From: Microcoleus sp. AS-A8
Lineage (GTDB): Bacteria > Cyanobacteriota > Cyanobacteriia > Cyanobacteriales > Coleofasciculaceae
Direction: 5' to 3'
Length of the DNA stretch: 64,000 nt
Assembly: GCA_039962225.1 (NCBI GenBank)
Contig: JAMPKV010000002.1
Span: 186,001-250,000, forward strand
The notes below the pieces were generated by a model, which searched no databases, was not told the origin of the DNA, and saw only the letters and a list, made by a program, of their open reading frames with translations. How positions within the stretch are numbered: the stretch's first letter is position 1; every line of letters begins with the position of its first letter. The position numbers were made by a program, and so were the translations under genes. Shown here piece after piece: positions 1-64,000 of this stretch.

Positions 1-67
1 GCGATCGAGGGAGTTTGATCGCGGTTCACCTGTGGGATTTCCACAAAGAGTTATAGCCTACTGCCGC

Positions 68-1423
68 TTAGGGGTTTAAATGCAGAACATTTAAGGAAAG
101 CGAAATCAGTGAGAGGAAAATCATAAACCCAACGGCATCTAGCATGGTGGTGAGTAGGGGGCCGCTAATCAGTGCCGGATCGAGTTTGAGTCGTTTCATT
201 GCCATGGGTAACAAGGTTCCTAGGGTCACAGCCACAAAGACATTCATTGCCATGACCGTTCCCGCCACTAAGGACACCCAACGTTCTTGGGGCGCGGCCC
301 AGATTAAAGAGAGGGCAATCATGGTTAGACCTAAGGAGAGGGCGGTACCCAAACCGGCAAGAATTTCCTTGCGTAGAATCTTCAGGGTATCTTTGGGAGT
401 CACCTCGCCCACACCGAGTCCTCGGATCGTTACCGTTAACGCTTGAATGCCCACGGTACCCCCTGTGTTGGAAAAAATAGGCATGATGACGGCTAACACA
501 GGCACCATAGCAATCACTTTTTGAAAGGGTGCGATCACGCTGGCAGCTCCGATGTACAATCCCATCACACCCACAAGCCAGGGTAGGCGCTTGCGAATCG
601 TGATCCAGGGAGGGGACAAGGCCGATTCATCTCCACCACTCACCCCTGCTAGTTTTTGAATATCTTCTGTTGCTTCTTCCTCCAAGATATCCACGACATC
701 ATCAATCGTCACAATCCCCACCAAACGGTCTTCGCGGTCAACCACAGGCAATGCCAGCAAATCATAGCGCTTCATGAGTTGGGCGACTTCTTCCTGAGGC
801 ATTTCGGTGCGGGCTTTAATCAGGCGATCGCTGGAAATATCATGGATCAGGGCATTAGGAAGCGAAAATAACAGTTGCCGTAGGGATACAACTCGAACGA
901 GTTTGTGGTTGTCATCGGTGACGTAAGCGTAGTAAATCGTTTCCTTATCGTGGTCAGTCAGACGTATCTTATTGAGAGCTTCTCCAACCGTTAAGCCTCC
1001 CCGTAACTGCACGAATTCCGTCGTCATCACACGTCCGGCAGTGCCTTCGGCATAGCCTAAAATCATCGCCGTTGCCTGACGTTCAGTGGCACTGAGTCGT
1101 TGCAAAAGCCGCTTAACCACCCCAGCCGGTAATTCATCAAACAATTCTGCCCGGTCATCGGGACTCATCGCCTCGACAATCTGAAAAACCTGGGTATCGT
1201 GTAGGGCACCAATCAGTTCTTCTTGAATGTCCGGCGGTAAATATTCAAAGACACTGATCGCTTGATCTTTCTGGAGAATGCGAAAGGCGATCGCTCTGCG
1301 TTCCGGAGATAAATCGGAAATAAATTCTCCTACATCTACCGCCGGCAAGCGATTCAGTGCAGATTTGAGCTGGTTTAAATCGGCAACATCAAAGAGTGTA
1401 TTGCGAACATCTTGAGTAAGCAT
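68..1423 (-). CDS. mgtE: Magnesium transporter MgtE
   Basis: Predicted inner-membrane Mg2+ channel/transporter of 451 residues, the normal MgtE length. The N-terminal half is the soluble MgtE_N superhelical domain (about residues 30-130, repeated leucine-rich helices with EYLPPDIQ and LFDELPAG). A CBS pair follows (about 135-255; IVTIDDVVDILEEEATEDI at its end). The C-terminal third has about five membrane helices, including the conserved stretch MPIFSNTGGTVGIQALTV, which lines the pore in this family. A longer reading frame starts at 1471, but the ATG at 1423 has an AGGAGG box 7 bases upstream, so that start is chosen. The gene stands alone. In the family, Mg2+ binding to the cytosolic N and CBS domains closes the pore. 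Confidence 0.95.
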   Translation of the reverse strand: MLTQDVRNTLFDVADLNQLKSALNRLPAVDVGEFISDLSPERRAIAFRILQKDQAISVFEYLPPDIQEELIGALHDTQVFQIVEAMSPDDRAELFDELPAGVVKRLLQRLSATERQATAMILGYAEGTAGRVMTTEFVQLRGGLTVGEALNKIRLTDHDKETIYYAYVTDDNHKLVRVVSLRQLLFSLPNALIHDISSDRLIKARTEMPQEEVAQLMKRYDLLALPVVDREDRLVGIVTIDDVVDILEEEATEDIQKLAGVSGGDESALSPPWITIRKRLPWLVGVMGLYIGAASVIAPFQKVIAMVPVLAVIMPIFSNTGGTVGIQALTVTIRGLGVGEVTPKDTLKILRKEILAGLGTALSLGLTMIALSLIWAAPQERWVSLVAGTVMAMNVFVAVTLGTLLPMAMKRLKLDPALISGPLLTTMLDAVGFMIFLSLISLSLNVLHLNP

Positions 1424-2602
1424 AAAACCTCCTAATTCTCCCTTGTGCAGGAGAGAAGGCTCATCCAGCACTCAGGCGATTACTACTGTTAGAAAATGGA
1501 CTTCGATCCATAGAATCGATAAAATTTAAGGCTGGCAATTGCCATAATTACCAGTAGGCAGCTCGTCCAGATAAGGTTCGCAATGGAGGAATTAAGCAGT
1601 CAATCATTCGGTACATTTTTAGTTACTTTAAGCTATTGATTGAAAATAGATCCGCAGTCATCAACGATGTTAACGTGAACCCGTTAAATAGTACATACCA
1701 CAAGGTTTCTAACATCATCAGGACGATAGAACCAATTTGTAATCTTTCGTCAATCTGAGTAAGAGTGAGAAGCAATACAGGTAACAAAATTCCTCCTTAA
1801 TTTGACATAAACAAACGTCATCGAGTGAACCCTTTGTTGTCTGAATTACTTCCGGGGGACAATCATCAAAGTTTTGATTGGTCTAATCTTCGGTGAGCGA
1901 ATCAAACAGCGCTCGCCCCATTCGTTTACACCACGGATGCTCTCATGTGGAAAGATAGAGGAATCAGGAAATAGCCAGAATAAAACACTGCACCTTTTAA
2001 TAGAGGCGGTGGCGCACTACTCGCTTCTACAAAGCCGTTACTGGGCACTATTCGCTTCCTCGGCGGTGCGAGGTGTGCGATGCATCCTGAAGAACTCTAG
2101 TGCGCTCTTTTGCTAGTACCAGCGCTCATCACCTAACTTCTAGGGTAGTTCCGCAACACTATTTTCCCCACCAAAGCGGGTAAGCCTAGAAATTTCGTAG
2201 CCGTTACTGAATTTCGAGGATTTCAGCCACTTTAGCGCCCCAATTCTCCTCCTCAAGGAGGGTTGGGGGGATATTGGCATAAGCCCCGTTCCCACTTGAA
2301 CTGAAAAGAATCAGCCAAGTGCGACAGTGCAAGACAACTGTCCTGAGTAAACATGCAACCCCCTTTAGCTCCCTCGCGCTGGGAGCCATGGCTCTCTATG
2401 CGCTCAGGAGCTTGCTACTACCAATTGATGGACTTCGGTCCATAAAAACCACAGAAATCTTCACTGATATCGCGTCAAGACATCAGTAAGTCAATATTAG
2501 CCTCTAACAGTTACATTTCTCAATCCGGGATTGGAGATTTTGACTGTGGTTTTCGCTTCCAGTCCCTGTCTACAAAACCTCTCTTATACAAATTGTTTAG
2601 CG
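1424..2602. other. Long intergenic stretch with stem-loops, no supported gene
   Basis: This 1.2-kb gap separates the minus-strand mgtE from the plus-strand lipoprotein gene. Short open frames in it have neither a plausible ribosome site nor a protein-like composition. It holds two related small hairpins with the core ATGGAC-TTCG-(G/A)TCCAT (about 1495-1512 and 2427-2444). A longer imperfect hairpin lies at about 2236-2266, where CCTCC-TCAA-GGAGG is flanked by CCAA and TTGG. No other gene-like signal was seen. Confidence 0.6.
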
Positions 2603-3202
2603 ATGAACCCTCTCAAAAAATATTTAGCGCCTCTCATGACTGGACTAATCGTTCTTAGTCTCAGTAGTTGTGCTTCTTCTGTCGCCAATCGTCAAAGTGA
2701 CAAGGCAAACTCACCAACCCAAGAAATGGGTAATATGCCTTCTACAACATTGTCTGCAAGAGCTGCTGCAACACCAGCTCAACCCCAGCCGCAAACGCCT
2801 GTCACCCGTCAACCCGCGAACACGAGTGATTCTATTGCTCAAGCGAAGGATACAGTTACCCTCACCATCTATCAAGCCGATAATCAGTGTCAGACTCTGG
2901 TTCCTGAAAAAGTAGCTGTTCCAGCCACTCGTGTCGTCGATACTGCCGTGGGACAAGTTTTAAAACAAGCTGACTCCGGCGATTTCGATCTAGCGGGATA
3001 TCGTGTCCAAGTTAACTCCAAAAGTGGTGTTGCTACCGTCGATTTCCGCTTGTCACCCAATTCACGGCGACAGTTTGTTTCTCTCTCTAGCTGCGAACAG
3101 TTTGCCCTTTTTGGCAGTCTTCGTAAAACCCTGACTGATAACTCCCGATTGAAGATTAAGAATGTTCGCTTCACGCAGCAAGGGCAAGAAATTGTGCTTT
3201 AA
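2603..3202 (+). CDS. GerMN-domain lipoprotein
   Basis: Predicted 199-residue exported lipoprotein. The first residues are MNPLKKYLAPLMTG, followed by a hydrophobic segment ending in the lipobox-like LSLSSC, so the mature protein would begin at that Cys. A low-complexity Gln/Pro/Thr linker follows (about 35-85). The C-terminal part (about 90-199) looks like a GerMN fold: TLTIYQADNQC, then PATRVVDTAVGQVL, then an alternating strand pattern VQVNSKSGVATVDFRL. GerMN domains occur in spore-germination and many cyanobacterial envelope proteins, usually of unknown function. The ATG at 2603 is preferred over the in-frame ATG at 2531, because only the shorter start places the signal peptide at the N-terminus. 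Domain call is fairly confident; role unknown. Confidence 0.75.
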   Translation: MNPLKKYLAPLMTGLIVLSLSSCASSVANRQSDKANSPTQEMGNMPSTTLSARAAATPAQPQPQTPVTRQPANTSDSIAQAKDTVTLTIYQADNQCQTLVPEKVAVPATRVVDTAVGQVLKQADSGDFDLAGYRVQVNSKSGVATVDFRLSPNSRRQFVSLSSCEQFALFGSLRKTLTDNSRLKIKNVRFTQQGQEIVL

Positions 3203-3221
3203 CAACAGGTGTGGCGGCTAT

Positions 3222-3824
3222 TCATAGCCTAGAAACAGCTGGACAATCTTTTAAATACCATCGCCAAGGCAAATCCGCTCCTTTTGATAAACCAATTCGA
3301 GTCGTCTGCATCAAGTTAGGGACAAATTCTGGTGGACGGTGCTCCAACCAAAGGGGTTGACCAGGCTGTAAGATTTGATTATTCAAGGTCAAGTTAATTT
3401 GCAACACCTTGCAGAGCTTACCGGGACCCGCCGCGACGCGATGCTGTTTTGAGCCTTCGTGCGGTTCAACCCAACTGGGTATGGACTGTAACTGCAAAGC
3501 GCGAATCAAGACCGCACTGCCAATGTCTTCCTGGTCTGTAACAATATTCAGGCAATAGTAGACCCCGTAAATTAAATAGACATAAGTGCGACCCGCAGGC
3601 CCAAACATCGCCTCATTGCGTTGTGTGCGACGTCGATAAGCATGACAGGCCGGGTCGTCAGGGCCATAGGCTTCAGTTTCTACAATCATTCCCCGCAGGA
3701 GGGTGCCATCGCTAAACTGGCGCACCAATGTGCAACCCACTAGATCGGGTGCCACTTCAGGAGATAGACGGGCGAGCCAATTCGGTTCTACAATTTGAGC
3801 TGATGATAAGTGAAAATTCATCAT
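3222..3824 (-). CDS. DNA-3-methyladenine glycosylase (MPG/AAG family)
   Basis: Predicted base-excision repair enzyme of 200 residues (199 if the second ATG at 3821 is used) that would remove alkylated purines from DNA. The family signatures are clear: GCTLVRQFSDGTLLRGMIVETEAY (residue-pair region about 30-53, with the catalytic Glu in VETEAY), DPACHAYRRRTQRNEAMFGPAG, and YVYLIYGVYYCLNIVT, followed by SAVLIRALQ. Length matches bacterial members. It converges with the lipoprotein gene, leaving only 19 bases between the two stop codons. Housekeeping DNA repair is the expected role. Confidence 0.93.
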   Translation of the reverse strand: MMNFHLSSAQIVEPNWLARLSPEVAPDLVGCTLVRQFSDGTLLRGMIVETEAYGPDDPACHAYRRRTQRNEAMFGPAGRTYVYLIYGVYYCLNIVTDQEDIGSAVLIRALQLQSIPSWVEPHEGSKQHRVAAGPGKLCKVLQINLTLNNQILQPGQPLWLEHRPPEFVPNLMQTTRIGLSKGADLPWRWYLKDCPAVSRL

Positions 3825-3878
3825 TAAAAAGCCCTGAAGTCCCTCAATGGGATCAATAGAGAGGAGGTTATTAAATCC

Positions 3879-4001
3879 ATGGATGTCAAACTGATTTTAG
3901 TGATACTGACCATTGTTTTTACAGTGTCATCCCTGATTTTCGGTACGAAAAACGGATTTTACGATTCCGACAACTATCACGGTAACGGTTCGGCCCACTA
4001 A
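3879..4001 (+). CDS. Small single-span membrane protein, 40 residues
   Basis: A 40-residue reading frame starts at an ATG with a strong GAGGAGG ribosome site 11 bases upstream. The first about 22 residues form one hydrophobic helix (MDVKLILVILTIVFTVSSL). A polar, aromatic tail follows: FGTKNGFYDSDNYHGNGSAH. The layout resembles small photosynthetic or respiratory complex subunits and stress peptides of cyanobacteria. I do not recognise the family with certainty and assign no function. It is divergent from the methyladenine glycosylase gene (54-base gap), so the ribosome site cannot belong to that gene. The open frame plus strong ribosome site plus clean amphipathic split are the support. Confidence 0.7.
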   Translation: MDVKLILVILTIVFTVSSLIFGTKNGFYDSDNYHGNGSAH

Positions 4002-4726
4002 GATTTCCACGGTAGTTAATACGCTGGAATCTCAACTGCATCCCAACTCTCACCGCGCTGGGATAAATAGTTGCTGAACTTCAGGGACTCAGAACCTCTA
4101 TTCAGGGTCGATTTTTTGGCGCTAGAGAACGTGAGCGACACTAAATCGTTATCCTATGATTACAAAAAAATCTGATAAAATGGATACTGAATAGCTAGTT
4201 GCTGGCTTGCGATGCAGGTGGAAAGCTAACCGGGGTTTAACCCCCCTCGGCAGCCCCTAGAGAGACGCTACGAATAGGAGAAGACGCGGGTTAGAGTTCA
4301 GGAAGGGGAATAGGAGAACAAGTCCTCCAGAACAACAACCGATTAGATATAACCGATACCGTTAGCAATAGCGTAGCGGTCGTAAGAGCAGCGGACACTG
4401 GCATGTCGCTAGCGTTCATTCATCGTGCGTCGAGGCATGGGGTGGTGGTCAAAATCCCTAGTTGAGATCACCTTGTTGGGTTATCATGCTTTGGGTTATG
4501 TGTCAACAAGAATTTAGCTTAGCGGAGCGCTAGCGTGTTTCGGTAACGAAGCTCATGTTCCTAGAACACTCGAAAGCATGTCACCTCATGCGTCAGCCAA
4601 CAGCTCTGGAGGAGGATAAGTCATCTGTAGTCAGTTGTCCCAACTCACTGGACACGGAGAAAGGGAATGATTAACCCAATAGCAATAGCTAATAGCTGAT
4701 TATTGAGTGCGACTCTCTGACCGTTC
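4002..4726. other. Intergenic region holding the intron-like structured stretch
   Basis: 725 bases without a protein gene. The central part is annotated separately as a possible group II intron remnant. The first about 190 bases and the last about 45 bases show nothing further. No convincing ribosome site precedes the downstream gene at 4727. Confidence 0.6.
4195..4680 (+). mobile_element. Possible 5' half of a group II intron (ORF-less remnant)
   Basis: This non-coding stretch is dense in nested complementarity. Examples are a stem about GGTGGTC/GATCACC (4442-4474), CCGGGGTTTAACCCCCCTCGG near 4231, GGAG...CTCC around 4313-4330, GCATG/CATGC near 4577-4592, and TGTCC/GGACA near 4636-4656. Purine-rich joining segments such as GGAAAGCTAACCGG and AAGGGGAATAGGAGAAC are reminiscent of domain I of bacterial group II introns. 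The final GGACACGGAGAAAGGGA looks like the segment ahead of the intron-encoded protein. No reverse transcriptase frame and no domain V hairpin were found after it, so it would be a truncated, dead copy. This call is inference from resemblance and is uncertain. Confidence 0.4.
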
Positions 4727-6364
4727 ATGAGCCATCAACGCCCAATGGCATCCTATGTTGAAGATGATCAATTAGTTTGTTTCCCCTATGCAGTAGGTCA
4801 TGGTGCTGAGGGCATTTGTTTATTGGTGCAGATGGGGCCACACCGCATTCTCCTCGATTGTGGATTAGAGAATATATCACCCCTACAATCGAGTTCCCAT
4901 CCACCTGCCGATTTAGTCTTGTGCAGCCACGCCCACTCGGATCATGCCCAGGGATTGCTCGCACTCCACCAAGCCTTTCCCCAGTTACCCATCTACGCCA
5001 GTGAGGTAACCACTCAACTTTTGCCGCTCAATTGGTCGGAGTTGCCGCCCCAGAAAATTCCCCATTTCTGTCAAGCATTGCCTTGGCGATCGCCGGTGGA
5101 ATTTTGCGAGGGATTGAGTGCAGAATTATTTCCGGCTGGGCACCTCCCTGGAGCCGCGGCTTTTTTACTCACCTACACTACACCCAAAAAAACATACCGC
5201 CTGTTTTATACGGGTGACTTTTTCCTATCCAACTCGCGGCTGGTAGAAGGATTATCGATTGAATCCTTACGAGGAATGCAGCCTGATGTGCTTATTGTGG
5301 AAGGCAGTTACGGCTCAGCTCGGCATCCTCACCGACGACAACAGGAAAATCAGTTAGTAGAGCGTATTGATCGCGCGATCGCCCAAAAATACTCAGTCTT
5401 GCTGCCAGTGCCCACCTTGGGGTTAGGTCAAGAAATTTTAATGCTTCTACGGAGTCATCACCACTTTACGGGTCGTAACCTCGATATTTGGGTTGAGGGA
5501 ACCGTCGCGGATGGTTGTAATGCCTACTTGGAACTGTTGCCTCATTTCCCCACATCCGTACAAAACTTTGCCCGCCATCAACCCCTGTTTTGGGATGAGC
5601 GAGTACGTCCTCGCGTCCGACTGTTGGATGAGCGGCAACTCGCTTCGATTGGTCAGTCCCCTTGTATTGTGATCACCGACGAAACGGCTGACGTCAGCGA
5701 TTACTGGCACCCAGAATCCAGCCATCCGGTCATCCTGCGACCGGATCATCCGAGATATTCGGCGAGAGACAGCATTGAGCTAGCGGATGTTGAAACTTAT
5801 CTACTGGCTCAACATGGCGATCGCTTGGGAACCACTCAGTTGATTCATAATCTCCGTCCCCAGCACGTCATTTTTATTCACGGTTCTCCTACCTACCTCG
5901 CAGATTTAACTGGCTTAGAGGAGTTGCAAAATCGGTACCATCTCCATTCCCCAGCCGCCGGAACTTTAGTAGAATTACCGATTGGTGAAACATTTATCCA
6001 ACCGGCAGCACCCGCCGAAGCCAACTATGAAGGTGAGCTAACCGAGTTAGGAACGGTAGTCACGGTCACCCTTCCAGAAGCGATCGCCGCTGACCCTCGC
6101 TGGCAAGATTTTGCCGATACGGGTCTAGTAGAAGCCCGCTGGCAGGGAGAAGAATTGGTATTGAGGGGATTGTCCCAACGAGAACTCCTCACTCAAGCGG
6201 GCAATACCAGAGTACCGATGAACATCGATTGCTGTGGAAACTGCCGTCACCAACGAGGGCAGCGCTGCTGGAATCCGGCTTCTCCTCTCTACGGTTTTAA
6301 GGTGACACCAGAGGGGTATTGTCCAGTTTTTGAAGCGGTAGAACCCCCCCCGCCAGCCTCTTAG
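4727..6364 (+). CDS. Metallo-beta-lactamase/beta-CASP family hydrolase with C-terminal Cys cluster
   Basis: Predicted cytosolic 545-residue metal-dependent nuclease-like protein. The N-terminal metallo-beta-lactamase fold has ILLDCGLE and the metal motif SHAHSDHAQG (HxHxDH, about residues 68-77), then GHLPGAAAFLL and TGDFFLS. A beta-CASP-like insert follows (DVLIVEGSYG, then VLLPVPTLGLGQE), and a late HVIFIHGSPTYL provides the RMMBL-type His. An extra C-terminal tail (about 500-545) carries CCGNC...CW...GYCP, which could bind metal. RNA or DNA processing is the family expectation; the substrate is unknown. The start is uncertain: the in-frame ATG at 4745 is equally possible and neither has a clear ribosome site. 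Confidence 0.85.
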   Translation: MSHQRPMASYVEDDQLVCFPYAVGHGAEGICLLVQMGPHRILLDCGLENISPLQSSSHPPADLVLCSHAHSDHAQGLLALHQAFPQLPIYASEVTTQLLPLNWSELPPQKIPHFCQALPWRSPVEFCEGLSAELFPAGHLPGAAAFLLTYTTPKKTYRLFYTGDFFLSNSRLVEGLSIESLRGMQPDVLIVEGSYGSARHPHRRQQENQLVERIDRAIAQKYSVLLPVPTLGLGQEILMLLRSHHHFTGRNLDIWVEGTVADGCNAYLELLPHFPTSVQNFARHQPLFWDERVRPRVRLLDERQLASIGQSPCIVITDETADVSDYWHPESSHPVILRPDHPRYSARDSIELADVETYLLAQHGDRLGTTQLIHNLRPQHVIFIHGSPTYLADLTGLEELQNRYHLHSPAAGTLVELPIGETFIQPAAPAEANYEGELTELGTVVTVTLPEAIAADPRWQDFADTGLVEARWQGEELVLRGLSQRELLTQAGNTRVPMNIDCCGNCRHQRGQRCWNPASPLYGFKVTPEGYCPVFEAVEPPPPAS

Positions 6365-6833
6365 TACGGCTTTTGTCCGAGTTACAATCCTTTGAGTGCC
6401 ATGGGGTGTCTGGCAATACAACTCTCATACCTGGAAAGTTTGCCATAAGGACTTGATACCAAATCCGCCTTGATAACCCTCTTTTTGCCTGAAGTATTTT
6501 CTTTCTTCTGTCCTCACTAAAGCTCCGGTTTGCCCTTTGCCTTCTGCCTTGTCTCCACCAAACAAGGGGTAGTTAACCCGGATTGGGTATTGAACCCGAC
6601 CCTGACTTAAACGCCTAACTCAACATTTAACCCAGTGTAGAAGGTTCCACACTGGGTTCAGGCCAGGATTACATGAGTTTTTATAGCTTATTAAACCTAG
6701 AATGGCTCCAACCCTTGCTATTGGGTCAGAAAGTCCACTGCGGATTCAGGCAATCCTGTACGTAGGTTTTTAGAGCCTTCAAAAACGCTTGATTTGAACT
6801 TTTGGGCAACCAACAAGCGACTCGTTTTCTAAT
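6365..6833. other. Intergenic stretch with heptamer repeat
   Basis: No gene is seen between these convergent genes. It holds three tandem TGCCTTN-type heptamers (6531-6551), the same motif seen at 20171, and the perfect hairpin annotated at 6629. Confidence 0.6.
6629..6658. terminator. Perfect 10-bp hairpin between convergent genes
   Basis: AACCCAGTGT and its exact complement ACACTGGGTT are separated by a 10-base loop. It sits between two convergent genes and could end transcription from either side, but neither flank has a T-run, so it may be only a processing or stalling structure. Confidence 0.4.
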
Positions 6834-7145
6834 CTAGTCTAGATTCGAGTCTTGGGAACGCGGGTGAATTTGTTCAGCTTCCGGGCAATCGTCAGAAACC
6901 AAGGGTTCAAAGTTTCCTCTTGGCACAGAAGCCAGTTTCTGAGTTACAGAACCAATACTTTCCAGGCGAACCATTTCTTCCCAGGAACTGATTTCATCCT
7001 CTTCTTCAGTTTCGTAACGAATGGTAACTAAATCGCCTTCTATATCAACAATTCGAGCGCGTTCAATCCAACGTTGCTGGTCCCGCAAGAAAACACAGAT
7101 TTCACGACCATCGCAACAAAGTTGATAAATCTTGCGGTGTAGCAT
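6834..7145 (-). CDS. Small conserved cyanobacterial protein (DUF6679-like)
   Basis: Predicted 103-residue cytosolic protein. The N-terminal half (MLHRKIYQLCCDGREICVFL, then RDQQRWIERARIVDIEGDLV) reads as a small beta-barrel with an alternating hydrophobic pattern. An acidic stretch (RYETEEEDEISSWEEMVRLE) and a polar tail follow. I recognise this as the widespread cyanobacterial family named DUF6679, whose function is not known. The open frame extends upstream to 7328, but the ATG at 7145 has AGGAG nine bases ahead, and the upstream extension has no conserved character, so the short start is chosen. It stands alone between long gaps. Confidence 0.8.
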   Translation of the reverse strand: MLHRKIYQLCCDGREICVFLRDQQRWIERARIVDIEGDLVTIRYETEEEDEISSWEEMVRLESIGSVTQKLASVPRGNFEPLVSDDCPEAEQIHPRSQDSNLD

Positions 7146-7877
7146 ATTTGGCTTCTCCTGAGCAAATAACTCTTCCAATATGTATGTGAAGAAGCAAGCC
7201 GTTCCTGTAATGGGGGATACAGCTTCCTTGTGAGCTTGACGGACGTCCAACCCAGTGGGTTTCTCGCCGCCAAAGGTAAGATGCCTTAACGCTCTTTCCC
7301 CTTGAGTGCTTAAAAGTTTGGCTTGCATTCAACAGCAATCTTGAGAGTGACTTTAGTACCTTCAACGATGGAAAGCAACTAGGGGCATCCTTATTCAAGT
7401 GCACGAGCAGTTAGTAAAACTCTTGGCAAGGCAATGATGGAGAGCAATTTGCCCTGTGATCCGATGGGAATTTTTAACAGATGGGTATCGGCAGGGAGCC
7501 GAAATTGTTTTAAGGCACAAATGAATTCCGCCATTGCGACAAGCGCACTCTTCCCAGGTGAAAAATCCTGGTCTACTAGGGGTACATGGATATCTGAGGT
7601 TTTGATACGATATCGAATCGCACTCAGACATAGCTATTGTGACATACTCCTCATGCTATCTGCTGGGCACGAGGGAAAGGACTTTGATATTTTTCCTAAA
7701 CGTGAACTCCTACAGGGCAGTCGCCACCTGGTCTTGACGCACAATTATCTTCAGCATACTTTCGTGTAACAGCTCCAGCAGACGGCTCCTTGGCAAATCC
7801 TACATGCTAAACACTCTGGTTATGTCTCTGGTCATGAAGCGTTACTCAAGCAAAAGCCATTTTACAGCCTTCTTGCC
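7146..7877. other. Intergenic stretch, no supported gene
   Basis: 732 bases. Frames of 78-111 codons overlap here on both strands, but none has a convincing ribosome site, hydrophobic pattern or recognisable motif. Nothing else is seen. Confidence 0.55.
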
Positions 7878-8087
7878 TTAGCGACGGCTAGGCATCAAGG
7901 TCATAGCGCTGTTCCCATGAGCCTCTCGCTGAATTCGACCGGAATCCACGGCCTCATAGAGAGCATTCAGCGCTTCCAAATCTGATGCTTCGTAACCTTT
8001 CATTTCCAGTACCTGACGGATTAGACCTTCAGAAGCCACACTGAGACAACCCGTTTGAAAAGCTGATTGGACAAGCGTGCGAATCAT
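7878..8087 (-). CDS. Small hypothetical protein, 69 residues
   Basis: Predicted 69-residue cytosolic protein, largely helical: LVQSAFQTGCLSVASEGLIR, then QVLEMKGYEASDLEALNALYEAVDSG, ending in a basic tail (MPSRR). The sequence has the look of the small helical proteins that recur in cyanobacterial genomes, but I cannot name a family or function. Only a weak ribosome site is visible. The frame's balanced composition and two amphipathic helices favour it being real. Confidence 0.6.
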   Translation of the reverse strand: MIRTLVQSAFQTGCLSVASEGLIRQVLEMKGYEASDLEALNALYEAVDSGRIQREAHGNSAMTLMPSRR

Positions 8088-8435
8088 GAAACCAGAGCAC
8101 TACTGTAGGGGATTGTTAACACTATCCTGTTTTTTTTGCATCTGGGCATTGATTCATGTCAGTCCATAACTGTGATTTTCCACACCTTTTTGTTGTGATG
8201 CAGGTCACAGATGAGGGAACAGTGAGCTAGGTTAGCAAAAATCTGGTTATTTCGTAGTAATTAAGAATACTACTAGAGCCTAAAATTTAATGGCTGCTCA
8301 TCAGCTCATCCCCATAACCTAAAAAATATCTCGTAAAAAAGGCGTAAAGCTAACGGTCGTTTTCTGATAAGAGTTTGTTAAAGTTTCTGGTGTAACTAGC
8401 CAACCAACAGCCGCTGTTTTGGGAGAAAGACGCCT
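8088..8435. other. Intergenic region upstream of the epimerase gene
   Basis: Divergent promoter region of 348 bases. It contains the palindrome GTAGTA-N8-TACTAC at 8254-8273, which includes a GTA-N8-TAC core matching the NtcA consensus. An A/T-rich possible -10 (TAAAAT) lies at 8281. Confidence 0.5.
8254..8273 (+). promoter_or_regulatory. Candidate NtcA-type palindrome
   Basis: GTAGTA-ATTAAGAA-TACTAC contains the GTA-N8-TAC consensus of the cyanobacterial nitrogen regulator NtcA within a longer perfect dyad. It lies 163 bases ahead of the GTG start of the epimerase-like gene. The distance to a possible -10 box (10 bases) is shorter than the usual about 22 for an activated promoter, so function is unproven. 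Confidence 0.3.
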
Positions 8436-9311
8436 GTGTGTGCGATCGCCATAGAACAAAAACAATACAAAACCTACATTCTCACGAACCCTCAAGCTCA
8501 CTCTAGACTCGAAGTTGTACCCGAACGGGGTGCGATTATTACCCACTGGAGCCTCCAACAGCAGGATATCCTCTACCTAGACAGCGATCGCTTTGCTGAC
8601 CCGAATTTGAGCGTGCGGGGTGGCATCCCCATCCTCTTCCCCATTTGCGGTAATTTACCCAACAATACCTACACACACCAAGGTCAATCGTATCAGCTCA
8701 AACAACATGGCTTTGCCCGTGATTTGCCCTGGCAGGTCGCACAATCCTCAGAGGCTAACCATAACTCAGAAAGCCTTACCCTCGTTCTCAACAGTGACGA
8801 CCAGACTCGTGCTGTTTACCCCTTCGACTTTGAACTTGCCTTTACCTACAAACTCATTGGCAACGCTTTGGAGATTCATCAGCGCTACACGAATCGTTCC
8901 GATGAGCCGATGCCTTTTTCCACAGGTTTACATCCCTACTTCGTTACGTCAGATAAGACCCAACTGGAGTTTGAAATTTCAGCCTCCGAGTATCAAGATC
9001 AGATAACCAAAGCCGTTCATCCGTTCTTGGGCACTTTCGATTTGAGTCGTGATGAACTGGATTTGGCTTTTGCACAGGTTGCTGAGCCTTGTGCCAGTAT
9101 TACCGATCAGGGACGTGGCTTCAAGATTTCTCTGAGTTACAGCGACCTCTACTCTACCCTGGTTTTTTGGACGGTTAAAGGCAAAGACTTTTATTGCCTA
9201 GAGCCGTGGAGTGCCCCCCGCAATTCTCTTAACACGGGTGAACACCTGACTGAACTCGCTCCAGGAGAGAGTTTGGAGACATCTGTCACCCTTGAGATAA
9301 CTTTTTTGTGA
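8436..9311 (+). CDS. Aldose-1-epimerase-like sugar mutarotase
   Basis: Predicted cytosolic 291-residue enzyme of the galactose mutarotase fold, which interconverts sugar or sugar-phosphate anomers. Family marks include the early VVPERGAIITHW, RGGIPILFPICGNL, HGFARDLPW (catalytic His region), GLHPYFVT (second conserved His) and the late FYCLEPWSAPRNSLN with the catalytic Glu. The pattern is closer to the YeaD/hexose-6-phosphate mutarotase branch than to GalM, but the substrate cannot be fixed. The GTG start at 8436 is preceded by GGGAG about 10 bases upstream. A tRNA gene follows 67 bases later. Confidence 0.88.
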   Translation: MCAIAIEQKQYKTYILTNPQAHSRLEVVPERGAIITHWSLQQQDILYLDSDRFADPNLSVRGGIPILFPICGNLPNNTYTHQGQSYQLKQHGFARDLPWQVAQSSEANHNSESLTLVLNSDDQTRAVYPFDFELAFTYKLIGNALEIHQRYTNRSDEPMPFSTGLHPYFVTSDKTQLEFEISASEYQDQITKAVHPFLGTFDLSRDELDLAFAQVAEPCASITDQGRGFKISLSYSDLYSTLVFWTVKGKDFYCLEPWSAPRNSLNTGEHLTELAPGESLETSVTLEITFL

Positions 9312-9378
9312 TTTTTTAGTTTCCTTTTGAAAATTGTTGTGCTATTGTTAGAAGTCGTGTGCTTCACACACAGATTGC

Positions 9379-9450
9379 GGGTCGCTAGCTCAGTGGTAGA
9401 GCATTCGGCTTTTAACCGATTGGTCCCGGGTTCGAATCCCGGGCGACCCA
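9379..9450 (+). tRNA. tRNA-Lys (UUU anticodon)
   Basis: A complete cloverleaf of 72 bases: acceptor arms GGGTCGC/GCGACCC, D arm GCTC...GAGC, anticodon stem TTCGG/CCGAT around the loop CTTTTAA (anticodon TTT), and T arm CCGGG-TTCGAAT-CCCGG. The discriminator base is A and the 3' CCA is not encoded, as is common in cyanobacteria. It is the only tRNA recognised in the window. Confidence 0.97.
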
Positions 9451-9547
9451 TTTACAAAGAATAGAAAGCGATTATTACCTACATAAGGAAAGCTGATTTA
9501 AAAATCTCTAGAGATAATTGCCTATAAACTGGTAAATTATCTTAAGA

Positions 9548-9575
9548 TTGTCGTAAGAATTAAGCTTGTTATAAG
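9548..9575 (+). promoter_or_regulatory. Possible promoter of the aldolase gene
   Basis: TTGTCG and TATAAG are separated by 16 bases, about 46 bases ahead of the aldolase start. This resembles a sigma-70-type promoter with a slightly short spacer. Assignment is by sequence resemblance only. Confidence 0.3.
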
Positions 9576-9621
9576 ACAACACGACTAGCTGACAACGAAC
9601 CAAAAGAATAGGAGGACTACT

Positions 9622-10701
9622 ATGGCGCTCGTACCAATGCGACTGCTACTCGATCATGCGGCTGAAAATGGTTACGGCATCCCGGCGTTCAACGTCAACA
9701 ACATGGAGCAGATCCAATCAATCATGCAAGCTGCCCATGCAACCGATAGCCCTGTGATTCTCCAGGCTTCTCGTGGCGCTCGCAAGTACGCTGGCGAAAA
9801 CTTCCTCCGTCACCTGATTCTGGCTGCGGTGGAAACTTATCCCCACATTCCCATCGTCATGCACCAAGACCATGGTAACGAGCCTGCCACTTGCTACTCT
9901 GCCATCAAGAACGGTTTTACCAGCGTGATGATGGATGGTTCTCTGGAAGCCGATGCGAAGACCCCAGCCAGCTACGAGTACAACGTCGATGTGACTCGTG
10001 AAGTGGTGAAAGTGGCTCATGCCATCGGTGCTAGCGTTGAAGGTGAGCTGGGCTGTTTGGGTTCTCTGGAGACCGGTATGGGTGAAGCCGAAGATGGTCA
10101 CGGTTTCGAGGGCAAGCTTGACCACTCTCAACTGCTAACCGATCCGGATCAAGCGGTTGACTTTGTTGAGCAAACTCAAGTTGATGCCCTAGCTGTTGCG
10201 ATCGGAACCAGCCACGGTGCTTACAAGTTCACACGTAAGCCGACGGGTGAAATTTTAGCGATCAGCCGGATTGAAGAAATCCACCGCCGCCTGCCAAATA
10301 CCCACTTGGTTATGCATGGTTCTTCCTCGGTTCCTGAAGACCTACTGGCGCTGATTAACGAGTTCGGTGGTGCCATTCCTGAAACTTATGGTGTGCCTGT
10401 CGAAGAAATTCAAAAAGGCATCAAGAGCGGTGTTCGGAAAGTGAACATTGACACCGATAACCGTCTAGCTATCACCGCCGCTGTACGCGAAGCTCTGGCT
10501 GGAAACCCCAAGGAGTTTGACCCCCGTCACTTCTTGAAGCCTTCCATCACCTACATGCAAAAAGTTTGTGCTGACCGCTATGAGCAGTTTGGTACTGCTG
10601 GCAATGCTAGCAAGATCAAGCAAGTAAGCCTGGAAGCGTATGCAGCTAAGTATGCCAAAGGTGAACTGAACGCAGCTATCAAGAAAGCTGCGATCGCTTA
10701 A
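9622..10701 (+). CDS. fba: Class II fructose-1,6-bisphosphate aldolase
   Basis: Predicted cytosolic zinc enzyme of 359 residues that joins or splits fructose-1,6-bisphosphate (and sedoheptulose-bisphosphate in the Calvin cycle). Visible family residues: the early [14 protein letters not shown], the catalytic/metal segment PIVMHQDHG (Asp and His), [22 protein letters not shown] (metal His), [10 protein letters not shown] and [13 protein letters not shown]. Length and the [11 protein letters not shown] motif fit the Calvin-cycle subtype. The ATG follows an excellent TAGGAGG box 9 bases upstream. It is monocistronic, with a strong intrinsic terminator 50 bases after the stop. Codon use is rich in preferred codons, as expected for an abundant protein. 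Confidence 0.97.
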
Positions 10702-10750
10702 TTGACTTTCGTTAAGAAGGCAAACTGACACGTTTGCCGCAAAAATTCTC

Positions 10751-10785
10751 CTGGGTGGCTTTGAAGCTACCCAGTTTTTATTTTT
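10751..10785 (+). terminator. Intrinsic terminator of the aldolase gene
   Basis: CTGGGTGGC and GCTACCCAG form a 9-bp stem with one G-T pair and a 6-base loop, followed directly by TTTTTATTTTT. It is a textbook Rho-independent signal 50 bases after the fba stop. Confidence 0.9.
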
Positions 10786-10925
10786 ATGAGAGGTTTTGTA
10801 AGAATTTGTTAACCAGTAGACAGCCCAATGTTTGGGTTTGCGCTGTTTTTGGTTTTTATCCGAATTTTTTGACAAAGATTTGTAACGTTTAGTCACTCTC
10901 CGTCGTATTCCTGTATACTAACCTC

Positions 10926-11068
10926 CCCGCGTCTAAGAATCATGTCTTGGGATAGACGCTCGTCTGTATGTACGGTGATAACGTTTTTTTAGACAAGTCC
11001 AAAGTAATGAGGGCAGTGCTAACGATAGGACAACAAGCTCCTAGTTTATGCGCTCTAGGAGCTTTTCA
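10926..11068 (+). ncRNA. Candidate structured small RNA
   Basis: A TATACT -10 box (10914-10919, extended by TG) is followed about 7 bases later by the start of a structured stretch. First comes the perfect 7-bp stem GCGTCTA/TAGACGC (10929-10959). At the end is the perfect 10-bp hairpin AAGCTCCTAG/CTAGGAGCTT (11035-11064), followed by a short T-run. No protein frame with a ribosome site lies inside. A 140-nt transcript is inferred. The -35 element is weak and the T-run short, so confidence is moderate. It does not match 6S, tmRNA, RNase P or Yfr1 by eye. Confidence 0.4.
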
Positions 11069-11129
11069 TTGCTTTGTGAACGACCCCGCCCTCCACAACC
11101 ACAGGACGGGAAATCTTGTAGATGTTTTC

Positions 11130-12917
11130 TTACGTCTTGGGCTTGTAAGTAGAAGCCACCTGTAATTCCTTCAACTGCTTGGCATCCACCTCAGCCGGAG
11201 CATCAGTAAGCAGGCAGCTAGCCTGCTGTGTCTTCGGGAAGGCAATCACATCCCGAATCGACTCTTCTTTCGCCATCAGCATCACCAAACGGTCTAAGCC
11301 GTAGGCAATTCCGCCATGAGGGGGTGCGCCATATTCAAAGGCCTCCAGCAAAAACCCGAACTTATTGAGAGCTTCCTCTGCTGATAAGCCAATTGCTGCA
11401 AACACCTGCTGCTGAATGTCCTGCTGGTAAATCCGCAGACTCCCGCCGCCCACTTCAAAGCCGTTATAAACCAAGTCATAGGCTTGTGCTCTGGCCGTTT
11501 TTAAGTCCCCCAAATCATCGGGGTGGGGCGCGGTGAACGGGTGATGTAATGCCTCTAAGCGCTTCTCATCCTCATTCCACTCAAACATGGGGAAGTCTGT
11601 CACCCACAACAAGTTAATCTTGTCCGGGTCAATTAACCCCAATTCACGACCAATCGCGCCGCGCAGTCGGTCTAAGGTCTTGTTGACGATGTCAGTTGAG
11701 CCTGCTCCAAATAGCAAGAGATGACCCGGTTTAGCTCCTGTGCGTTCCAGTAATTCCTGTTTTTGGGCTTCACTCAGGTTGTCTTTAATCGCCCCAATCG
11801 TGTCGATTTCACCGTCATCGCGCACTCGGATGTAGGCAACACCCTTGGCACCGGCTTCGGTTGCTTCTTTGAATAAGTCGCCCCCTGGCTTAATCCGCAC
11901 ATTAGAAATCAGTTCATTACCGCCAGGAATGGGTAATACTTTGACGATACCCCCAGCCGCCACTGCACCCGAAAAGACTTTGAATCCTGAGTCTTTGAGT
12001 AAATCAGAAACATCAACGAGTTCTAAACCAAAGCGCGTATCAGGTTTATCGCTGCCATAGCGTCCCATGGCTTCAGCATAAGTGAGGCGAGGGAAAGGTC
12101 GGGGTAACTCGATGCCTTGGACGGTTCTGAAGATATGACAGACTAACTCTTCATTAAGCTGGAGCAGCTCTTCTTGAGACATGAAGCTCATTTCCATGTC
12201 TAACTGAGTAAATTCTGGCTGTCGGTCAGCTCTGAGGTCTTCATCCCGGAAGCAACGAGCAATTTGATAGTATCGATCAAACCCAGATACCATTAACAAC
12301 TGCTTGAAGAGTTGAGGGGACTGGGGCAAGGCGTACCACTCTCCTGGGTTGACACGAGAGGGCACTAAATAGTCTCTGGCACCTTCAGGGGTGGAACGGG
12401 TGAGGACTGGAGTTTCAACCTCGGTGAAGCCTTGCTCGTCTTCTAGGTAGCGGCGGATGGCTTTGACCACTTGGTGACGCAGTTGGAGATTACGACTCAT
12501 GCGATCGCGTCTTAAATCCAAATAGCGATACTTGAGCCGCAACTCTTCTCGGATTTCTGAAGTATCGGAAGTGGACACCTGGAAGGGTAGCTGCTTGCTC
12601 AGGCTATTGAGCAGTTCGATCTGGTCAGCGTAAACTTCTACCTCACCTGTTGGCAGTTTAGGGTTGAGAGAATCCTCTGGACGCGCTGTAACTCGACCTG
12701 TGATTTTAACAACGTATTCATTCCGCAGAGCTTCTGCATCTTGATAGGAATCTGGGGTGCGCTGGGGGTCGCTGACGATTTGGACAATGCCAGAGCGATC
12801 GCGCAAATCTAAAAAAATCACACCTCCGTGATCGCGGCGACGGTCTACCCATCCACACAGGGTAACGGTCTCACCAATATGTTCCTTTTTAACTTCGCCG
12901 CAATAATAAGTTCGCAT
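11130..12917 (-). CDS. aspS: Aspartyl-tRNA synthetase
   Basis: Predicted 595-residue class IIb aminoacyl-tRNA synthetase charging tRNA-Asp, possibly also tRNA-Asn. GatB is encoded elsewhere in the window, so indirect Asn-tRNA or Gln-tRNA formation is plausible. The N-terminal anticodon-binding OB fold shows [20 protein letters not shown]. Motif 2 is [20 protein letters not shown], the bacterial GAD insert domain covers roughly residues 300-420, and motif 3 is [12 protein letters not shown]. The frame is open to 12968, but MRTYYCGEV at 12917 is the normal start of the family. It is convergent with the aldolase region. Confidence 0.96.
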
Positions 12918-13293
12918 AGTTGCTTGTCGGTAACTTTGGCTTGAGGATAGGAAAGTACACAAGGTCAAGCCTGAAGTCTATAATAAGCGCCATCTGGCTC
13001 ACTCCGCAGTACAGAATTATGCCAAATCCTTAAGCCCAACGCGGCCTTCTCGAATTAGGTGGACGCGGATTGAGACCAACCCGCCCAAAAAATAACGCTC
13101 AACCCAAGAGTTGGTTGAGCGTTCGCTTGCCTTATTCTTTGCTAGCGTAGTGCTTCTAGCGAGATTTCACTAATATCCTGAAACTGCGAATTCTCTGGCA
13201 AGAACAGCTCTCCAGTAAGCCATTTTCAAAACGCTAACATCTGTCACAAGTCCTATCTTTGAAAAAGACTAAATTTTCTCTTTTAACGAGTCA
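12918..13293. other. Intergenic stretch with a minus-strand terminator
   Basis: 376 bases between two minus-strand genes. Apart from the terminator hairpin at 13085-13123, nothing gene-like is seen. Confidence 0.6.
13085..13123 (-). terminator. Intrinsic terminator of the small acidic protein gene
   Basis: AACGCTCAACC and its exact complement GGTTGAGCGTT form an 11-bp stem. Read on the minus strand the stem is followed by ATTTTTTG, so it ends transcription coming from the gene at 13294-13542. Confidence 0.8.
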
Positions 13294-13542
13294 CTAGGCA
13301 TTCGCTGAGGGATTTACGTCCTTCGCCATCTGCCGAAATTCATTAGGAATATTAGCCCCAGCGGCTTCGGTTCCCGTTTCGTTTCTATCGATGTCGCTGA
13401 CGCTGTATTCTTTTGAAGCTTCGTAGTCGGCATCAACATCAATGTCTGGTGTTTTCTCTATTCCGTCTGCCATATTCTGGGCGGCTAATTCAGCGTCTTG
13501 CCCTACAGCTTGTTTCGGATCTACTTTCAGTTCTTCACTCAT
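13294..13542 (-). CDS. Small acidic hydrophilic protein, unknown function
   Basis: Predicted 82-residue protein that is strongly acidic and lacks Cys, Trp and long hydrophobic runs (MSEELKVDPKQAVGQDAELA at the start; DIDVDADYEASKEY in the middle). It looks largely disordered, like small stress or desiccation-related cyanobacterial proteins, but I cannot assign a family. The start has AGGAG six bases upstream (AGGAGTTTACC-ATG), and a strong terminator lies downstream, which together support a real single-gene transcript. It lies divergent to the helical carotenoid protein gene, with 225 bases between their starts. Confidence 0.8.
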   Translation of the reverse strand: MSEELKVDPKQAVGQDAELAAQNMADGIEKTPDIDVDADYEASKEYSVSDIDRNETGTEAAGANIPNEFRQMAKDVNPSANA

Positions 13543-13767
13543 GGTAAACTCCTGTCCTTTTGATTTTTTTTAATCCTCTTGGTCATCCTAACAAAGACGA
13601 TCCCTATAGGTTTAGACTCTTGAGAGATATCTTTTATCTCTATACAAAGGAAGATTTATTCAGGTTTTTTGACTTGAGCCAACTCCTTCTCTTGGAGGGC
13701 GATTTGTCAGAGAAAAATTTTGATAATTTTAAGGTTTGAACCCATTCATTTATTTAATCAATAATTT

Positions 13768-14301
13768 ATGTCTCCAGCTCAAGAAACGAGTCGTTCGTCA
13801 GCCCGTTCCGAAGACACTCGAAAAGTAGTGCAAGCTTTTGAGGCTTTAGGCACCGATGAGAAACTAGCACTGCTCTACTATGTCTATGAAAAAATGGGGG
13901 ACTCTATCACGCCAGCAGCTCCCACTGCCGCTAATCCAGAATTGGCTCCTCGACTATTAGGAGAAGAATTTTATAACAGCTCTGATCAGGAGCAGTTAGC
14001 GGTGATGCGAGCCATTGTTAATCGTGAAGATACAGAACTATCTCGTGCTTACGGAGGGCTAACGGAGAATAATCAGTTAGTCGTTTGGTATGCTTGGGCT
14101 GTGGCAATGGGTGATACTGTAGTCGATATACCCGATGACTATCAATCCACTGATGTAATCAATAATACGTTGTCCCAAATTGAAGGACTTGAATTTGAAG
14201 GGCAAATCTCGTTGTTGCGCGAAATAGTTGGCAAAATGGGCTATAGCGAGGTCAAGCCAATTCCTACGCAGGCAGAAACTGGCAAGACGCCTAGCCTGTA
14301 G
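13768..14301 (+). CDS. Helical carotenoid protein (OCP N-terminal domain only)
   Basis: Predicted 177-residue all-helical, soluble, carotenoid-binding protein matching the N-terminal domain of the orange carotenoid protein. It shows FEALGTDEKLALLYYVYEKMG, a long proline-rich loop, then LTENNQLVVWYAWAVAMGD and FEGQISLLREIVGKMGY. The C-terminal NTF2-like regulatory domain of OCP is absent, so it belongs to the HCP class rather than full-length OCP. HCPs quench singlet oxygen or phycobilisome excitation, and some exchange carotenoid with a separate C-terminal-domain homologue; no such homologue is in the window. No ribosome site is obvious. It precedes the roadblock gene by 410 bases on the same strand. 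Confidence 0.9.
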   Translation: MSPAQETSRSSARSEDTRKVVQAFEALGTDEKLALLYYVYEKMGDSITPAAPTAANPELAPRLLGEEFYNSSDQEQLAVMRAIVNREDTELSRAYGGLTENNQLVVWYAWAVAMGDTVVDIPDDYQSTDVINNTLSQIEGLEFEGQISLLREIVGKMGYSEVKPIPTQAETGKTPSL

Positions 14302-14711
14302 GTTCAGGAAATTTTCCCACCAGGCTTGAAATAGAGGTTGTTGTTTAACAATCTCGCAGAATAATTCTAGATAAGGTGTGATACTGAGTTCTTGTTAGAG
14401 CTTGGTTGAACACTCTTTTTTTTCTATGCGGCTACCGATAAACCGTCTCGAATTTTTTATCTCACTTGATTTGCCTATTTATGAACGATACTCGAACCCC
14501 CTTGACAGGGTCGCTCTTCCCCCGGCTGAAGCTCTTACAGCAGCTCGTCTCCTTCTAGATGCCTCAAATCTTGTTTCTTGAGAATTGATTTCAAGAAAAG
14601 TCACGGCTTTTTGAGAGCCTATACTTTCTTAAAGCTGTGATTATGGACATGAAAAATGTCCTTGATTAGCGGACAACGGCATGTAAACACATAAATGAGG
14701 AGCGAGACGAA
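14302..14711. other. Intergenic leader upstream of the roadblock gene
   Basis: 410 bases without a gene. Two small hairpins are visible: TTTCTTGA/TCAAGAAA (about 14573-14599) and GGACAT-GAAAA-ATGTCC (14644-14660), the latter about 50 bases ahead of the roadblock start. Confidence 0.55.
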
Positions 14712-15083
14712 ATGACAATTAATACAGCCAAGCTTGAGAGCATTCTCCAAAATTTTGTCACGGGCGCAAGTGATGTCCAGGGAGCTGCTCTCGTTTCACC
14801 TGATGGACTGCCTTTAGCATCCAGCTTACCGGGTGAAATGGATGAAGAACGAGTATCGGCGATGTCGGCTGCCATGCTTTCTTTGGGTGAGCGCATTGGT
14901 AGTGAATTAGCCAGAGGCTTTCTAGACCGTATTTTTGTTGAAGGCGATCAAGGCTATGGCATACTCACGAATTGCGGCGAGTATGCCGTCTTACTTGTCT
15001 TAGCCAGTAAAGCGGCTAAACAAGGAGTCCTGATGCTGGAAATTAAGCGCGTCATTCCAGAGTTGAAGGCGGCTTTAAACTGA
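14712..15083 (+). CDS. Roadblock/LC7 domain protein (MglB/CvnB-like)
   Basis: Predicted 123-residue single-domain roadblock/LC7 protein: LESILQNFVTGASDVQGAAL, then VSPDGLPLASSLP, an amphipathic helix VSAMSAAMLSLGERIGSELA, and strands RIFVEGDQGYGILTNCGEYAVLLV. Such proteins dimerise and act on small Ras-like GTPases (MglB on MglA in Myxococcus; CvnB in Streptomyces conservons). A COG2229-type GTPase gene lies about 1.5 kb downstream on the same strand. The start is preceded by GAGGAG 9-11 bases upstream. Membership is clear; the role in GTPase control is inference from family and neighbourhood. Confidence 0.9.
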   Translation: MTINTAKLESILQNFVTGASDVQGAALVSPDGLPLASSLPGEMDEERVSAMSAAMLSLGERIGSELARGFLDRIFVEGDQGYGILTNCGEYAVLLVLASKAAKQGVLMLEIKRVIPELKAALN

Positions 15084-15735
15084 AGCAAACGCCTGATCCT
15101 TCAGTCTTCAGCCTGTATTTCGATGGCACTCAAGCTGTCACCCCAGAGTGCAGATGGGCCAGCCGTACATCGGTGTGCTGGCTCCTCAGCTAGGTTAGGC
15201 TAAAGTTAAACCCTTACATGTAGCTAAAAGGTAGCAGCAAAACCCAAAGCCAGAAAAAGTCAGCACCTGAATGCTTTACACAACAGAACATCAATAACCC
15301 TGTTCATCGCCACAATCTCCCCCAAAGTTGAATTTTTTTAACTTTTATCACTCACAAAAGCAGGTAAATCACTATTTTGGCTCTGTGAGGGCAGCTACCC
15401 GTCAGCTCTGGGTGTGCCATCAATGGCATGATAAAAAGATTACTGGGAAGATGGTGAGTTATGTCACCCTTGGGGGAACACTAGTGTTAAGGGCTTTTGG
15501 CGATGATTATTGCTGAGATTTAAAGCTAAACCTCACTCAACGCCTCTAGCTTTGTTTAGAACCCAAAAAAATCAGTACTCAGGCTGAATTTAAATTGAAA
15601 ATCTAGGTAGTTATCATAAGCTTAGATGCTGATCGGGAATAAACGTAACAAAAAGTTGATATTTCTTCACATTAATTTGAGAATAAGAGTAGATAATCCT
15701 ATTTTTGACCCATCTTTAGAAATAAGCGAAAAGCA
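15084..15735. other. Intergenic region between roadblock and DUF4388 genes
   Basis: 652 bases, becoming A/T-rich toward the DUF4388 gene. Short frames inside lack ribosome sites. The size means the two genes need not share a transcript. Confidence 0.55.
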
Positions 15736-16593
15736 ATGGCAATTACGAGTAGTTTGTCAGAATTTTCCCTACCGGAACTCTTTCAATTCCTCGATCAAGG
15801 AAGTAAAACCGGATTGCTCACTCTTCGATTTCAGCTTGACCCAAATCAAGAGGCAAGAATCCGACATGCCCTGATTCATCAGGGTCGTATCGTCGCTGTT
15901 ACTAAGCGCCTGGATCAACAGTGCTTACTTGCGATGATTTGTCAACGGGGCTGGATTAGCCCTGAGGTGATACGCGAACAAGTTAATCGCTGTCCTGCTA
16001 ATATACCTATTGGTCTTTACTTAAAGACACAGGGATTTCTACAGCCAGAGCAGTTGAGGTTACTCTTTCATGCCCAGGTACTTCAGCAAGTTTGTGCGTT
16101 ATTTCGGCTCAAAGATGCTCGGTTTAAATTTGACTCAAAAGCCACTTTACCAACAACAGAAATGACGGGCTTAAGCCTTAGTGCGACGGAAGCAACACTG
16201 ATGGGTCTACGAGTGTTGCGAGATTGGAGATCGTTAGCAGACAAGCTACCTGAGCCAACTTCAGCCCTCTCTAGGGTGGTGATTGGCAAGCGCCACTTAC
16301 GGCTCGATTCGCTAGAAGGACGACTTTGGCAGTTGGCGAATGGGTCGGTTCCGCTGAATACGATCGCTAGCCAGTTTAAACAACCCATTGAAATGATTCA
16401 ACAGACCGCTTTCCGCTTAATCAGCGTGGGTTTAGTGGCAGAAGTACCGATGATTGCTCCCGCTCGTACCAGATCTTCGGGAGAAGACATGGTAGAAGTT
16501 GCAGCGTCGCCAGAGAGTAGCAAGGACAACCAGGGTCAAGTGATCAGCAATTCTTTCATGCAAAACTTGCTAGGTTTCCTGAGGAGCAAGTAA
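15736..16593 (+). CDS. DUF4388 (PATAN-like) protein 1
   Basis: Predicted 285-residue soluble protein. The N-terminal DUF4388/PATAN-like domain shows the hallmark SLSEFSLPELFQFLDQGSKT, GLLTLRF and IHQGRIVAV. Helical segments follow (FLQPEQLRLLFHAQVLQQVC) and a winged-helix-like C-terminal part (LWQLANGSVPLNTIASQF). After a variable acidic linker, the protein ends in SNSFMQNLLGFLRSK. A paralogue at 18278 keeps the same domains and the same last motif. The N-terminal domain is related to that of PatA-type response regulators, one of which is encoded at 60148. The GTPase gene starts only 2 bases after this stop codon, so the two are co-translated. Confidence 0.85.
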   Translation: MAITSSLSEFSLPELFQFLDQGSKTGLLTLRFQLDPNQEARIRHALIHQGRIVAVTKRLDQQCLLAMICQRGWISPEVIREQVNRCPANIPIGLYLKTQGFLQPEQLRLLFHAQVLQQVCALFRLKDARFKFDSKATLPTTEMTGLSLSATEATLMGLRVLRDWRSLADKLPEPTSALSRVVIGKRHLRLDSLEGRLWQLANGSVPLNTIASQFKQPIEMIQQTAFRLISVGLVAEVPMIAPARTRSSGEDMVEVAASPESSKDNQGQVISNSFMQNLLGFLRSK

Positions 16594-16595
16594 GC

Positions 16596-17135
16596 GTGGA
16601 AATCATGCGCCTCGTTGTGACCGGTACGGTGGGTGCCGGGAAATCCACGTTTATTCGTTCAGTCAGTGAGATCGCCGTAGTCGATACTGATCGTGTAGCC
16701 ACAGGACCTGCTGCCGAAATTAAGACAAGGACAACGGTAGCGATGGACTTTGGACGCCTACAATTTGCTCCAGGAATGGCACTGCACCTTTATGGCACCC
16801 CAGGACAGTCTCGTTTCGATTTCATGTGGGATATCCTGATTCGTAGGGCGCACGCTTATATTCTGTTGGTGGCAGCTCATCGCCCCAGTGATTTTCGCTT
16901 AGCCCGTCGTATTCTCGCGTTTATGAATCAACGGGCACAAATCCCTGTACTGATTGGCCTAACTCATATGGATTGTGAGGGAGCTTGGTCTGTGGAAAAT
17001 GTAGCGATCGCGTTGGGCTTTCTCGATGAAAAAGATCGACCGCCCTTTGTCACCCTAAACGCGAATCAAAAAGAATCAGTGGTGAATGCCTTAATTGTAC
17101 TAATAGAACATTTTATGCAAAGTTCTGTAATGTAA
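16596..17135 (+). CDS. Small GTPase-like protein, COG2229/CvnD type
   Basis: Predicted 179-residue P-loop GTP-binding protein. Walker A is GTVGAGKST (residues 10-18). The switch II segment reads LYGTPGQSRFDFMW (from residue 65), where the usual Asp of DxxGQ is replaced, as in the COG2229 group that includes Streptomyces CvnD. The guanine-specificity motif is THMD (123-126) in place of NKxD. The GTG start at 16596 lies 2 bases after the DUF4388 stop, with GAGGAG inside that gene's end; ATG 16605 is an alternative. Translational coupling suggests the DUF4388 protein is its partner. An AT-rich hairpin (about GTTTTTTAA.../TTTAAAAAAC, 17151-17174) follows the gene. Confidence 0.87.
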   Translation: MEIMRLVVTGTVGAGKSTFIRSVSEIAVVDTDRVATGPAAEIKTRTTVAMDFGRLQFAPGMALHLYGTPGQSRFDFMWDILIRRAHAYILLVAAHRPSDFRLARRILAFMNQRAQIPVLIGLTHMDCEGAWSVENVAIALGFLDEKDRPPFVTLNANQKESVVNALIVLIEHFMQSSVM

Positions 17136-18277
17136 TTTTTATGAAAAAAAAGTTTTTTAAGAGTGTTTAAAAAACATTATTAAACATCTTTAATAATTAA
17201 CCAATTTAGAGCGAGTTCAGGGATTGAGCAACGCTCTATCTTTCGCCTGCGATTGGACTCTCAGGAAAATAGGCGTCATCATTCATAACGGACATAGGAC
17301 TGACGGCAAACCTCTATTCGTAGGGTGTCTTAACGTAGCGTCACGCCTTATGACCGCTATAGAGGGTGTAGCGGCCTAAGCTTTGTAACAGTAACAAAAG
17401 TATCATTTGACGTTGATACACACAGTACCCCAGGCATGATAACTGCTCGCTGAGGAAACTTAGCTTGAGAGCTGTGAGTTTGTTCCCGGTTCCACATTTC
17501 CACACCCGAATTCGACCTGCTTACCCAACTCCTATTAATGAAACTGAATAACCGATTGGATTTTGTATCCTAAATCACTTTAAACAAAGCTAAAAATAAA
17601 AGAAAGTATCAGCGCTTAACAAAATTAAACTTCTTAATTATTCCGTAATTATAATTATCTGTAACTCAGGTAAGATAACAAAAACTAAGGTTGAGTGAGT
17701 GAGCCGTAGAGTGATAACACTAAAGGCGCGAAATTCCTTAAATTTCCCCAGATTATCGCTCCATCTCAACCAATTCTTCAAATCAAGGCGGGCCATCTAG
17801 TGAGGAAGAGGAAAAGTGTTAGCCAGTCTCTCACAGAACATCGTTTCGGGTCTGTCAATCCGAATAAATACTTATGATTCCGGGAGCGCTCAACTCAAGG
17901 ATAGAGGAATTCCCATGACCGATGAGCGACAATATCACAAGCCCAAACAACCGTTGAGTCAGGCTCTCTCTCCAGCAACGCTGTTTCTATTGAGGTACAC
18001 AAGAGTTGGTTTAAAAATAGCTTTGCGATTTGAACCCTTCTTGCCCCGAAAGTGGCTAACTTATTTTTGTACAAGCTCCAAGAGGCGAGAAAATGTGTTT
18101 TGTTCAATAGATTGATTGCTCAACTGGGACGAATTAACACTCTCTATCGATAGATTGATTCAGGAAATAGCGGATTCTATATTAGTATTGCGTAATATTA
18201 AGCAAATTCTTGAGCTACCCATGCCATCGTTGATTTCCAAGTAAAGCCTCTGTCTCTTAACCTTCAATTAAACAGCC
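17136..18277. other. Long intergenic region, no supported gene
   Basis: 1.14 kb between the GTPase and the second DUF4388 gene. It is A/T-rich with a possible terminator-like fold near 17151-17174 and a small hairpin CCGCTA/TAGCGG near 17354-17374. A frame of 99 codons near 17816 (start MTDERQYHKP possible) has no family features and is not called. Confidence 0.55.
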
Positions 18278-19153
18278 ATGTCGATTACAGGTCATCTATC
18301 AGACTTTTCCTTACCCGAAATTTTTCAGCTGCTCGAAAAAGGGCATAAAACTGGCTTGTTAACGCTTCGGAGTGAACCCGTAGTTCAAGACAAGCCCCAA
18401 TTTCATTACATCTGGGTGTATCAGGGTCGAATTGTCGCAGCAGCCAATCGACTCGATCATCAGGGTTTAGTTTCGCTGATTGATCAACGCCAGTGGGTTA
18501 GCGATCGCGTCTTTGATAAATTAGTTCATTGGTGCTGTCCAATTAATGAACCCTTGGGGTTATACCTCAAAAATCAAGGCGTTTTACAAGCCAAACAACT
18601 GAAACGACTATTCCAATTTCAGGTATTGAGCGGCGTGTGCGCTTTGTTTCAATTCAAAGATGCTGAGTTTCGATTTGAGCCAAACGTGCAAATCCCCACG
18701 CGAGAAATGACGGGTTTAAGTGTACTGGCTACGGAAGCGGTATTAGTGGGGTTAAGAGTGCTGCGAAACTGGGATGCCTTAGCCGATAAACTACCCGATC
18801 CGAATGGAGGTTTGGTCAGTATCCTTGCAGGTCAACCCCAATATCGCTTAGATACTCTAGAGTGGCAAGTTTGGGAATATACCAAAGGCACAATGTCTCT
18901 CAGCGCGATCGCACGACAATTGAGACTCCCTGTAGAACAAGTGCAGCAGGTGGCTTTCCGACTCATCACCATCGGTTTAGCAGAAGAAGTGCCATTATTA
19001 GTGGGCACCCTACCGACTCAAGAGGAAGAACCTCTACCTGCACAACTCATTGAAGATGACGAAAAACAAAACATCAGTCCTTCCTTTGTGCAAACCTTAG
19101 TGGGTTTTTTGCGTAGTAAAGTCACCACGCAACCGAGTCTCAGTAATTGTTAA
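18278..19153 (+). CDS. DUF4388 (PATAN-like) protein 2
   Basis: Predicted 291-residue paralogue of the protein at 15736, collinear over its whole length: HLSDFSLPEIFQLLEKGHKT, GLLTLRS, YQGRIVAAANRLDHQG, EMTGLSVLATEAVLVGLRVL, and the C-terminal SPSFVQTLVGFLRSK after an acidic linker. It differs by an extra ten-residue tail, the last two codons and stop of which fall in a TAATTGN heptamer repeat array (19144-19199). The tail is therefore probably a recent extension. It has no GTPase neighbour of its own. Same-strand position and shared tail motif link it to the 14.7-17.1 kb module. Confidence 0.85.
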   Translation: MSITGHLSDFSLPEIFQLLEKGHKTGLLTLRSEPVVQDKPQFHYIWVYQGRIVAAANRLDHQGLVSLIDQRQWVSDRVFDKLVHWCCPINEPLGLYLKNQGVLQAKQLKRLFQFQVLSGVCALFQFKDAEFRFEPNVQIPTREMTGLSVLATEAVLVGLRVLRNWDALADKLPDPNGGLVSILAGQPQYRLDTLEWQVWEYTKGTMSLSAIARQLRLPVEQVQQVAFRLITIGLAEEVPLLVGTLPTQEEEPLPAQLIEDDEKQNISPSFVQTLVGFLRSKVTTQPSLSNC

Positions 19154-19199
19154 TGGGTAATTGCTAATTGGTAATTGGTAATTTCTAATTGGTAATAGC
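19144..19199. repeat. Heptanucleotide tandem repeat (TAATTGN)8
   Basis: Eight consecutive 7-base units of the form TAATTGG or close variants (TAATTGT, TAATGGG, TAATTGC, TAATTGG, TAATTGG, TAATTTC, TAATTGG, TAATAGC). The array overlaps the stop codon of the preceding gene. It is of the short tandemly repeated type known from filamentous cyanobacteria. Confidence 0.85.
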
Positions 19200-19319
19200 A
19201 AGAACTTTCTCTAAAGACCGAAATATTCAAGAGTATCGCTACCGCTTCTTCCCCAGGAAATTTCTGCTTTTTAAGCAAGTTAATTAGGTCATGGTCAAAT
19301 TAGCAATAAAAATACCCAC

Positions 19320-20081
19320 TTAAGAAACGGCCACCTGAGTAATTTCCTCAGGACTCAGATGAGAATGTATCACTTCACCGTCACGGAACCAAACGATGCG
19401 ATTGGTTAAACGCGCCACCTCTGGCTCGTGAGTCACCATCACCACGGTAATACCACTGGTATTGAGTTCGGTGAAGATATCCATAACTTCCTTCGTAGTG
19501 CGAGAATCTAAAGCTCCTGTCGGTTCATCCGCTAAGAGTAAGACGGGTTGATTCACAATCGCACGGGCGATCGCTACCCGTTGTTGTTGACCTCCAGAGA
19601 GCTGATTCGGTTTATTATTCAGACGGTTTTCTAAGCCTACCCGTGTTAAAGCCGCTGTTGCACGTTCCCGGCGTTCGGCATTAGGTACACCCGCATAAAC
19701 CATCGGCAGCATGACATTTTCCAGCGCAGTCAATTGAGCCAACAAGTGGAATTGCTGGAAGACAAAACCAATTTTGAGATTCCGAATTTTCGCTAAATCA
19801 GAATCAGCGAGTCCAGAGACATCCACCCCATCTAAGTAATAGCGTCCCGAAGTCGGTCGATCAAGACAGCCAATAATATTCATCGCTGTCGATTTACCCG
19901 AACCAGAGGCTCCCATAATCGAGCAATACTCTCCTTGCTCCACAATCAGGTTGACGCCGTTGAGAGCACGAACTTCTGTATTGCCGATGCCATAGACTTT
20001 GAAGATATCCTCAAGGCGAATAACAACAGGTTTTCTGGGAGAATCGGAAACCTCGGATAGAAAATTAAGTGAGTTTTTCAT
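19320..20081 (-). CDS. MacB/LolD-type ABC transporter ATPase
   Basis: Predicted 253-residue ATP-binding subunit of a MacAB-like exporter. Walker A is GASGSGKST, the Q-loop region FQQFHLLAQLTALENVMLP, the signature LSGGQQQRVAIARAI, Walker B LLLADEPTGALD and the H-loop VTHEP. The early VYGIGNTEVRALNGV is typical of the MacB/LolD/DevA branch. It is the third gene of a minus-strand set: adaptor (21671), permease (20207), this ATPase, with gaps of 246 and 125 bases. It would power export of an envelope component, antibiotic-like molecule or lipid; substrate unknown. Confidence 0.93.
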   Translation of the reverse strand: MKNSLNFLSEVSDSPRKPVVIRLEDIFKVYGIGNTEVRALNGVNLIVEQGEYCSIMGASGSGKSTAMNIIGCLDRPTSGRYYLDGVDVSGLADSDLAKIRNLKIGFVFQQFHLLAQLTALENVMLPMVYAGVPNAERRERATAALTRVGLENRLNNKPNQLSGGQQQRVAIARAIVNQPVLLLADEPTGALDSRTTKEVMDIFTELNTSGITVVMVTHEPEVARLTNRIVWFRDGEVIHSHLSPEEITQVAVS

Positions 20082-20170
20082 AATACCTGATACTAATTTT
20101 TATGCCTTGAAAGGGCGCTCAGGAAGCTATCCCAATACTGATTGACCGGAGTTGAATGATGAATTCCTTT

Positions 20171-20198
20171 TGCCTTGTGCCTTCTGCCTTCTGCCTTT
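20171..20198. repeat. TGCCTTN heptamer repeat, four units
   Basis: TGCCTTG, TGCCTTC, TGCCTTC and TGCCTTT occur in perfect tandem in the 125-base gap between permease and ATPase genes. Three units of the same family occur at 6531-6551. Confidence 0.8.
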
Positions 20199-20206
20199 TT
20201 CTTTTC

Positions 20207-21424
20207 CTAAGCACTTCTGAGAGCAACAATTGGGTCAAGTTTCGCCGCCCGCCGTGCTGGTACGACGCCAAAGAATAAACCAATGCCACCGGACACACTG
20301 ACAGACAAAAGAATCGCCACTGGAGAAATTCCCGCTTTCAAGGGACTCACCATCGCCACAATTTGGATGACGCTAATTCCTAGCGCCGTGCCAATGATGC
20401 CACCTGCCGCCGAGAGAATCACCGCCTCGATCAGGAATTGAATCAAGATGTCTCGTTCTTGAGCACCAATCGCTTTTCGTAATCCGATTTCCTGGGTACG
20501 TTCCGTGACCGAGACTAGCATAATGTTCATCACACCAATACCCCCGACGAGTAGAGAAATTGCCGCGATCGCCGCCAAAAGAACGGTGAGTCCGCCCGTG
20601 ATTGTGCCAACAATTGTGAGAACATCTTTCTGAGTTCTCACGGTAAAATCATCTTCATCGGTGATTTTGTGCCGCAGCCGCAGCAAATTCTCAATTTGAA
20701 ACTGAGCCGCCCCGATGCTATCTTGATTTTTGGCAGTGGCGGAGATGAACGTTAGCTCTAATCCGTAGGGAGACGTCCGTCCCACGATTCGATTCGCCAT
20801 TGTGGTTAGGGGGATAAAGGCGGTGTCATCCTGATTGTCTCCAAGAACAGCCCCTTTCGCCTCCATTACCCCAATCACCAAAAACGAGGCATTTTTAATC
20901 CGCATTCTCTGACCAATTGGGTCAGTATTTCCAAATAGTTTCTCCGCCAAGTCAGCGCCCAACGCTACAACTTGGTTATTCCGTTCTAAGTCTAAATTTG
21001 TGATAAACCGACCCCTAGCTACATCAAAGCTCCTGACACCGAGGAAGTCAGGTGTAGTACCCGTAATGCTAGTGTTGGTGTTTCTGTTGCGGTAGGTGAC
21101 TAAGAGTCTAGAGTTAATCTGAGGAGCAACATCTTTAACGGAAGGGACTTGAGCTGCGATCGCCTTGGCATCGGCTAGTACCAGTGTCTTTGGCAGGTTC
21201 AGCGTCCTGCCCCGCGTTTCTTGAGAACCGGGCACAATAAACAGAAGATTAGGGCCGAGAGCCTCAAATTGTTCAGAGGCTAACCGCTGGGCACCTTGCC
21301 CAATCCCCACCATCGCAATCACTGATGCATTGCCAATAATAATGCCCAACATTGTTAAGCTACTACGCAGTTTGTTAGCTACTAGCGTAGTTCCTGCCAT
21401 TTTTATACTTTCTATTAAATCCAT
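20207..21424 (-). CDS. MacB-type ABC transporter permease
   Basis: Predicted 405-residue inner-membrane permease with the MacB topology. The first helix is around residues 15-45 (MAGTTLVANKLRSSLTMLGI, then IIGNASVIAMVGIG). A large extracytoplasmic MacB_PCD domain (about 50-270) includes VKDVAPQINSR and GQRMRIKNASFLVIGVM. Three C-terminal helices form the FtsX domain (about 285-400; VGGIGVMNIMLVSVTERTQE, GLRKAIGA, PARRAAKLDPIVALR). It would pair with the ATPase at 19320 and the adaptor at 21671 as a tripartite efflux pump. Confidence 0.93.
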   Translation of the reverse strand: MDLIESIKMAGTTLVANKLRSSLTMLGIIIGNASVIAMVGIGQGAQRLASEQFEALGPNLLFIVPGSQETRGRTLNLPKTLVLADAKAIAAQVPSVKDVAPQINSRLLVTYRNRNTNTSITGTTPDFLGVRSFDVARGRFITNLDLERNNQVVALGADLAEKLFGNTDPIGQRMRIKNASFLVIGVMEAKGAVLGDNQDDTAFIPLTTMANRIVGRTSPYGLELTFISATAKNQDSIGAAQFQIENLLRLRHKITDEDDFTVRTQKDVLTIVGTITGGLTVLLAAIAAISLLVGGIGVMNIMLVSVTERTQEIGLRKAIGAQERDILIQFLIEAVILSAAGGIIGTALGISVIQIVAMVSPLKAGISPVAILLSVSVSGGIGLFFGVVPARRAAKLDPIVALRSA

Positions 21425-21493
21425 ATTTTAATAAAAGGGAGTGTGAAGTTATTAATCAGTTATCTATTTCACTTACTATTGAGGTTAATTAGT

Positions 21494-21516
21494 TTTTTTT
21501 ACGAACCACAGAGGCA
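21494..21516 (+). repeat. Dispersed element containing CGAACCACAGAGGCA
   Basis: TTTTTTTTACGAACCACAGAGGCA occurs here, and its near-complement occurs at about 30240-30265 in another intergenic gap. This suggests a dispersed short repeat; only two copies are seen in the window. Confidence 0.45.
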
Positions 21517-21670
21517 TAGAGTTCACTGAGAAGAGAATAAGAGTAGAAAAGGGATTATAGATGTGGAGTTGGTATTAGTTCTCGATCATTAGTTCTTAGT
21601 CTTAACGAATCCTGAACACTAATAACTAAAAAGAAATGATTAATGACTAATGACGTATTGATTTTTTATT

Positions 21671-23128
21671 TTATTTATTCTTCTTCTGCCTAAATTCTTC
21701 GGGTGGTGCGATAAACACCCGTTCACCTTGTCTTAATCCCTCCAGAATCTGATATTTGTTTTCAATCTCTTGCCCAGTCGTCACAGGTTTAAACTTGGGT
21801 TTATTCTCTGCATCAGGCACCAAGACACCCCTTTCGCCCCCCTTTTGAGTGACGATAGCGACGGAAGGAATCACTAGGGCATTGTTGACACGTTCACCCA
21901 GAAAGGTGAGTTTAACATTCATACCTGAGCGTAGCTCTTGTTGACCCGTTAAAAGCGCCACCCGCACCTCAAAAGAGGTGACATTTTGATCGATCACCGC
22001 TTCCGGTGCTACACGTTGTACGCTACCTTTAAAGACTTTGCCAGGAAAGGCGTCTGCCTCAAACTCCACCTGCTGTCCGGGTTTAACTTGTCCGACATCA
22101 ACCTCTGGAACATTAGCGCGGATTTCCAGCCCTTTAGCCAGTGCCACAATTGAAGTTGAGGTTGCCGAAGCGGTACTGGACGCTGACGTGGTTGGGGTAA
22201 CAAACGCTCCTTCGGTTGCGTATTTTTGCGTCACAATTCCCGAAAAGGGCGCACGAATAACCGTATCTTGCAGTTGGACTTGTACAGACATTACCTCCGC
22301 TTTCGCCGCATCCACCGTCGCTTTAAGTTGAGAAATTTCCTGGGGACGTTTACCGTTTTGCAACTGCTCTAAATTAAATCGTGATTCGGCTACAGCCGCC
22401 TCCAGTTGGTCAATTTCTGGCCTCTTAGTGTTTTGCTGCTGCTCTAAACGTCGTTGTGCTTCTTGTAGGTTGGCTTGGGCATTGCGCTCTTCGGTTAAGG
22501 CTTCATCCCGCCTGTCTAGGGACACAGCGCCTTGTGAGGCTAAATTGCGATAGCGATCAGCTCTCAGTTTAGCCAGCGCTAAGCGTGATTGGGCGGCTTC
22601 GATTTGTGATCGGACTTGCTCAATTTCTTGGGGATTGCCACCACGCGCCGCCTCTAAACGCGCTTGAGCTTGCAACAGACGGGCTTTGGCTTGGTTAATT
22701 TCTTCTGGACGACTCCCCGCCTGTGCCTCGGCTAAAGTGGCTTGTGCTTTATTGAGGTTAGCTTGAGCTTGAGCTAATCGTGCCTGCAATTCGGCATTTT
22801 CCATCAGCGCGATTTGTTGCCCTGCTTGGATGCGATCGCCCTGTTCGACCAACAACTTTGCCACACGACCAGACGTTTTGGGGCTAAGGTTTACATTTTG
22901 AATCGGTACCACAGTACCGCTGACATCGGTGATACGCAGCGTAATATTTTCGGATTGCACGGGTACTGTCAGTTTATTCAGGTCGATTTTAGGTTTCCTA
23001 GCCTCAAGAGCAAAGTGAGTTGCACCGCCCACGCCTAAAATGCCGACGGTTACTAGCCCGATGAGCCAAGGGGGAGGTTGTTTGACTTTACCGATTAGTG
23101 GCAGTTCCATGTAATGATGTTTTCCCAT
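21671..23128 (-). CDS. HlyD/MacA-type efflux adaptor
   Basis: Predicted 485-residue membrane-fusion protein (479 if the ATG at 23110 is used). One N-terminal membrane helix (PWLIGLVTVGILGVGGATHF) anchors it. Then come the first lipoyl half-motif (VSPKTSGRVAKLLVEQGDRI-like region), a long alpha-helical coiled-coil hairpin with repeats of Gln/Ala/Arg (about 115-275; KRPEIDQLEAAVAESRFNLE, NGKRPQEISQLKAT), the second lipoyl half (VIRAPFSGIVTQKYATEGAF) and the beta-barrel domain. The extended coiled coil suits bridging to an outer-membrane factor, not found here. It is first in the order of transcription of the MacAB-like set. Confidence 0.93.
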   Translation of the reverse strand: MGKHHYMELPLIGKVKQPPPWLIGLVTVGILGVGGATHFALEARKPKIDLNKLTVPVQSENITLRITDVSGTVVPIQNVNLSPKTSGRVAKLLVEQGDRIQAGQQIALMENAELQARLAQAQANLNKAQATLAEAQAGSRPEEINQAKARLLQAQARLEAARGGNPQEIEQVRSQIEAAQSRLALAKLRADRYRNLASQGAVSLDRRDEALTEERNAQANLQEAQRRLEQQQNTKRPEIDQLEAAVAESRFNLEQLQNGKRPQEISQLKATVDAAKAEVMSVQVQLQDTVIRAPFSGIVTQKYATEGAFVTPTTSASSTASATSTSIVALAKGLEIRANVPEVDVGQVKPGQQVEFEADAFPGKVFKGSVQRVAPEAVIDQNVTSFEVRVALLTGQQELRSGMNVKLTFLGERVNNALVIPSVAIVTQKGGERGVLVPDAENKPKFKPVTTGQEIENKYQILEGLRQGERVFIAPPEEFRQKKNK

Positions 23129-23914
23129 CCAGCTGTAAAGAGAAACAGGTTGTTAGAAGGTTGGGCGTCTCATCGGCTTGGCTCTACTCGCTAGAATCCC
23201 CTTGAATTAGAAAGACAGCACTCCCTGGTGAGTTAGACGTTCACCCTATGCGACTTGCCACTCAACTTTACCTTTCTTTATACTATCGGTCTGAATTCAA
23301 CCCTTGGGCTACTCTGATTACTCCCTGGCGGTACGGAATTCCGAAGCAACAAGCTCTGCTTGAGCTAGCGCCTAAAACTTCACAATACTTTTCAATTGAG
23401 ATCAGGGGTGTATGAAGCCCAAAAAAGGTTAAGATGATAAGTTTTAGTGTCTCTTATGACCATAGCTTGGCGGCTTCAAATGGGTTGGTGCTTCCTCCAG
23501 TTGGCTCATCCCATCGGGTGAAGTAGCCTCAGCGAGCCGGACTCTACCGGTATGGAGAATAAAAGGGTTGCGCTGGCACTGGCGTATGGCGGCAAGCCGA
23601 GTGATTTCTCTGGACTCATCTGGCACAAAAATTGTGACGGGTTCTCTGTGGGTGTCTCATCGATCAATCTCTGGGCGTCACCCCGTCTGTGTGTCTATCC
23701 GCCGCTCAAAATCAGTTGGGTAATTCACATTGTCATTATTCATTTTTCTCTCCCCCTCCCGCACTCCCACTCTTCCCCATCCTCGTATGAACTCCGGCTC
23801 CACTCCCACATGGGGTTAGGCCAAATTTTTGGTTAAGATTTCAGCAACAATCCCATCGATTATGCGCTAATTTAGCTCTTAGATTCCTTCCTTGTTGTCT
23901 TTAGAGGCTGCACC
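23129..23914. other. Divergent intergenic region, no supported gene
   Basis: 786 bases between the adaptor gene and the TPR gene. A 94-codon frame near 23552 is proline/serine-rich in an irregular way, with no ribosome site, and is not called. C-rich CTCCCCCTCCC-type runs occur near 23745-23780. Confidence 0.55.
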
Positions 23915-24799
23915 GTGCCCAAGTATATTCCTTTAATTTCTATTTTTGTTCTCCTGGGTTTCCTGAGTGCACAAGCACCAGTTGCTGGACAGGCACTTGT
24001 GCCCTATACCCTTCAGCTGGATTCAAAGCAACTAGAGCAGCAGGGCTTGAACCTAGCTCAGGATGCGGTTCAGTTGGTACGCTTCCAGCAATATGAACTG
24101 GCTTTGCCGAGAGCGGAGTTGGCGACTCAACTGGCTCCCAAAGCGTTTCAAACCTGGTTTATTTTGGGGAGTTTGTATGTTCAGACGAAAGAGTTAGAGC
24201 AGGGGATTACGGCTTTAGAACGGGCTAAATCCTTAGACCCTAAAGAAGCAGGAATTTACTTTACTCTGGGGTCAGCGCGTTTTCAAAAAGCCGAATATCC
24301 CAAAGCGGTGGCTGAGTTGGAAGCTGGGTTGAAAATTAAACCCAATGTTCCAGAAGCCCTGTTTGACTTAGGCAATGCTTACTATATGCTCAAAGCCTAT
24401 CCCAAGGCGATCGCTCAGTATGAAAAAGCCGTTGCCCAAGAAAAGAAATTCTGGCCTGCTATCAACAACATTGGTCTAGTGAAGTACGAACAGGGTGATA
24501 TTCGGGGCGCTCTGGAAAAATGGCAAGCGGCGATCGCCATTGACAATGAAGCCGCAGAACCTCAACTAGCCGCTGCTGTTGCGATGTATGCTCAGGGAGA
24601 GCAGGAAAAAGCCCTGGCGCTGGGAGAAGCGGCTATTCGCATAGATAGTCGCTATGCTGACTTAGATTTTCTCAAGGAGAATCTTTGGGGTGAGCGTCTG
24701 CTCACTGAAACACAGAAGTTTCTGGCAAACCCCAAAATACAAGCCAGTATTGGTCAAAGTCAAGCGTCGCCTGCACAAATGGAAAGTGGCCCTCGGTAG
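23915..24799 (+). CDS. TPR-repeat exported protein
   Basis: Predicted 294-residue protein with an N-terminal signal peptide (PLISIFVLLGFLSAQAPVAG) and about five to six tetratricopeptide repeats. Examples are WFILGSLYVQTKELEQGITA, YFTLGSARFQKAEYPKAVAE, LFDLGNAYYMLKAYPKAIAQ and NNIGLVKYEQGDIRGALEKW. TPR arrays are scaffolds for protein contacts; with the signal peptide it would act in the periplasm or thylakoid lumen. The start is the GTG at 23915, with AGAGG about 8 bases upstream, because it places the signal peptide at the N-terminus. Partner unknown. Confidence 0.85.
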   Translation: MPKYIPLISIFVLLGFLSAQAPVAGQALVPYTLQLDSKQLEQQGLNLAQDAVQLVRFQQYELALPRAELATQLAPKAFQTWFILGSLYVQTKELEQGITALERAKSLDPKEAGIYFTLGSARFQKAEYPKAVAELEAGLKIKPNVPEALFDLGNAYYMLKAYPKAIAQYEKAVAQEKKFWPAINNIGLVKYEQGDIRGALEKWQAAIAIDNEAAEPQLAAAVAMYAQGEQEKALALGEAAIRIDSRYADLDFLKENLWGERLLTETQKFLANPKIQASIGQSQASPAQMESGPR

Positions 24800-25080
24800 A
24801 GTCACCCTTGGTCAGCTCACTCAAGGAGCTTTCTGTATGAATCCGCTCAGAGTTTCTAGCTCTCGCTCCGATGCTCTGGCTGAGGTCTAGACCTTTTGCT
24901 CACACAAGGGGTGGCATCCCCAAGCAATGACTGGCCTCATTCGGAACACATCTTGCCGAAATGGTCATTAAATAGTACATATGTACTTAAGCAGTGTCCC
25001 ACTCAGCCGCAACATAAATGAAAATCGAGAGGAGGAAGACAACTCGAACGGATTAAAGTAAGCGTAAGGAGACAGCAGTA

Positions 25081-25482
25081 TTAGGTCTCTTTGGGGAGCA
25101 GAGCCATGATCTGATCCACAAATTGTTGATGGTCAACAACCGGCTTGGAGATGTAGCCATCAGCACCACTCTGCTTGAGGAAGTTTTCGCGATCGCCCTC
25201 CATAGCGTGAGCCGTAACCAAAATAATCGGTAGATTGGACGTTTGAGCATCAGCTTTGAGCATCTGCGTAATCTTAATACCGTCTACAGCCTTACCTCGG
25301 TAAACACTGTGGGATAGGGAAACATCCATCAGGATAATGTCCGCTGCTCCACTTTGTGCAATTTGCATCACCTCTTCCACATCTTCGGTATGCTTGACAT
25401 CTAAGCCGCCCCGCTTGCTGAGAATCTTAGAAAAAACACGAGCATTAATGGGATCGTCTTCTACAATCAGAACGGTTTTCAT
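25081..25482 (-). CDS. Single-domain response regulator (CheY-like)
   Basis: Predicted 133-residue stand-alone receiver domain. It shows the acidic pair VEDDP near the N-terminus, the phospho-acceptor Asp in DIILMDVSL (about residue 52), the Thr of LVTAHAM and the Lys of ISKPV. An insertion-like segment SLSHSVYRGKAVDGI follows the acceptor Asp, as in regulators related to cell-cycle DivK-type proteins. No kinase gene adjoins it. It is divergent from the topoisomerase gene. Confidence 0.92.
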   Translation of the reverse strand: MKTVLIVEDDPINARVFSKILSKRGGLDVKHTEDVEEVMQIAQSGAADIILMDVSLSHSVYRGKAVDGIKITQMLKADAQTSNLPIILVTAHAMEGDRENFLKQSGADGYISKPVVDHQQFVDQIMALLPKET

Positions 25483-25617
25483 GGGCGTTGCCTTGCTGAA
25501 AGTCGTCGTTTTTGAATGTGCGATTTGATAATAAGTCTGACAGGGACTTTGTCATGTTGCCATCCTGGCAGGCACTCCGTCATCACTTAGTGGTCAGAAA
25601 TTAGGGAACTTTAACTC

Positions 25618-28224
25618 ATGGCAAAACAGCTCAATTTACTTGCGACCGGTCAGGTCATCCCCACAGCTTTACATGCGGAGATGCAACGGTCTTATCTTGA
25701 ATATGCCATGAGTGTGATTGTGGGACGGGCACTCCCCGACGTTCGGGACGGTCTCAAACCCGTTCATCGGCGGATTTTATATGCGATGCACGAATTAGGT
25801 TTAACACCAGATCGACCGTATCGCAAGTGCGCCCGTGTGGTGGGAGACGTTTTAGGCAAATATCACCCCCACGGTGACCAAGCCGTTTACGATGCGCTGG
25901 TGCGCCTCGTACAAGACTTTTCTTCTCGCTATCCACTGCTGGCGGGTCATGGCAACTTTGGTTCGGTGGACAATGACCCACCCGCCGCCATGCGTTATAC
26001 CGAAACACGGTTGTCTTCGCTGGGTAATGAAGCACTCCTTTCCGAGATTGGTGAGGCAACTGTTGATTTTATCCCCAACTTCGATAGCTCTCAGCAAGAG
26101 CCAGTGGTGCTACCGGCTCAGTTGCCGGTATTACTGCTCAATGGTTGCTCTGGCATCGCCGTGGGGATGGCAACGAATATCCCTCCTCACAACTTGGGAG
26201 AGGTGGTAGATGGTTTGATTGCCTTAATTGACCATCCCAATTTATCTGACGAAAAATTATGGGAATTGATTCCAGGGCCGGATTTTCCCACCGGGGGGGA
26301 AATTGTCGAAAGCGGGGGCATTCGGGAGGCTTACAGTATCGGTCGGGGTAGCATTCCCGTGCGCGGGATCGTGCAACTAGAGGAAATTGCTGCGGGGCGA
26401 GGACGGCGTCAACAACGGCGAACCGCGATTGTCGTGACTGAACTCCCTTATCAGGTGAATAAGGCCGGTTGGATTGAGAAAGTGGCTGAACTGGTCAACC
26501 ACGGGCGCATGGAAGGCATTGCGGACTTGCGGGATGAAAGCGATCGCTCCGGGATGCGCGTGGTGATTGAACTCAAACGAGACACCAATGCTCACCATGT
26601 CCTCAAGCAGTTGTACCAGCAAACCGCACTGCAAACGACCTTTGGCGCGATTATGCTGGCTTTAGTGGATAGACAACCCCGTCAGCTCAATTTACGCGAG
26701 TTATTAGAAGAATTTTTACAATTTAGAGAGCAGACGCTGACCCGGCAATATACCTATGAGCTAGAAGAAAACGAAACACGCCTTCACCTAGTTGATGGGT
26801 TAATTATTTGTCTGCAAGCCCTAGACGCCGTCATTGATATCCTCAGAAGCGCCCCAGATGGCACAACGGCAAAAACTTCTCTACAAAATCAGTTAAACAT
26901 CAGTGAGGCTCAAGCCGATGCGATTTTATCCATGCCCATGCGACGGCTTACGGGTTTAGAACGGCAAAAATTACAGACAGAATTTGCAGAACTCACCGCC
27001 CGAATTGAGCAGTTGCGGCGATTACTCAGCGATCGTAACGAGTTGCTTAAAACCTTGAAGAAAGATTTGCGATCGCTCAAACGCAAATACGCCGATCCCC
27101 GCCGGACTAAAATTATCACCCAAGACGTGAAAGCCAAGGTGCAAGACGTTACTCCTCAGCTGTCACCCGCCAAGAGTAAAAAGTCAGAAGTTAAGAATCA
27201 AACCTCACCCGACAAAAGTCCCGCCTCAGAACCCGGAAATCAGGAGAAGGGAAACCGCAGGAAGCAGAAAAACTCCAACCCACCCACACTTCCCCTTCCT
27301 GAGCTTGTCGTTGAAGAAGAAGAAACCGTTTTAGAATTTACCCATCACGGGTGTGTACTGCGACAGCGTCCCTCAACGGCCTCAAAATCCAGCCAGTCCA
27401 TGAAAAGAGGGAATGACTTTGTGGTTGAGTCTCTAACCACCGTCACACAGGCAGAATTAGTCGTAATCACGAGTGGTGGTAAAGCCTATCCCATCAAAGT
27501 GCGGGATATTCCACCCGCCGCAGGACTCCAGGCGGGAACTCCTTTGGTGAAATTGTTACCGGATGCGGTGCAATCTGAAACAGTCGTCGCTCACTATATC
27601 CTGCCGGATGATCCGGGTACCCTCTCCTTAATTTTGCTCACTCAGCAGGGGCGAATTAAGCGCTTACCCGCTTCTGAGTTGATGAACCTCACGGCACGGG
27701 GTACAACACCGATCAAGCTCAAGGATGACGATCAACTGCAATACGTGAGTCTGGCTCAACCGGGTGAGCAACTCGCCCTGGCAACGAGCAATGGACGGAT
27801 TTTGCGTTTCGAGGTGAATGATGCTCAGTTACCCTTGATGGGGCGCAGTGCTCAAGGAAATCAAGCCTTGCGCTTGCAACGTCGAGAGCGGTTGGTGGGT
27901 TGTGTGACGCTGTCTGCCAAAGAAAACCTTTTACTGGTTTCTGAGCAAGGTTACGGAAAGCGCGTGCCCGTAGGTCTATTCCGGCTGGTCAATCGGGGCG
28001 AACTTGGGACTCAGGCTCTACAATTTAAGACGGCGACAGATAGTTTAGTGGCGATGAGCAAAGCTTCGTCTGAGTCTGAAGTCATGCTGGTGACGAGTGG
28101 TGAGCGGACGGTATCTTTACAGATGGAGTCCGTCAAAATATTGGGTAAAGATGGAACCGGCGATCGCATTGCTAAACTCAAGGCGGAAGAAAAAATTCTT
28201 TCGGTGAGTGTTTTAGCCCCATAA
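25618..28224 (+). CDS. DNA gyrase/topoisomerase IV subunit A (GyrA/ParC-like)
   Basis: Predicted 868-residue type IIA topoisomerase breakage-reunion subunit. The winged-helix core has [17 protein letters not shown], then [12 protein letters not shown] (residues 81-92, the quinolone-resistance region, with Gln at the place of E. coli GyrA Ser83) and the catalytic Tyr127 in MRYTETRL. The coiled-coil gate covers roughly 380-490. A Lys/Ser/Pro-rich linker (about 510-560) precedes a beta-pinwheel C-terminal domain. No canonical GyrA-box QRRGGKG is visible there, suggesting the decatenating, topo IV-like paralogue that cyanobacteria carry besides GyrA. Start ATG 25618 has no strong ribosome site. 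Confidence 0.9.
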
Positions 28225-28306
28225 CTCTCGTCATGGCGGTTCGCTGATTATGAGCGGACTTAAAGCCAGCCACTGCAACTTTCGCCAAGCCAATCTGGAG
28301 GACTTG

Positions 28307-28603
28307 ATGAACCCCACCCCTGAAACCGATTTCCCCAATCGCCTCCTACCTCAGGCTGTGGCTCTTGTGGAAAAGGCGACGGGTGGAACGAGCGAACCCA
28401 AGGTGGTTGAGGCGCTAATCGCCGCCTTTATCCTGCTGGAAGAGAGTTCCCAGACTGACTCCCCCATCGTTGCCCTGGAACAGGATGTGCGTACAGACAC
28501 GGGAACGTATCATTTGTTTATCCGACGCCTCAGTACGAGTGTTCCGGCGGGGAAGTTCCAGATTTTGATTACCCGTGAACTGGCATCCGGCTTAATTTAT
28601 TAG
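28307..28603 (+). CDS. Hypothetical protein, 98 residues
   Basis: Predicted 98-residue soluble protein: a helical N-terminal half (LPQAVALVEKATGGTSEPKV, VEALIAAFILLEES) and a beta-rich C-terminal half (QDVRTDTGTYHLFIRRLSTS, GKFQILITRELASGL). I do not recognise the family. The open frame reaches back to 28250, but the ATG at 28307 has GGAGG five bases upstream and is preferred. It follows the topoisomerase gene by 82 bases on the same strand and may share its transcript. Confidence 0.7.
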   Translation: MNPTPETDFPNRLLPQAVALVEKATGGTSEPKVVEALIAAFILLEESSQTDSPIVALEQDVRTDTGTYHLFIRRLSTSVPAGKFQILITRELASGLIY

Positions 28604-28866
28604 GTTCCGCCCAGAGTCCCACGCCCCAGACCCCAGACCCCTATTTTCAAGACAGATCTAAAGTATTTCTCAATGTTTCGATGAGATAAAATCCCTTCCC
28701 TAATCGCAGTAGGATGAAATCAGGTAAAGCGCTAACCCACTGCTACTCTACGGAAATTAAGAGCGCACTTCATCTATTGAATTCACCTGAAGTAGGTAAT
28801 TAGACGGCTGTTGCAATCACCTCAGCGACAGGGAAGAATAACTGAATACGGGAATGGGAATCGATC

Positions 28867-30210
28867 GTGGCGCAGGTTGTTCTAGAAAATATCTATAAAA
28901 GTTTTTCAGGTCGTAAGGGAGAGCGAACCGTCACACCAGTAACAGCAGAACCTCTGCTCTCGCCGGTGGATGAAGCCCCTTTGGTTGCGGTTGACAAGTC
29001 TTCCCCTAGGGAGAATTCTACTGCACAAAAATCGAGCAATGTCAATGTATTGCGGCGCATCAACCTAACGGTAAACGATGGCGAGTTTATGGTACTTGTT
29101 GGCCCTTCGGGTTGCGGCAAAAGTACCTTGCTGCGATTGATTGCGGGGTTGGAGCAAATGACGGGCGGCAATATCTGGGTGAACGATCGCTTAGTCAACG
29201 ACCTCCCCCCCAAGGAACGAGACATTGCGATGGTGTTTCAGAACTATGCCCTATATCCCCATTTAACAGTCTATGACAACATTGCTTTTGGGCTACGACG
29301 CACGAAAAGGCTAAGTCCAGAATCCGACATTGGAAGTGGGGAAGAGCCATCTGAACAGGAGATTCCCCAGTGGGTTGAGGATTTCTTCGTGGCAATGACG
29401 CGATCGCTTCCCAAAGGACTCCGCTATTTTTCTGACAAGGAGAAAGCCGTTGATGAACAAGTCCGCCGCGTGGCGCAGTTGTTACAAATCGAGCCATTGC
29501 TGCACCGACTGCCCAAGCATTTATCTGGGGGACAACGGCAACGGGTGGCACTAGGACGGGCAATTTCTCGCAATCCTCAAGTGTTTTTGATGGATGAACC
29601 CCTCTCCAACTTAGATGCCAAACTCCGGGCGGAAACTCGCAGCCAAATTGTTAAACTTCAGCGGCAATTGGGAACAACCACAATCTATGTTACCCACGAT
29701 CAAACCGAAGCGATGACAATGGGCGATCGCATCGCTGTGATGAACCAGGGACAAATCCAACAACTTGCTCCCCCACTGGAACTTTATAACCACCCCGCCA
29801 ATCAGTTCGTGGCTGAATTCATCGGTTCTCCGCCGATGAACTTTCTCTCAGTCCAGATTAAAGCGCCGCTGTTAATTACCCATCCTCAGTTCCGTCTTAC
29901 TCTCCCAGAAGTCTGGGCACCGGTTCTGAAAAAGTATGACGGACGTTCCCTCACTTTAGGCATTCGTCCAGAACATCTCAGCGTTAGTGTGCCTGCCCCC
30001 AAAAACCTACCCGTGAAAGTTGAGTTGGTAGAAGCGCTGGGGAACGACACCTATTTAACCGTGTCGCTAGCGCAGGCATCTCCTTTACAAGTGAGAACGG
30101 CACCCGATCAACTCGTTCAAATGGGCGATCAACTTTGGCTATCAATGGTAGTTGATAAGATTCATTTTTTTGACCCCCAAACAGGCTTGGCAGTTCGACC
30201 TAATTCATGA
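28867..30210 (+). CDS. MalK/UgpC-type ABC transporter ATPase with insertions
   Basis: Predicted 447-residue ATP-binding subunit of a carbohydrate-type importer: Walker A GPSGCGKST, Q-loop VFQNYALYPHLTVYDNIAFG, signature LSGGQRQRVALGRAI, Walker B VFLMDEPLSNLD, H-loop VTHDQ, and C-terminal TOBE/OB domain (about 350-447; GIRPEHLSV). It is longer than the usual about 370 residues because of two insertions. One of about 45 residues follows the first strand (GRKGERTVTPVTAEP onward). The other, about 60 residues, lies between Q-loop and signature (SPESDIGSGEEPSEQE onward). GTG start at 28867. No permease or binding protein adjoins it, which is common for multitask ATPases of this family. Confidence 0.92.
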   Translation: MAQVVLENIYKSFSGRKGERTVTPVTAEPLLSPVDEAPLVAVDKSSPRENSTAQKSSNVNVLRRINLTVNDGEFMVLVGPSGCGKSTLLRLIAGLEQMTGGNIWVNDRLVNDLPPKERDIAMVFQNYALYPHLTVYDNIAFGLRRTKRLSPESDIGSGEEPSEQEIPQWVEDFFVAMTRSLPKGLRYFSDKEKAVDEQVRRVAQLLQIEPLLHRLPKHLSGGQRQRVALGRAISRNPQVFLMDEPLSNLDAKLRAETRSQIVKLQRQLGTTTIYVTHDQTEAMTMGDRIAVMNQGQIQQLAPPLELYNHPANQFVAEFIGSPPMNFLSVQIKAPLLITHPQFRLTLPEVWAPVLKKYDGRSLTLGIRPEHLSVSVPAPKNLPVKVELVEALGNDTYLTVSLAQASPLQVRTAPDQLVQMGDQLWLSMVVDKIHFFDPQTGLAVRPNS

Positions 30211-30336
30211 GAACCTCCCTTTCTTCCCTCTGTGCCGTCTGTGCCTGTGTGGTTCGTTAAAAAAATCAAAACTCACAAATGATTTACGATTGCTAGAAAA
30301 GTCAAAACTCAAAAAAGGGATAATGAGCTTTCACCC

Positions 30337-31983
30337 TCAACGTTGGTTCCCTTTAACACTACTGAGGATTTGCTTCGCAGCATCAATGCCGGAGATCGCA
30401 GCCCCTTCCATGAAACCCTGCCAGTCATAGAATGAGTTAGCATGTTCGCCCGCAAAGTAGAGATTGCCAACGGGCTTGCCTTCATTATTGGCGATCATAG
30501 TAAAATAACCAGGTTGGTTACAGGTGTAACTTCCCTTCACCAAAGGGTTGGAAGGCCAATGCTCCAAATGGGCTACCACCTGATTGCCATTACGCCTTGC
30601 GGCGGCTGATGCACCGGGAAAGATGCGGTTGAGGTCGTTGAGAAAGTCACTCGTCTCCTGCTGAACCTGGTTAGGATTAAGCCCTGCACCCAAGTTGCCG
30701 CTTATGTAATCAGTCAATACAGCTCGATTGCTATTAGCATTGCTGGGGTTAGTTTCCCAAGTGCTTTGCAGGTGTGGCAAGTCGGCGTAGGACGAACCAT
30801 TACTACCTAGGGCTGCCCACGGACGACTAGTAAAGCCAACCATTAGCTTGGCGTTGGTTCCGTAGACTAGATTGTTGATGGCAAAGCGCTTTTCGGCAGG
30901 CAGTTCGAGGCTGGCATGTAGATCAACTTCCCGCAGAGTTGAGAAGGGAATGGCAAAGACAACGGCGTCAAACTTTCCGCTAGAACCATCATTAAACGTC
31001 AGCTCAACTTTGCCTGCACTGTCCTTGCGGGCGGCTACCAGCTTTTTCCCCACCTGAATTTGCCCTTGAAGTCGGCTGCGTAAGCCTTCAACAATTTGCT
31101 GGTTACCTCCGATAACGTGATAGCGTTCGTCGCTAAACACGCCAAACGGTCTAAATTTCGATCGCTTATCCGCATGGATAAATAGGAGAAAATTGAGGCA
31201 GCTTTGACGATCAATTTCTAAGCCGTATTCCCCAAGGTAGGCCGATTTAATTACAGCCTTAATCAGATTTCCCGCCCCACGAGTATCCAGGTATTGTTGG
31301 AGAGTGGTCAAGTCGAGTTTGCGGTCAGCTTCAGTATAGTTGTCGGCTGTGGGTTCTACAGAAAGCGATCGCAAGTCATCCCGCATAGCAGCAACAAACT
31401 TGCGGAATTCATCAACAACCACTGACTCTGTATAGCGTTGACCATTAAAGTAGTAAAAAACTTCCCCTGGTTGCTTGGACAAATCCTCTACATCCAGTTT
31501 GAACTCCCGCACGTATCCCAACAAAGTCTTGTGCAGGTTATCGATAAACTCTCCCCCTCGCTCAACAACCTGGCTGGGAAACGTAACACTTCCTGGGAAG
31601 GCACCACCCAGGGAGTAGCAGCGCCCACCCAATCGGTTGCTGGCTTCGTAGAGAGTCGCATTAATTCCCTTCTGCTTGAGTTCGTAACCACAAGCTAGCC
31701 CTGCCAATCCCGCCCCCACAATGGCTACATTCATAGCCACAGGTGCTGGTGCAGCCAGAGTGGGATGCACCCGTCCGGAAGCTACGCCCAGTGTCGTACC
31801 CACTACCGCTAGCTTACCCATATCCACTAGAAATTCCCGTCTGCTTCGGCGTCGTGCTGACTTTATGGCTTCTAGGGCTGCTATGCGCTCCATCCCCTCG
31901 CTGGTGGAGATGTTGTGCTTTTGGCAGTAGCGGGCAATCCACAGGGTATGTGCCAAGTTGCGGAAGGGCAGCGAACGACTCAT
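30337..31983 (-). CDS. FAD-dependent amine oxidase with Tat signal
   Basis: Predicted 548-residue flavin monoamine/L-amino-acid oxidase-type enzyme. About 45 residues in lies a twin-arginine export motif (SRREFLV) followed by a hydrophobic stretch and Ala-rich cleavage region, so the folded holoenzyme would be exported. The FAD-binding Rossmann motif is VAIVGAGLAGLACGYEL followed by YEASNRLGGRC. The C-terminal FAD motif is NLYFAGEHANSFYDWQGFMEGA. The frame extends to 32058, but MSRSLPFRN at 31983 is taken as start. Oxidation of amines or amino acids with peroxide release is the family reaction; substrate unknown. It is divergent from the HLIP genes. Confidence 0.9.
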   Translation of the reverse strand: MSRSLPFRNLAHTLWIARYCQKHNISTSEGMERIAALEAIKSARRRSRREFLVDMGKLAVVGTTLGVASGRVHPTLAAPAPVAMNVAIVGAGLAGLACGYELKQKGINATLYEASNRLGGRCYSLGGAFPGSVTFPSQVVERGGEFIDNLHKTLLGYVREFKLDVEDLSKQPGEVFYYFNGQRYTESVVVDEFRKFVAAMRDDLRSLSVEPTADNYTEADRKLDLTTLQQYLDTRGAGNLIKAVIKSAYLGEYGLEIDRQSCLNFLLFIHADKRSKFRPFGVFSDERYHVIGGNQQIVEGLRSRLQGQIQVGKKLVAARKDSAGKVELTFNDGSSGKFDAVVFAIPFSTLREVDLHASLELPAEKRFAINNLVYGTNAKLMVGFTSRPWAALGSNGSSYADLPHLQSTWETNPSNANSNRAVLTDYISGNLGAGLNPNQVQQETSDFLNDLNRIFPGASAAARRNGNQVVAHLEHWPSNPLVKGSYTCNQPGYFTMIANNEGKPVGNLYFAGEHANSFYDWQGFMEGAAISGIDAAKQILSSVKGNQR

Positions 31984-32308
31984 AACTTTCTGTGTTCCAG
32001 TAAGAATTAGTGCTGAGGGCAAAGAATGATTGAGCGCTAAAACCCTGCACCTTAACACTCACCTGAGTTCGACGTAAGAGGCTTCTTAACGAAAGAATAA
32101 GGGCTTCAGGCTCTGGTTCGTTACAGAAAATCCAAGCTTCCAGCTTAGATCAAACTCAGGTTAATACTCATTGTCCTTCTAAAGAGTTAGTTGCAAAATC
32201 CCAAAGCTTCTGACCTCCGAGGGAGAACGTTCACCTGAGCTTTTGTTAACTTTATTAAAGTAAGCTTGACTAAAGCAACAAAGTATTTAAGTACACCGAT
32301 TAACAATC
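31984..32308. other. Divergent promoter region of oxidase and HLIP genes
   Basis: 325 bases with no gene. The part nearest the HLIP genes is A/T-rich with loose TTAA-type repeats (GTTAACTTTATTAAAG near 32245), only weakly like the RpaB-bound HLR1 motif of light-stress genes. Confidence 0.5.
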
Positions 32309-32488
32309 ATGCAACAATCAAACACTCCTCCAATCACCAATCCTGAAGAGCGCAATGCTTGGAAGTCTGGTTTTACACCTCAAGCGGAAATCTGGAATGG
32401 TCGCCTCGCGATGATTGGCTTTGTCGCTGCGTTGTTGACTGAGCTATTAGCGAACCAAGGTGTACTGCACTTCTGGGGCTTAATGTAA
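32309..32488 (+). CDS. High-light-inducible protein 1 (HLIP/Scp)
   Basis: Predicted 59-residue one-helix thylakoid protein. The chlorophyll-binding core reads [17 protein letters not shown] (ExxNGRxAMxGF signature), followed by a hydrophobic helix and the conserved end [11 protein letters not shown]. HLIPs bind chlorophyll and carotenoid, protect nascent photosystem II and dissipate energy in strong light. A second HLIP gene follows 53 bases downstream, so both should be transcribed together. Too short for standard gene calling thresholds, but the match is unmistakable. Confidence 0.97.
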
Positions 32489-32541
32489 GTCCTTAACACT
32501 AACAATTTTCACTCAAAAAGTTAACAAAAGGAAAATCAACC

Positions 32542-32721
32542 ATGACTAAAACACCAAACGCACCAATTACAAACCCCGAAGACCGTAACGCTGTCAAGTT
32601 CGGCTTCACTCCTCAAGCAGAAATTTGGAATGGACGCTTGGCAATGCTTGGTTTTGTCATTGCCATAGCAATTGAATTGTTCTCAAATCAAGGTGTTCTA
32701 CACTTTTGGGGACTCCAATAG
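32542..32721 (+). CDS. High-light-inducible protein 2 (HLIP/Scp)
   Basis: Predicted 59-residue one-helix protein collinear with its neighbour: both share NPEXRNA near the start, [15 protein letters not shown], and end [10 protein letters not shown] plus one residue (Gln here, Met in the first). It arose by tandem duplication. The start ATG has an AAGGA box 9-12 bases upstream. A strong terminator follows 33 bases after the stop and closes the two-gene unit. Role as for the first copy: pigment-binding photoprotection in the thylakoid. Confidence 0.97.
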
Positions 32722-32754
32722 GTAAATGTATTGCCCCATTAATCTAATAGGAGA

Positions 32755-32790
32755 AACCTAGGAGCTTTTTTAAGACCTCCTAGGTTTTTT
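32755..32790 (+). terminator. Intrinsic terminator of the HLIP pair
   Basis: AACCTAGGAG and CTCCTAGGTT form a perfect 10-bp stem followed by TTTT. It ends the HLIP transcript ahead of gatB. Confidence 0.88.
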
Positions 32791-32860
32791 CGGTGTTGTG
32801 TGTTGCGTCTCCTACACTAGAGTAGAAAACTGTTGCGATAAGACAGCAAACAAAACGCCT

Positions 32861-34345
32861 ATGACCACTGCTGCACCGGTTAAAACTCAGTATGAAGCAA
32901 TTATTGGTCTAGAAACCCATTGTCAACTGAGTACCCAAACCAAAATTTTCTCTTCTTCCTCTACAGAATTCGGTGGGACTCCGAATACAAACATCGATCC
33001 AATTTGTTTGGGACTGCCTGGAGTATTGCCCGTCCTGAATCAAAAGGTACTGGAGTACGCTGTAAAAGCAGGTTTAGCCCTGAATAGCCAGATTGCCCCC
33101 TACAGTAAGTTTGACCGGAAACAGTATTTTTATCCTGATCTGCCCAAAAATTACCAGATTTCTCAATTCGACTTACCGATTGCCGAACGCGGCTGGCTGG
33201 AAATTGAACTCCCTGATGAGGCGGGTAACCCCATTCGCAAAAGGATTGGTATCACTCGTCTTCACATGGAGGAAGATGCGGGAAAATTGGTTCACGCGGG
33301 GAGTGACAGGCTTTCCGGTTCCACTTACTCCCTCGTCGATTACAACCGTGCAGGTATAGCCCTGATCGAAATTGTCTCAGAACCCGATATGCGTTCTGGG
33401 CAAGAAGCGGCAGAATATGCTCAGGAACTGCGCCGGATTATGCGCTACATCGGTGTCAGCGACGGGAATATGCAAGAAGGTTCGCTGCGCTGCGATGTGA
33501 ATATTTCCGTGCGCCCCGTGGGACAGGAGGAGTTTGGCACCAAAGTCGAAATCAAAAATATGAACTCCTTCAACGCCATCCAAAAGGCGATCGAGTACGA
33601 AATTGAGCGGCAAATCGCGGCGGTTGAAGCGGGAGAGCGCATTATTCAAGAAACTCGCCTGTGGGAAGAAGGCAGCCAGCGCACGATTAGTATGCGGGTA
33701 AAGGAAGGCTCCAGCGATTATCGCTACTTCCCCGAACCCGATTTACCTCCAATTGAGGTATCTAAAGAGCAACTAGAGCAATGGGGTAGTGAACTCCCCG
33801 AACTTCCTGCTCAGAAACGGCATCGTTATGAAAGCGAACTGGGGCTTTCTGCCTATGATGCTCGCGTGCTAACGGACGATCGCCAAGTGGCAGAGTATTT
33901 TGAAGCGGCTGTTGCTACGGGCGCTAATGCTAAACAAACGGCTAACTGGGTGATGGGAGACATTGCGGCTTATCTCAATACAGAGAAAGTGGCGATCGCA
34001 GAAATTGCCCTCAAGCCAACGACCCTTGCAGAACTGATCAACTTGATTGAAGACGGCACCATTAGCGGTAAGATTGCCAAAGACATTTTACCTGAACTGC
34101 TCTCTCAAGGGGGTTCGGCTAAAGAATTGGTGGAGCGTAAGGGTCTGATCCAAATCTCTGACTCTAGTCAACTCGAAGCCATTATCGATGAAGTGATTGC
34201 GGCTAATCCCAAGGAGCTAGAACAATATCGCAATGGCAAAACCAAGCTCCAAGGCTTCTTTGTCGGGCAAGTTATGAAGCAAACCAGTGGGCGGGCTGAT
34301 CCTAAGCTGACTAACCAAATCTTGAGTAAGAAGCTCAATGGCTAA
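32861..34345 (+). CDS. gatB: Asp-tRNA(Asn)/Glu-tRNA(Gln) amidotransferase subunit B
   Basis: Predicted 494-residue GatB, which phosphorylates and amidates Glu- or Asp-tRNA with GatA and GatC. Marks: [59 protein letters not shown] (kinase core), [16 protein letters not shown] and the C-terminal tRNA-binding YqeY-like domain (about 400-494, ending TSGRADPKL then TNQILSKKL). The frame is open from 32798 but [15 protein letters not shown] at 32861 fits the family. GatA and GatC are not adjacent. Its 3' end borders the 132-bp repeat array. Confidence 0.97.
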
Positions 34346-34448
34346 GCAGTGGCGATTCCTCTACGTTCATCAAATTCAGATGTAAACTTCACAAAATTCA
34401 CACAATCAGGGGTATCACCCCTCAAGCCCATCTTGTTATAGTGTGCTT

Positions 34449-34503
34449 AGTAGATGCACCCTGATAGTCAGGAGAGTCGCCTCAAGTGGCTCTCCTTTTT
34501 TTT
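34449..34503 (+). ncRNA. Putative tandem small RNA, copy 1
   Basis: Most diverged copy. The -10 box is TATAGT (34437-34442), about 6 bases ahead of the conserved block. The predicted RNA has CCTGA-TAG-TCAGG, a perfect small stem, directly followed by GGAGAG...CTCTCC and eight T (34496-34503). The extra G-C closing pair of the terminator stem (GGAGAG/CTCTCC) is changed on both sides relative to copies 2-4, which supports a selected fold. Transcription is inferred. Confidence 0.5.
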
Positions 34504-34580
34504 GTGCCTATAAACGCCTGTTAGAAAAAAACCGGAATAGGGGGTGACACCCTCCACCCCGAACCTTTATACTTGTGAGA

Positions 34581-34634
34581 AGTAGATGCACCCTGATGAT
34601 CGGGAGAGTCGCCTCAAGTGGCTCTCTTTTTTTT
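34581..34634 (+). ncRNA. Putative tandem small RNA, copy 2
   Basis: The -35-like GTGACA and -10 TATACT (34568-34573) are spaced 18 bases apart; the predicted start is near 34581. The RNA would carry a single-stranded AGTAGATGCA lead, a small stem CCTGA-TGA-TCGGG and the terminator hairpin GAGAGTC...GGCTCTC with eight T (34627-34634). Confidence 0.55.
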
Positions 34635-34712
34635 GTGCCTATAAACGCCTGTGAGAAAAAAAACTTAAATAGGGGGTGACACCCCCCACCCCGAACCTTT
34701 ATACTTGTGAGA

Positions 34713-34766
34713 AGTAGATGCACCCTGATGATCGGGAGAGTCGCCTCAAGTGGCTCTCTTTTTTTT
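34713..34766 (+). ncRNA. Putative tandem small RNA, copy 3
   Basis: Identical to copy 2 across the predicted transcript. The -10 TATACT is at 34700-34705, and the dyad GGGGTGACACCCC at 34673-34685 overlaps the -35 position. The terminator T-run is at 34759-34766. Confidence 0.55.
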
Positions 34767-34844
34767 GTGCCTATAAACGCCTGTGAGAAAAAAAACTTAA
34801 ATAGGGGGTGACACCCCCCACCCCGAACCTTTATACTTGTGAGA

Positions 34845-34899
34845 AGTAGATGCACCCTGATGATCGGGAGAGTCGCCTCAAGTGGCTCTCTTTTTTTTT
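34845..34899 (+). ncRNA. Putative tandem small RNA, copy 4
   Basis: Identical to copies 2 and 3 across the transcript, with nine T after the hairpin (34891-34899). The -10 TATACT is at 34832-34837 and the dyad at 34805-34817. This last terminator also insulates argJ from upstream transcription. Confidence 0.55.
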
Positions 34900-34987
34900 G
34901 TATCAATACCAGCCGCTTCGCTATCTAACTTCCTGAGACTTGATATAATCGCCTCTCAAACAGGAGTCAAGGTTTTCAGGAGGCGTC

Positions 34988-36229
34988 ATGTCAGACTGGC
35001 AAGAAATTACAGGTGGTGTCACAGCTCCCAGAGGATATCGAGCGGCAGGAATTACTGCTGGACTGAAACCTTCAGGGCTTCCTGATTTAGCATTGATTTT
35101 GTCAGATGTAGATGCGATCGCAGCGGGTGTGTTCACAACCAATCAAGTTTGCGCCGCCCCTGTAGAGTATTGCCGTCAACGATTGCAAGCTAAAGCCAGT
35201 GCTCGTGCCGTCTTGGTTAATGCGGGACAAGCGAATGCAGCAACAGGTGAGCAAGGCAGGCAAGATAGCCTGGAAAGTGCCAAAGCTTTGGGGCAAGCGC
35301 TGAATATTCCACCCGAATCAATTTTGATCGCTTCGACGGGTGTGATTGGGCAACGCATTCGCATGGATGCCCTATTGTCAGGAATTCCTCAACTTGTCGC
35401 CGCCGCCTCAGAAACGGGTTCAGATTCAGCAGCACGCTCAATTATGACTACAGATTTAGTCCCCAAATCGATCGCCCTGGAAACTACTATTGGCGATCGC
35501 ACCGTGCGAGTGGGTGGCATTTGTAAAGGTTCCGGCATGATTCATCCGAACATGGCAACCCTGCTGGCATTTGTTACTTGCGATGCTACTGTCTCTACTA
35601 CCTTGTGGCAGCAGATGTTGAGTCGAGCAGCGGATAAAAGTTTCAACCAAATTACGGTTGATGGAGATACCAGTACCAACGATACGTTAATTGCTCTGGC
35701 AAATGGTCAATCCCGGACAGCCGCCATTACCGAGATGGGGCCAGAAGCGGAAAAATTGGAGGCGATGCTAACAGCGGTTTGTCAACACTTGGCAAAAGCG
35801 ATCGCACGGGATGGAGAAGGCGCAACTTGTTTAATTGAAGTACAAGTTTCGGGTGCAGGCGATGACAAAGCAGCGCGTCAAATTGCCAGAAGTATTGCTG
35901 GCTCATCTTTAGTTAAATCGGCGATATTTGGTCGCGATCCAAATTGGGGTAGAATTGCCGCCGCCGCAGGTTATGCGGGAGTGCCGTTTGAGCAAGAAAA
36001 TCTCAGAATTCAGTTGGGGGATTTCTTGATGATGGAAAATGGTCAACCCCTTCCTTTTGACCGTGCAGCAGCTAGTAATTATCTGAAACAAGCAGCAGCA
36101 GGTGCGTATTTGAAAGAGGATACGGTTTTAATTTCCGTTAGTGTTGGCAATGGACATGGTACGGGTAATGCTTGGGGTTGTGACTTGAGTTATGACTACG
36201 TGAAAATTAACGCGGAATATACGACTTAA
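34988..36229 (+). CDS. argJ: Bifunctional ornithine acetyltransferase / N-acetylglutamate synthase
   Basis: Predicted 413-residue ArgJ, which recycles the acetyl group between N-acetylornithine and glutamate in arginine synthesis. The protein opens with ITGGVTAPRGYRAAGITAG and has AVFTTN-like GVFTTNQVCAAPV and LVNAGQANAATG. The autocleavage segment is CKGSGMIHPNMATLLAF, where the conserved Thr becomes the new N-terminus of the beta chain. The C-terminus has FGRDPNWGRIAAAAGYAG. The ATG follows CAGGAGGCGTC, a strong ribosome site. Proximity to the repeat array, whose last terminator is 88 bases ahead, suggests separate promoters. Confidence 0.97.
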   Translation: MSDWQEITGGVTAPRGYRAAGITAGLKPSGLPDLALILSDVDAIAAGVFTTNQVCAAPVEYCRQRLQAKASARAVLVNAGQANAATGEQGRQDSLESAKALGQALNIPPESILIASTGVIGQRIRMDALLSGIPQLVAAASETGSDSAARSIMTTDLVPKSIALETTIGDRTVRVGGICKGSGMIHPNMATLLAFVTCDATVSTTLWQQMLSRAADKSFNQITVDGDTSTNDTLIALANGQSRTAAITEMGPEAEKLEAMLTAVCQHLAKAIARDGEGATCLIEVQVSGAGDDKAARQIARSIAGSSLVKSAIFGRDPNWGRIAAAAGYAGVPFEQENLRIQLGDFLMMENGQPLPFDRAAASNYLKQAAAGAYLKEDTVLISVSVGNGHGTGNAWGCDLSYDYVKINAEYTT

Positions 36230-36444
36230 ATTTGTCAGCCGTCAGTTCTGTGTCTTCTAATGCAACTGACAACGAACAGGTGGGACGGGTGTCATACTAA
36301 CTGATACCGCGTTCCCAATGAATTGCAACAGTTGTAATCTTTCTCCCCCCTTTTTAACTGGAGCTTTGGTCAGGAGGGCGGGGGGATCTGCAATGTGTAG
36401 CGTCTGAAGCAGAATAGATAGACCTGTTTACCCATAATGAATTG

Positions 36445-36987
36445 ATGCTGTCCTCCAGTTACAATCAGCGAATTTCTGTAGTTGGCACATCTGGCTCAGG
36501 TAAAACAACCTTGGCGCGTCAAATTTCCCAATATCTTGCTATTCCCCATATAGAACTCGATGCACTCCACTGGGAACCGAATTGGACAGAAGCACCAATT
36601 AATATTTTCCAAAAACGTGTAGAACAGTCGCTAAGTACTAATAGCTGGGTTGTTGATGGCAATTACAGCAAAATACGCCCGCTCATCTGGAGTCGGGCTA
36701 ATACAGTTGTCTGGCTCGACTATTCTCTACCCATTATTATGGGGCGACTGTTACAGCGAACGTGGCGACGAGTTGTGATGCAAGAGGAACTTTGGAGTGG
36801 AAACCGGGAGACATGGCAACAAACATTCAGCCGTGATTCCATCTTGCTGTGGGCGCTAAAGACTTATCGCAGCAATCGAAACAAGTATCCCCTTCTTTTG
36901 GCTCAGCCTGAGTATATCCATCTCAAGGTAGTGCATTTACATTCACCTAAAGCTACAGGTACTTGGCTGGCAAATTTGACAGTATAA
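36445..36987 (+). CDS. P-loop small-molecule kinase-like ATPase (FlaR/topology-modulation-like)
   Basis: Predicted about 180-residue nucleotide-binding protein resembling the adenylate-kinase-like family annotated as DNA topology modulation protein FlaR. Walker A is VVGTSGSGKTTLARQI. The next conserved block is PHIELDALHWEPNWTEAP, then WVVDGNYSKIRPLIW and ANTVVWLDYSLPIIMGRLL. A lid-like basic segment (RTWRRVVMQEELWSGNRE) follows. The true substrate is not known for this family. Start taken as ATG 36445; a TTG lies one codon upstream. It follows argJ by about 215 bases. Confidence 0.82.
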   Translation: MLSSSYNQRISVVGTSGSGKTTLARQISQYLAIPHIELDALHWEPNWTEAPINIFQKRVEQSLSTNSWVVDGNYSKIRPLIWSRANTVVWLDYSLPIIMGRLLQRTWRRVVMQEELWSGNRETWQQTFSRDSILLWALKTYRSNRNKYPLLLAQPEYIHLKVVHLHSPKATGTWLANLTV

Positions 36988-37046
36988 AAAGTGTGATTTG
37001 CCCTCAATCGCGAACGCAATACTGCTTTTTGCTCGGATAAAACATC

Positions 37047-37421
37047 ATGATCAACAAGTACGGGATAATTTGCCTTGTCTTAATTTTGGGATTCGTTTTT
37101 CTACCGCGTTTAACACTTGCTCAATCACCAGGGTTACTGGAATCTCGGATTGCTCGAATAGAAGCTGAAAATTTCCAGCTGCGATCGCAAGTCAGCCGCA
37201 TTGAGTCTCAGTTAGCTACACTGAGTGGACGTCCCTTTTCATCCCCCCAAAAACCTAGCCCAAATTCGCCCGCTCCCCAAATTTCCTCTAGAAACAATCG
37301 GCGGCAAGTGTCTTCCTCCGATCCAATGTTTGAGCGCCTTGCCACCTTAGTCATTGAACTGAAAGAGCGGGTACAATCCCTAGAATCACAAGTAGCTGAA
37401 CTCAAAAAGCCACGAACATAA
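37047..37421 (+). CDS. Exported coiled-coil protein, unknown function
   Basis: Predicted 124-residue protein with a signal peptide (MINKYGIICLVLILGFVFLP, cleavage near LTLAQS). Two heptad coiled-coil segments (LLESRIARIEAENFQLRSQV and VIELKERVQSLESQVAEL) flank a Pro/Ser/Asn-rich linker. It would be periplasmic or membrane-associated and probably oligomeric. I do not recognise a named family. It converges with the methyltransferase gene, with 6 bases between stops. Confidence 0.75.
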   Translation: MINKYGIICLVLILGFVFLPRLTLAQSPGLLESRIARIEAENFQLRSQVSRIESQLATLSGRPFSSPQKPSPNSPAPQISSRNNRRQVSSSDPMFERLATLVIELKERVQSLESQVAELKKPRT

Positions 37422-37427
37422 AGTACT

Positions 37428-38051
37428 TCACTTCTTGGCCTGAATCACCTGAAGGCTGCCACCCGCTTGCAAACGATGATCAAATACTTCAAACCCTGTT
37501 TCTTTGAGCAAACTCACTAAATCCGTTTCCAATAACTGCCAAGCGGTTTTTGTCTCAAATAACCACAGAAACATTGATAATCCAGGCCAAAATAGAACAT
37601 TGGTCGGCTTATGAAAATCCACCAGCGCAAACACACCTCCTGGCTTCAGCACTCGGTAAACTTCCTGAATAATTTGTCGCAGTATAGAGGGTGCCATTTC
37701 ATGCATAGCCACACTGGTATGCACTAAATCGAATTGTGCATCAGGAAACGGCATCTCTTCAGCTAAGGCTTCCACATACTTGGCTTGAGGAACATTCCGC
37801 TTTGCTCGTTGCAGGGATACAGGCGAGACATCCAATCCCGTAACATCCTGTGAGTATTGCACTAAAAACTGGGTAGCTTGACCACTACCACAACACAGAT
37901 CTAAAACCTGAGAATCTAAAGAAATCGTTAAGCCCTGCAAGGGGAGCTGGTGAAATCGCACTTCTCCACCTACGCTAATAGCGGCTAGGCGAGAGATGCC
38001 ATCATATAGCCACTGGTATTTATAACTCCAAGTCCTTAAAATAGTTGCCAC
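37428..38051 (-). CDS. Class I SAM-dependent methyltransferase
   Basis: Predicted 207-residue cytosolic methyltransferase of the UbiE-like group. SAM-binding motif I is VLDLCCGSGQATQFL, motif II carries VTGLDVSPVSLQRAK, the middle has MPFPDAQFDLVHTSVAMHEM, and VYRVLKPGGVFALVD is the post-motif block. A hydrophobic segment (LFWPGLSMFLWLF) near residue 155 suggests a lipid or quinone-like substrate or membrane contact. Exact substrate unknown. It is divergent from hemH. Confidence 0.88.
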   Translation of the reverse strand: MATILRTWSYKYQWLYDGISRLAAISVGGEVRFHQLPLQGLTISLDSQVLDLCCGSGQATQFLVQYSQDVTGLDVSPVSLQRAKRNVPQAKYVEALAEEMPFPDAQFDLVHTSVAMHEMAPSILRQIIQEVYRVLKPGGVFALVDFHKPTNVLFWPGLSMFLWLFETKTAWQLLETDLVSLLKETGFEVFDHRLQAGGSLQVIQAKK

Positions 38052-38162
38052 TGCTCACGTCCTGGTAAAGATGTGTATTTATTACTGCGAATTCAAACCA
38101 TTAAGAGAATATATTGTTAAAATCAGTAACAAATATGAAAGTTTTTGGAAGCTGTAACTACT

Positions 38163-39326
38163 ATGGGCCGTGTTGGGGTTTTATTACTAAATTTGGGAGG
38201 ACCCGATGAGTTAAGGGATGTCCGTCCCTTTCTATACAACTTATTTTCTGACCCCGAAATTATTCGTTTACCCTTTTCCTGGCTGCAAAGTCCCCTTGCT
38301 TGGTTAATTTCCACACTACGTGCGAAAAAATCTCAAGAAAACTACCGACAAATCGGTGGGGGTTCACCGTTGCGGCGCATTACAGAGGCTCAGGCTCAAG
38401 CTCTTCAAGAACATTTACAACAAAAAGGGAAAGACGCCAGAGTTTATATCGGAATGCGTTATTGGCATCCCTTCACAGAAGAAGCGATCGCCCGGATTAA
38501 GCGCGACGGAATTACAGATTTAGTCATTCTACCTCTGTATCCTCAATTTTCCATCAGTACCAGTGGTTCCAGCTTCCGTCTGCTCGAAAAAATTTGGCAA
38601 GAAGACCCAGCCCTTAACCGAATTAACTATACGGTCATTCCTTCCTGGTACCAGCAGCCCGGTTACCTGCAAGCGATGGCGCAGTTAATTGCCCAAGAAC
38701 TCGATCAGTTGCCTAACCCTGACTCTGTTCATATTTTCTTCAGTGCTCATGGCGTCCCTGTCAGTTACGTCACAGAGGCAGGTGACCCCTACCAACAAGA
38801 AATTGAGGATTGCACAGCCCTAATTATGCAAACCCTCAACCGTCCCAACCCCCATACTCTGGCTTATCAAAGTCGAGTTGGCCCGGTAGAGTGGCTCAAA
38901 CCCTATACAGAAGACGCCCTTCAAGAATTAGGGACTCAAGGCATCGAAAATTTGCTAGTGGTACCCATTAGCTTTGTCTCCGAACACATCGAAACGCTGC
39001 AAGAAGTTGACATCGAGTATCGACACTTAGCAGAAGAAGCGGGTATTGGCAGCTTCCATCGTGTACCCGCCCTCAATACCCATCCTGTGTTTATTGAGTC
39101 CCTGGCGACTTTGGTGGTTGACTCGCTTGAGGTCCCTAGTTGCCAGTTTGCTGAAGTCATCCATCCGACGAAGAAAGTTAAGATGTATCCCCAAGAACGT
39201 TGGGAGTGGGGAATGACCACAGCCGCAGAAGTGTGGAATGGTCGCCTAGCAATGATTGGTTTTCTGGCTTTGGTGTTGGAGTTAATTAGTGGTCAGGGAC
39301 CTTTGCATTTTGTCGGGTTATTGTAA
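38163..39326 (+). CDS. hemH: Ferrochelatase with C-terminal HLIP-like helix
   Basis: Predicted 387-residue enzyme that inserts Fe2+ into protoporphyrin IX, the last step of heme synthesis. The catalytic domain shows [38 protein letters not shown], the active-site His in [12 protein letters not shown], and [15 protein letters not shown]. After it comes a linker and a chlorophyll a/b-binding-like helix ([20 protein letters not shown]) matching the two HLIPs at 32.3-32.7 kb; this tail is typical of cyanobacterial and plastid type II ferrochelatases and links heme to chlorophyll supply. A TTG start at 38145 is possible but ATG 38163 matches the family. Confidence 0.97.
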
Positions 39327-39407
39327 TTGCAAATAGTGATCCTGAATCCGGATAAGGGTGCGTTCCGACGCACCTCACCTGACTGTTTATATAGCTTTTT
39401 AATCTTG

Positions 39408-39448
39408 ATAAAAATAAAGCTGTAAAGGCGTCCATCACGCCTCTACAG
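39408..39448 (-). terminator. Intrinsic terminator of rpsU
   Basis: On the minus strand CTGTAGAGGCG and CGCCTTTACAG form an 11-bp stem with one mismatch, followed by CTTTATTTTTAT. It lies 38 bases after the rpsU stop. Confidence 0.8.
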
Positions 39449-39485
39449 GGTTGCCGCATGGGGGAAAACGCACATAGTGCGGAAA

Positions 39486-39665
39486 TTAGTTCATCCGCCG
39501 CTTGCGCCTTCTGGCAACAGCTTTCCGCTTTTTCTTTTCGATGGGGGTTTCAAAGTGACGCAAACGCTTCATATCTGCAAATATTCCAGCCTTTGACACT
39601 TGACGCTTGAAGCGTCGCAGTGCAGACTCAATGCCTTCATTTTCACCGACAACCACTTGGGTCAT
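39486..39665 (-). CDS. rpsU: 30S ribosomal protein S21
   Basis: Predicted 59-residue very basic ribosomal protein: [20 protein letters not shown] at the start and a Lys/Arg-rich end ([16 protein letters not shown]). S21 sits on the small subunit near the anti-Shine-Dalgarno sequence. The start has AGGAG eight bases upstream. The RNA-binding protein gene lies 267 bases upstream on the same strand; an rbp-rpsU pairing is known in Anabaena-type cyanobacteria. A terminator follows. Confidence 0.97.
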
Positions 39666-39932
39666 GCTATTTTCTCCTGAGCGTGAACAAATAATTTAGT
39701 ATGAATGATGTCAATCATCCATGTAAATTTCTAACAAAATGGGTGATAACAAGCAGTTGGATGCACTGCTTCATTTGTGAATTAGCGTCAAAGCAGCGCT
39801 ATCGAATATATGCTCACCGCACGTTGATCACCTCACACTACTGGAGTAAAGGGAGAGCAACTTCTGGCTGTTGAGTTGCATCGGGTTGGCTAAATGTTGA
39901 TTAACTAAATGTTGATGTCTGGAGAACCAAGC

Positions 39933-40214
39933 TTAGTAGCGGGGTGAGTAACTACCACTGCGCTTTTTATCTTCGCGAGGCTTTGCCTTGTTGACGCTTA
40001 GACTACGACCCATCCATTCGGCACCATTAAGCTCTTGAATCGCTGCATCTTCTTCAGCTTCTGTTTCCATTTCCACAAAACCAAACCCGCGAGAGCGACC
40101 TGTTTCACGGTCTGTTGGAATTTGAACACGTTTTACAGTTCCGTATTCCGCAAAAACGCTACTCAGATCCTCTGGTGTAACCTGGTAGGAAAGGTTACCT
40201 ACATAGATTGACAT
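39933..40214 (-). CDS. RRM-type RNA-binding protein (Rbp family)
   Basis: Predicted 93-residue single RNA-recognition-motif protein: RNP2 is IYVGNLSY (residues 3-10), RNP1 is RGFGFVEM (about 43-50), and a short basic Ser/Arg/Tyr-rich tail (KKRSGSYSPRY) replaces the long Gly-rich tail of cold-induced members. Cyanobacterial Rbp proteins bind poly(U)/poly(G)-rich RNA and help in cold adaptation or mRNA localisation near the thylakoid. Its same-strand link to rpsU matches a known arrangement. Confidence 0.95.
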   Translation of the reverse strand: MSIYVGNLSYQVTPEDLSSVFAEYGTVKRVQIPTDRETGRSRGFGFVEMETEAEEDAAIQELNGAEWMGRSLSVNKAKPREDKKRSGSYSPRY

Positions 40215-40445
40215 AAAAAGTCTCCAGAATCAAATAACGCAGAGATTTAGATCCGGAGAGAAGCCTGTAAATACCCAACAGAAACACTGCCACCGAAACA
40301 TAATTCTCGCTAACTACCCTAGCACAACAACTTGTTAACCAGCCAGTTGAGCTAAGGACTCGGATGCCTCTAGACGTATCCTACACTTAACCGTTAATCG
40401 CGTCGGTCGTTCAGGCTTTCGTCGATTGACAACCGAGACTTCTGA

Positions 40446-41492
40446 TTAGCCTAAGATAGGTTTTGAGTTGTGCAATGAGCAAGCTTCTTTTAAGGCGGCT
40501 ATAGCCTGCTCAATTAATTCGACACCCTGCTCAACGGTTTCAATGACAGCCAACTGCCCCCGCAATTCAGCGGCTCCAGGGAAACCTCTAGTATACCAAG
40601 TCATGTGCTTTCTGGACTGACGAATACCGCGATCGCCTTTATACTCCCACAAGGCTTGCAGATGTTCTCGCGCACATTCCAGGCGTTCTTCGGGCGTCGG
40701 TGGCGTCAATATTTGTCCAGTTTTCAGGAAGTAGTCAATTTCTCCGACTAAGAACGGATAGCCTAGTGTCCCTCGCGAACACATCACCCCATCCGCACCC
40801 GTTTGTTCTAAACAATTTACGGCGGCCTCGACGGAGAAGATATCTCCATTGGCAATCACGGGGATAGAGAGAATCTCCTTTACTCGTCCAATCCATTCCC
40901 ACTGGGCATTGCCATTGTATCCTTGGGCGCGGGTACGTCCATGAACCGTAATCATCTGCGCCCCGGCCTCCTCCATGCGTTTGGCAAATTCTAGGATATT
41001 AATCTCCTGATCGGTCCAGCCAATGCGGGTTTTTACGGTAACGGGGACAGTAACGGCTTGGACTACAGCCCGCACAATCGCCTCAGCGGTTTCCGGTTCC
41101 CGCAATAGAGAGGAACCGCCACCGTTTTTCGTGATTTTGTTAACCGGGCAACCCATATTAATATCCACCGTATCCGCTCCTTCCTCAACCGCCATCTGCG
41201 CGGCTTCGGCTAAGAAATCAGGGCGGCAGTCAAACAGTTGAATACTGATGGGTCGTTCGTTGGGGTCTACCTCCATCATTTTCGGCAGAGCTTTAGCGTA
41301 GCGCAGCCCGGATGCATGAACCATCTCTGTATACATCATCGACTCTGGGGCATAGCGTCGCACCAGACGGCGAAACACCAAATCCGTAACACCAGAGAGG
41401 GGTGACTGTAAAACTCGGCTGTTCACTTCCAAAGAGCCTATCTTCAGCGGCGTGGAGAGTTGGGCTTTCAAGCTGGGAGATAAGGAAACCAT
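40446..41492 (-). CDS. dusB: tRNA-dihydrouridine synthase
   Basis: Predicted 348-residue FMN-dependent enzyme reducing uridines in the D-loop of tRNA. It shows LQSPLSGVTDLVFRRLVRRY, the QLFDCRPD segment, DINMGCPVNKITKNGGGSSL with the catalytic Cys, ITVHGRTRAQGYNGNAQWEW and IANGDIFSVEAA with GVMCSRGTLGYPFL for FMN phosphate binding. Length and the C-terminal helical recognition domain (about 245-348) fit the DusB/NifR3 type. A single gene with no coupled partner. Confidence 0.95.
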   Translation of the reverse strand: MVSLSPSLKAQLSTPLKIGSLEVNSRVLQSPLSGVTDLVFRRLVRRYAPESMMYTEMVHASGLRYAKALPKMMEVDPNERPISIQLFDCRPDFLAEAAQMAVEEGADTVDINMGCPVNKITKNGGGSSLLREPETAEAIVRAVVQAVTVPVTVKTRIGWTDQEINILEFAKRMEEAGAQMITVHGRTRAQGYNGNAQWEWIGRVKEILSIPVIANGDIFSVEAAVNCLEQTGADGVMCSRGTLGYPFLVGEIDYFLKTGQILTPPTPEERLECAREHLQALWEYKGDRGIRQSRKHMTWYTRGFPGAAELRGQLAVIETVEQGVELIEQAIAALKEACSLHNSKPILG

Positions 41493-42013
41493 AGAAGTGA
41501 TATTGCAGCAATTTAGCTTTTTTATTCTACTCAGTCGGAGCCAGCCATCCTTTAGGTTTTAAGTGTTGGCGATCGCATCCCTTGCCACCATAATTCAGTA
41601 CAAATGTTCTTGAGCAAGGAATGACTTGCTTGTTGATGAAAACAGAGTGAATTGAAGGCAAAACTCGCTCAAGGCGGCAAACACAACTGATTCATTACGG
41701 TTCACCCCAATCCCTGATGCCCCTAATTTTCATACATTAGACACAGTGAAAGTGATCGGTCGTAAAAAGTTACCGATAGCCATTCATTCCTTAAAGGAGT
41801 GGCAAAAGCCATCACCCTTTTAAGAACCGTCCTATCTCAGGTTCGGGAACCCCCCCTTCATGAGACAGGTGGAAATTGCTCAGTATAGAGAATGGTAGCA
41901 GAGCCAATGGTATTGAAATGGGAAACAACTGCGGGTTGAATTCTTAAAGGGTTCAATTTTGATGCTCCCCTGCCCAATCCTTATTTGTAGTTAAACGAAG
42001 CTGGAACACTCTT
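41493..42013. promoter_or_regulatory. dnaK upstream region with two stem-loops
   Basis: 521 bases with no gene. Two neighbouring folds are visible: CTTAAAGG...CCTTTTAAG enclosing TGGC-AAAA-GCCA (41790-41824), and CCTATCTCA...TGAGACAGG enclosing the perfect GGTTC-GG-GAACC (41831-41869). They may form a structured dnaK leader or a separate small transcript. No CIRCE element was seen. Confidence 0.5.
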
Positions 42014-43933
<1,920 letters not shown>

Positions 43934-43942
43934 GCTATTGGG

Positions 43943-43994
43943 ATTAGAGGTTGGGGCTGAATTTCTTGAGTCTCTAGCCGCTACAACCTCTAAT
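43943..43994 (+). other. Stem-loop after dnaK
   Basis: ATTAGAGGTTG and CAACCTCTAAT are perfect 11-bp complements enclosing a 30-base loop that itself pairs GGCT/AGCC. No T-run follows; it may protect the dnaK mRNA 3' end or act together with the next hairpin. Confidence 0.5.
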
Positions 43995-44000
43995 TAAGTC

Positions 44001-44058
44001 AAGGGTTGATAGGTAGCGTTCACAGAGTTTGTGAATGCGCCTGTTAACCCTTTTGCTT
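44001..44058 (+). terminator. Probable dnaK terminator
   Basis: AAGGGTT and AACCCTT close a structure whose inner stem is GCGTTCACA/TGTGAATGC, followed by TTTGCTTTG. It lies about 70 bases after the dnaK stop. Confidence 0.6.
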
Positions 44059-44211
44059 TGACATAAAAGCTGGGATGGGTAAACCGCAAATATCAACAAC
44101 TGTGGCGAATGCTGGCAGCATTGTAGAAAAAGCACACATTTTTCCCAGGCAACTCGTTTGGAGTCAGGACTTTAGCCTTGACTTAATGCAACTTGAATGC
44201 ACATGAGCTGA

Positions 44212-45414
44212 CTATTCTGATGGCTCCGTCGGGAAAGCCCCAGGCCGGACTTGGAGCTTTTGTCTCTTACCCTGACGAGACACTTCAACGTCCAAATTAG
44301 CTCCAACCCTACTTGCTTCAACCTGCTGTTGTACCTCAGCCGCACTCTTAATAGGTTTACCGCCCACTTTTTCGATCACATCTCCTGGTTGGAAACCCGC
44401 CTGAGCCGCTGGTGAGTTTTTCGCCACATTAATAATGACGACACCGGTGTCTTGCGTTACTTTGACCCCAAGACTCTTGTCTTCATTCAGTTCTTTCCTT
44501 AAATCTGGTGTTAGCGTCACCATCTTAATGCCCAAGTAGGGATGCTCAACCCGACCTTTGGTGAATAGCTGATCGGCAATACGTTGAGCGGTTTCAATCG
44601 GGATGGCAAAGCCTAATCCCTGAGCACCAGCACGAATGGCTGTGTTAATCCCAATCACTTCACCTTTGGCATTTAACAAAGGCCCCCCTGAATTACCAGG
44701 GTTAATGGCGGCATCTGTCTGGATAAAGCTCACCCGTTTTTCGGGAACGCCGACTTGAGAACTAGAGCGATCCAAAGCGCTGATGATGCCCACCGTCACG
44801 GTGTTATCCAAACCCAGAGGATTGCCGATCGCGATCGCCCACTCCCCTGGAATTAACTTCTCCGCTGTTCCTAAACGAACGGTGGGTAAATTCTTCGCCT
44901 CAATTTTGACCACAGCCACATCGGTGACTGAATCTACGCCTACCACTCGTCCTGAAAACGTCCGACCATCCTTAAGCGTTACTTTCACGTTATCTGCACC
45001 TGCAATAACATGAGCATTGGTAATCAGACGTCCATCTGTGCTGATAATAAATCCTGAGCCAGTTCCTCGTTCCACCCGTTGTTCAGGAGGGGGCATCTCA
45101 TTCCCAAAGAAGCGTCGGAAGAAGGGATTTTTGAACGGTTCTGGAACATCTTGGGATGAAAGTTTACGCGCTGAATCAATCCTCACAACCGCTGGCCCCA
45201 CCAGCTCTACAGCCTGAGCAATAAAGTTGACGTTGGCTTCAGGAGCAGGGATGGATGACTTACGCGGCAAGGGCTGCAACACAGCCGGAACTGCCTCTGG
45301 GGAGCTTGCCACCTGCTGCTCTGCCATGAGATAACGACTACCCAACACCCCCGCACCCCCGCCTATGCCGAGCAAAGTCAGATAAAGGGTTAGCTGCTTT
45401 AGGGATAAACTCAT
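44212..45414 (-). CDS. HtrA/DegP-type serine protease with PDZ domain
   Basis: Predicted 400-residue exported trypsin-like protease (HhoA/HhoB/HtrA group). An N-terminal hydrophobic segment (LTLYLTLLGIGGGAGVLGSR) targets it to the periplasm or lumen. The catalytic triad is His135 (ITNAHVIAG), Asp165 (SVTDVAVV) and Ser242 (NPGNSGGPL). One PDZ domain covers about 295-390 (AAQAGFQPGDVIEKVGG). One PDZ domain rather than two is normal in cyanobacteria. It handles damaged envelope or lumenal proteins, with the known family role in light and heat stress. It is convergent with dnaK. Confidence 0.95.
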   Translation of the reverse strand: MSLSLKQLTLYLTLLGIGGGAGVLGSRYLMAEQQVASSPEAVPAVLQPLPRKSSIPAPEANVNFIAQAVELVGPAVVRIDSARKLSSQDVPEPFKNPFFRRFFGNEMPPPEQRVERGTGSGFIISTDGRLITNAHVIAGADNVKVTLKDGRTFSGRVVGVDSVTDVAVVKIEAKNLPTVRLGTAEKLIPGEWAIAIGNPLGLDNTVTVGIISALDRSSSQVGVPEKRVSFIQTDAAINPGNSGGPLLNAKGEVIGINTAIRAGAQGLGFAIPIETAQRIADQLFTKGRVEHPYLGIKMVTLTPDLRKELNEDKSLGVKVTQDTGVVIINVAKNSPAAQAGFQPGDVIEKVGGKPIKSAAEVQQQVEASRVGANLDVEVSRQGKRQKLQVRPGAFPTEPSE

Positions 45415-45527
45415 GGTTTTGGAAACTCTACGCTAGCTTTTGCTTTCTTCTTACTTCCACTCTACTCAAAAAAGCTTGGATTAAGCGAATACGGTGTAGA
45501 GTTTCTCGCTGGGGGAGCTTACAAATG

Positions 45528-47807
45528 TTATACCTTAGAGTCTTCAATAAAAGACGACTTCAAGCTATCTACGGCCAATCCTGTGGCAGGGTTTCGCTGT
45601 GTAATTGGAATTTCGATCACAAACTCAGTGCCTTGCCCTAGGGCAGAGATACATTTGATCTGTCCACCATGTTTTTTTACCACAATCTGATAGCTAATCG
45701 ACAAACCTAAACCCGTTCCTTTCCCCACCGCTTTTGTTGTAAAAAAAGGGTCAAATAAACGCTGACACACAGACTCTGTCATACCCGAACCGTTATCTGA
45801 AATTTGGATAACCGCATGAAGGGTGGACACCGATGGTGTTTGCATCCGATAGCCTGGCAAGTCAGCCATTGGCTCTCTACCGCTGACTTCTTTAATCCTC
45901 GTGCGAATGGTAATGGTCGGTGCATGGAGGGGATGTTGAGAAGTGCAATGGGCACAATGTGAATTTAGGGTTCTCAATTCTTCTAGGGCATCAATCGCAT
46001 TGCTCAAAAGATTCATAAACACTTGGTTTAGTTGCCCTGGATAACACTCCACCAGAGGCAGATCTCCATACTCTTTAATGACTTTAATTTCCGAACGCCC
46101 AGTTATCCCTTTGAATTGATTCTGTAAAATTAACAGAGTGCTATCCACTCCTTCATGCAGATTCACGAATTTCATCTCGGCTTCATCCAAGCGAGAAAAA
46201 TTCCGTAAAGAGAGAACCAAATCTCGGATGCGATCGGCTCCTAACTTCATGGAACTGAGCAGTTTAGGTAAATCGGCTTTCACAAAATCTAGGTCAATTT
46301 TTTCGGCTTTTTCCTGAATTTCTTGTATGGACTGGGGATATTGCTGCTCATAAAGTTGCAGCAAATTCATGATGTCTTCTATGTATTGACTTGCGTAAGC
46401 AATATTGCCGTAAATAAAATTAATTGGATTATTAATTTCGTGCGCCACACCTGCAACCAACAAACCCAGCGCTGACATCTTTTCAGTCTGAATTAGCTGA
46501 GTTTGGTAGGAGTGCAGTTCTTCTAGAGTCAGTTTTAGCTTGGTGGCCTGTTGTCTCAATTTGGCTTCACTTTGTCGCAGTGCCGCCTCTACCCGTTGGC
46601 GTTCCAAAATGTCCTGCTGCAACTGGACATTCGCTTGGGTGAGCTGAGCGGTCCTCTCCTCCACCTGTATTTTTAATTGATCGTGCGCCTCTAACAGGGC
46701 TAACTCCGCACGTTCGCGTTCAACAATCTCATGGCGCAGTCGTTCATTGGTTTTCTTTAACTCAGCCGTTCGTTCTTCCACCACCTGTTGTAAAACTTCA
46801 ATCACTCCATACATATCTGCTGGGTTCAGCACTTGTAGCAGACTGGTTTGGGAAACAATGCCGATCAATTCCCCCTCGTTACCAATGACAATTAAGCGTC
46901 GTACATGGTGGCGATGCATCTGTTCATGGGCGTGCCACAAAGAATCTGAGGGGCGAAGGCAAAATAGTGGCGTACTCATCACATCTTGAGCCATCATTCG
47001 CGACAAATCCAGTTCTAATGCCTGAAACTGCACAATGTCTCGTTCTGTGACAATGCCAACGGGGATGAGAGATTGAGAGCTGGGAATTGGGAAGGGAGCA
47101 TTGAAAGGTTGACGGTTGGCATCTTGCGGTCTTCTCTGTTCGGTAATCACCACACAGCTAACCTGATGTTCTGTCATCAATTTGGCTAAATGAAGCACCG
47201 AAAAACTGACACAAGCATGAATGATCTGGGTTGTCATTACATCTTTGACATACCGCAGTCGTGTCAGAAGATTGACAGGTTGCAGAGCTCGGCGAATACT
47301 GTCGTGGGTGACAATTCCCACAGGTTGCCCCTGCTCATCCACGATGGGGAGGTGGCGAATCCGATGTTGCCGAAATAGCCCAAGAGCTGTAAAAACATCA
47401 TGCTGCTGTGATTGTCTCAGCGTCACCGGAGGCTGTGTCATCACCTCAGCCATGTTGAGGTTTTTTAAGGAAATACCGTCAGCCGTTAGCCTGACAATAT
47501 CTCGTTCTGTGAAAATCCCAACCATCTGCGACTTGTCAATCACCAAAACGCAGCCATCTGCGGTATCGTTGACTTCAAAAATTGCTTTTTCTGCCTGACC
47601 CATGCAGTCAATCTCAGTTCTGCCCCGATTAACTGGATAAGGGTTTTTGTTGAAATCGTGATCGCCATCAGGCAACATGCAGCTACGAAATTGACTCATC
47701 AGCGCTAAGACATCGACCAGTGGGGTATCGGGTGCCACGGTCATAAAATGAGAGTCAATCGCATGAGTTAAAGCTAATGACTGAATGGACAGGCCATTAG
47801 GCTGCAT
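45528..47807 (-). CDS. Soluble histidine kinase with CBS-domain sensory region
   Basis: Predicted 759-residue cytosolic sensor kinase without membrane helices. About residues 10-330 hold four CBS motifs in two Bateman pairs (VLVIDKSQMVGIFTERDIVR, HLPIVDEQGQPVGIVTHDSI, SCVVITEQRRP, VRRLIVIGNEGELIGIVSQT), which in the family bind adenine nucleotides. A long coiled coil follows (about 340-430). The phospho-acceptor His is in LVAGVAHEINNPINFIYGN, and the ATPase domain has FMNLLSNAIDAL, SDNGSGM and GKGTGLGLSIS. It could link energy charge to an unknown regulator. No response regulator adjoins it. Confidence 0.93.
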   Translation of the reverse strand: MQPNGLSIQSLALTHAIDSHFMTVAPDTPLVDVLALMSQFRSCMLPDGDHDFNKNPYPVNRGRTEIDCMGQAEKAIFEVNDTADGCVLVIDKSQMVGIFTERDIVRLTADGISLKNLNMAEVMTQPPVTLRQSQQHDVFTALGLFRQHRIRHLPIVDEQGQPVGIVTHDSIRRALQPVNLLTRLRYVKDVMTTQIIHACVSFSVLHLAKLMTEHQVSCVVITEQRRPQDANRQPFNAPFPIPSSQSLIPVGIVTERDIVQFQALELDLSRMMAQDVMSTPLFCLRPSDSLWHAHEQMHRHHVRRLIVIGNEGELIGIVSQTSLLQVLNPADMYGVIEVLQQVVEERTAELKKTNERLRHEIVERERAELALLEAHDQLKIQVEERTAQLTQANVQLQQDILERQRVEAALRQSEAKLRQQATKLKLTLEELHSYQTQLIQTEKMSALGLLVAGVAHEINNPINFIYGNIAYASQYIEDIMNLLQLYEQQYPQSIQEIQEKAEKIDLDFVKADLPKLLSSMKLGADRIRDLVLSLRNFSRLDEAEMKFVNLHEGVDSTLLILQNQFKGITGRSEIKVIKEYGDLPLVECYPGQLNQVFMNLLSNAIDALEELRTLNSHCAHCTSQHPLHAPTITIRTRIKEVSGREPMADLPGYRMQTPSVSTLHAVIQISDNGSGMTESVCQRLFDPFFTTKAVGKGTGLGLSISYQIVVKKHGGQIKCISALGQGTEFVIEIPITQRNPATGLAVDSLKSSFIEDSKV

Positions 47808-48274
47808 GAGTAATTTCCAGGGTATTAGCGTTGATGTCGCATGGCTATATTCGCGTAGGGGTCCTTGTGCCCCTTCAATGTTGTCGTACTGTAAAGCACA
47901 AGCCGTTTTTTTGACTTTTTTAAGCTGGGATAGCTACGCTAGGAGTAGGAGTATTTGCACCCTGAGAGAATCGGATTTTAAACAGTACAGGTAATGTAGG
48001 TAATTGTACGCTGTGATACACTAACAGGTAGGCTAATTTTTTAGCTATTGCAATAAATCCTTACATTCTGGTAACCCCTTTTTACAATTTTTATATCGTC
48101 AAAGAATGGGTAATCGGTTGTTGAGTACCCATTACCCATTCCTGAAATAAAGCCCCAACGAGGGTAGATGTTTGCGTTAGGGAGCCAAACGTCGGGATTT
48201 TGTCCTGATTCATGGCTGGGCTAACCCTGACCAAGGCTAGCTAGGACGAAGCGCTTCGAGTGCCAGAGGTAGCC
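47808..48274. other. Intergenic region with a long inverted repeat
   Basis: 467 bases between two minus-strand genes. It contains the perfect 10-bp inverted repeat AATGGGTAAT...ATTACCCATT (48105-48140) separated by 16 bases. No gene is seen. Confidence 0.6.
48105..48140. repeat. Inverted repeat AATGGGTAAT / ATTACCCATT
   Basis: Two perfectly complementary 10-base arms with a 16-base loop. It lies downstream of speE on the minus strand, but there is no T-run on either side, so its role is open. Confidence 0.7.
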
Positions 48275-49225
48275 TCAAGCCTCTGAGCCACGCGATCCTT
48301 TCCCGAAAAACTTCGGGGGTTCTTTGAGAGTATAGACCTGGGTTTCTTGTGCGATCGCATGGCGGATATGAGCCGGGGTTTGCAGAAGTCCCAACAAGCT
48401 CATCCCATCAATCAAGCGAAAGCCACCGGTTGTTTTTTCGCTCAGCAACTGGTCAATGGTTGCAGGATCAGGTTGCGTGGCAATAGCTTCGGCTGAAGCA
48501 ATCGCAAAACCCCAAGGTGCACCGTAGCTGGGGGTATGAGAGCTATAAGAATGAACGTGAGGAAACACTGTACTCAGGGTTTTGACCAAACGAGCATGAA
48601 GCGTCAGTTCCACTGGGGAAACAGAGCCAGCTTGCAGCACGAAATATCCGCCCGGTGCTAGCACCCGCTGCACTCTTTCAAAATACTCTTTGGTAAATAG
48701 TTGAAACGACGGCCCCTCTTCAATCGGGTCAGAGAGGTCTGAAATCACAATATCCCACTTCTGGTCAGTCGTATCTAAAACTTCCAGAGCATCACCAATG
48801 ACCAACTTGGTACGCGCATCCTCAAAAGCATTTTGGTGCATCTCTGGCATATGTTCGCGGCAAGCCTCTACCACTTCACCATCAATGTCCACCATCATCG
48901 CCTGCTCAACCGTCTTCCAACGCAGAATTTCCCGTACTGTAGCGCCTTCACCGCCTCCCAAAACGAGAACATTCCGAGGATTCCCATGGCAAATCATCGC
49001 TGGGTGTACAAGGGGTTCATGGTAAAGGAACTCGTCGCCTGTACAAGATTGCCATTTCCCATCCAAAACTAGCCCTTTGCCATAAGCACCCGTTTCAACG
49101 ATGTACATTTCCTGGTACTCCGTTTTCTTGTAAGCCAGGACTTTCGTTACGCCATGAACATAAATATCCCAAGGCGTGATGTACTCGCTCACCCACAAAT
49201 CTGCACCAACTTTACTGCCAGCCAT
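48275..49225 (-). CDS. speE: Polyamine aminopropyltransferase (spermidine synthase)
   Basis: Predicted 316-residue cytosolic enzyme that transfers an aminopropyl group from decarboxylated SAM to putrescine. The N-terminal strand domain is followed by the catalytic Rossmann core: YQEMYIVETGAYGKGLVLDG, DEFLYHEPLVHPA, VLVLGGGEGATVREIL (nucleotide loop), MMVDIDGEVVEACR, and the catalytic Asp of ISDLSDPIEEGP. The frame extends to 49264, but the ATG at 49225 follows AAGGAGGG at 6 bases and matches family starts. Cyanobacterial relatives may act on other polyamines. Confidence 0.93.
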   Translation of the reverse strand: MAGSKVGADLWVSEYITPWDIYVHGVTKVLAYKKTEYQEMYIVETGAYGKGLVLDGKWQSCTGDEFLYHEPLVHPAMICHGNPRNVLVLGGGEGATVREILRWKTVEQAMMVDIDGEVVEACREHMPEMHQNAFEDARTKLVIGDALEVLDTTDQKWDIVISDLSDPIEEGPSFQLFTKEYFERVQRVLAPGGYFVLQAGSVSPVELTLHARLVKTLSTVFPHVHSYSSHTPSYGAPWGFAIASAEAIATQPDPATIDQLLSEKTTGGFRLIDGMSLLGLLQTPAHIRHAIAQETQVYTLKEPPKFFGKGSRGSEA

Positions 49226-49347
49226 AAAACACCCTCCTTTCCCGTAATTGGCACAGATAGCCATTATTACAGAACAAGGTTAAATTTCTATCTGGCTGAC
49301 GGAAAGATTAAGTTTGGGGCTTTAACTCAATCTGAATGATGAGTGTT

Positions 49348-49800
49348 CTATGGGTGATCAAACAAGCTTAACAGCTGGTCAAAAATTTCTTCCCCCGCAC
49401 GGGTTTGCAGAATTGAGCGAGCTAATGTGATTAATTGAGCATCTGGCTGCTTATCGCTCTGAATCAATTTACTCGCGGGATAGAAGGTAAGGTCATCTGT
49501 CCGCATTTCATTTGTCCTGCCAGTTTGCCAGCCAGAAGTCCGGGGATTCCACGAAAGTGATTTACCGCGCAACGTAAACTGAAACCACTCTATGTTTCCC
49601 TGACGCAGTTCCACAAACATATCAAAATAAGGCTCCCCCCCCTGGTACCAGATTCGACGTGTGCCCTCCTCCTTGGCTGGGGTTAATAGCCTTTGATCGA
49701 TAAGTCTTAGGGAAGCGCCCAGTGCCGTAATCTCATCTTGATCCATCAGCGTAATGATTTTGTGTCCAGCAGCCTGGTTCATCCAGTAATACTTAACCAT
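49348..49800 (-). CDS. Hypothetical protein, 150 residues
   Basis: Predicted soluble 150-residue protein with a beta-rich centre: RRIWYQGGEPYFDMFVELRQ, GNIEWFQFTLRGKSLSWNPR. Flanking helices are LGASLRLIDQRLLTPAKEEG and LARSILQTRAGEEIFDQLLS. I do not recognise its family; it looks like a conserved single-domain cyanobacterial protein. It sits 122 bases upstream of speE on the same strand and may be co-transcribed with it. No ribosome site is obvious. Confidence 0.75.
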   Translation of the reverse strand: MVKYYWMNQAAGHKIITLMDQDEITALGASLRLIDQRLLTPAKEEGTRRIWYQGGEPYFDMFVELRQGNIEWFQFTLRGKSLSWNPRTSGWQTGRTNEMRTDDLTFYPASKLIQSDKQPDAQLITLARSILQTRAGEEIFDQLLSLFDHP

Positions 49801-50112
49801 GTTGGAGGCGGCATCATAGCATAGAAATATCTATAACTTGATACACTCTTGCTACCCGTTGCTCCGGATGTGGGATTTCAAGCCAGGGTTTTGTCATCTT
49901 TGGCGACACAGCTGTTTTGACCAACTCCGCTAAACATGTCATTCATTATGAATATAGAACTTACTTTAAAAATGAATGCTTGGGCACACAGCCACTTCTG
50001 TTAGTGGATTGGCGTTCTAGGGAACTGAGCGGGGTAAGCAGATGGGCCTTTAAGTTGCATCGTCAGGGACGCTCCAGATGCCCTGGGGATAATGATGAGT
50101 TTAGTTAAGACT
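49801..50112. other. Intergenic stretch, nothing seen
   Basis: 312 bases between two minus-strand genes. Short frames only; no hairpin or promoter element stands out. Confidence 0.5.
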
Positions 50113-51399
50113 TTAGTCCAAATTCTTAAATAAATCAGCGAGAACTGTATTGGAAAATAAGAATCCTTCTGGGTCGCTTAGCCTTAGCCGTCCAATCGAG
50201 GGAAGTTTTTGGGCGTTTGGCTGATCAATAACTGATCCATCTTCCTGAACCACTTCTATCCATCCATTATGGTAGTAGGGGTGTAAAGCCGTCCAAATGG
50301 CTTCCAAAGTCTTGTCTCCAAACTGCTCAATGAGGATAGATAAACTGACTCCTTCTGCTAGACGTAGTCCTAGCATCAAAGTTTCTAGCAGAACATCGGT
50401 TTGTGATAGCTCCGGAGCATCTAGGACACCACCCGTTTCCATCAATTGTTGTACCCAAGCATAATAGTCCCACCGAGTCCGAGGTCGGGTGAACCGACGC
50501 CCTTGCACATAACTAGCGGCTCCCATACCAAAACCATAGTAGGGCCGATTTTCCCAATAGACTCGATTGTGACGGCACTGATGACCGGGCACAGCATAGT
50601 TGGAAATTTCATAATGTTCGTAACCCGCACGGGTGAGAATTTGCCGCGCGAGTCGGTACATCTGGGCGGCGGTATCATCTGTTGGCAGGGGGTTGGCACC
50701 AGGTGCGTACTGCCGTCCAAAAGCAGTGACGGGTTCAATAATTAGGTCATAGCAGGAAATATGACTGGGGACTAGCTGAACAGCCGTTTCCAGCGATTCC
50801 TGCCATTGTTCTACAGTTTGATGGGGTAACCCAGAAATCAAATCAAGGCTGAAGTCGGGAACCTCTACTTGGCGCAGTAGAGCCACAGATGCAAAGATAT
50901 CTGTAACGTTGTGCGATCGCCCACAAACCCTCAACAATTCATCCTGAAACGCCTGAACCCCCAAGCTGATTCGATTCACCCCGGCAGTCTGGTATCCTTT
51001 GAGCTGTTCCAGGCTGAATGTTCCTGGGTCTATTTCCATGGAAATCTCGGCTTGACGCGCAATCCCTAAGTGTTGGTCAATAGTCTCTAAAATGCGTCCT
51101 AGCTGTTCTACCGATAGCAGCGACGGCGTCCCACCGCCAAAGAAAACGGTGTCTAAAGAGTGCCCATGCGCTGCTGTTGTTTCAATCTCTTGGCACAACA
51201 CCCCGACATATTGCTCGATCGTGCCTGAGGTACTCCCCGTGGCTTTATCACCTACTACAGAAACAGGGAAATCACAGTAGTAGCAGCGGCGTCGGCAGAA
51301 GGGAATATGGATATAAGCAGAACGAGGAGCTAGATGATTGATAACTTTCTCAGCGTTTTGTAAGGAATAAACCACTTTTTTTTCGCCCCAAGGCTTCAA
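50113..51399 (-). CDS. hemW: Radical SAM heme chaperone HemW
   Basis: Predicted 428-residue radical SAM protein. The 4Fe-4S motif is CRRRCYYC (Cys35, Cys39, Cys42) in AYIHIPFCRRRCYYCDFP. Further family blocks are DTVFFGGGTPSLLS, EISMEIDPGTF, VNRISLGVQAFQDELL and GHQCRHNRVYW. The motif is CxxxCxxC without the extra Cys of true oxygen-independent coproporphyrinogen oxidase, so the heme-binding chaperone HemW is the better call than HemN. It stands alone on the minus strand. Confidence 0.92.
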   Translation of the reverse strand: MKPWGEKKVVYSLQNAEKVINHLAPRSAYIHIPFCRRRCYYCDFPVSVVGDKATGSTSGTIEQYVGVLCQEIETTAAHGHSLDTVFFGGGTPSLLSVEQLGRILETIDQHLGIARQAEISMEIDPGTFSLEQLKGYQTAGVNRISLGVQAFQDELLRVCGRSHNVTDIFASVALLRQVEVPDFSLDLISGLPHQTVEQWQESLETAVQLVPSHISCYDLIIEPVTAFGRQYAPGANPLPTDDTAAQMYRLARQILTRAGYEHYEISNYAVPGHQCRHNRVYWENRPYYGFGMGAASYVQGRRFTRPRTRWDYYAWVQQLMETGGVLDAPELSQTDVLLETLMLGLRLAEGVSLSILIEQFGDKTLEAIWTALHPYYHNGWIEVVQEDGSVIDQPNAQKLPSIGRLRLSDPEGFLFSNTVLADLFKNLD

Positions 51400-51736
51400 T
51401 TATGATGCTAATTCTGAAGACTTGATTAACACTTATGAATAAAATGAGTTTCTCGCTCGGATTTATAGCTATACAAGTCCAACTCGAAACGTTTCAGTTC
51501 AGGGCTGCCCTTATAGATGCACCAGTAAAGCGGAAGTGAGAAATACAGTTTAAAGTAGACAATCTAAAGGTTAAATATTGTTGCTCGTCATGCGAGTAAA
51601 TTGGAAGTTTATTTAAGCCGATCGGCACAAGGAGACAAAATGAGGTGAAAGATATAATGAATCTGATTGTCGAATATCATTCTTTTGTCTATTCAATTCC
51701 TTATGGAATATCACCCAAATTACTTGGATTGGAACG
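51400..51736. other. Divergent intergenic region
   Basis: 337 bases between hemW and the PIN/TRAM gene. It is A/T-rich toward the right end, with no gene or clear operator seen. Confidence 0.5.
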
Positions 51737-52816
51737 ATGCTTGATTTTGTCATCATTCTTTTATTCATCCTAGCAGCAGCAGGGATAGGCTTTGATGCCG
51801 TTGAATTGCTGCCTCCCTCCGTCCAGGCTCAGGTTTCCAATGTGGAGGCGTTACGCTGGATCACGGCGGGCTTTGGTGCCATTATTGGATTTGCAGTGGG
51901 CTTGATGGCGCAGGTTACCTACCGCCGCTTCCAGGCGCAAGTTCGCAAAATGCCTATCGAGGTGCTTTTGACTCGCTCGGTTGGCTTGGTACTGGGACTA
52001 CTCATCGCCAACTTGATGCTGGCACCGATTTTCTTGATACCCCTCCCCTTGGATTTTGGTTTTATTAAGCCTCTCGCTGGGATTTTGGGCAGTGTCATGT
52101 TCGCCTTTTTAGGGGTCAGCTTAGCCGATACTCACGGTCGTGCACTGCTGCGGCTGATTAACCCCAACAGCATAGAGTCCATTCTGGTGGCAGAAGGCAC
52201 CCTAAAACCCTCCTCTAGCAAAGTTTTGGACACGAGCTGCATTATTGATGGTCGCATCGAAGAACTGCTGAATACAGGTTTTGTCGAAGGACAAATTCTC
52301 GTGTCACAGTTCGTCTTGCAGGAGTTGCAGCAACTGGCTGATGCCGCCAATGATCAGAAAAGAGTTCGGGGACGCCGGGGCTTGGAAATCCTAAATCGGA
52401 TGCAACAAGCTTATCCTGACCGTTTGGTGATTCACCCGGCTGATTATGAAGACGTTAACACCGTAGATGCTAAATTGGTACGTTTCGCTCAGGACATCAA
52501 TGGCACTCTCGTAACCAACGACTACAACTTGAGTAAAGTTGCCAATTTACAGAAAGTGTCTGTACTCAATGTGAACGACCTCGCTCAAGCGGTGCGTCCG
52601 ATTTATCTCCCCGGTGACAGTATTGAGTTGAAAATCCTCAAAGAGGGCAAAGAACCGTCTCAGGGCGTGGGCTATCTCGACGATGGCACCATGGTGGTTG
52701 TTGAAGAGGGACTGAATCACCTTGGTGGCGAACTGCGGGTTGTGGTCACATCAGCATTGCAAACTTCAGCAGGACGCATGATTTTTGCTCGACCCCAAGC
52801 TTCGGTTGCAGCTTGA
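51737..52816 (+). CDS. PIN/TRAM-domain membrane protein (YacL-like)
   Basis: Predicted 359-residue integral membrane protein. Four hydrophobic helices lie in the first about 135 residues (DFVIILLFILAAAGIGF; WITAGFGAIIGFAVGLMAQV; VGLVLGLLIANLMLAPIFLI; AGILGSVMFAFLGVSLA). A cytosolic PIN-type ribonuclease domain follows (about 160-290) with the acidic residues of VLDTSCIIDGRIEELL and VTNDYNLSKVA. A C-terminal TRAM RNA-binding domain (about 295-355) ends the protein. The Bacillus homologue YacL is of unclear role; membrane-anchored RNA cleavage is the inference. It converges with the cheA gene. Confidence 0.92.
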   Translation: MLDFVIILLFILAAAGIGFDAVELLPPSVQAQVSNVEALRWITAGFGAIIGFAVGLMAQVTYRRFQAQVRKMPIEVLLTRSVGLVLGLLIANLMLAPIFLIPLPLDFGFIKPLAGILGSVMFAFLGVSLADTHGRALLRLINPNSIESILVAEGTLKPSSSKVLDTSCIIDGRIEELLNTGFVEGQILVSQFVLQELQQLADAANDQKRVRGRRGLEILNRMQQAYPDRLVIHPADYEDVNTVDAKLVRFAQDINGTLVTNDYNLSKVANLQKVSVLNVNDLAQAVRPIYLPGDSIELKILKEGKEPSQGVGYLDDGTMVVVEEGLNHLGGELRVVVTSALQTSAGRMIFARPQASVAA

Positions 52817-52913
52817 AGCGATGAGTCCTTTAGTTCGGGTTGAACGATTGAGCCGGTGCCTGTAAGGGGCATCGGTTCTGGCTTGAGGGCGGAAATTCTC
52901 TCTTCTAGACGCC

Positions 52914-55900
52914 TTAGTAGAGGATGTCTTTGATCGCTTTTAAAAAGCTTTGTTCAATGTAGGGCTTGGTAAAGTAAGCAGTAGCGCCTAAATGCATGGC
53001 TAAACGTCGGTGCTTGTCGTTGCTGCGGGAGGTGAGCATCACGAGCGGAACTTGCTGAAGTTGAGGGTCTTGGCGACGATGGTTCAAAAGGTCAAACCCG
53101 TTCAAATTCGGCATTTCAATGTCACTAATGACTAGATTCACTTCGGCATTGGACTGCAACTGTTTGAGAGCTTCCCAACCATCCCCAGCTTGCAAGACTC
53201 GGTACCCCGCTCTTTCCAAGCTCATGGCCAAGGTTTTCCGTAAAGAAGCCGCATCATCGACAACCAAAACCGTAGGAGTTGTTGCCCTATTGAGCGAGGC
53301 TAAGGTATGGCTAACTGATGAATGGGTATGAGCGGCGGCGGTGCTATCACGATCGAATTTGATGCTTTGCTCTAACTCGGATACAGCAGCGATCGCGCTT
53401 TGGACGGTTTCAGAAGCGATCGCAGAGGTCTGAGACTCTTGACGGAGCGCTTGCTCCACTAAGGTCACACCATCAATCACAGGAATCAAGCTGCCATCCC
53501 CCAAGATCGTACAACCGTAGGTATAGCTAGGGGCAGCCACCACCCCACCAAAGGGTTTGATCACCAGTTTTTGTTCCGTCACCAGATGATCGACTTCCAG
53601 GGCAACAGGTGTTTGCCCTCGATTGAAGACTAGCAACGGTGGGATTAAATCCGCTGAAGACGATTCTACGACCAATGCCCGACCCAGAGGCGTTTCTGGC
53701 ACTGGATAGGCATACTCCAAAAGGTCAGCCACTCGATAAATGGGCGCGGTTTGTTCTCGCCACTGCAAAAATCGCTGAGTCCCGTGGCGTTGAATCTGGT
53801 TGGCTTTGGGCAGGACGATTTCTTCAATGCTGTCAGACGGCAAGGCAATGGCTTGAGAACCCACCAAGCCTACAATTAATTTGGCACTCGTCAACGTGAG
53901 CGGCAAGCCGATGGTGAAGGTGGTACCCACTCCTGGAGTGGAGTTCACGGTGAGTGTGCCCTTGAGGATTTGCAGTTGCGATCGCACCACATCCAACCCC
54001 ACTCCCCGCCCTGACAGTTCACTGACCTGCTTAGCGGTAGAAAATCCTGGCACAAAAATAAAATCCTGGAGCTGATTTTCCGACACATTCAACAGTTGTT
54101 CGGGTGAAATCAATCCCCGTTCCAAAGCCCGACGACCAATCGCTTCCAAATCCAAACCTTGACCATCATCTCTGATTTCAATAATGGTTTGCCCCCCTTG
54201 GTGGTAGGCTTTGATTTCAATCTCACCTTGCTCGGATTTCCCTTGTTGACGCCTCAGTTCGGGGAGTTCGATCCCGTGGTCAAAGGCATTTCGCAGCAAG
54301 TGTAACAAGGGATCGTAGATTTTTTCCAGGACGGCTTTGTCAACCAGTACCTGTGTCCCGCTTAATTTCAGCGTCACGGGTTTGTGATAGGTGGTGGATA
54401 AATCACGCAACATGCGCGGAAAACGGTTGAGGACTTCACCCAGGGGTAACATGCGCGCCCAAACGAACTCATCCTGTAGGTTCGTGAGCATTTTACGCAG
54501 TTGGTCTAGGGTGCGGTCAGATTGTCTGGCAAATAGGCCAATATCCGCCACGGATTCTTTCAACTGAACCATGTCTTCTAGAAACCTTTGCAGTAAGGAG
54601 TGCAAGGTTCCGTAACTGTCCATTTCCAACGCGTCAAAATCAGCTTGAGTTGTGGCGAATTCTCTGAGTTGACTGACTGAATCGGGGACAGTTTGGGGGT
54701 TATAGTTTCGCTCAGGCACCAACGTTTGGTCGGATACCTTCCGCAACTGTTCGACAATTTGCTCGATCGCATCGGCTCGATTCAGCAGTTCTTGCACCGA
54801 ACTCTGAAGTTGACGATTCTCTAGGGAAAGACCACTCCGGCGGATAGCAGACTCACTGACTAAATTATTCATCCGTTCCAGGCGATCGGCATCAACCCGC
54901 ACTGTAACTGTTGGTGTGACAGGTATGTTGTCCTGATGAATCGGGGTTGAGCTGGGCTTGAGTGGCGTTGTCTCTGGTGATAACTGGAATGTCAGGTTGG
55001 GGCTGTTCTCAATGGATGGGGTTTCAATCGCTTGAGCCGTTACATCGATAGTTTCTGGTGTATTTGTCCCTGTTGCTTTGTCTCCCTGTTGGTGTTGCAG
55101 TGCTTTGAGCGTTGAGGTCAGCCGCATCAGTGAGTTGGAGGCAGATGCTTCTTCGGCACTGGCTACCGCGTCGAGCAACAGTTCCTCCCAAGTCGCCAGT
55201 GGTTCTACTTCGCTGCCATTGGCTCCTCTCTCCTCCTGAGTCACTTCTTGATCGAGGAGGAGCGAGAAGAAGGGTTGATTTGGATCGGCGGAGTGAGTTG
55301 TTGATGGGTTGCCATCCCTCTGGTTAGGAGAAAACGCGAAACCCTCCAACTCGGCAATTGCCTCGTTAAGTGAATCAAACTCTGCCAGTGGGTGATTAAC
55401 CCCGAACTCGTTGTCCTGATTAACACTCCAGTTGGGCACGAGTGGCTCCTGCTCAACAACCAACCCTACGGATGCCTGAGCCAGTTCCAACAGAGCAAGT
55501 GAGAGGTTTCCGTCTGGAGTCGCATTCCCAGCTAGCACGGCTTCTCGGTAGGCTTGAAAATCCGCCAAAGCCAGTTTTGTAATTGTGAGTGCCTGCTCCG
55601 GATGAACGTTGAGTGCAGATAGAGCGGCTTCAGCAATCACCCCTAATCCTGGCTTGTTGAGGATTTCAGCGAGCTCGACAAATACCTCCGCTTGTTGACG
55701 TAATTCTGCGGCCACTTGGTAGTCTTGGGGGTGACTGACAACAGTGGCAAGCTGCTCCAACCCCTGCCCAACATCCACTTCAAAGATCGATATTGTCATA
55801 TCGACCCCTAATTGAGCCGAAGTGGGGATGTCGAAATGTTCCACCTGGGCGAAGGCGTCCCCTAATCGCTCTTCCAACTGGGCGAAGATGGGTTCGGCTG

Positions 55901-56261
55901 TTGCTAAGGCTTGCGCGGCGTCAAATTGGCCGGATGTCATCTGCTGCATTAAGGGTAATCGCAGGCAGTCGTAAGCCGAGAGCAGTTGGCTTTCTAGTTC
56001 AGTATCGATTTCTACGGTTTCGCTGTAGAGCGCCTTGAAGAGATTTTCCAGGCGGTGAGCCAAGGTGGCGATCGCATCTAATTCTACGCCCGCCGCTCCT
56101 CCTTTAATCGAGTGAGCGGTTCGCATTAAACTGTGGATGTGACTATTGCTACGCTCTTGCTTGAGTGTCAGTAACCCAGCTTCAAGTACCTGCAAAAACT
56201 CAGGAACCTCTTCGATGAAAAATTTATAAGCGTGGTCGCGGATATCAGGGTTGACTGCCAT
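52914..56261 (-). CDS. Hybrid chemotaxis kinase CheA-REC (PilL/HmpE-like)
   Basis: Predicted 1115-residue signalling kinase. The N-terminal HPt domain has the phospho-acceptor His50 in LMRTAHSIKGGAAGVEL. A long variable region follows (about 110-470), then a dimerisation segment, HATPase (LLHLLRNAFDHGIELPE, IEIRDDGQGLD, GRGVGLDVV), a CheW-like domain (about 820-950) and a C-terminal receiver (TVLVVDDAASLRKTL, DLVISDIE-like VISDIEMPNLNGFDLL, YFTKPY). The longer frame to 56342 only adds codons made by a repeat array, so ATG 56261 is taken. Last gene of the minus-strand chemotaxis operon. Confidence 0.95.
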   Translation of the reverse strand: MAVNPDIRDHAYKFFIEEVPEFLQVLEAGLLTLKQERSNSHIHSLMRTAHSIKGGAAGVELDAIATLAHRLENLFKALYSETVEIDTELESQLLSAYDCLRLPLMQQMTSGQFDAAQALATAEPIFAQLEERLGDAFAQVEHFDIPTSAQLGVDMTISIFEVDVGQGLEQLATVVSHPQDYQVAAELRQQAEVFVELAEILNKPGLGVIAEAALSALNVHPEQALTITKLALADFQAYREAVLAGNATPDGNLSLALLELAQASVGLVVEQEPLVPNWSVNQDNEFGVNHPLAEFDSLNEAIAELEGFAFSPNQRDGNPSTTHSADPNQPFFSLLLDQEVTQEERGANGSEVEPLATWEELLLDAVASAEEASASNSLMRLTSTLKALQHQQGDKATGTNTPETIDVTAQAIETPSIENSPNLTFQLSPETTPLKPSSTPIHQDNIPVTPTVTVRVDADRLERMNNLVSESAIRRSGLSLENRQLQSSVQELLNRADAIEQIVEQLRKVSDQTLVPERNYNPQTVPDSVSQLREFATTQADFDALEMDSYGTLHSLLQRFLEDMVQLKESVADIGLFARQSDRTLDQLRKMLTNLQDEFVWARMLPLGEVLNRFPRMLRDLSTTYHKPVTLKLSGTQVLVDKAVLEKIYDPLLHLLRNAFDHGIELPELRRQQGKSEQGEIEIKAYHQGGQTIIEIRDDGQGLDLEAIGRRALERGLISPEQLLNVSENQLQDFIFVPGFSTAKQVSELSGRGVGLDVVRSQLQILKGTLTVNSTPGVGTTFTIGLPLTLTSAKLIVGLVGSQAIALPSDSIEEIVLPKANQIQRHGTQRFLQWREQTAPIYRVADLLEYAYPVPETPLGRALVVESSSADLIPPLLVFNRGQTPVALEVDHLVTEQKLVIKPFGGVVAAPSYTYGCTILGDGSLIPVIDGVTLVEQALRQESQTSAIASETVQSAIAAVSELEQSIKFDRDSTAAAHTHSSVSHTLASLNRATTPTVLVVDDAASLRKTLAMSLERAGYRVLQAGDGWEALKQLQSNAEVNLVISDIEMPNLNGFDLLNHRRQDPQLQQVPLVMLTSRSNDKHRRLAMHLGATAYFTKPYIEQSFLKAIKDILY

Positions 56262-56267
56262 GTCCAG

Positions 56268-56380
56268 TGTTGAAGGTTTGAAGGTTGAACCGTTGAAGGT
56301 TTGAAGGTTGAAAGTTTGAAGATATAACCTGTTAACCTGCAACCTGTTAACCTGTTAACCTGCAACCTGCAACCTGCAAC
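56268..56380. repeat. Short tandem repeats between MCP and CheA genes
   Basis: Two kinds of 7-8-base units lie in tandem: TTGAAGGT-type units (about 56268-56321) followed by AACCTGC/AACCTGTT units (56326-56380). The array fills almost all of the 122-base spacer between the MCP stop and the CheA start. It is likely variable between strains and could alter spacing within the operon. Confidence 0.8.
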
Positions 56381-56383
56381 TCA

Positions 56384-58729
56384 TTAGCTGACTTTGAATT
56401 GAGCCACATCTTCTTGCAGAGCCTTGGCAACCCGTTGGAGTTCCTCAAAGGAGGACGATACAACAGTGGCTTCTTGGGAGGTTTTGTCGGAAATTTGAGC
56501 CACATTCGTCATGGTTTGGGTTACCGTTTCCGAAACACCGGATTGCTCGCTTGCCGCTTGAGCGATTTCTTCAACCAGTTGGCTGACTTCAGCAGACGCA
56601 ACGGTAATCTTACTCAAGGTATGCCGTGTTTCATCCACCAATTTGGTTCCCATCACAACCTGCTCAGTACCCGCTTCCATGGCGGCGATTACCTCATTGG
56701 TTTCTCCCTGGATGGCGGCAATTAACTTCTCGATTTCTCGACTTGCTTCTGCCGATTGCTGCGCTAGTGTTCGCACTTCATCTGCTACGATCGCAAACCC
56801 TCGCCCTTGTTCCCCAGCACGCGTCGCCTCAATCGAGGCATTAAACGCCAACATCTTGGTTTGTGAGGCAAATTCACTAATCAGGTTGACGACAGTGGAA
56901 ATCTTTTGGGAAGATTCTCCAAGATACTTGACTTTTTGTCGTGTTTGTGAAACAGTTTCTCGAATCGCCACAATCCCTTCTACCGTTCGGTTCATTGCAG
57001 CGTCACCTTCTTCCACGGTTTGACTGGCTCTGCGTACCACTTGGGCTGCTTTTTCCGCACTGAGTGCCACCTGTCGCGCCGATTGAGCCATCTCTTGCAC
57101 CTGCTTGAGCGCTACGGTAATTTCCTCGGCTTGACGTACTGCTTCTTGGGAGAGCGCTTGGATGGACTGTTCATTATTACTCGTCGTTGTGGCAACGTTG
57201 GTAGCAGCAAATTGCACCTTTGTGACAATTTCGCGCAAGTTTGCGACCATGAAATTGTAGGAGTCGGCGATTGTCCCAATATCATCGGCGGTCACGGTTG
57301 CGCGAATAGTGAGGTCTCCATCATTAATCGGTTCGACTTCTTCCAGGAGTTCCAACACCCGATTTTGCAAGAGTTCCGTGAGCTGGCGTTGCTCATCGGC
57401 GACTCGTTCTTTTTCGTGCAAGAGTATGCCCAACTGACCCGCCATATCGTTGATTTTATTGACTAACAAGGCCAGTTCATCGTCACCTTGTACCGTCAAG
57501 CGAGTATTCAGTTCTCCCTGACCAATTTTGACCACAGCATCCGTCGCCTCTAAAATTGGACGAGTGGCTCGGTTGGCGATTGCGATCGCGATTACGGCTA
57601 CTAACGCTGTGAAAAAAACCGTCCCCAAAAGCAGGGTGATGAGTAGCTGTCTTTGGGGAGCAAAGGCAACCACTGTAGGGCGCGCAACCACCAGACTCCA
57701 GTTCAATCCATAGGCTCGACGCAGTTCCTCGTTGGGAACATAGGTGAAAATTTGCTCCTGCCCTTTCTCAGACATGATCGTGGTGAGCTTTTGCTTACCC
57801 GCTTTCTGGATCTGGGAAGATAACTTGGGGAATATGTCTGCTAGCTTTTTCTGGAGCAGCTTGGGGTTACTGGATGCGGTAATATTTCCTTGAGAATCCG
57901 TCAGATAAAAGTCTCGACCCAGGTTGGCTTCGCTTCCATACAAAAAGTCGTTCACTACAGTCATTGAGGCACGGGTACGGACAAGGGCGACTGTTTTGTT
58001 GGTTGATTTATCCTTAACAGGAGCCGCCGCAAAAAAACTAAAACCCACACCCTGAGTTCGGCTTTGTCGCGGATCGACGATTACGGGGCGATCCGTTGCC
58101 AATACAGCTTGAGTATAGTCCACCTTCAACACCTGCTCTAGGTCAAATATCTCGCCTGCTGAGGCAATCGTTTCCCGTCGAGGAGGGTTATACACAAGTA
58201 TGCTGTTGTAGATTTTGCCAGAGTCTATCCAGTCCTTGAGGATGGCATTTTTTTCCTCAGCCGTGAGGGAATTCCGAACCTGAGGGTTGGTGAAGGCATC
58301 TAGCTTAGACAGCCTGAGCAGGTCCTCATAGCGCTGTTTGATAAAGAAATTTAACCTGTCTTCCAAGTCTTGAGTATTATGTTCTTCATTTTGAAGAATT
58401 TCTGTCTTAATTCCTGTACTAGCCGTAAAATAGGCGGTTGTTCCAACTAGCGCCACGGGAATTGTGCCGATAGCGAGAGCCAGTAATGTTGCCTTGGTTC
58501 GCAAACTAGTAAAAGCCTGATGGGAGAAGCGCCACCAAGGAGGTTGCCGCTTTTGCACAGAAAGGTCTAAATTCTGTAAATAAGATTCAGCTTTTTGGGA
58601 AGACAGCACAATAGGGGAAGAAGAATCTTCCATCACAGGTGTTTTACCCCCAACAGGTAAATGGTTAGGGACTAACGGGTGACCATTGGACGTTTTGGTA
58701 AAGGAATTGTGAGGGGGAATCTGAGTCAT
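56384..58729 (-). CDS. Methyl-accepting chemotaxis protein (PilJ/HmpD-like)
   Basis: Predicted 781-residue membrane receptor. After a polar N-terminal stretch, one helix (LLALAIGTIPVALVGTTAYF) and a second (LLITLLLGTVFFTALVAVIA) flank an external sensor domain (about 110-365). A HAMP domain and a second HAMP-like segment follow. The signalling hairpin tip is IEATRAGEQGRGFAIVADEV, then RTLAQQSAEASREIEKLI. No GAF/bilin domain is present, which separates it from phototaxis receptor PixJ and favours the PilJ/HmpD type serving pilus motility. It reads through to the kinase gene behind it. Confidence 0.93.
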   Translation of the reverse strand: MTQIPPHNSFTKTSNGHPLVPNHLPVGGKTPVMEDSSSPIVLSSQKAESYLQNLDLSVQKRQPPWWRFSHQAFTSLRTKATLLALAIGTIPVALVGTTAYFTASTGIKTEILQNEEHNTQDLEDRLNFFIKQRYEDLLRLSKLDAFTNPQVRNSLTAEEKNAILKDWIDSGKIYNSILVYNPPRRETIASAGEIFDLEQVLKVDYTQAVLATDRPVIVDPRQSRTQGVGFSFFAAAPVKDKSTNKTVALVRTRASMTVVNDFLYGSEANLGRDFYLTDSQGNITASSNPKLLQKKLADIFPKLSSQIQKAGKQKLTTIMSEKGQEQIFTYVPNEELRRAYGLNWSLVVARPTVVAFAPQRQLLITLLLGTVFFTALVAVIAIAIANRATRPILEATDAVVKIGQGELNTRLTVQGDDELALLVNKINDMAGQLGILLHEKERVADEQRQLTELLQNRVLELLEEVEPINDGDLTIRATVTADDIGTIADSYNFMVANLREIVTKVQFAATNVATTTSNNEQSIQALSQEAVRQAEEITVALKQVQEMAQSARQVALSAEKAAQVVRRASQTVEEGDAAMNRTVEGIVAIRETVSQTRQKVKYLGESSQKISTVVNLISEFASQTKMLAFNASIEATRAGEQGRGFAIVADEVRTLAQQSAEASREIEKLIAAIQGETNEVIAAMEAGTEQVVMGTKLVDETRHTLSKITVASAEVSQLVEEIAQAASEQSGVSETVTQTMTNVAQISDKTSQEATVVSSSFEELQRVAKALQEDVAQFKVS

Positions 58730-59090
58730 AGAAGCAATGCTGTATGGGTACTAAGTAGCTGATGGTTGCTTTTTTTGCCCAACCACCAGGGAAACAAAGA
58801 AGAGTGTTGAGGTCGTTGAAGGAAGCACTAGAAAAGATAGGAAACGGAGCTATCTTTTCAGCAACGAGCCATTTTGATTGCCACTTCGGGCTGAGGGATA
58901 GATGGAAAAATGGAAGAGGGATAGATTACTTGTCCCTCAACTTAAAATGTTTTCCCAGGAGATGCACGGTAAGCTAACACCGTTATCTGTAATGTTGGCT
59001 GAATGGGTCACAAAAATCGAATGAAAGTCTACTTTTGTAACCCAACTTGAACCTTGGTTTGGAGCGTTCAAGGCTCAAGAGAGTTTTTAT
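58730..59090. other. Intra-operon spacer between CheW and MCP genes
   Basis: 361 bases, unusually long inside an operon. No gene is supported. A short A/G-rich direct repeat (AGGGATAGAT near 58896 and 58918) is the only thing noticed. It might hold a secondary promoter. Confidence 0.5.
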
Positions 59091-59648
59091 TCAAACATTC
59101 TGCTTCGGCATCGCAGCCATAATCGCTTCACCATCGAAAACAGCTAACATTTCATCATCTGATTTCCACCAATAGCCCTGCAAAAATGGCAGTAAACCTT
59201 GATGAACGATGGATGATGGTGGGGGCTGGATTTGCTCTAAATCGCACCACTCAATATCTTCCAGGCGATTGACAATGACACCGAGTAGCTGCGGCTTAAC
59301 GGTGGTAGAGGTTACGGGGTGGGAGAGAGAGTGTAATACAACGGTTGTATACATTAAAGTACTGCGATGCTGTTGGTAACTGGGAGTCAGTCCAACTAAG
59401 TGCCCCAAATCTGCTATCCAGAGAATTTCGCCACGCCAGTTGTAGACTCCTCTGATCCAAGATGGCATGTGAGCAATGGGCACAATTTGACTGATGTGAA
59501 TGTTGAATACTTCAGTCAATTGAGGCAGTGGTAAGAGTGCTGTTGTATCCGGCTCTAGATTAAACCGCAAAAACGGTTCTCTTTCACTGGAAGACGCTGA
59601 ATTCGGGAGTGGTAATAAGGAGTTGGGAACTGACGAAGAATTGGACAT
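59091..59648 (-). CDS. CheW-type scaffold protein (PilI/HmpC-like)
   Basis: Predicted 185-residue CheW-domain protein: LPQLTEVFNIHISQIVPIAH, MPSWIRGVYNWRGEILWIAD with the typical RG-V-NWRGEI block, and the late GYWWKSDDEMLAVFDGEAIM. It couples the receptor encoded downstream to the CheA kinase. A Ser/Pro/Leu-rich 25-residue lead precedes the domain. It follows the CheY gene by 16 bases. Confidence 0.92.
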   Translation of the reverse strand: MSNSSSVPNSLLPLPNSASSSEREPFLRFNLEPDTTALLPLPQLTEVFNIHISQIVPIAHMPSWIRGVYNWRGEILWIADLGHLVGLTPSYQQHRSTLMYTTVVLHSLSHPVTSTTVKPQLLGVIVNRLEDIEWCDLEQIQPPPSSIVHQGLLPFLQGYWWKSDDEMLAVFDGEAIMAAMPKQNV

Positions 59649-59664
59649 GGATTCTCGTTAAGGC

Positions 59665-60030
59665 TTAGCTTTTGAGCAGATTTTTAACAGTATCCACGAG
59701 TTCTTCTTGGTCAATGGGTTTGACTAAGTAGGCATCTGCTCCATGCTTCATGCCCCACCGTTGATTTAGCTTGCCTCCTTTGGTCGAGCAGATAACAATT
59801 GGAATTTGGCTCGTTTCTGCTTTGCCTTTCAGTTCGCGGCACAATTCAAATCCACTGCGATCGGGTAGGACGACGTCTAAGATAATCACATCCGGTTTCT
59901 GATGACTGATTCTTGCAATGGCTTCTTCTGCATTGTTGGCTTTTAATACATTAAGACCTCCTTGCAGCAGACAACCAGATATAATTTCTTGTTCACTCAA
60001 GGAATCTTCAACGATTAGGGCGGTGTTCAT
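59665..60030 (-). CDS. CheY-type response regulator (PilH/HmpB-like)
   Basis: Predicted 121-residue receiver domain: ALIVEDSLSEQEIISGCLLQ, acceptor Asp in DVIILDVVLPDRSGFELCRE, Thr/Ser switch in VICSTKGG and Lys in YLVKPIDQEE. ATG 60030 is used since the longer frame begins at a TTG (60054) in spacer sequence. It sits between the PatA-like gene (117 bases upstream) and the CheW gene. Confidence 0.93.
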   Translation of the reverse strand: MNTALIVEDSLSEQEIISGCLLQGGLNVLKANNAEEAIARISHQKPDVIILDVVLPDRSGFELCRELKGKAETSQIPIVICSTKGGKLNQRWGMKHGADAYLVKPIDQEELVDTVKNLLKS

Positions 60031-60147
60031 AAAGTTAATGGGAGTGCAAAACAACAGAATGTAGTGATGAAAAAACCGATATTGGTTAGATTCAAGGTTA
60101 AAATTATCCGCTACTTGGGGATAAATCGGTGGAGCATTTACAATCTT

Positions 60148-61371
60148 CTAACCTTCAAATTGCACCCCTTTGTAAGTCAACTCATTTGGCGATAAATGCT
60201 TAGAGATCGTGTTGAGGACTTTTCCCGCATCGACGGGTTTACTCAAAAAATCTGATGCACCGAAAAGTTTAGCTCGAACTTGATCAACAATGCCATCATT
60301 TCCCGTCAAAATTACAATGGGAGTATTACGAAACGATGGAGCCTTGCGTAATTGGCTACAAATTTCATAACCATTGGTATTGGGCATCATCAAATCTAAA
60401 AATATCAAATCCGGCTTAGAGGCTAAAAGACTTGTGAGCGCTCGCAAGCCATCATTAATGCTAATAAATCGATAACCGGCTGCGGTTAAAAGCTTTTCTA
60501 GAGTTTGACAAACGGCCACACTATCATCGACACAGGCAATGAGCGGTTTGGTAGGATTGATCGGCTGAGATGGTAGATTCAGAACTGTTCGACCCACCGG
60601 ATCAGGTAGATCGGAGATGCTAATAAGTTCTACTAATCCTGATTTAAGGTAAGGTAGAAGTAAACGAATGACTTGTACGACATCCCGCTTCATTTTGACC
60701 GCTAAATCGCGCAGAGTATTTTCTCCATTTAGCAGTTGGGTTAGAGCTTGATAAACCCTTTCTGATGTACAGTCTTGTAATGGCTGATGCTGCTTGATAA
60801 TAGGTGCTTTGTTGAGAGAATAACCAACAATTTGAGCATTCCAGAACGCTTGCCAAAGCTGCTGAACATCTGCAATCACTTGTTTCTCATCAATCACGGC
60901 AAGTGGCTGAGATGTACATGGATATTCATTGATTTGATGAGTCAAACCATCCTCTTGCGACAAATCAAAAATTACCTCTTCTAAGACTGATTGAATGACT
61001 TGTTCAACTTGAGCTTCGGTAATTTTTTTCTGTTTTAGCCACAAGCCAAATAGTTGGTATTCCCAGCTACTGATGAAACTATCAAGATTAAGCTTTAAAA
61101 GCTCGTGTTGCAGTTCTGTAAAATCAACCTGAATCTGAGGGCAATAAGCGGCTATGTTTCTTGCCCAGCGTCTGACTGGATGAGTTCCACCTGTGGCATA
61201 CATAATGCGACCCTGGCAGAAATAAAGAGTCCATCTTTTTTCATTATTTGGAGATACCCATATCATTTGTCCACTAAACTGAACTTTCTGAAACGTTTCA
61301 ATAACTTGAGCTTTTTTCGATTGTTTAAATCTGTATTTCTCTAGAAAATTAAAACTTATTTGAGTTTTCAT
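60148..61371 (-). CDS. PatA-like response regulator (PATAN + REC; PilG/HmpA-like)
   Basis: Predicted 407-residue protein with an N-terminal PATAN/DUF4388-type domain (about 15-250; FQKVQFSGQMIWVS, LYFCQGRIMYATGG) and a C-terminal receiver (about 285-405; ACVDDSVAVCQTLEKLL, LIFLDLMMPNTNGYE, FLSKPVDAGK). PATAN regulators in Synechocystis bind the pilus extension motor PilB. First gene of the minus-strand operon. ATG 61371 has AGGA about 10 bases upstream, and the longer frame to 61419 is not supported. The domain relates it to the two free-standing DUF4388 proteins at 15.7 and 18.3 kb. Confidence 0.93.
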   Translation of the reverse strand: MKTQISFNFLEKYRFKQSKKAQVIETFQKVQFSGQMIWVSPNNEKRWTLYFCQGRIMYATGGTHPVRRWARNIAAYCPQIQVDFTELQHELLKLNLDSFISSWEYQLFGLWLKQKKITEAQVEQVIQSVLEEVIFDLSQEDGLTHQINEYPCTSQPLAVIDEKQVIADVQQLWQAFWNAQIVGYSLNKAPIIKQHQPLQDCTSERVYQALTQLLNGENTLRDLAVKMKRDVVQVIRLLLPYLKSGLVELISISDLPDPVGRTVLNLPSQPINPTKPLIACVDDSVAVCQTLEKLLTAAGYRFISINDGLRALTSLLASKPDLIFLDLMMPNTNGYEICSQLRKAPSFRNTPIVILTGNDGIVDQVRAKLFGASDFLSKPVDAGKVLNTISKHLSPNELTYKGVQFEG

Positions 61372-61904
61372 GGTAATATTTCCTAGGGAATTACAGTTGA
61401 TAACTAATAAAAATGTCAATAATGAACTTTATTGCAGTTCCTCTGCTGTTAGCCAAAAAATAATTGTTGGCTTGTAATTCAGGTGTAATACAGGCGGCAT
61501 AACTCAACTTAACAAATTGTTCCAAAAATGACAACTATCTTAAGTTAGTTTACACCACCTAAAAATGACAAGAATTTTAGACGAATTTACACAATCAATA
61601 AACTCTAATTGGATAAAATTGTTGAAATTAAAAAATATTAGTTCAGCTAAAAATCTCTGATCAATAAAAAATTGATCAATCAGTGTGGCTTATTGCAATA
61701 CTCCAAATTGATCGAATATATAAATAGGTACAAAATATCTCCGTTGCTATACAGTTGCCGTCAAACGTATTACTGTATTCTTCCCCCCATCACCCCATGC
61801 AACTGATCTACCATCTTTGAACGCAACTCGGTATGAGGACTGTCCCACACGAAGTTAGAGACATTCCATCGGAACGTCCCTAACGATTGACACTCAGGTA
61901 ATCT
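61372..61904. promoter_or_regulatory. A/T-rich upstream region of the chemotaxis operon
   Basis: 533 bases with no gene, notably A/T-rich between 61480 and 61740. It is the long leader or promoter region of the PatA-first operon. The segment nearest the VWA gene's 3' end has GGGACGTTCC-like symmetry (GGAACGTCCC near 61870). Confidence 0.5.
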
Positions 61905-63146
61905 CTACTCCTGCAAAATGGTTTTGGAAACAATGCGGGTTTTCTTGCGATCGGCTTCTGAAAGTTCTTCCCCAGCTTGCAAGCGAGTGGCGCTAGTTTG
62001 TAATACAGTCGCCGCACTTTGATCGCCCATTTGCAGGGCAGTTTTTGCCGCCGTTTGCAGCATCGTTGCCGCACCGGAGCGATCGCCCTCCTGCAATTTG
62101 GCCTCTGCAATTTGAGTTTGCCGATACTTCGCCAAAGCCAGAATAGACTTTTGCACCTGAGGATTGAGAGCGGGTTGATAAACACCCTGAACATCTGCCT
62201 CGATCGATACCACTTCCGAGAGTAGACCTTCTGCCCCGACGCCTGGGTCATCGTAACGCACTTGCAGTTTAGCGATCGCTTGACGCCCCTGTGGTAGTTG
62301 ACCGAGATAAAGGTTCGCTAAAATCACCCGTTCCGCATCCGTCATCAAATCTCCCAAGCGCACCATAAACTTGTCGCCCTCTCGTTGCACGGGCAATTCA
62401 ATCGTCTCTGGAGCGACCTGAGCAATGGGTTTAAGTTCCGCCAACCGCACCTTAGGCATTAAAGAGAAGAGAAGGTAGGCATTGGTAAGCTGCACCGATT
62501 GAGCACGCTCAAACAGTCTGCCAAATTCATCAGCCGCTTGTTCTGGGCGTTCAATATAGGAGAGAGTGCCACCTCCAGCATCCGCAATGTTTTCCAAGAC
62601 ATCTTGGTTCCAATTGGCTCCAAAGCCTAAGGTGTTCAACGTGATGGTGTAGCTGGTTGCCAGTTCCGCTAATTTGAGGCAGCGTTTGTTGTCGCCATGT
62701 TCATTCTCCCCATCGGTGAGTAGAAAGACCTGAGACACAGTCTCTGCCTTGCCTTTGGCGACTTCTTCAATTCCCAGCTTGAGACCTTCATCAATCGCTG
62801 TACCACCATCCGCCGACAGCCGTTTGATCTGTTTGATTACACCATCGATGTCATCGATCACTTGGTTCTTGACCAAGATTTTGGCTCTGTGATCAAAGGC
62901 GACGATCGAAATGCGATCGCCTGGATTCAACCGCTCGATTAATTGAATCGCGGCCTTTTTCACAGTTTCCAGAGGGCGTCCGTTCATCGAACCACTGTGG
63001 TCGAGAACCAGGCACAAATTCAAGGGGACATTGCGAACTTGCCCAGATGCGATCGCACCGATCGCAATCGACAGCTGACGCTGACTACTCGGTTGATTGG
63101 CATCAACATGGGCATCATTCAGAGCAGAGTGCAAACCAACTTTCAT
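61905..63146 (-). CDS. VWA-domain protein
   Basis: Predicted 413-residue soluble protein. The von Willebrand factor A domain (about 45-215) has the metal-ion site motif LVLDHSGSMNG (DxSxS-like), the later Thr in SADGGTAIDEGL and Asp in FLLTDGEN. The second half has beta strands (RLAELKPIAQVAPETIELPV) and a helical C-terminus (about 330-413). VWA domains bind protein partners through Mg2+. ATG 63146 has AGGAG nine bases upstream, so the longer frame to 63173 is rejected. No ATPase partner of the MoxR type adjoins it. Confidence 0.92.
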   Translation of the reverse strand: MKVGLHSALNDAHVDANQPSSQRQLSIAIGAIASGQVRNVPLNLCLVLDHSGSMNGRPLETVKKAAIQLIERLNPGDRISIVAFDHRAKILVKNQVIDDIDGVIKQIKRLSADGGTAIDEGLKLGIEEVAKGKAETVSQVFLLTDGENEHGDNKRCLKLAELATSYTITLNTLGFGANWNQDVLENIADAGGGTLSYIERPEQAADEFGRLFERAQSVQLTNAYLLFSLMPKVRLAELKPIAQVAPETIELPVQREGDKFMVRLGDLMTDAERVILANLYLGQLPQGRQAIAKLQVRYDDPGVGAEGLLSEVVSIEADVQGVYQPALNPQVQKSILALAKYRQTQIAEAKLQEGDRSGAATMLQTAAKTALQMGDQSAATVLQTSATRLQAGEELSEADRKKTRIVSKTILQE

Positions 63147-63362
63147 GTCATAAGTCTCCTGAGCAAGCAACACGTACTAATAGCAACTTCCTGCCAATAC
63201 GCTAGTACTACGCAATAGTGATGGTCAATAAGCACACTTCACAATGACGGAACCTCGTGAGTGCCACAACAACGTAGAAGTATCTCAAAGGACTGCCTCA
63301 GGCAGGCTCACTGGCACGTTACTATGTTTAAAGATAGCTTCATTATTGCAGCCCAAAACACC

Positions 63363-64000
63363 ATGAACTTACCCATTCAGGCTGTTCAGTCACCCTACTA
63401 CGGTAATACCAGTTACCGGACACCGCCGCCAGACTTACCTTCATTGTTGCTGAACGAGCGGATTGTTTATCTGGGTATGCCCTTGGTGCCAGCAGTAACC
63501 CAATTAATCATAGCTGAACTCCTGTTTTTGCAGTACCAAGACCCTGACAAGCCGATTAAAATCTACGTCAATTCCACCGGCACCTCTCGTTACGATGGCG
63601 AACCCATTGGCTTTGAAACAGAAGCCTTTGCCATTTGTGACACGATGAGCTACATCAAGCCACCCATCCATACCATTTGCCTGGGTTCAGCCATGGGCAT
63701 GGCGGCGATGCTGTTGTCAGCCGGGACAAAAGGCTGTCGAGCCAGTTTGCCGAATGCCTCAATCGTTCTGCACCAGCCCAAGAGTTACACTCGCGGTCAA
63801 GCCACGGATATTCAAATTCGGGCGAAGGAAGTGTTGGCGAATAAGGCCACGATGATCGATATCCTATCTCGCAACACCGGTCAGCCATCGGAAAAGATTG
63901 TCAAAGATATGGATCGACTGTTTTACATGACGCCCCAACAGGCGAAAGAGTATGGTCTGATTGACCGCGTGCTGGAAACCACTGAGGTTCCCCCTGCCAT
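63363..64000 (+). CDS. clpR: ClpR, catalytically inactive ClpP-like subunit (5' part)
   Basis: At least 212 residues of a ClpP-family subunit that runs off the window end. The catalytic Ser is missing: the usual GxASMG reads GSAMGMAAMLL, with Gly112 where Ser would be. His137 (IVLHQPKSY) and the later Asp (DMDRLF) remain. The start AVQSPYYGNTSYRTPPPDLP is typical of cyanobacterial ClpR. It forms the mixed ClpP3/R core that works with ClpC. ClpP3 is expected just downstream, outside the window. ATG 63363 is chosen; an in-frame ATG at 63324 exists. Confidence 0.93.
   Translation, partial: MNLPIQAVQSPYYGNTSYRTPPPDLPSLLLNERIVYLGMPLVPAVTQLIIAELLFLQYQDPDKPIKIYVNSTGTSRYDGEPIGFETEAFAICDTMSYIKPPIHTICLGSAMGMAAMLLSAGTKGCRASLPNASIVLHQPKSYTRGQATDIQIRAKEVLANKATMIDILSRNTGQPSEKIVKDMDRLFYMTPQQAKEYGLIDRVLETTEVPPA

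Follow-up and report, generated by a model that had tools for sequence, protein, structure and literature searches.

A tandem array of NsiR1-like small RNA genes with palindromic promoters upstream of argJ in Allocoleopsis

NsiR1 has been discussed mainly as a heterocyst RNA, together with a relative reported in Limnospira (PMC8400943). In the parts of the published accounts consulted, Nostoc sp. PCC 7120 carries 12 tandem NsiR1 copies upstream of hetF, with nsiR1.1 upstream of and divergent from that gene (PMC9045159), and the DIF1 motif is described together with its dependence on HetZ (PMC7377430). The DNA requirement of HetR is given as GGGnnnnnCCC, with GAGGGGTCTAACCCCTC as the site at hetP (PMC4192349), and the role of HetR in species without heterocysts has been called a mystery (PMC11298460). 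Within the open full-text literature searched, we found neither an argJ-linked NsiR1 nor a palindrome-driven class, either of which earlier NsiR1 papers may mention, and the only text joining NsiR1 and argJ was a table naming argJ2 (PMC10287535, consulted in part).

Here we analyse an array of small RNA genes between gatB and argJ, lying in a stretch of 64,000 nucleotides (the window). Two copies in the same-genus genome G001 coincide in position with copies that Allocoleopsis franciscana PCC 7113 carries on its plasmids NC_019741 and NC_019742; G001 is therefore PCC 7113 or a near twin, and the host of the window is Allocoleopsis, family Coleofasciculaceae. The host genome (100% complete, 1.35% contaminated) possesses a HetR gene, the first 98 residues of which are identical to Nostoc JL33 at 88/98 positions and to Fischerella muscicola at 89/98. 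No nifH was found in it above the model cut-off (best match 217 bits, against 394), while G001 has nifH. To our knowledge, Allocoleopsis forms no heterocysts.

Anatomy of the array and its membership of the NsiR1 family

The gatB-argJ interval holds four cassettes at a spacing of 132 bp (unit starts 34393, 34525, 34657 and 34789; TRF score 828), each consisting of a promoter -10 box, a stretch of about 55 nt and a hairpin followed by 8-9 T. The features are as follows.

32798..34345, plus strand: gatB, upstream neighbour (NCBIfam GatB models, up to 737 bits)
34410..34420, plus strand: unit 1 palindrome GGGTATCACCC, HetR-site-like, centre at about -34 (pattern search)
34437..34442, plus strand: unit 1 -10 box TATAGT (sequence)
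34449..34504, plus strand: unit 1 NsiR1-like RNA (RF02399, 37.2 bits at 34448-34504; terminator stem 34470-34496)
34542..34552, plus strand: unit 2 palindrome GGGTGACACCC (pattern search)
34568..34573, plus strand: unit 2 -10 box TATACT (promoter scan)
34581..34634, plus strand: unit 2 NsiR1-like RNA (RF02399, 32.7 bits; terminator stem 34602-34628)
34674..34684, plus strand: unit 3 palindrome GGGTGACACCC (pattern search)
34700..34705, plus strand: unit 3 -10 box TATACT (promoter scan)
34713..34766, plus strand: unit 3 NsiR1-like RNA (RF02399, 32.7 bits; terminator stem 34734-34760)
34806..34816, plus strand: unit 4 palindrome GGGTGACACCC (pattern search)
34832..34837, plus strand: unit 4 -10 box TATACT (promoter scan)
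34845..34900, plus strand: unit 4 NsiR1-like RNA (RF02399, 32.7 bits; terminator stem 34866-34892, T run)
34988..36229, plus strand: argJ, downstream neighbour and synteny partner of the array (TIGR00120, 551.6 bits)

This layout bears out a first-pass annotation of the DNA, which had described tandem promoter-to-terminator genes for a short RNA with a TATAGT -10 box once (unit 1) and TATACT three times (units 2-4). The same annotation spoke of an exact 132-bp repeat, which is right for the spacing of the four units but not for their sequence: unit 1 is only 64% identical to unit 2, whereas identity between units 2 and 3 is 97% over 132 bp, and units 3 and 4 share an identical first 110 bp. 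Terminator-like matches on both strands numbered 10, against 1.4 expected; the promoter-like matches of the consensus scan say little by themselves, since there were 3 against 1.2 expected (sd 0.9).

Two other readings of the interval were set aside. A repetitive 132-aa open reading frame on the minus strand (34508-34906) was rejected as a gene, being an artefact of a period divisible by three, and a viral origin of the array was rejected, the exact GTAGATGCACCCTGATGA being absent from IMG/VR. Elsewhere in the window, positions 56269-56380 are densely packed with short tandem repeats (periods 7-8, 15 and 23 bp).

All four units match the NsiR1 covariance model RF02399 end to end at the E-value threshold (37.2, 32.7, 32.7 and 32.7 bits; E-values 1e-5 to 1e-4). 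No unit reaches 39 bits, the Rfam gathering cut-off of this model, and at that cut-off the array carries no Rfam annotation. The 5' segment GUAGAUGCACCCUGAU, common to the RF02399 model, is found in 4/4 units. We regard the units as almost certainly small RNA genes homologous to NsiR1; the array is therefore a separate locus of the NsiR1 family and not a separate kind of RNA, so that the earlier proposal of a separate tandem-sRNA locus survives only in the sense of a place apart from the hetF one. Within the known family the array forms a distinct branch (the argJ branch, class B), differing in promoter, terminator stem and synteny. A model built from 50 class B RNAs (R1) gives unit 1 a score of 74.3 bits, units 1 and 2 being among its training rows; the class B model scores argJ-linked copies outside the training set at 55-73 bits and copies of class A, defined below, at 20-40 bits. 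As a probe sequence for RNA of the array, GUAGAUGCACCC can be used alongside a class B stem probe.

A 3' intrinsic-terminator hairpin is present in all four units, as judged by folding, terminator scan and covariation. Across the 50 class B RNAs, its 11-pair stem consists of standard pairs in 92.1% of cases, and 28 cells have changed on both sides, against a shuffled mean of 3.6, with 0/500 shuffles as high. The suggestion that structure is under selection thus holds for the terminator hairpin. It does not hold for the proposed small 5' stem CCUGA/UC[A/G]GG, which shows no two-sided change in the 50 sequences and is picked by folding in no unit; the predicted folds give another weak 5' pairing in units 2-4 and none in unit 1. 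The invariance of columns 3-16 in one RNA alignment is built in by the seed used to choose its rows, and conservation of the 5' end was judged instead on 28 model-found copies from the host's own genome.

Two promoter classes and the palindrome

In the host genome, RF02399 gave 31 matches at E<=1, 15 of them at or over the cut-off; among 14 control genomes, none had a match over the cut-off and 10 had matches at E<=1. Thirty of the 31 matches (all except C48) were retrieved, and two of these, L117 and L118, proved false as NsiR1 copies, lacking the seed (L117 lies inside a 536-aa open reading frame), which leaves the 28 seed-bearing copies. Within this set TAGATGCACCC is exact in 27/28 and the full 16-mer GTAGATGCACCCTGAT in 18/28. 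Leaving units 2-4 and a contig-end copy apart, none of the copies examined lies inside an open reading frame of at least 150 aa; L101, L105 and L114 overlap frames of 75, 140 and 89 aa, respectively.

The promoters of the 27 distinct copies fall into groups: 11 carry TCCGGA near -35 (class A, the DIF1 motif), 4 carry TCCTGA, 11 carry GGGT-N3-[A/G]CCC (class B) and 1 carries neither. A GAGAG/CTCTC-type stem accompanies 10/11 class B copies, 0/11 TCCGGA copies and 1/4 TCCTGA copies. The window array is class B, and the class B pattern has 12 sites in the host genome. The highest-scoring copy (L089, G000:C1:264530-264589; 65.1 bits) is a single class A copy upstream of and divergent from hetF, the neighbouring gene being identified by NF045509 at 651 bits on a partial protein (full-length cut-off 1200). 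It is thus a single copy at hetF, where Nostoc has a 12-copy array, in a genome without nifH above cut-off. This position, upstream of hetF and on the opposite strand, is typical of NsiR1 and is not that of the window array between gatB and argJ. Near position 81480 of contig C12 lies a decayed class B copy (L293), in which palindrome and stem remain but the first part of the conserved 5' end is gone.

The DIF1 motif TCCGGA, present at other copies in the same genome, is absent from the array promoters (0/4 units). These carry instead a GGGT-N3-ACCC palindrome, with GGGnnnnnCCC intact in 4/4 units. The first-pass annotation had placed a -35-like GTGACA 18 bases before the -10 box in units 2-4; the position is correct, but the role is not, GTGACA being the centre of this palindrome. 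The three central bases vary among relatives (GAC, ATC, TAC, TGC, CTG and others) while the arms are kept, and a regulator site is therefore more probable than a sigma-70 hexamer. Furthermore, when argJ-linked copies were collected with the RNA seed as the only criterion (39 copies, from 15 loci, the window and G001), the distance from the best GGGT-N3-ACCC match to the RNA start was constant in 39/39. Base frequencies from loci partly fetched by the promoter pattern are biased, so class counts and these seed-only copies were used instead.

In our judgement, the palindrome is very probably a regulator site. Ordinary constitutive sigma-70 promoters of the form GTGACA-18-TATACT with no regulator site, which would fit the consensus-scan matches in 3/4 units, are quite improbable: relatives differ in the hexamer but keep the palindrome arms, also in a search that did not require GGGT/CCC, a spacing of 18 is long, and the 3 matches compare with 1.2 expected. 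Reading the palindrome as a minus-strand terminator, as a scan suggested for units 3 and 4, is likewise disfavoured by the single offset in 39/39 copies and by the plus-strand orientation of both flanking genes.

As to which regulator would bind there, we lean towards HetR. The same small RNA genes could instead respond to another dimeric regulator, or the palindrome could be a repressor operator over the -35 region, with HetR uninvolved; this we consider possible, if on the unlikely side. Published NsiR1 is DIF1-driven, which counts against a palindrome bound by HetR. In addition, the site is mostly imperfect in heterocyst formers: GGGN5CCC is intact in 15/15 copies from five non-heterocystous genomes, 6/22 copies from heterocyst formers and 2/2 copies of unknown status, a difference for which Fisher's test gives 6e-6, overstated since the copies are not independent. 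Heterocyst status is here our assumption from organism names.

A genome-wide search with GGGTNNNRCCCNNCA gave 42 matches, 14 at NsiR1 copies (counted by coordinates, two being one site read on both strands and one the decayed copy L293), and the remaining 28 equal the 28 of the reversed-pattern control. This search for a HetR regulon beyond NsiR1 thus returned no excess over the reversed control, so that the HetR reading finds no support elsewhere in the genome, a result that also speaks for a different regulator; if GGGTNNNRCCCNNCA is a HetR site, the NsiR1 copies are its only visibly enriched use in this genome. One site outside long open reading frames, L297 (G000:C13:148416-148434), is a near-exact hetP-type palindrome, GAGGGGTCTAACCCTTCA; such non-NsiR1 sites are no commoner than in the control. 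In favour of HetR over another regulator, the palindrome agrees in its arms and 3-bp centre with the hetP site and with GGGnnnnnCCC, as given in the consulted part of PMC4192349, and NsiR1 and HetR co-occur tightly across genomes.

Among 57 genomes (relatives and the host's own), NsiR1 was found in 42 (E<=0.001) and a HetR_C match in 40, 39 of these over the cut-off. NsiR1 is present in 40/40 genomes with a HetR match and in 2/17 without one (G009, which is 89% complete, and G027), and these two cases count against HetR and for a different regulator. This co-occurrence follows phylogeny and its points are not independent; phylogeny alone could give such a pattern. In a set of 21 genomes, NsiR1 was found in 19, being absent from a Chroococcidiopsidaceae genome and from a Pseudanabaena with no HetR match. 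The class B pattern occurs in 39/57 genomes and the strict class A pattern in 36/57, with reversed-pattern controls of 0 for both; of 19 named genomes, 14 have class B.

Conservation upstream of argJ and the genes downstream of class B copies

The unit, whose presence in other cyanobacteria the first-pass annotation had proposed to check, is conserved in relatives. Across 42 other cyanobacterial argJ loci (six with less than 600 bp upstream; L035, without upstream DNA, left out), the 14-mer seed with at most 2 mismatches lies within 900 bp upstream of argJ on the same strand in 15 and on the opposite strand in 2; L009 has a copy 1.8 kb upstream. Among the loci with copies are those of Symplocastrum, Symploca, Fischerella, Nostoc, Spirirestis, Calothrix and Anabaena. 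Copies are present in 10/11 non-picocyanobacterial loci in which the end of gatB is no more than 1.5 kb upstream of argJ, Laspinema being the exception; picocyanobacterial loci with gatB within 3 kb of argJ carry none (0/4). The argJ-linked copies of the 15 loci and G001 all score below the RF02399 cut-off; in Nostoc JL33, 5 copies from a different array do attain it. Two of the argJ loci, L077 (Pseudanabaenaceae) and L046 (Synechococcales), have NsiR1-like copies on the opposite strand, and at L077 three of the four copies shown carry TCCGGA. At L343 (G018) and L371 (G015), a class B copy lies by the 3' end of a gatB-like gene, called as such from its first residues only, in inverted orientation.

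On a phylogenetic tree of argJ, the array label (17 rows, the window and G001 among them) requires 5 changes against 13.5 in shuffles, with 0/500 as low. It falls on 16/22 rows of one branch (support 89/91) and on ESFC-1 outside it; 18/39 inner branches of the tree are weak. The argJ branch is probably older than the split between Allocoleopsis/Symploca and the heterocyst formers.

Comparison of copy number with a related strain, another proposed check, gave 4 units here and 2 in the same-genus G001: each has one divergent unit, accompanied by three standard units in the window and by one in PCC 7113. Similarity among the standard units is 93-98% inside the window, and 93-94% between these and that of PCC 7113; the three units of Symplocastrum show 96-99% similarity to one another and 79-82% to those of the window. 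This fits local amplification and homogenisation.

Since copies stand on the strand of argJ in 15/17 argJ loci with upstream copies, and operons on the same strand immediately follow some stand-alone class B copies, the array might be a leader or attenuator: its terminators would control whether transcription continues into argJ (and, at other loci, into defence operons), with the short RNA as a by-product. We consider this improbable. The 5' end hardly varies (TAGATGCACCC is exact in 27/28 own-genome copies), which an attenuator would not need; Laspinema retains gatB-argJ without the array; and, among the class B rows listed with their downstream gene, the next gene is on the same strand in 40, on the opposite strand in 38 and not within reach in 4.

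The many scattered copies, some on PCC 7113 plasmids, could also suggest a dispersed REP/MITE-like repeat, or a micro-ORF that begins with the AUG in the 5' end, with no RNA function. This is very improbable. The conserved block consists of promoter, RNA and terminator, the stem changes are compensatory and the position at argJ is kept between genera; a micro-peptide was rejected because frame length is not conserved, ranging from 4 to at least 30 codons after the AUG among 205 distinct copies.

In Allocoleopsis, some stand-alone class B copies lie directly upstream of defence operons, on the same strand. In the host genome, one precedes a small HTH gene and then DrmD-DrmMI, DISARM-type (L304, contig C39), one lies directly before a type I restriction-modification operon (L305, C26) and one directly before a DrmD-like/DrmMI-like operon (L306, C32); in PCC 7113, copies precede type I restriction-modification genes on pMIC7113.05 and HmaC/DUF499 on pMIC7113.06 (L302, L303). 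In all, 5/16 class B loci of the two Allocoleopsis genomes are defence-linked (contig-end locus C20 left out), and most of these copies group together in a sequence tree, for which no support values were computed. The comparison with class A (Fisher p = 0.013) is unfair, because the next gene is on the same strand in only 1/20 class A copies; in 18/20 it is convergent. Outside Allocoleopsis, no defence link of class B was seen among the matches listed (25/58 families), which include kinases and one SNF2-type helicase; the scan covered 39 downstream proteins, namely 34/43 (six argJ and three near-duplicates left out) and 5 from Allocoleopsis. Downstream of other class A copies, the matches listed (25/64 families) include kinases, TPR and subtilase proteins. 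At the class A locus L392, Cas1 and Cas4 genes begin 2.6 kb away on the opposite strand, and at the class B copy L313 (G001:C1:3011901) split Csx1-like and Cas10-like pieces begin 2.2 kb downstream, past an opposite-strand gene.

Proposed function and comparison with described systems

We think it fairly probable that each unit is a complete gene for a trans-acting RNA of about 55 nt of the NsiR1 superfamily, with a palindrome promoter most likely bound by HetR and a 5' end that targets mRNAs. Transcription would start near 34449, 34581, 34713 and 34845, from promoters predicted to combine a good -10 box with a GGGT-N3-ACCC dimer site in place of the -35 element, centred about 34 bp upstream and most likely bound by HetR, and would end at the conserved terminator. 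Pairing with mRNAs would then be the task of GUAGAUGCACCCUGAU, the nearly invariant 5' end, as published NsiR1 pairs with hetF and alr3234. The same 5' end would also be made from DIF1 promoters, at other NsiR1 copies of this genome, so that one targeting sequence would have two inputs. The number of units would be set by local duplication and homogenisation, and may set RNA dose, as the first-pass annotation had supposed.

A broader interpretation is more tentative, and we hold it doubtful as a whole. HetR may have driven an NsiR1 network in filamentous cyanobacteria before heterocysts arose, with the argJ-linked and scattered palindrome branch as its main direct output in species without heterocysts, whose sites are perfect, and with relaxation in heterocyst formers, where DIF1-driven hetF copies took over; one Allocoleopsis sub-branch would then have become a portable head cassette of defence operons (restriction-modification and DISARM), tying phage defence to filament state.

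A related, syntenic NsiR1 branch, missed at Rfam's cut-off, is widespread among filamentous cyanobacteria that have HetR, and its carriers include genomes with no nifH above the model cut-off. Its 12 class B sites in the host genome are candidates for direct HetR output and make a role of HetR without heterocysts testable, and the genome is a naturally occurring example of two promoter classes feeding a single targeting sequence.

Compared with the HetR sites in the consulted part of PMC4192349, the array palindrome, a putative HetR site, has the same arms and centre length as the hetP site GGGT-CTA-ACCC; a CA two bases after CCC, as at the hetZ site, is found in 4/4 units, and the A two bases before GGG of the ChIP consensus in unit 1 only. 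The NsiR1-like RNA162 of Limnospira indica is likewise an NsiR1 relative in a non-heterocystous filamentous cyanobacterium; the part of its description consulted mentions no array, promoter class or argJ linkage (PMC8400943). From NsiR1 of Nostoc sp. PCC 7120 the array differs in scoring below the curated cut-off, in lacking TCCGGA at -35 and having a palindrome promoter with a -10 box, in its terminator stem, and in lying at argJ rather than hetF in a host without nifH above cut-off. The two share the 5' end GUAGAUGCACCCUGAU, their size, a terminator hairpin and an arrangement in tandem copies with their own promoters.
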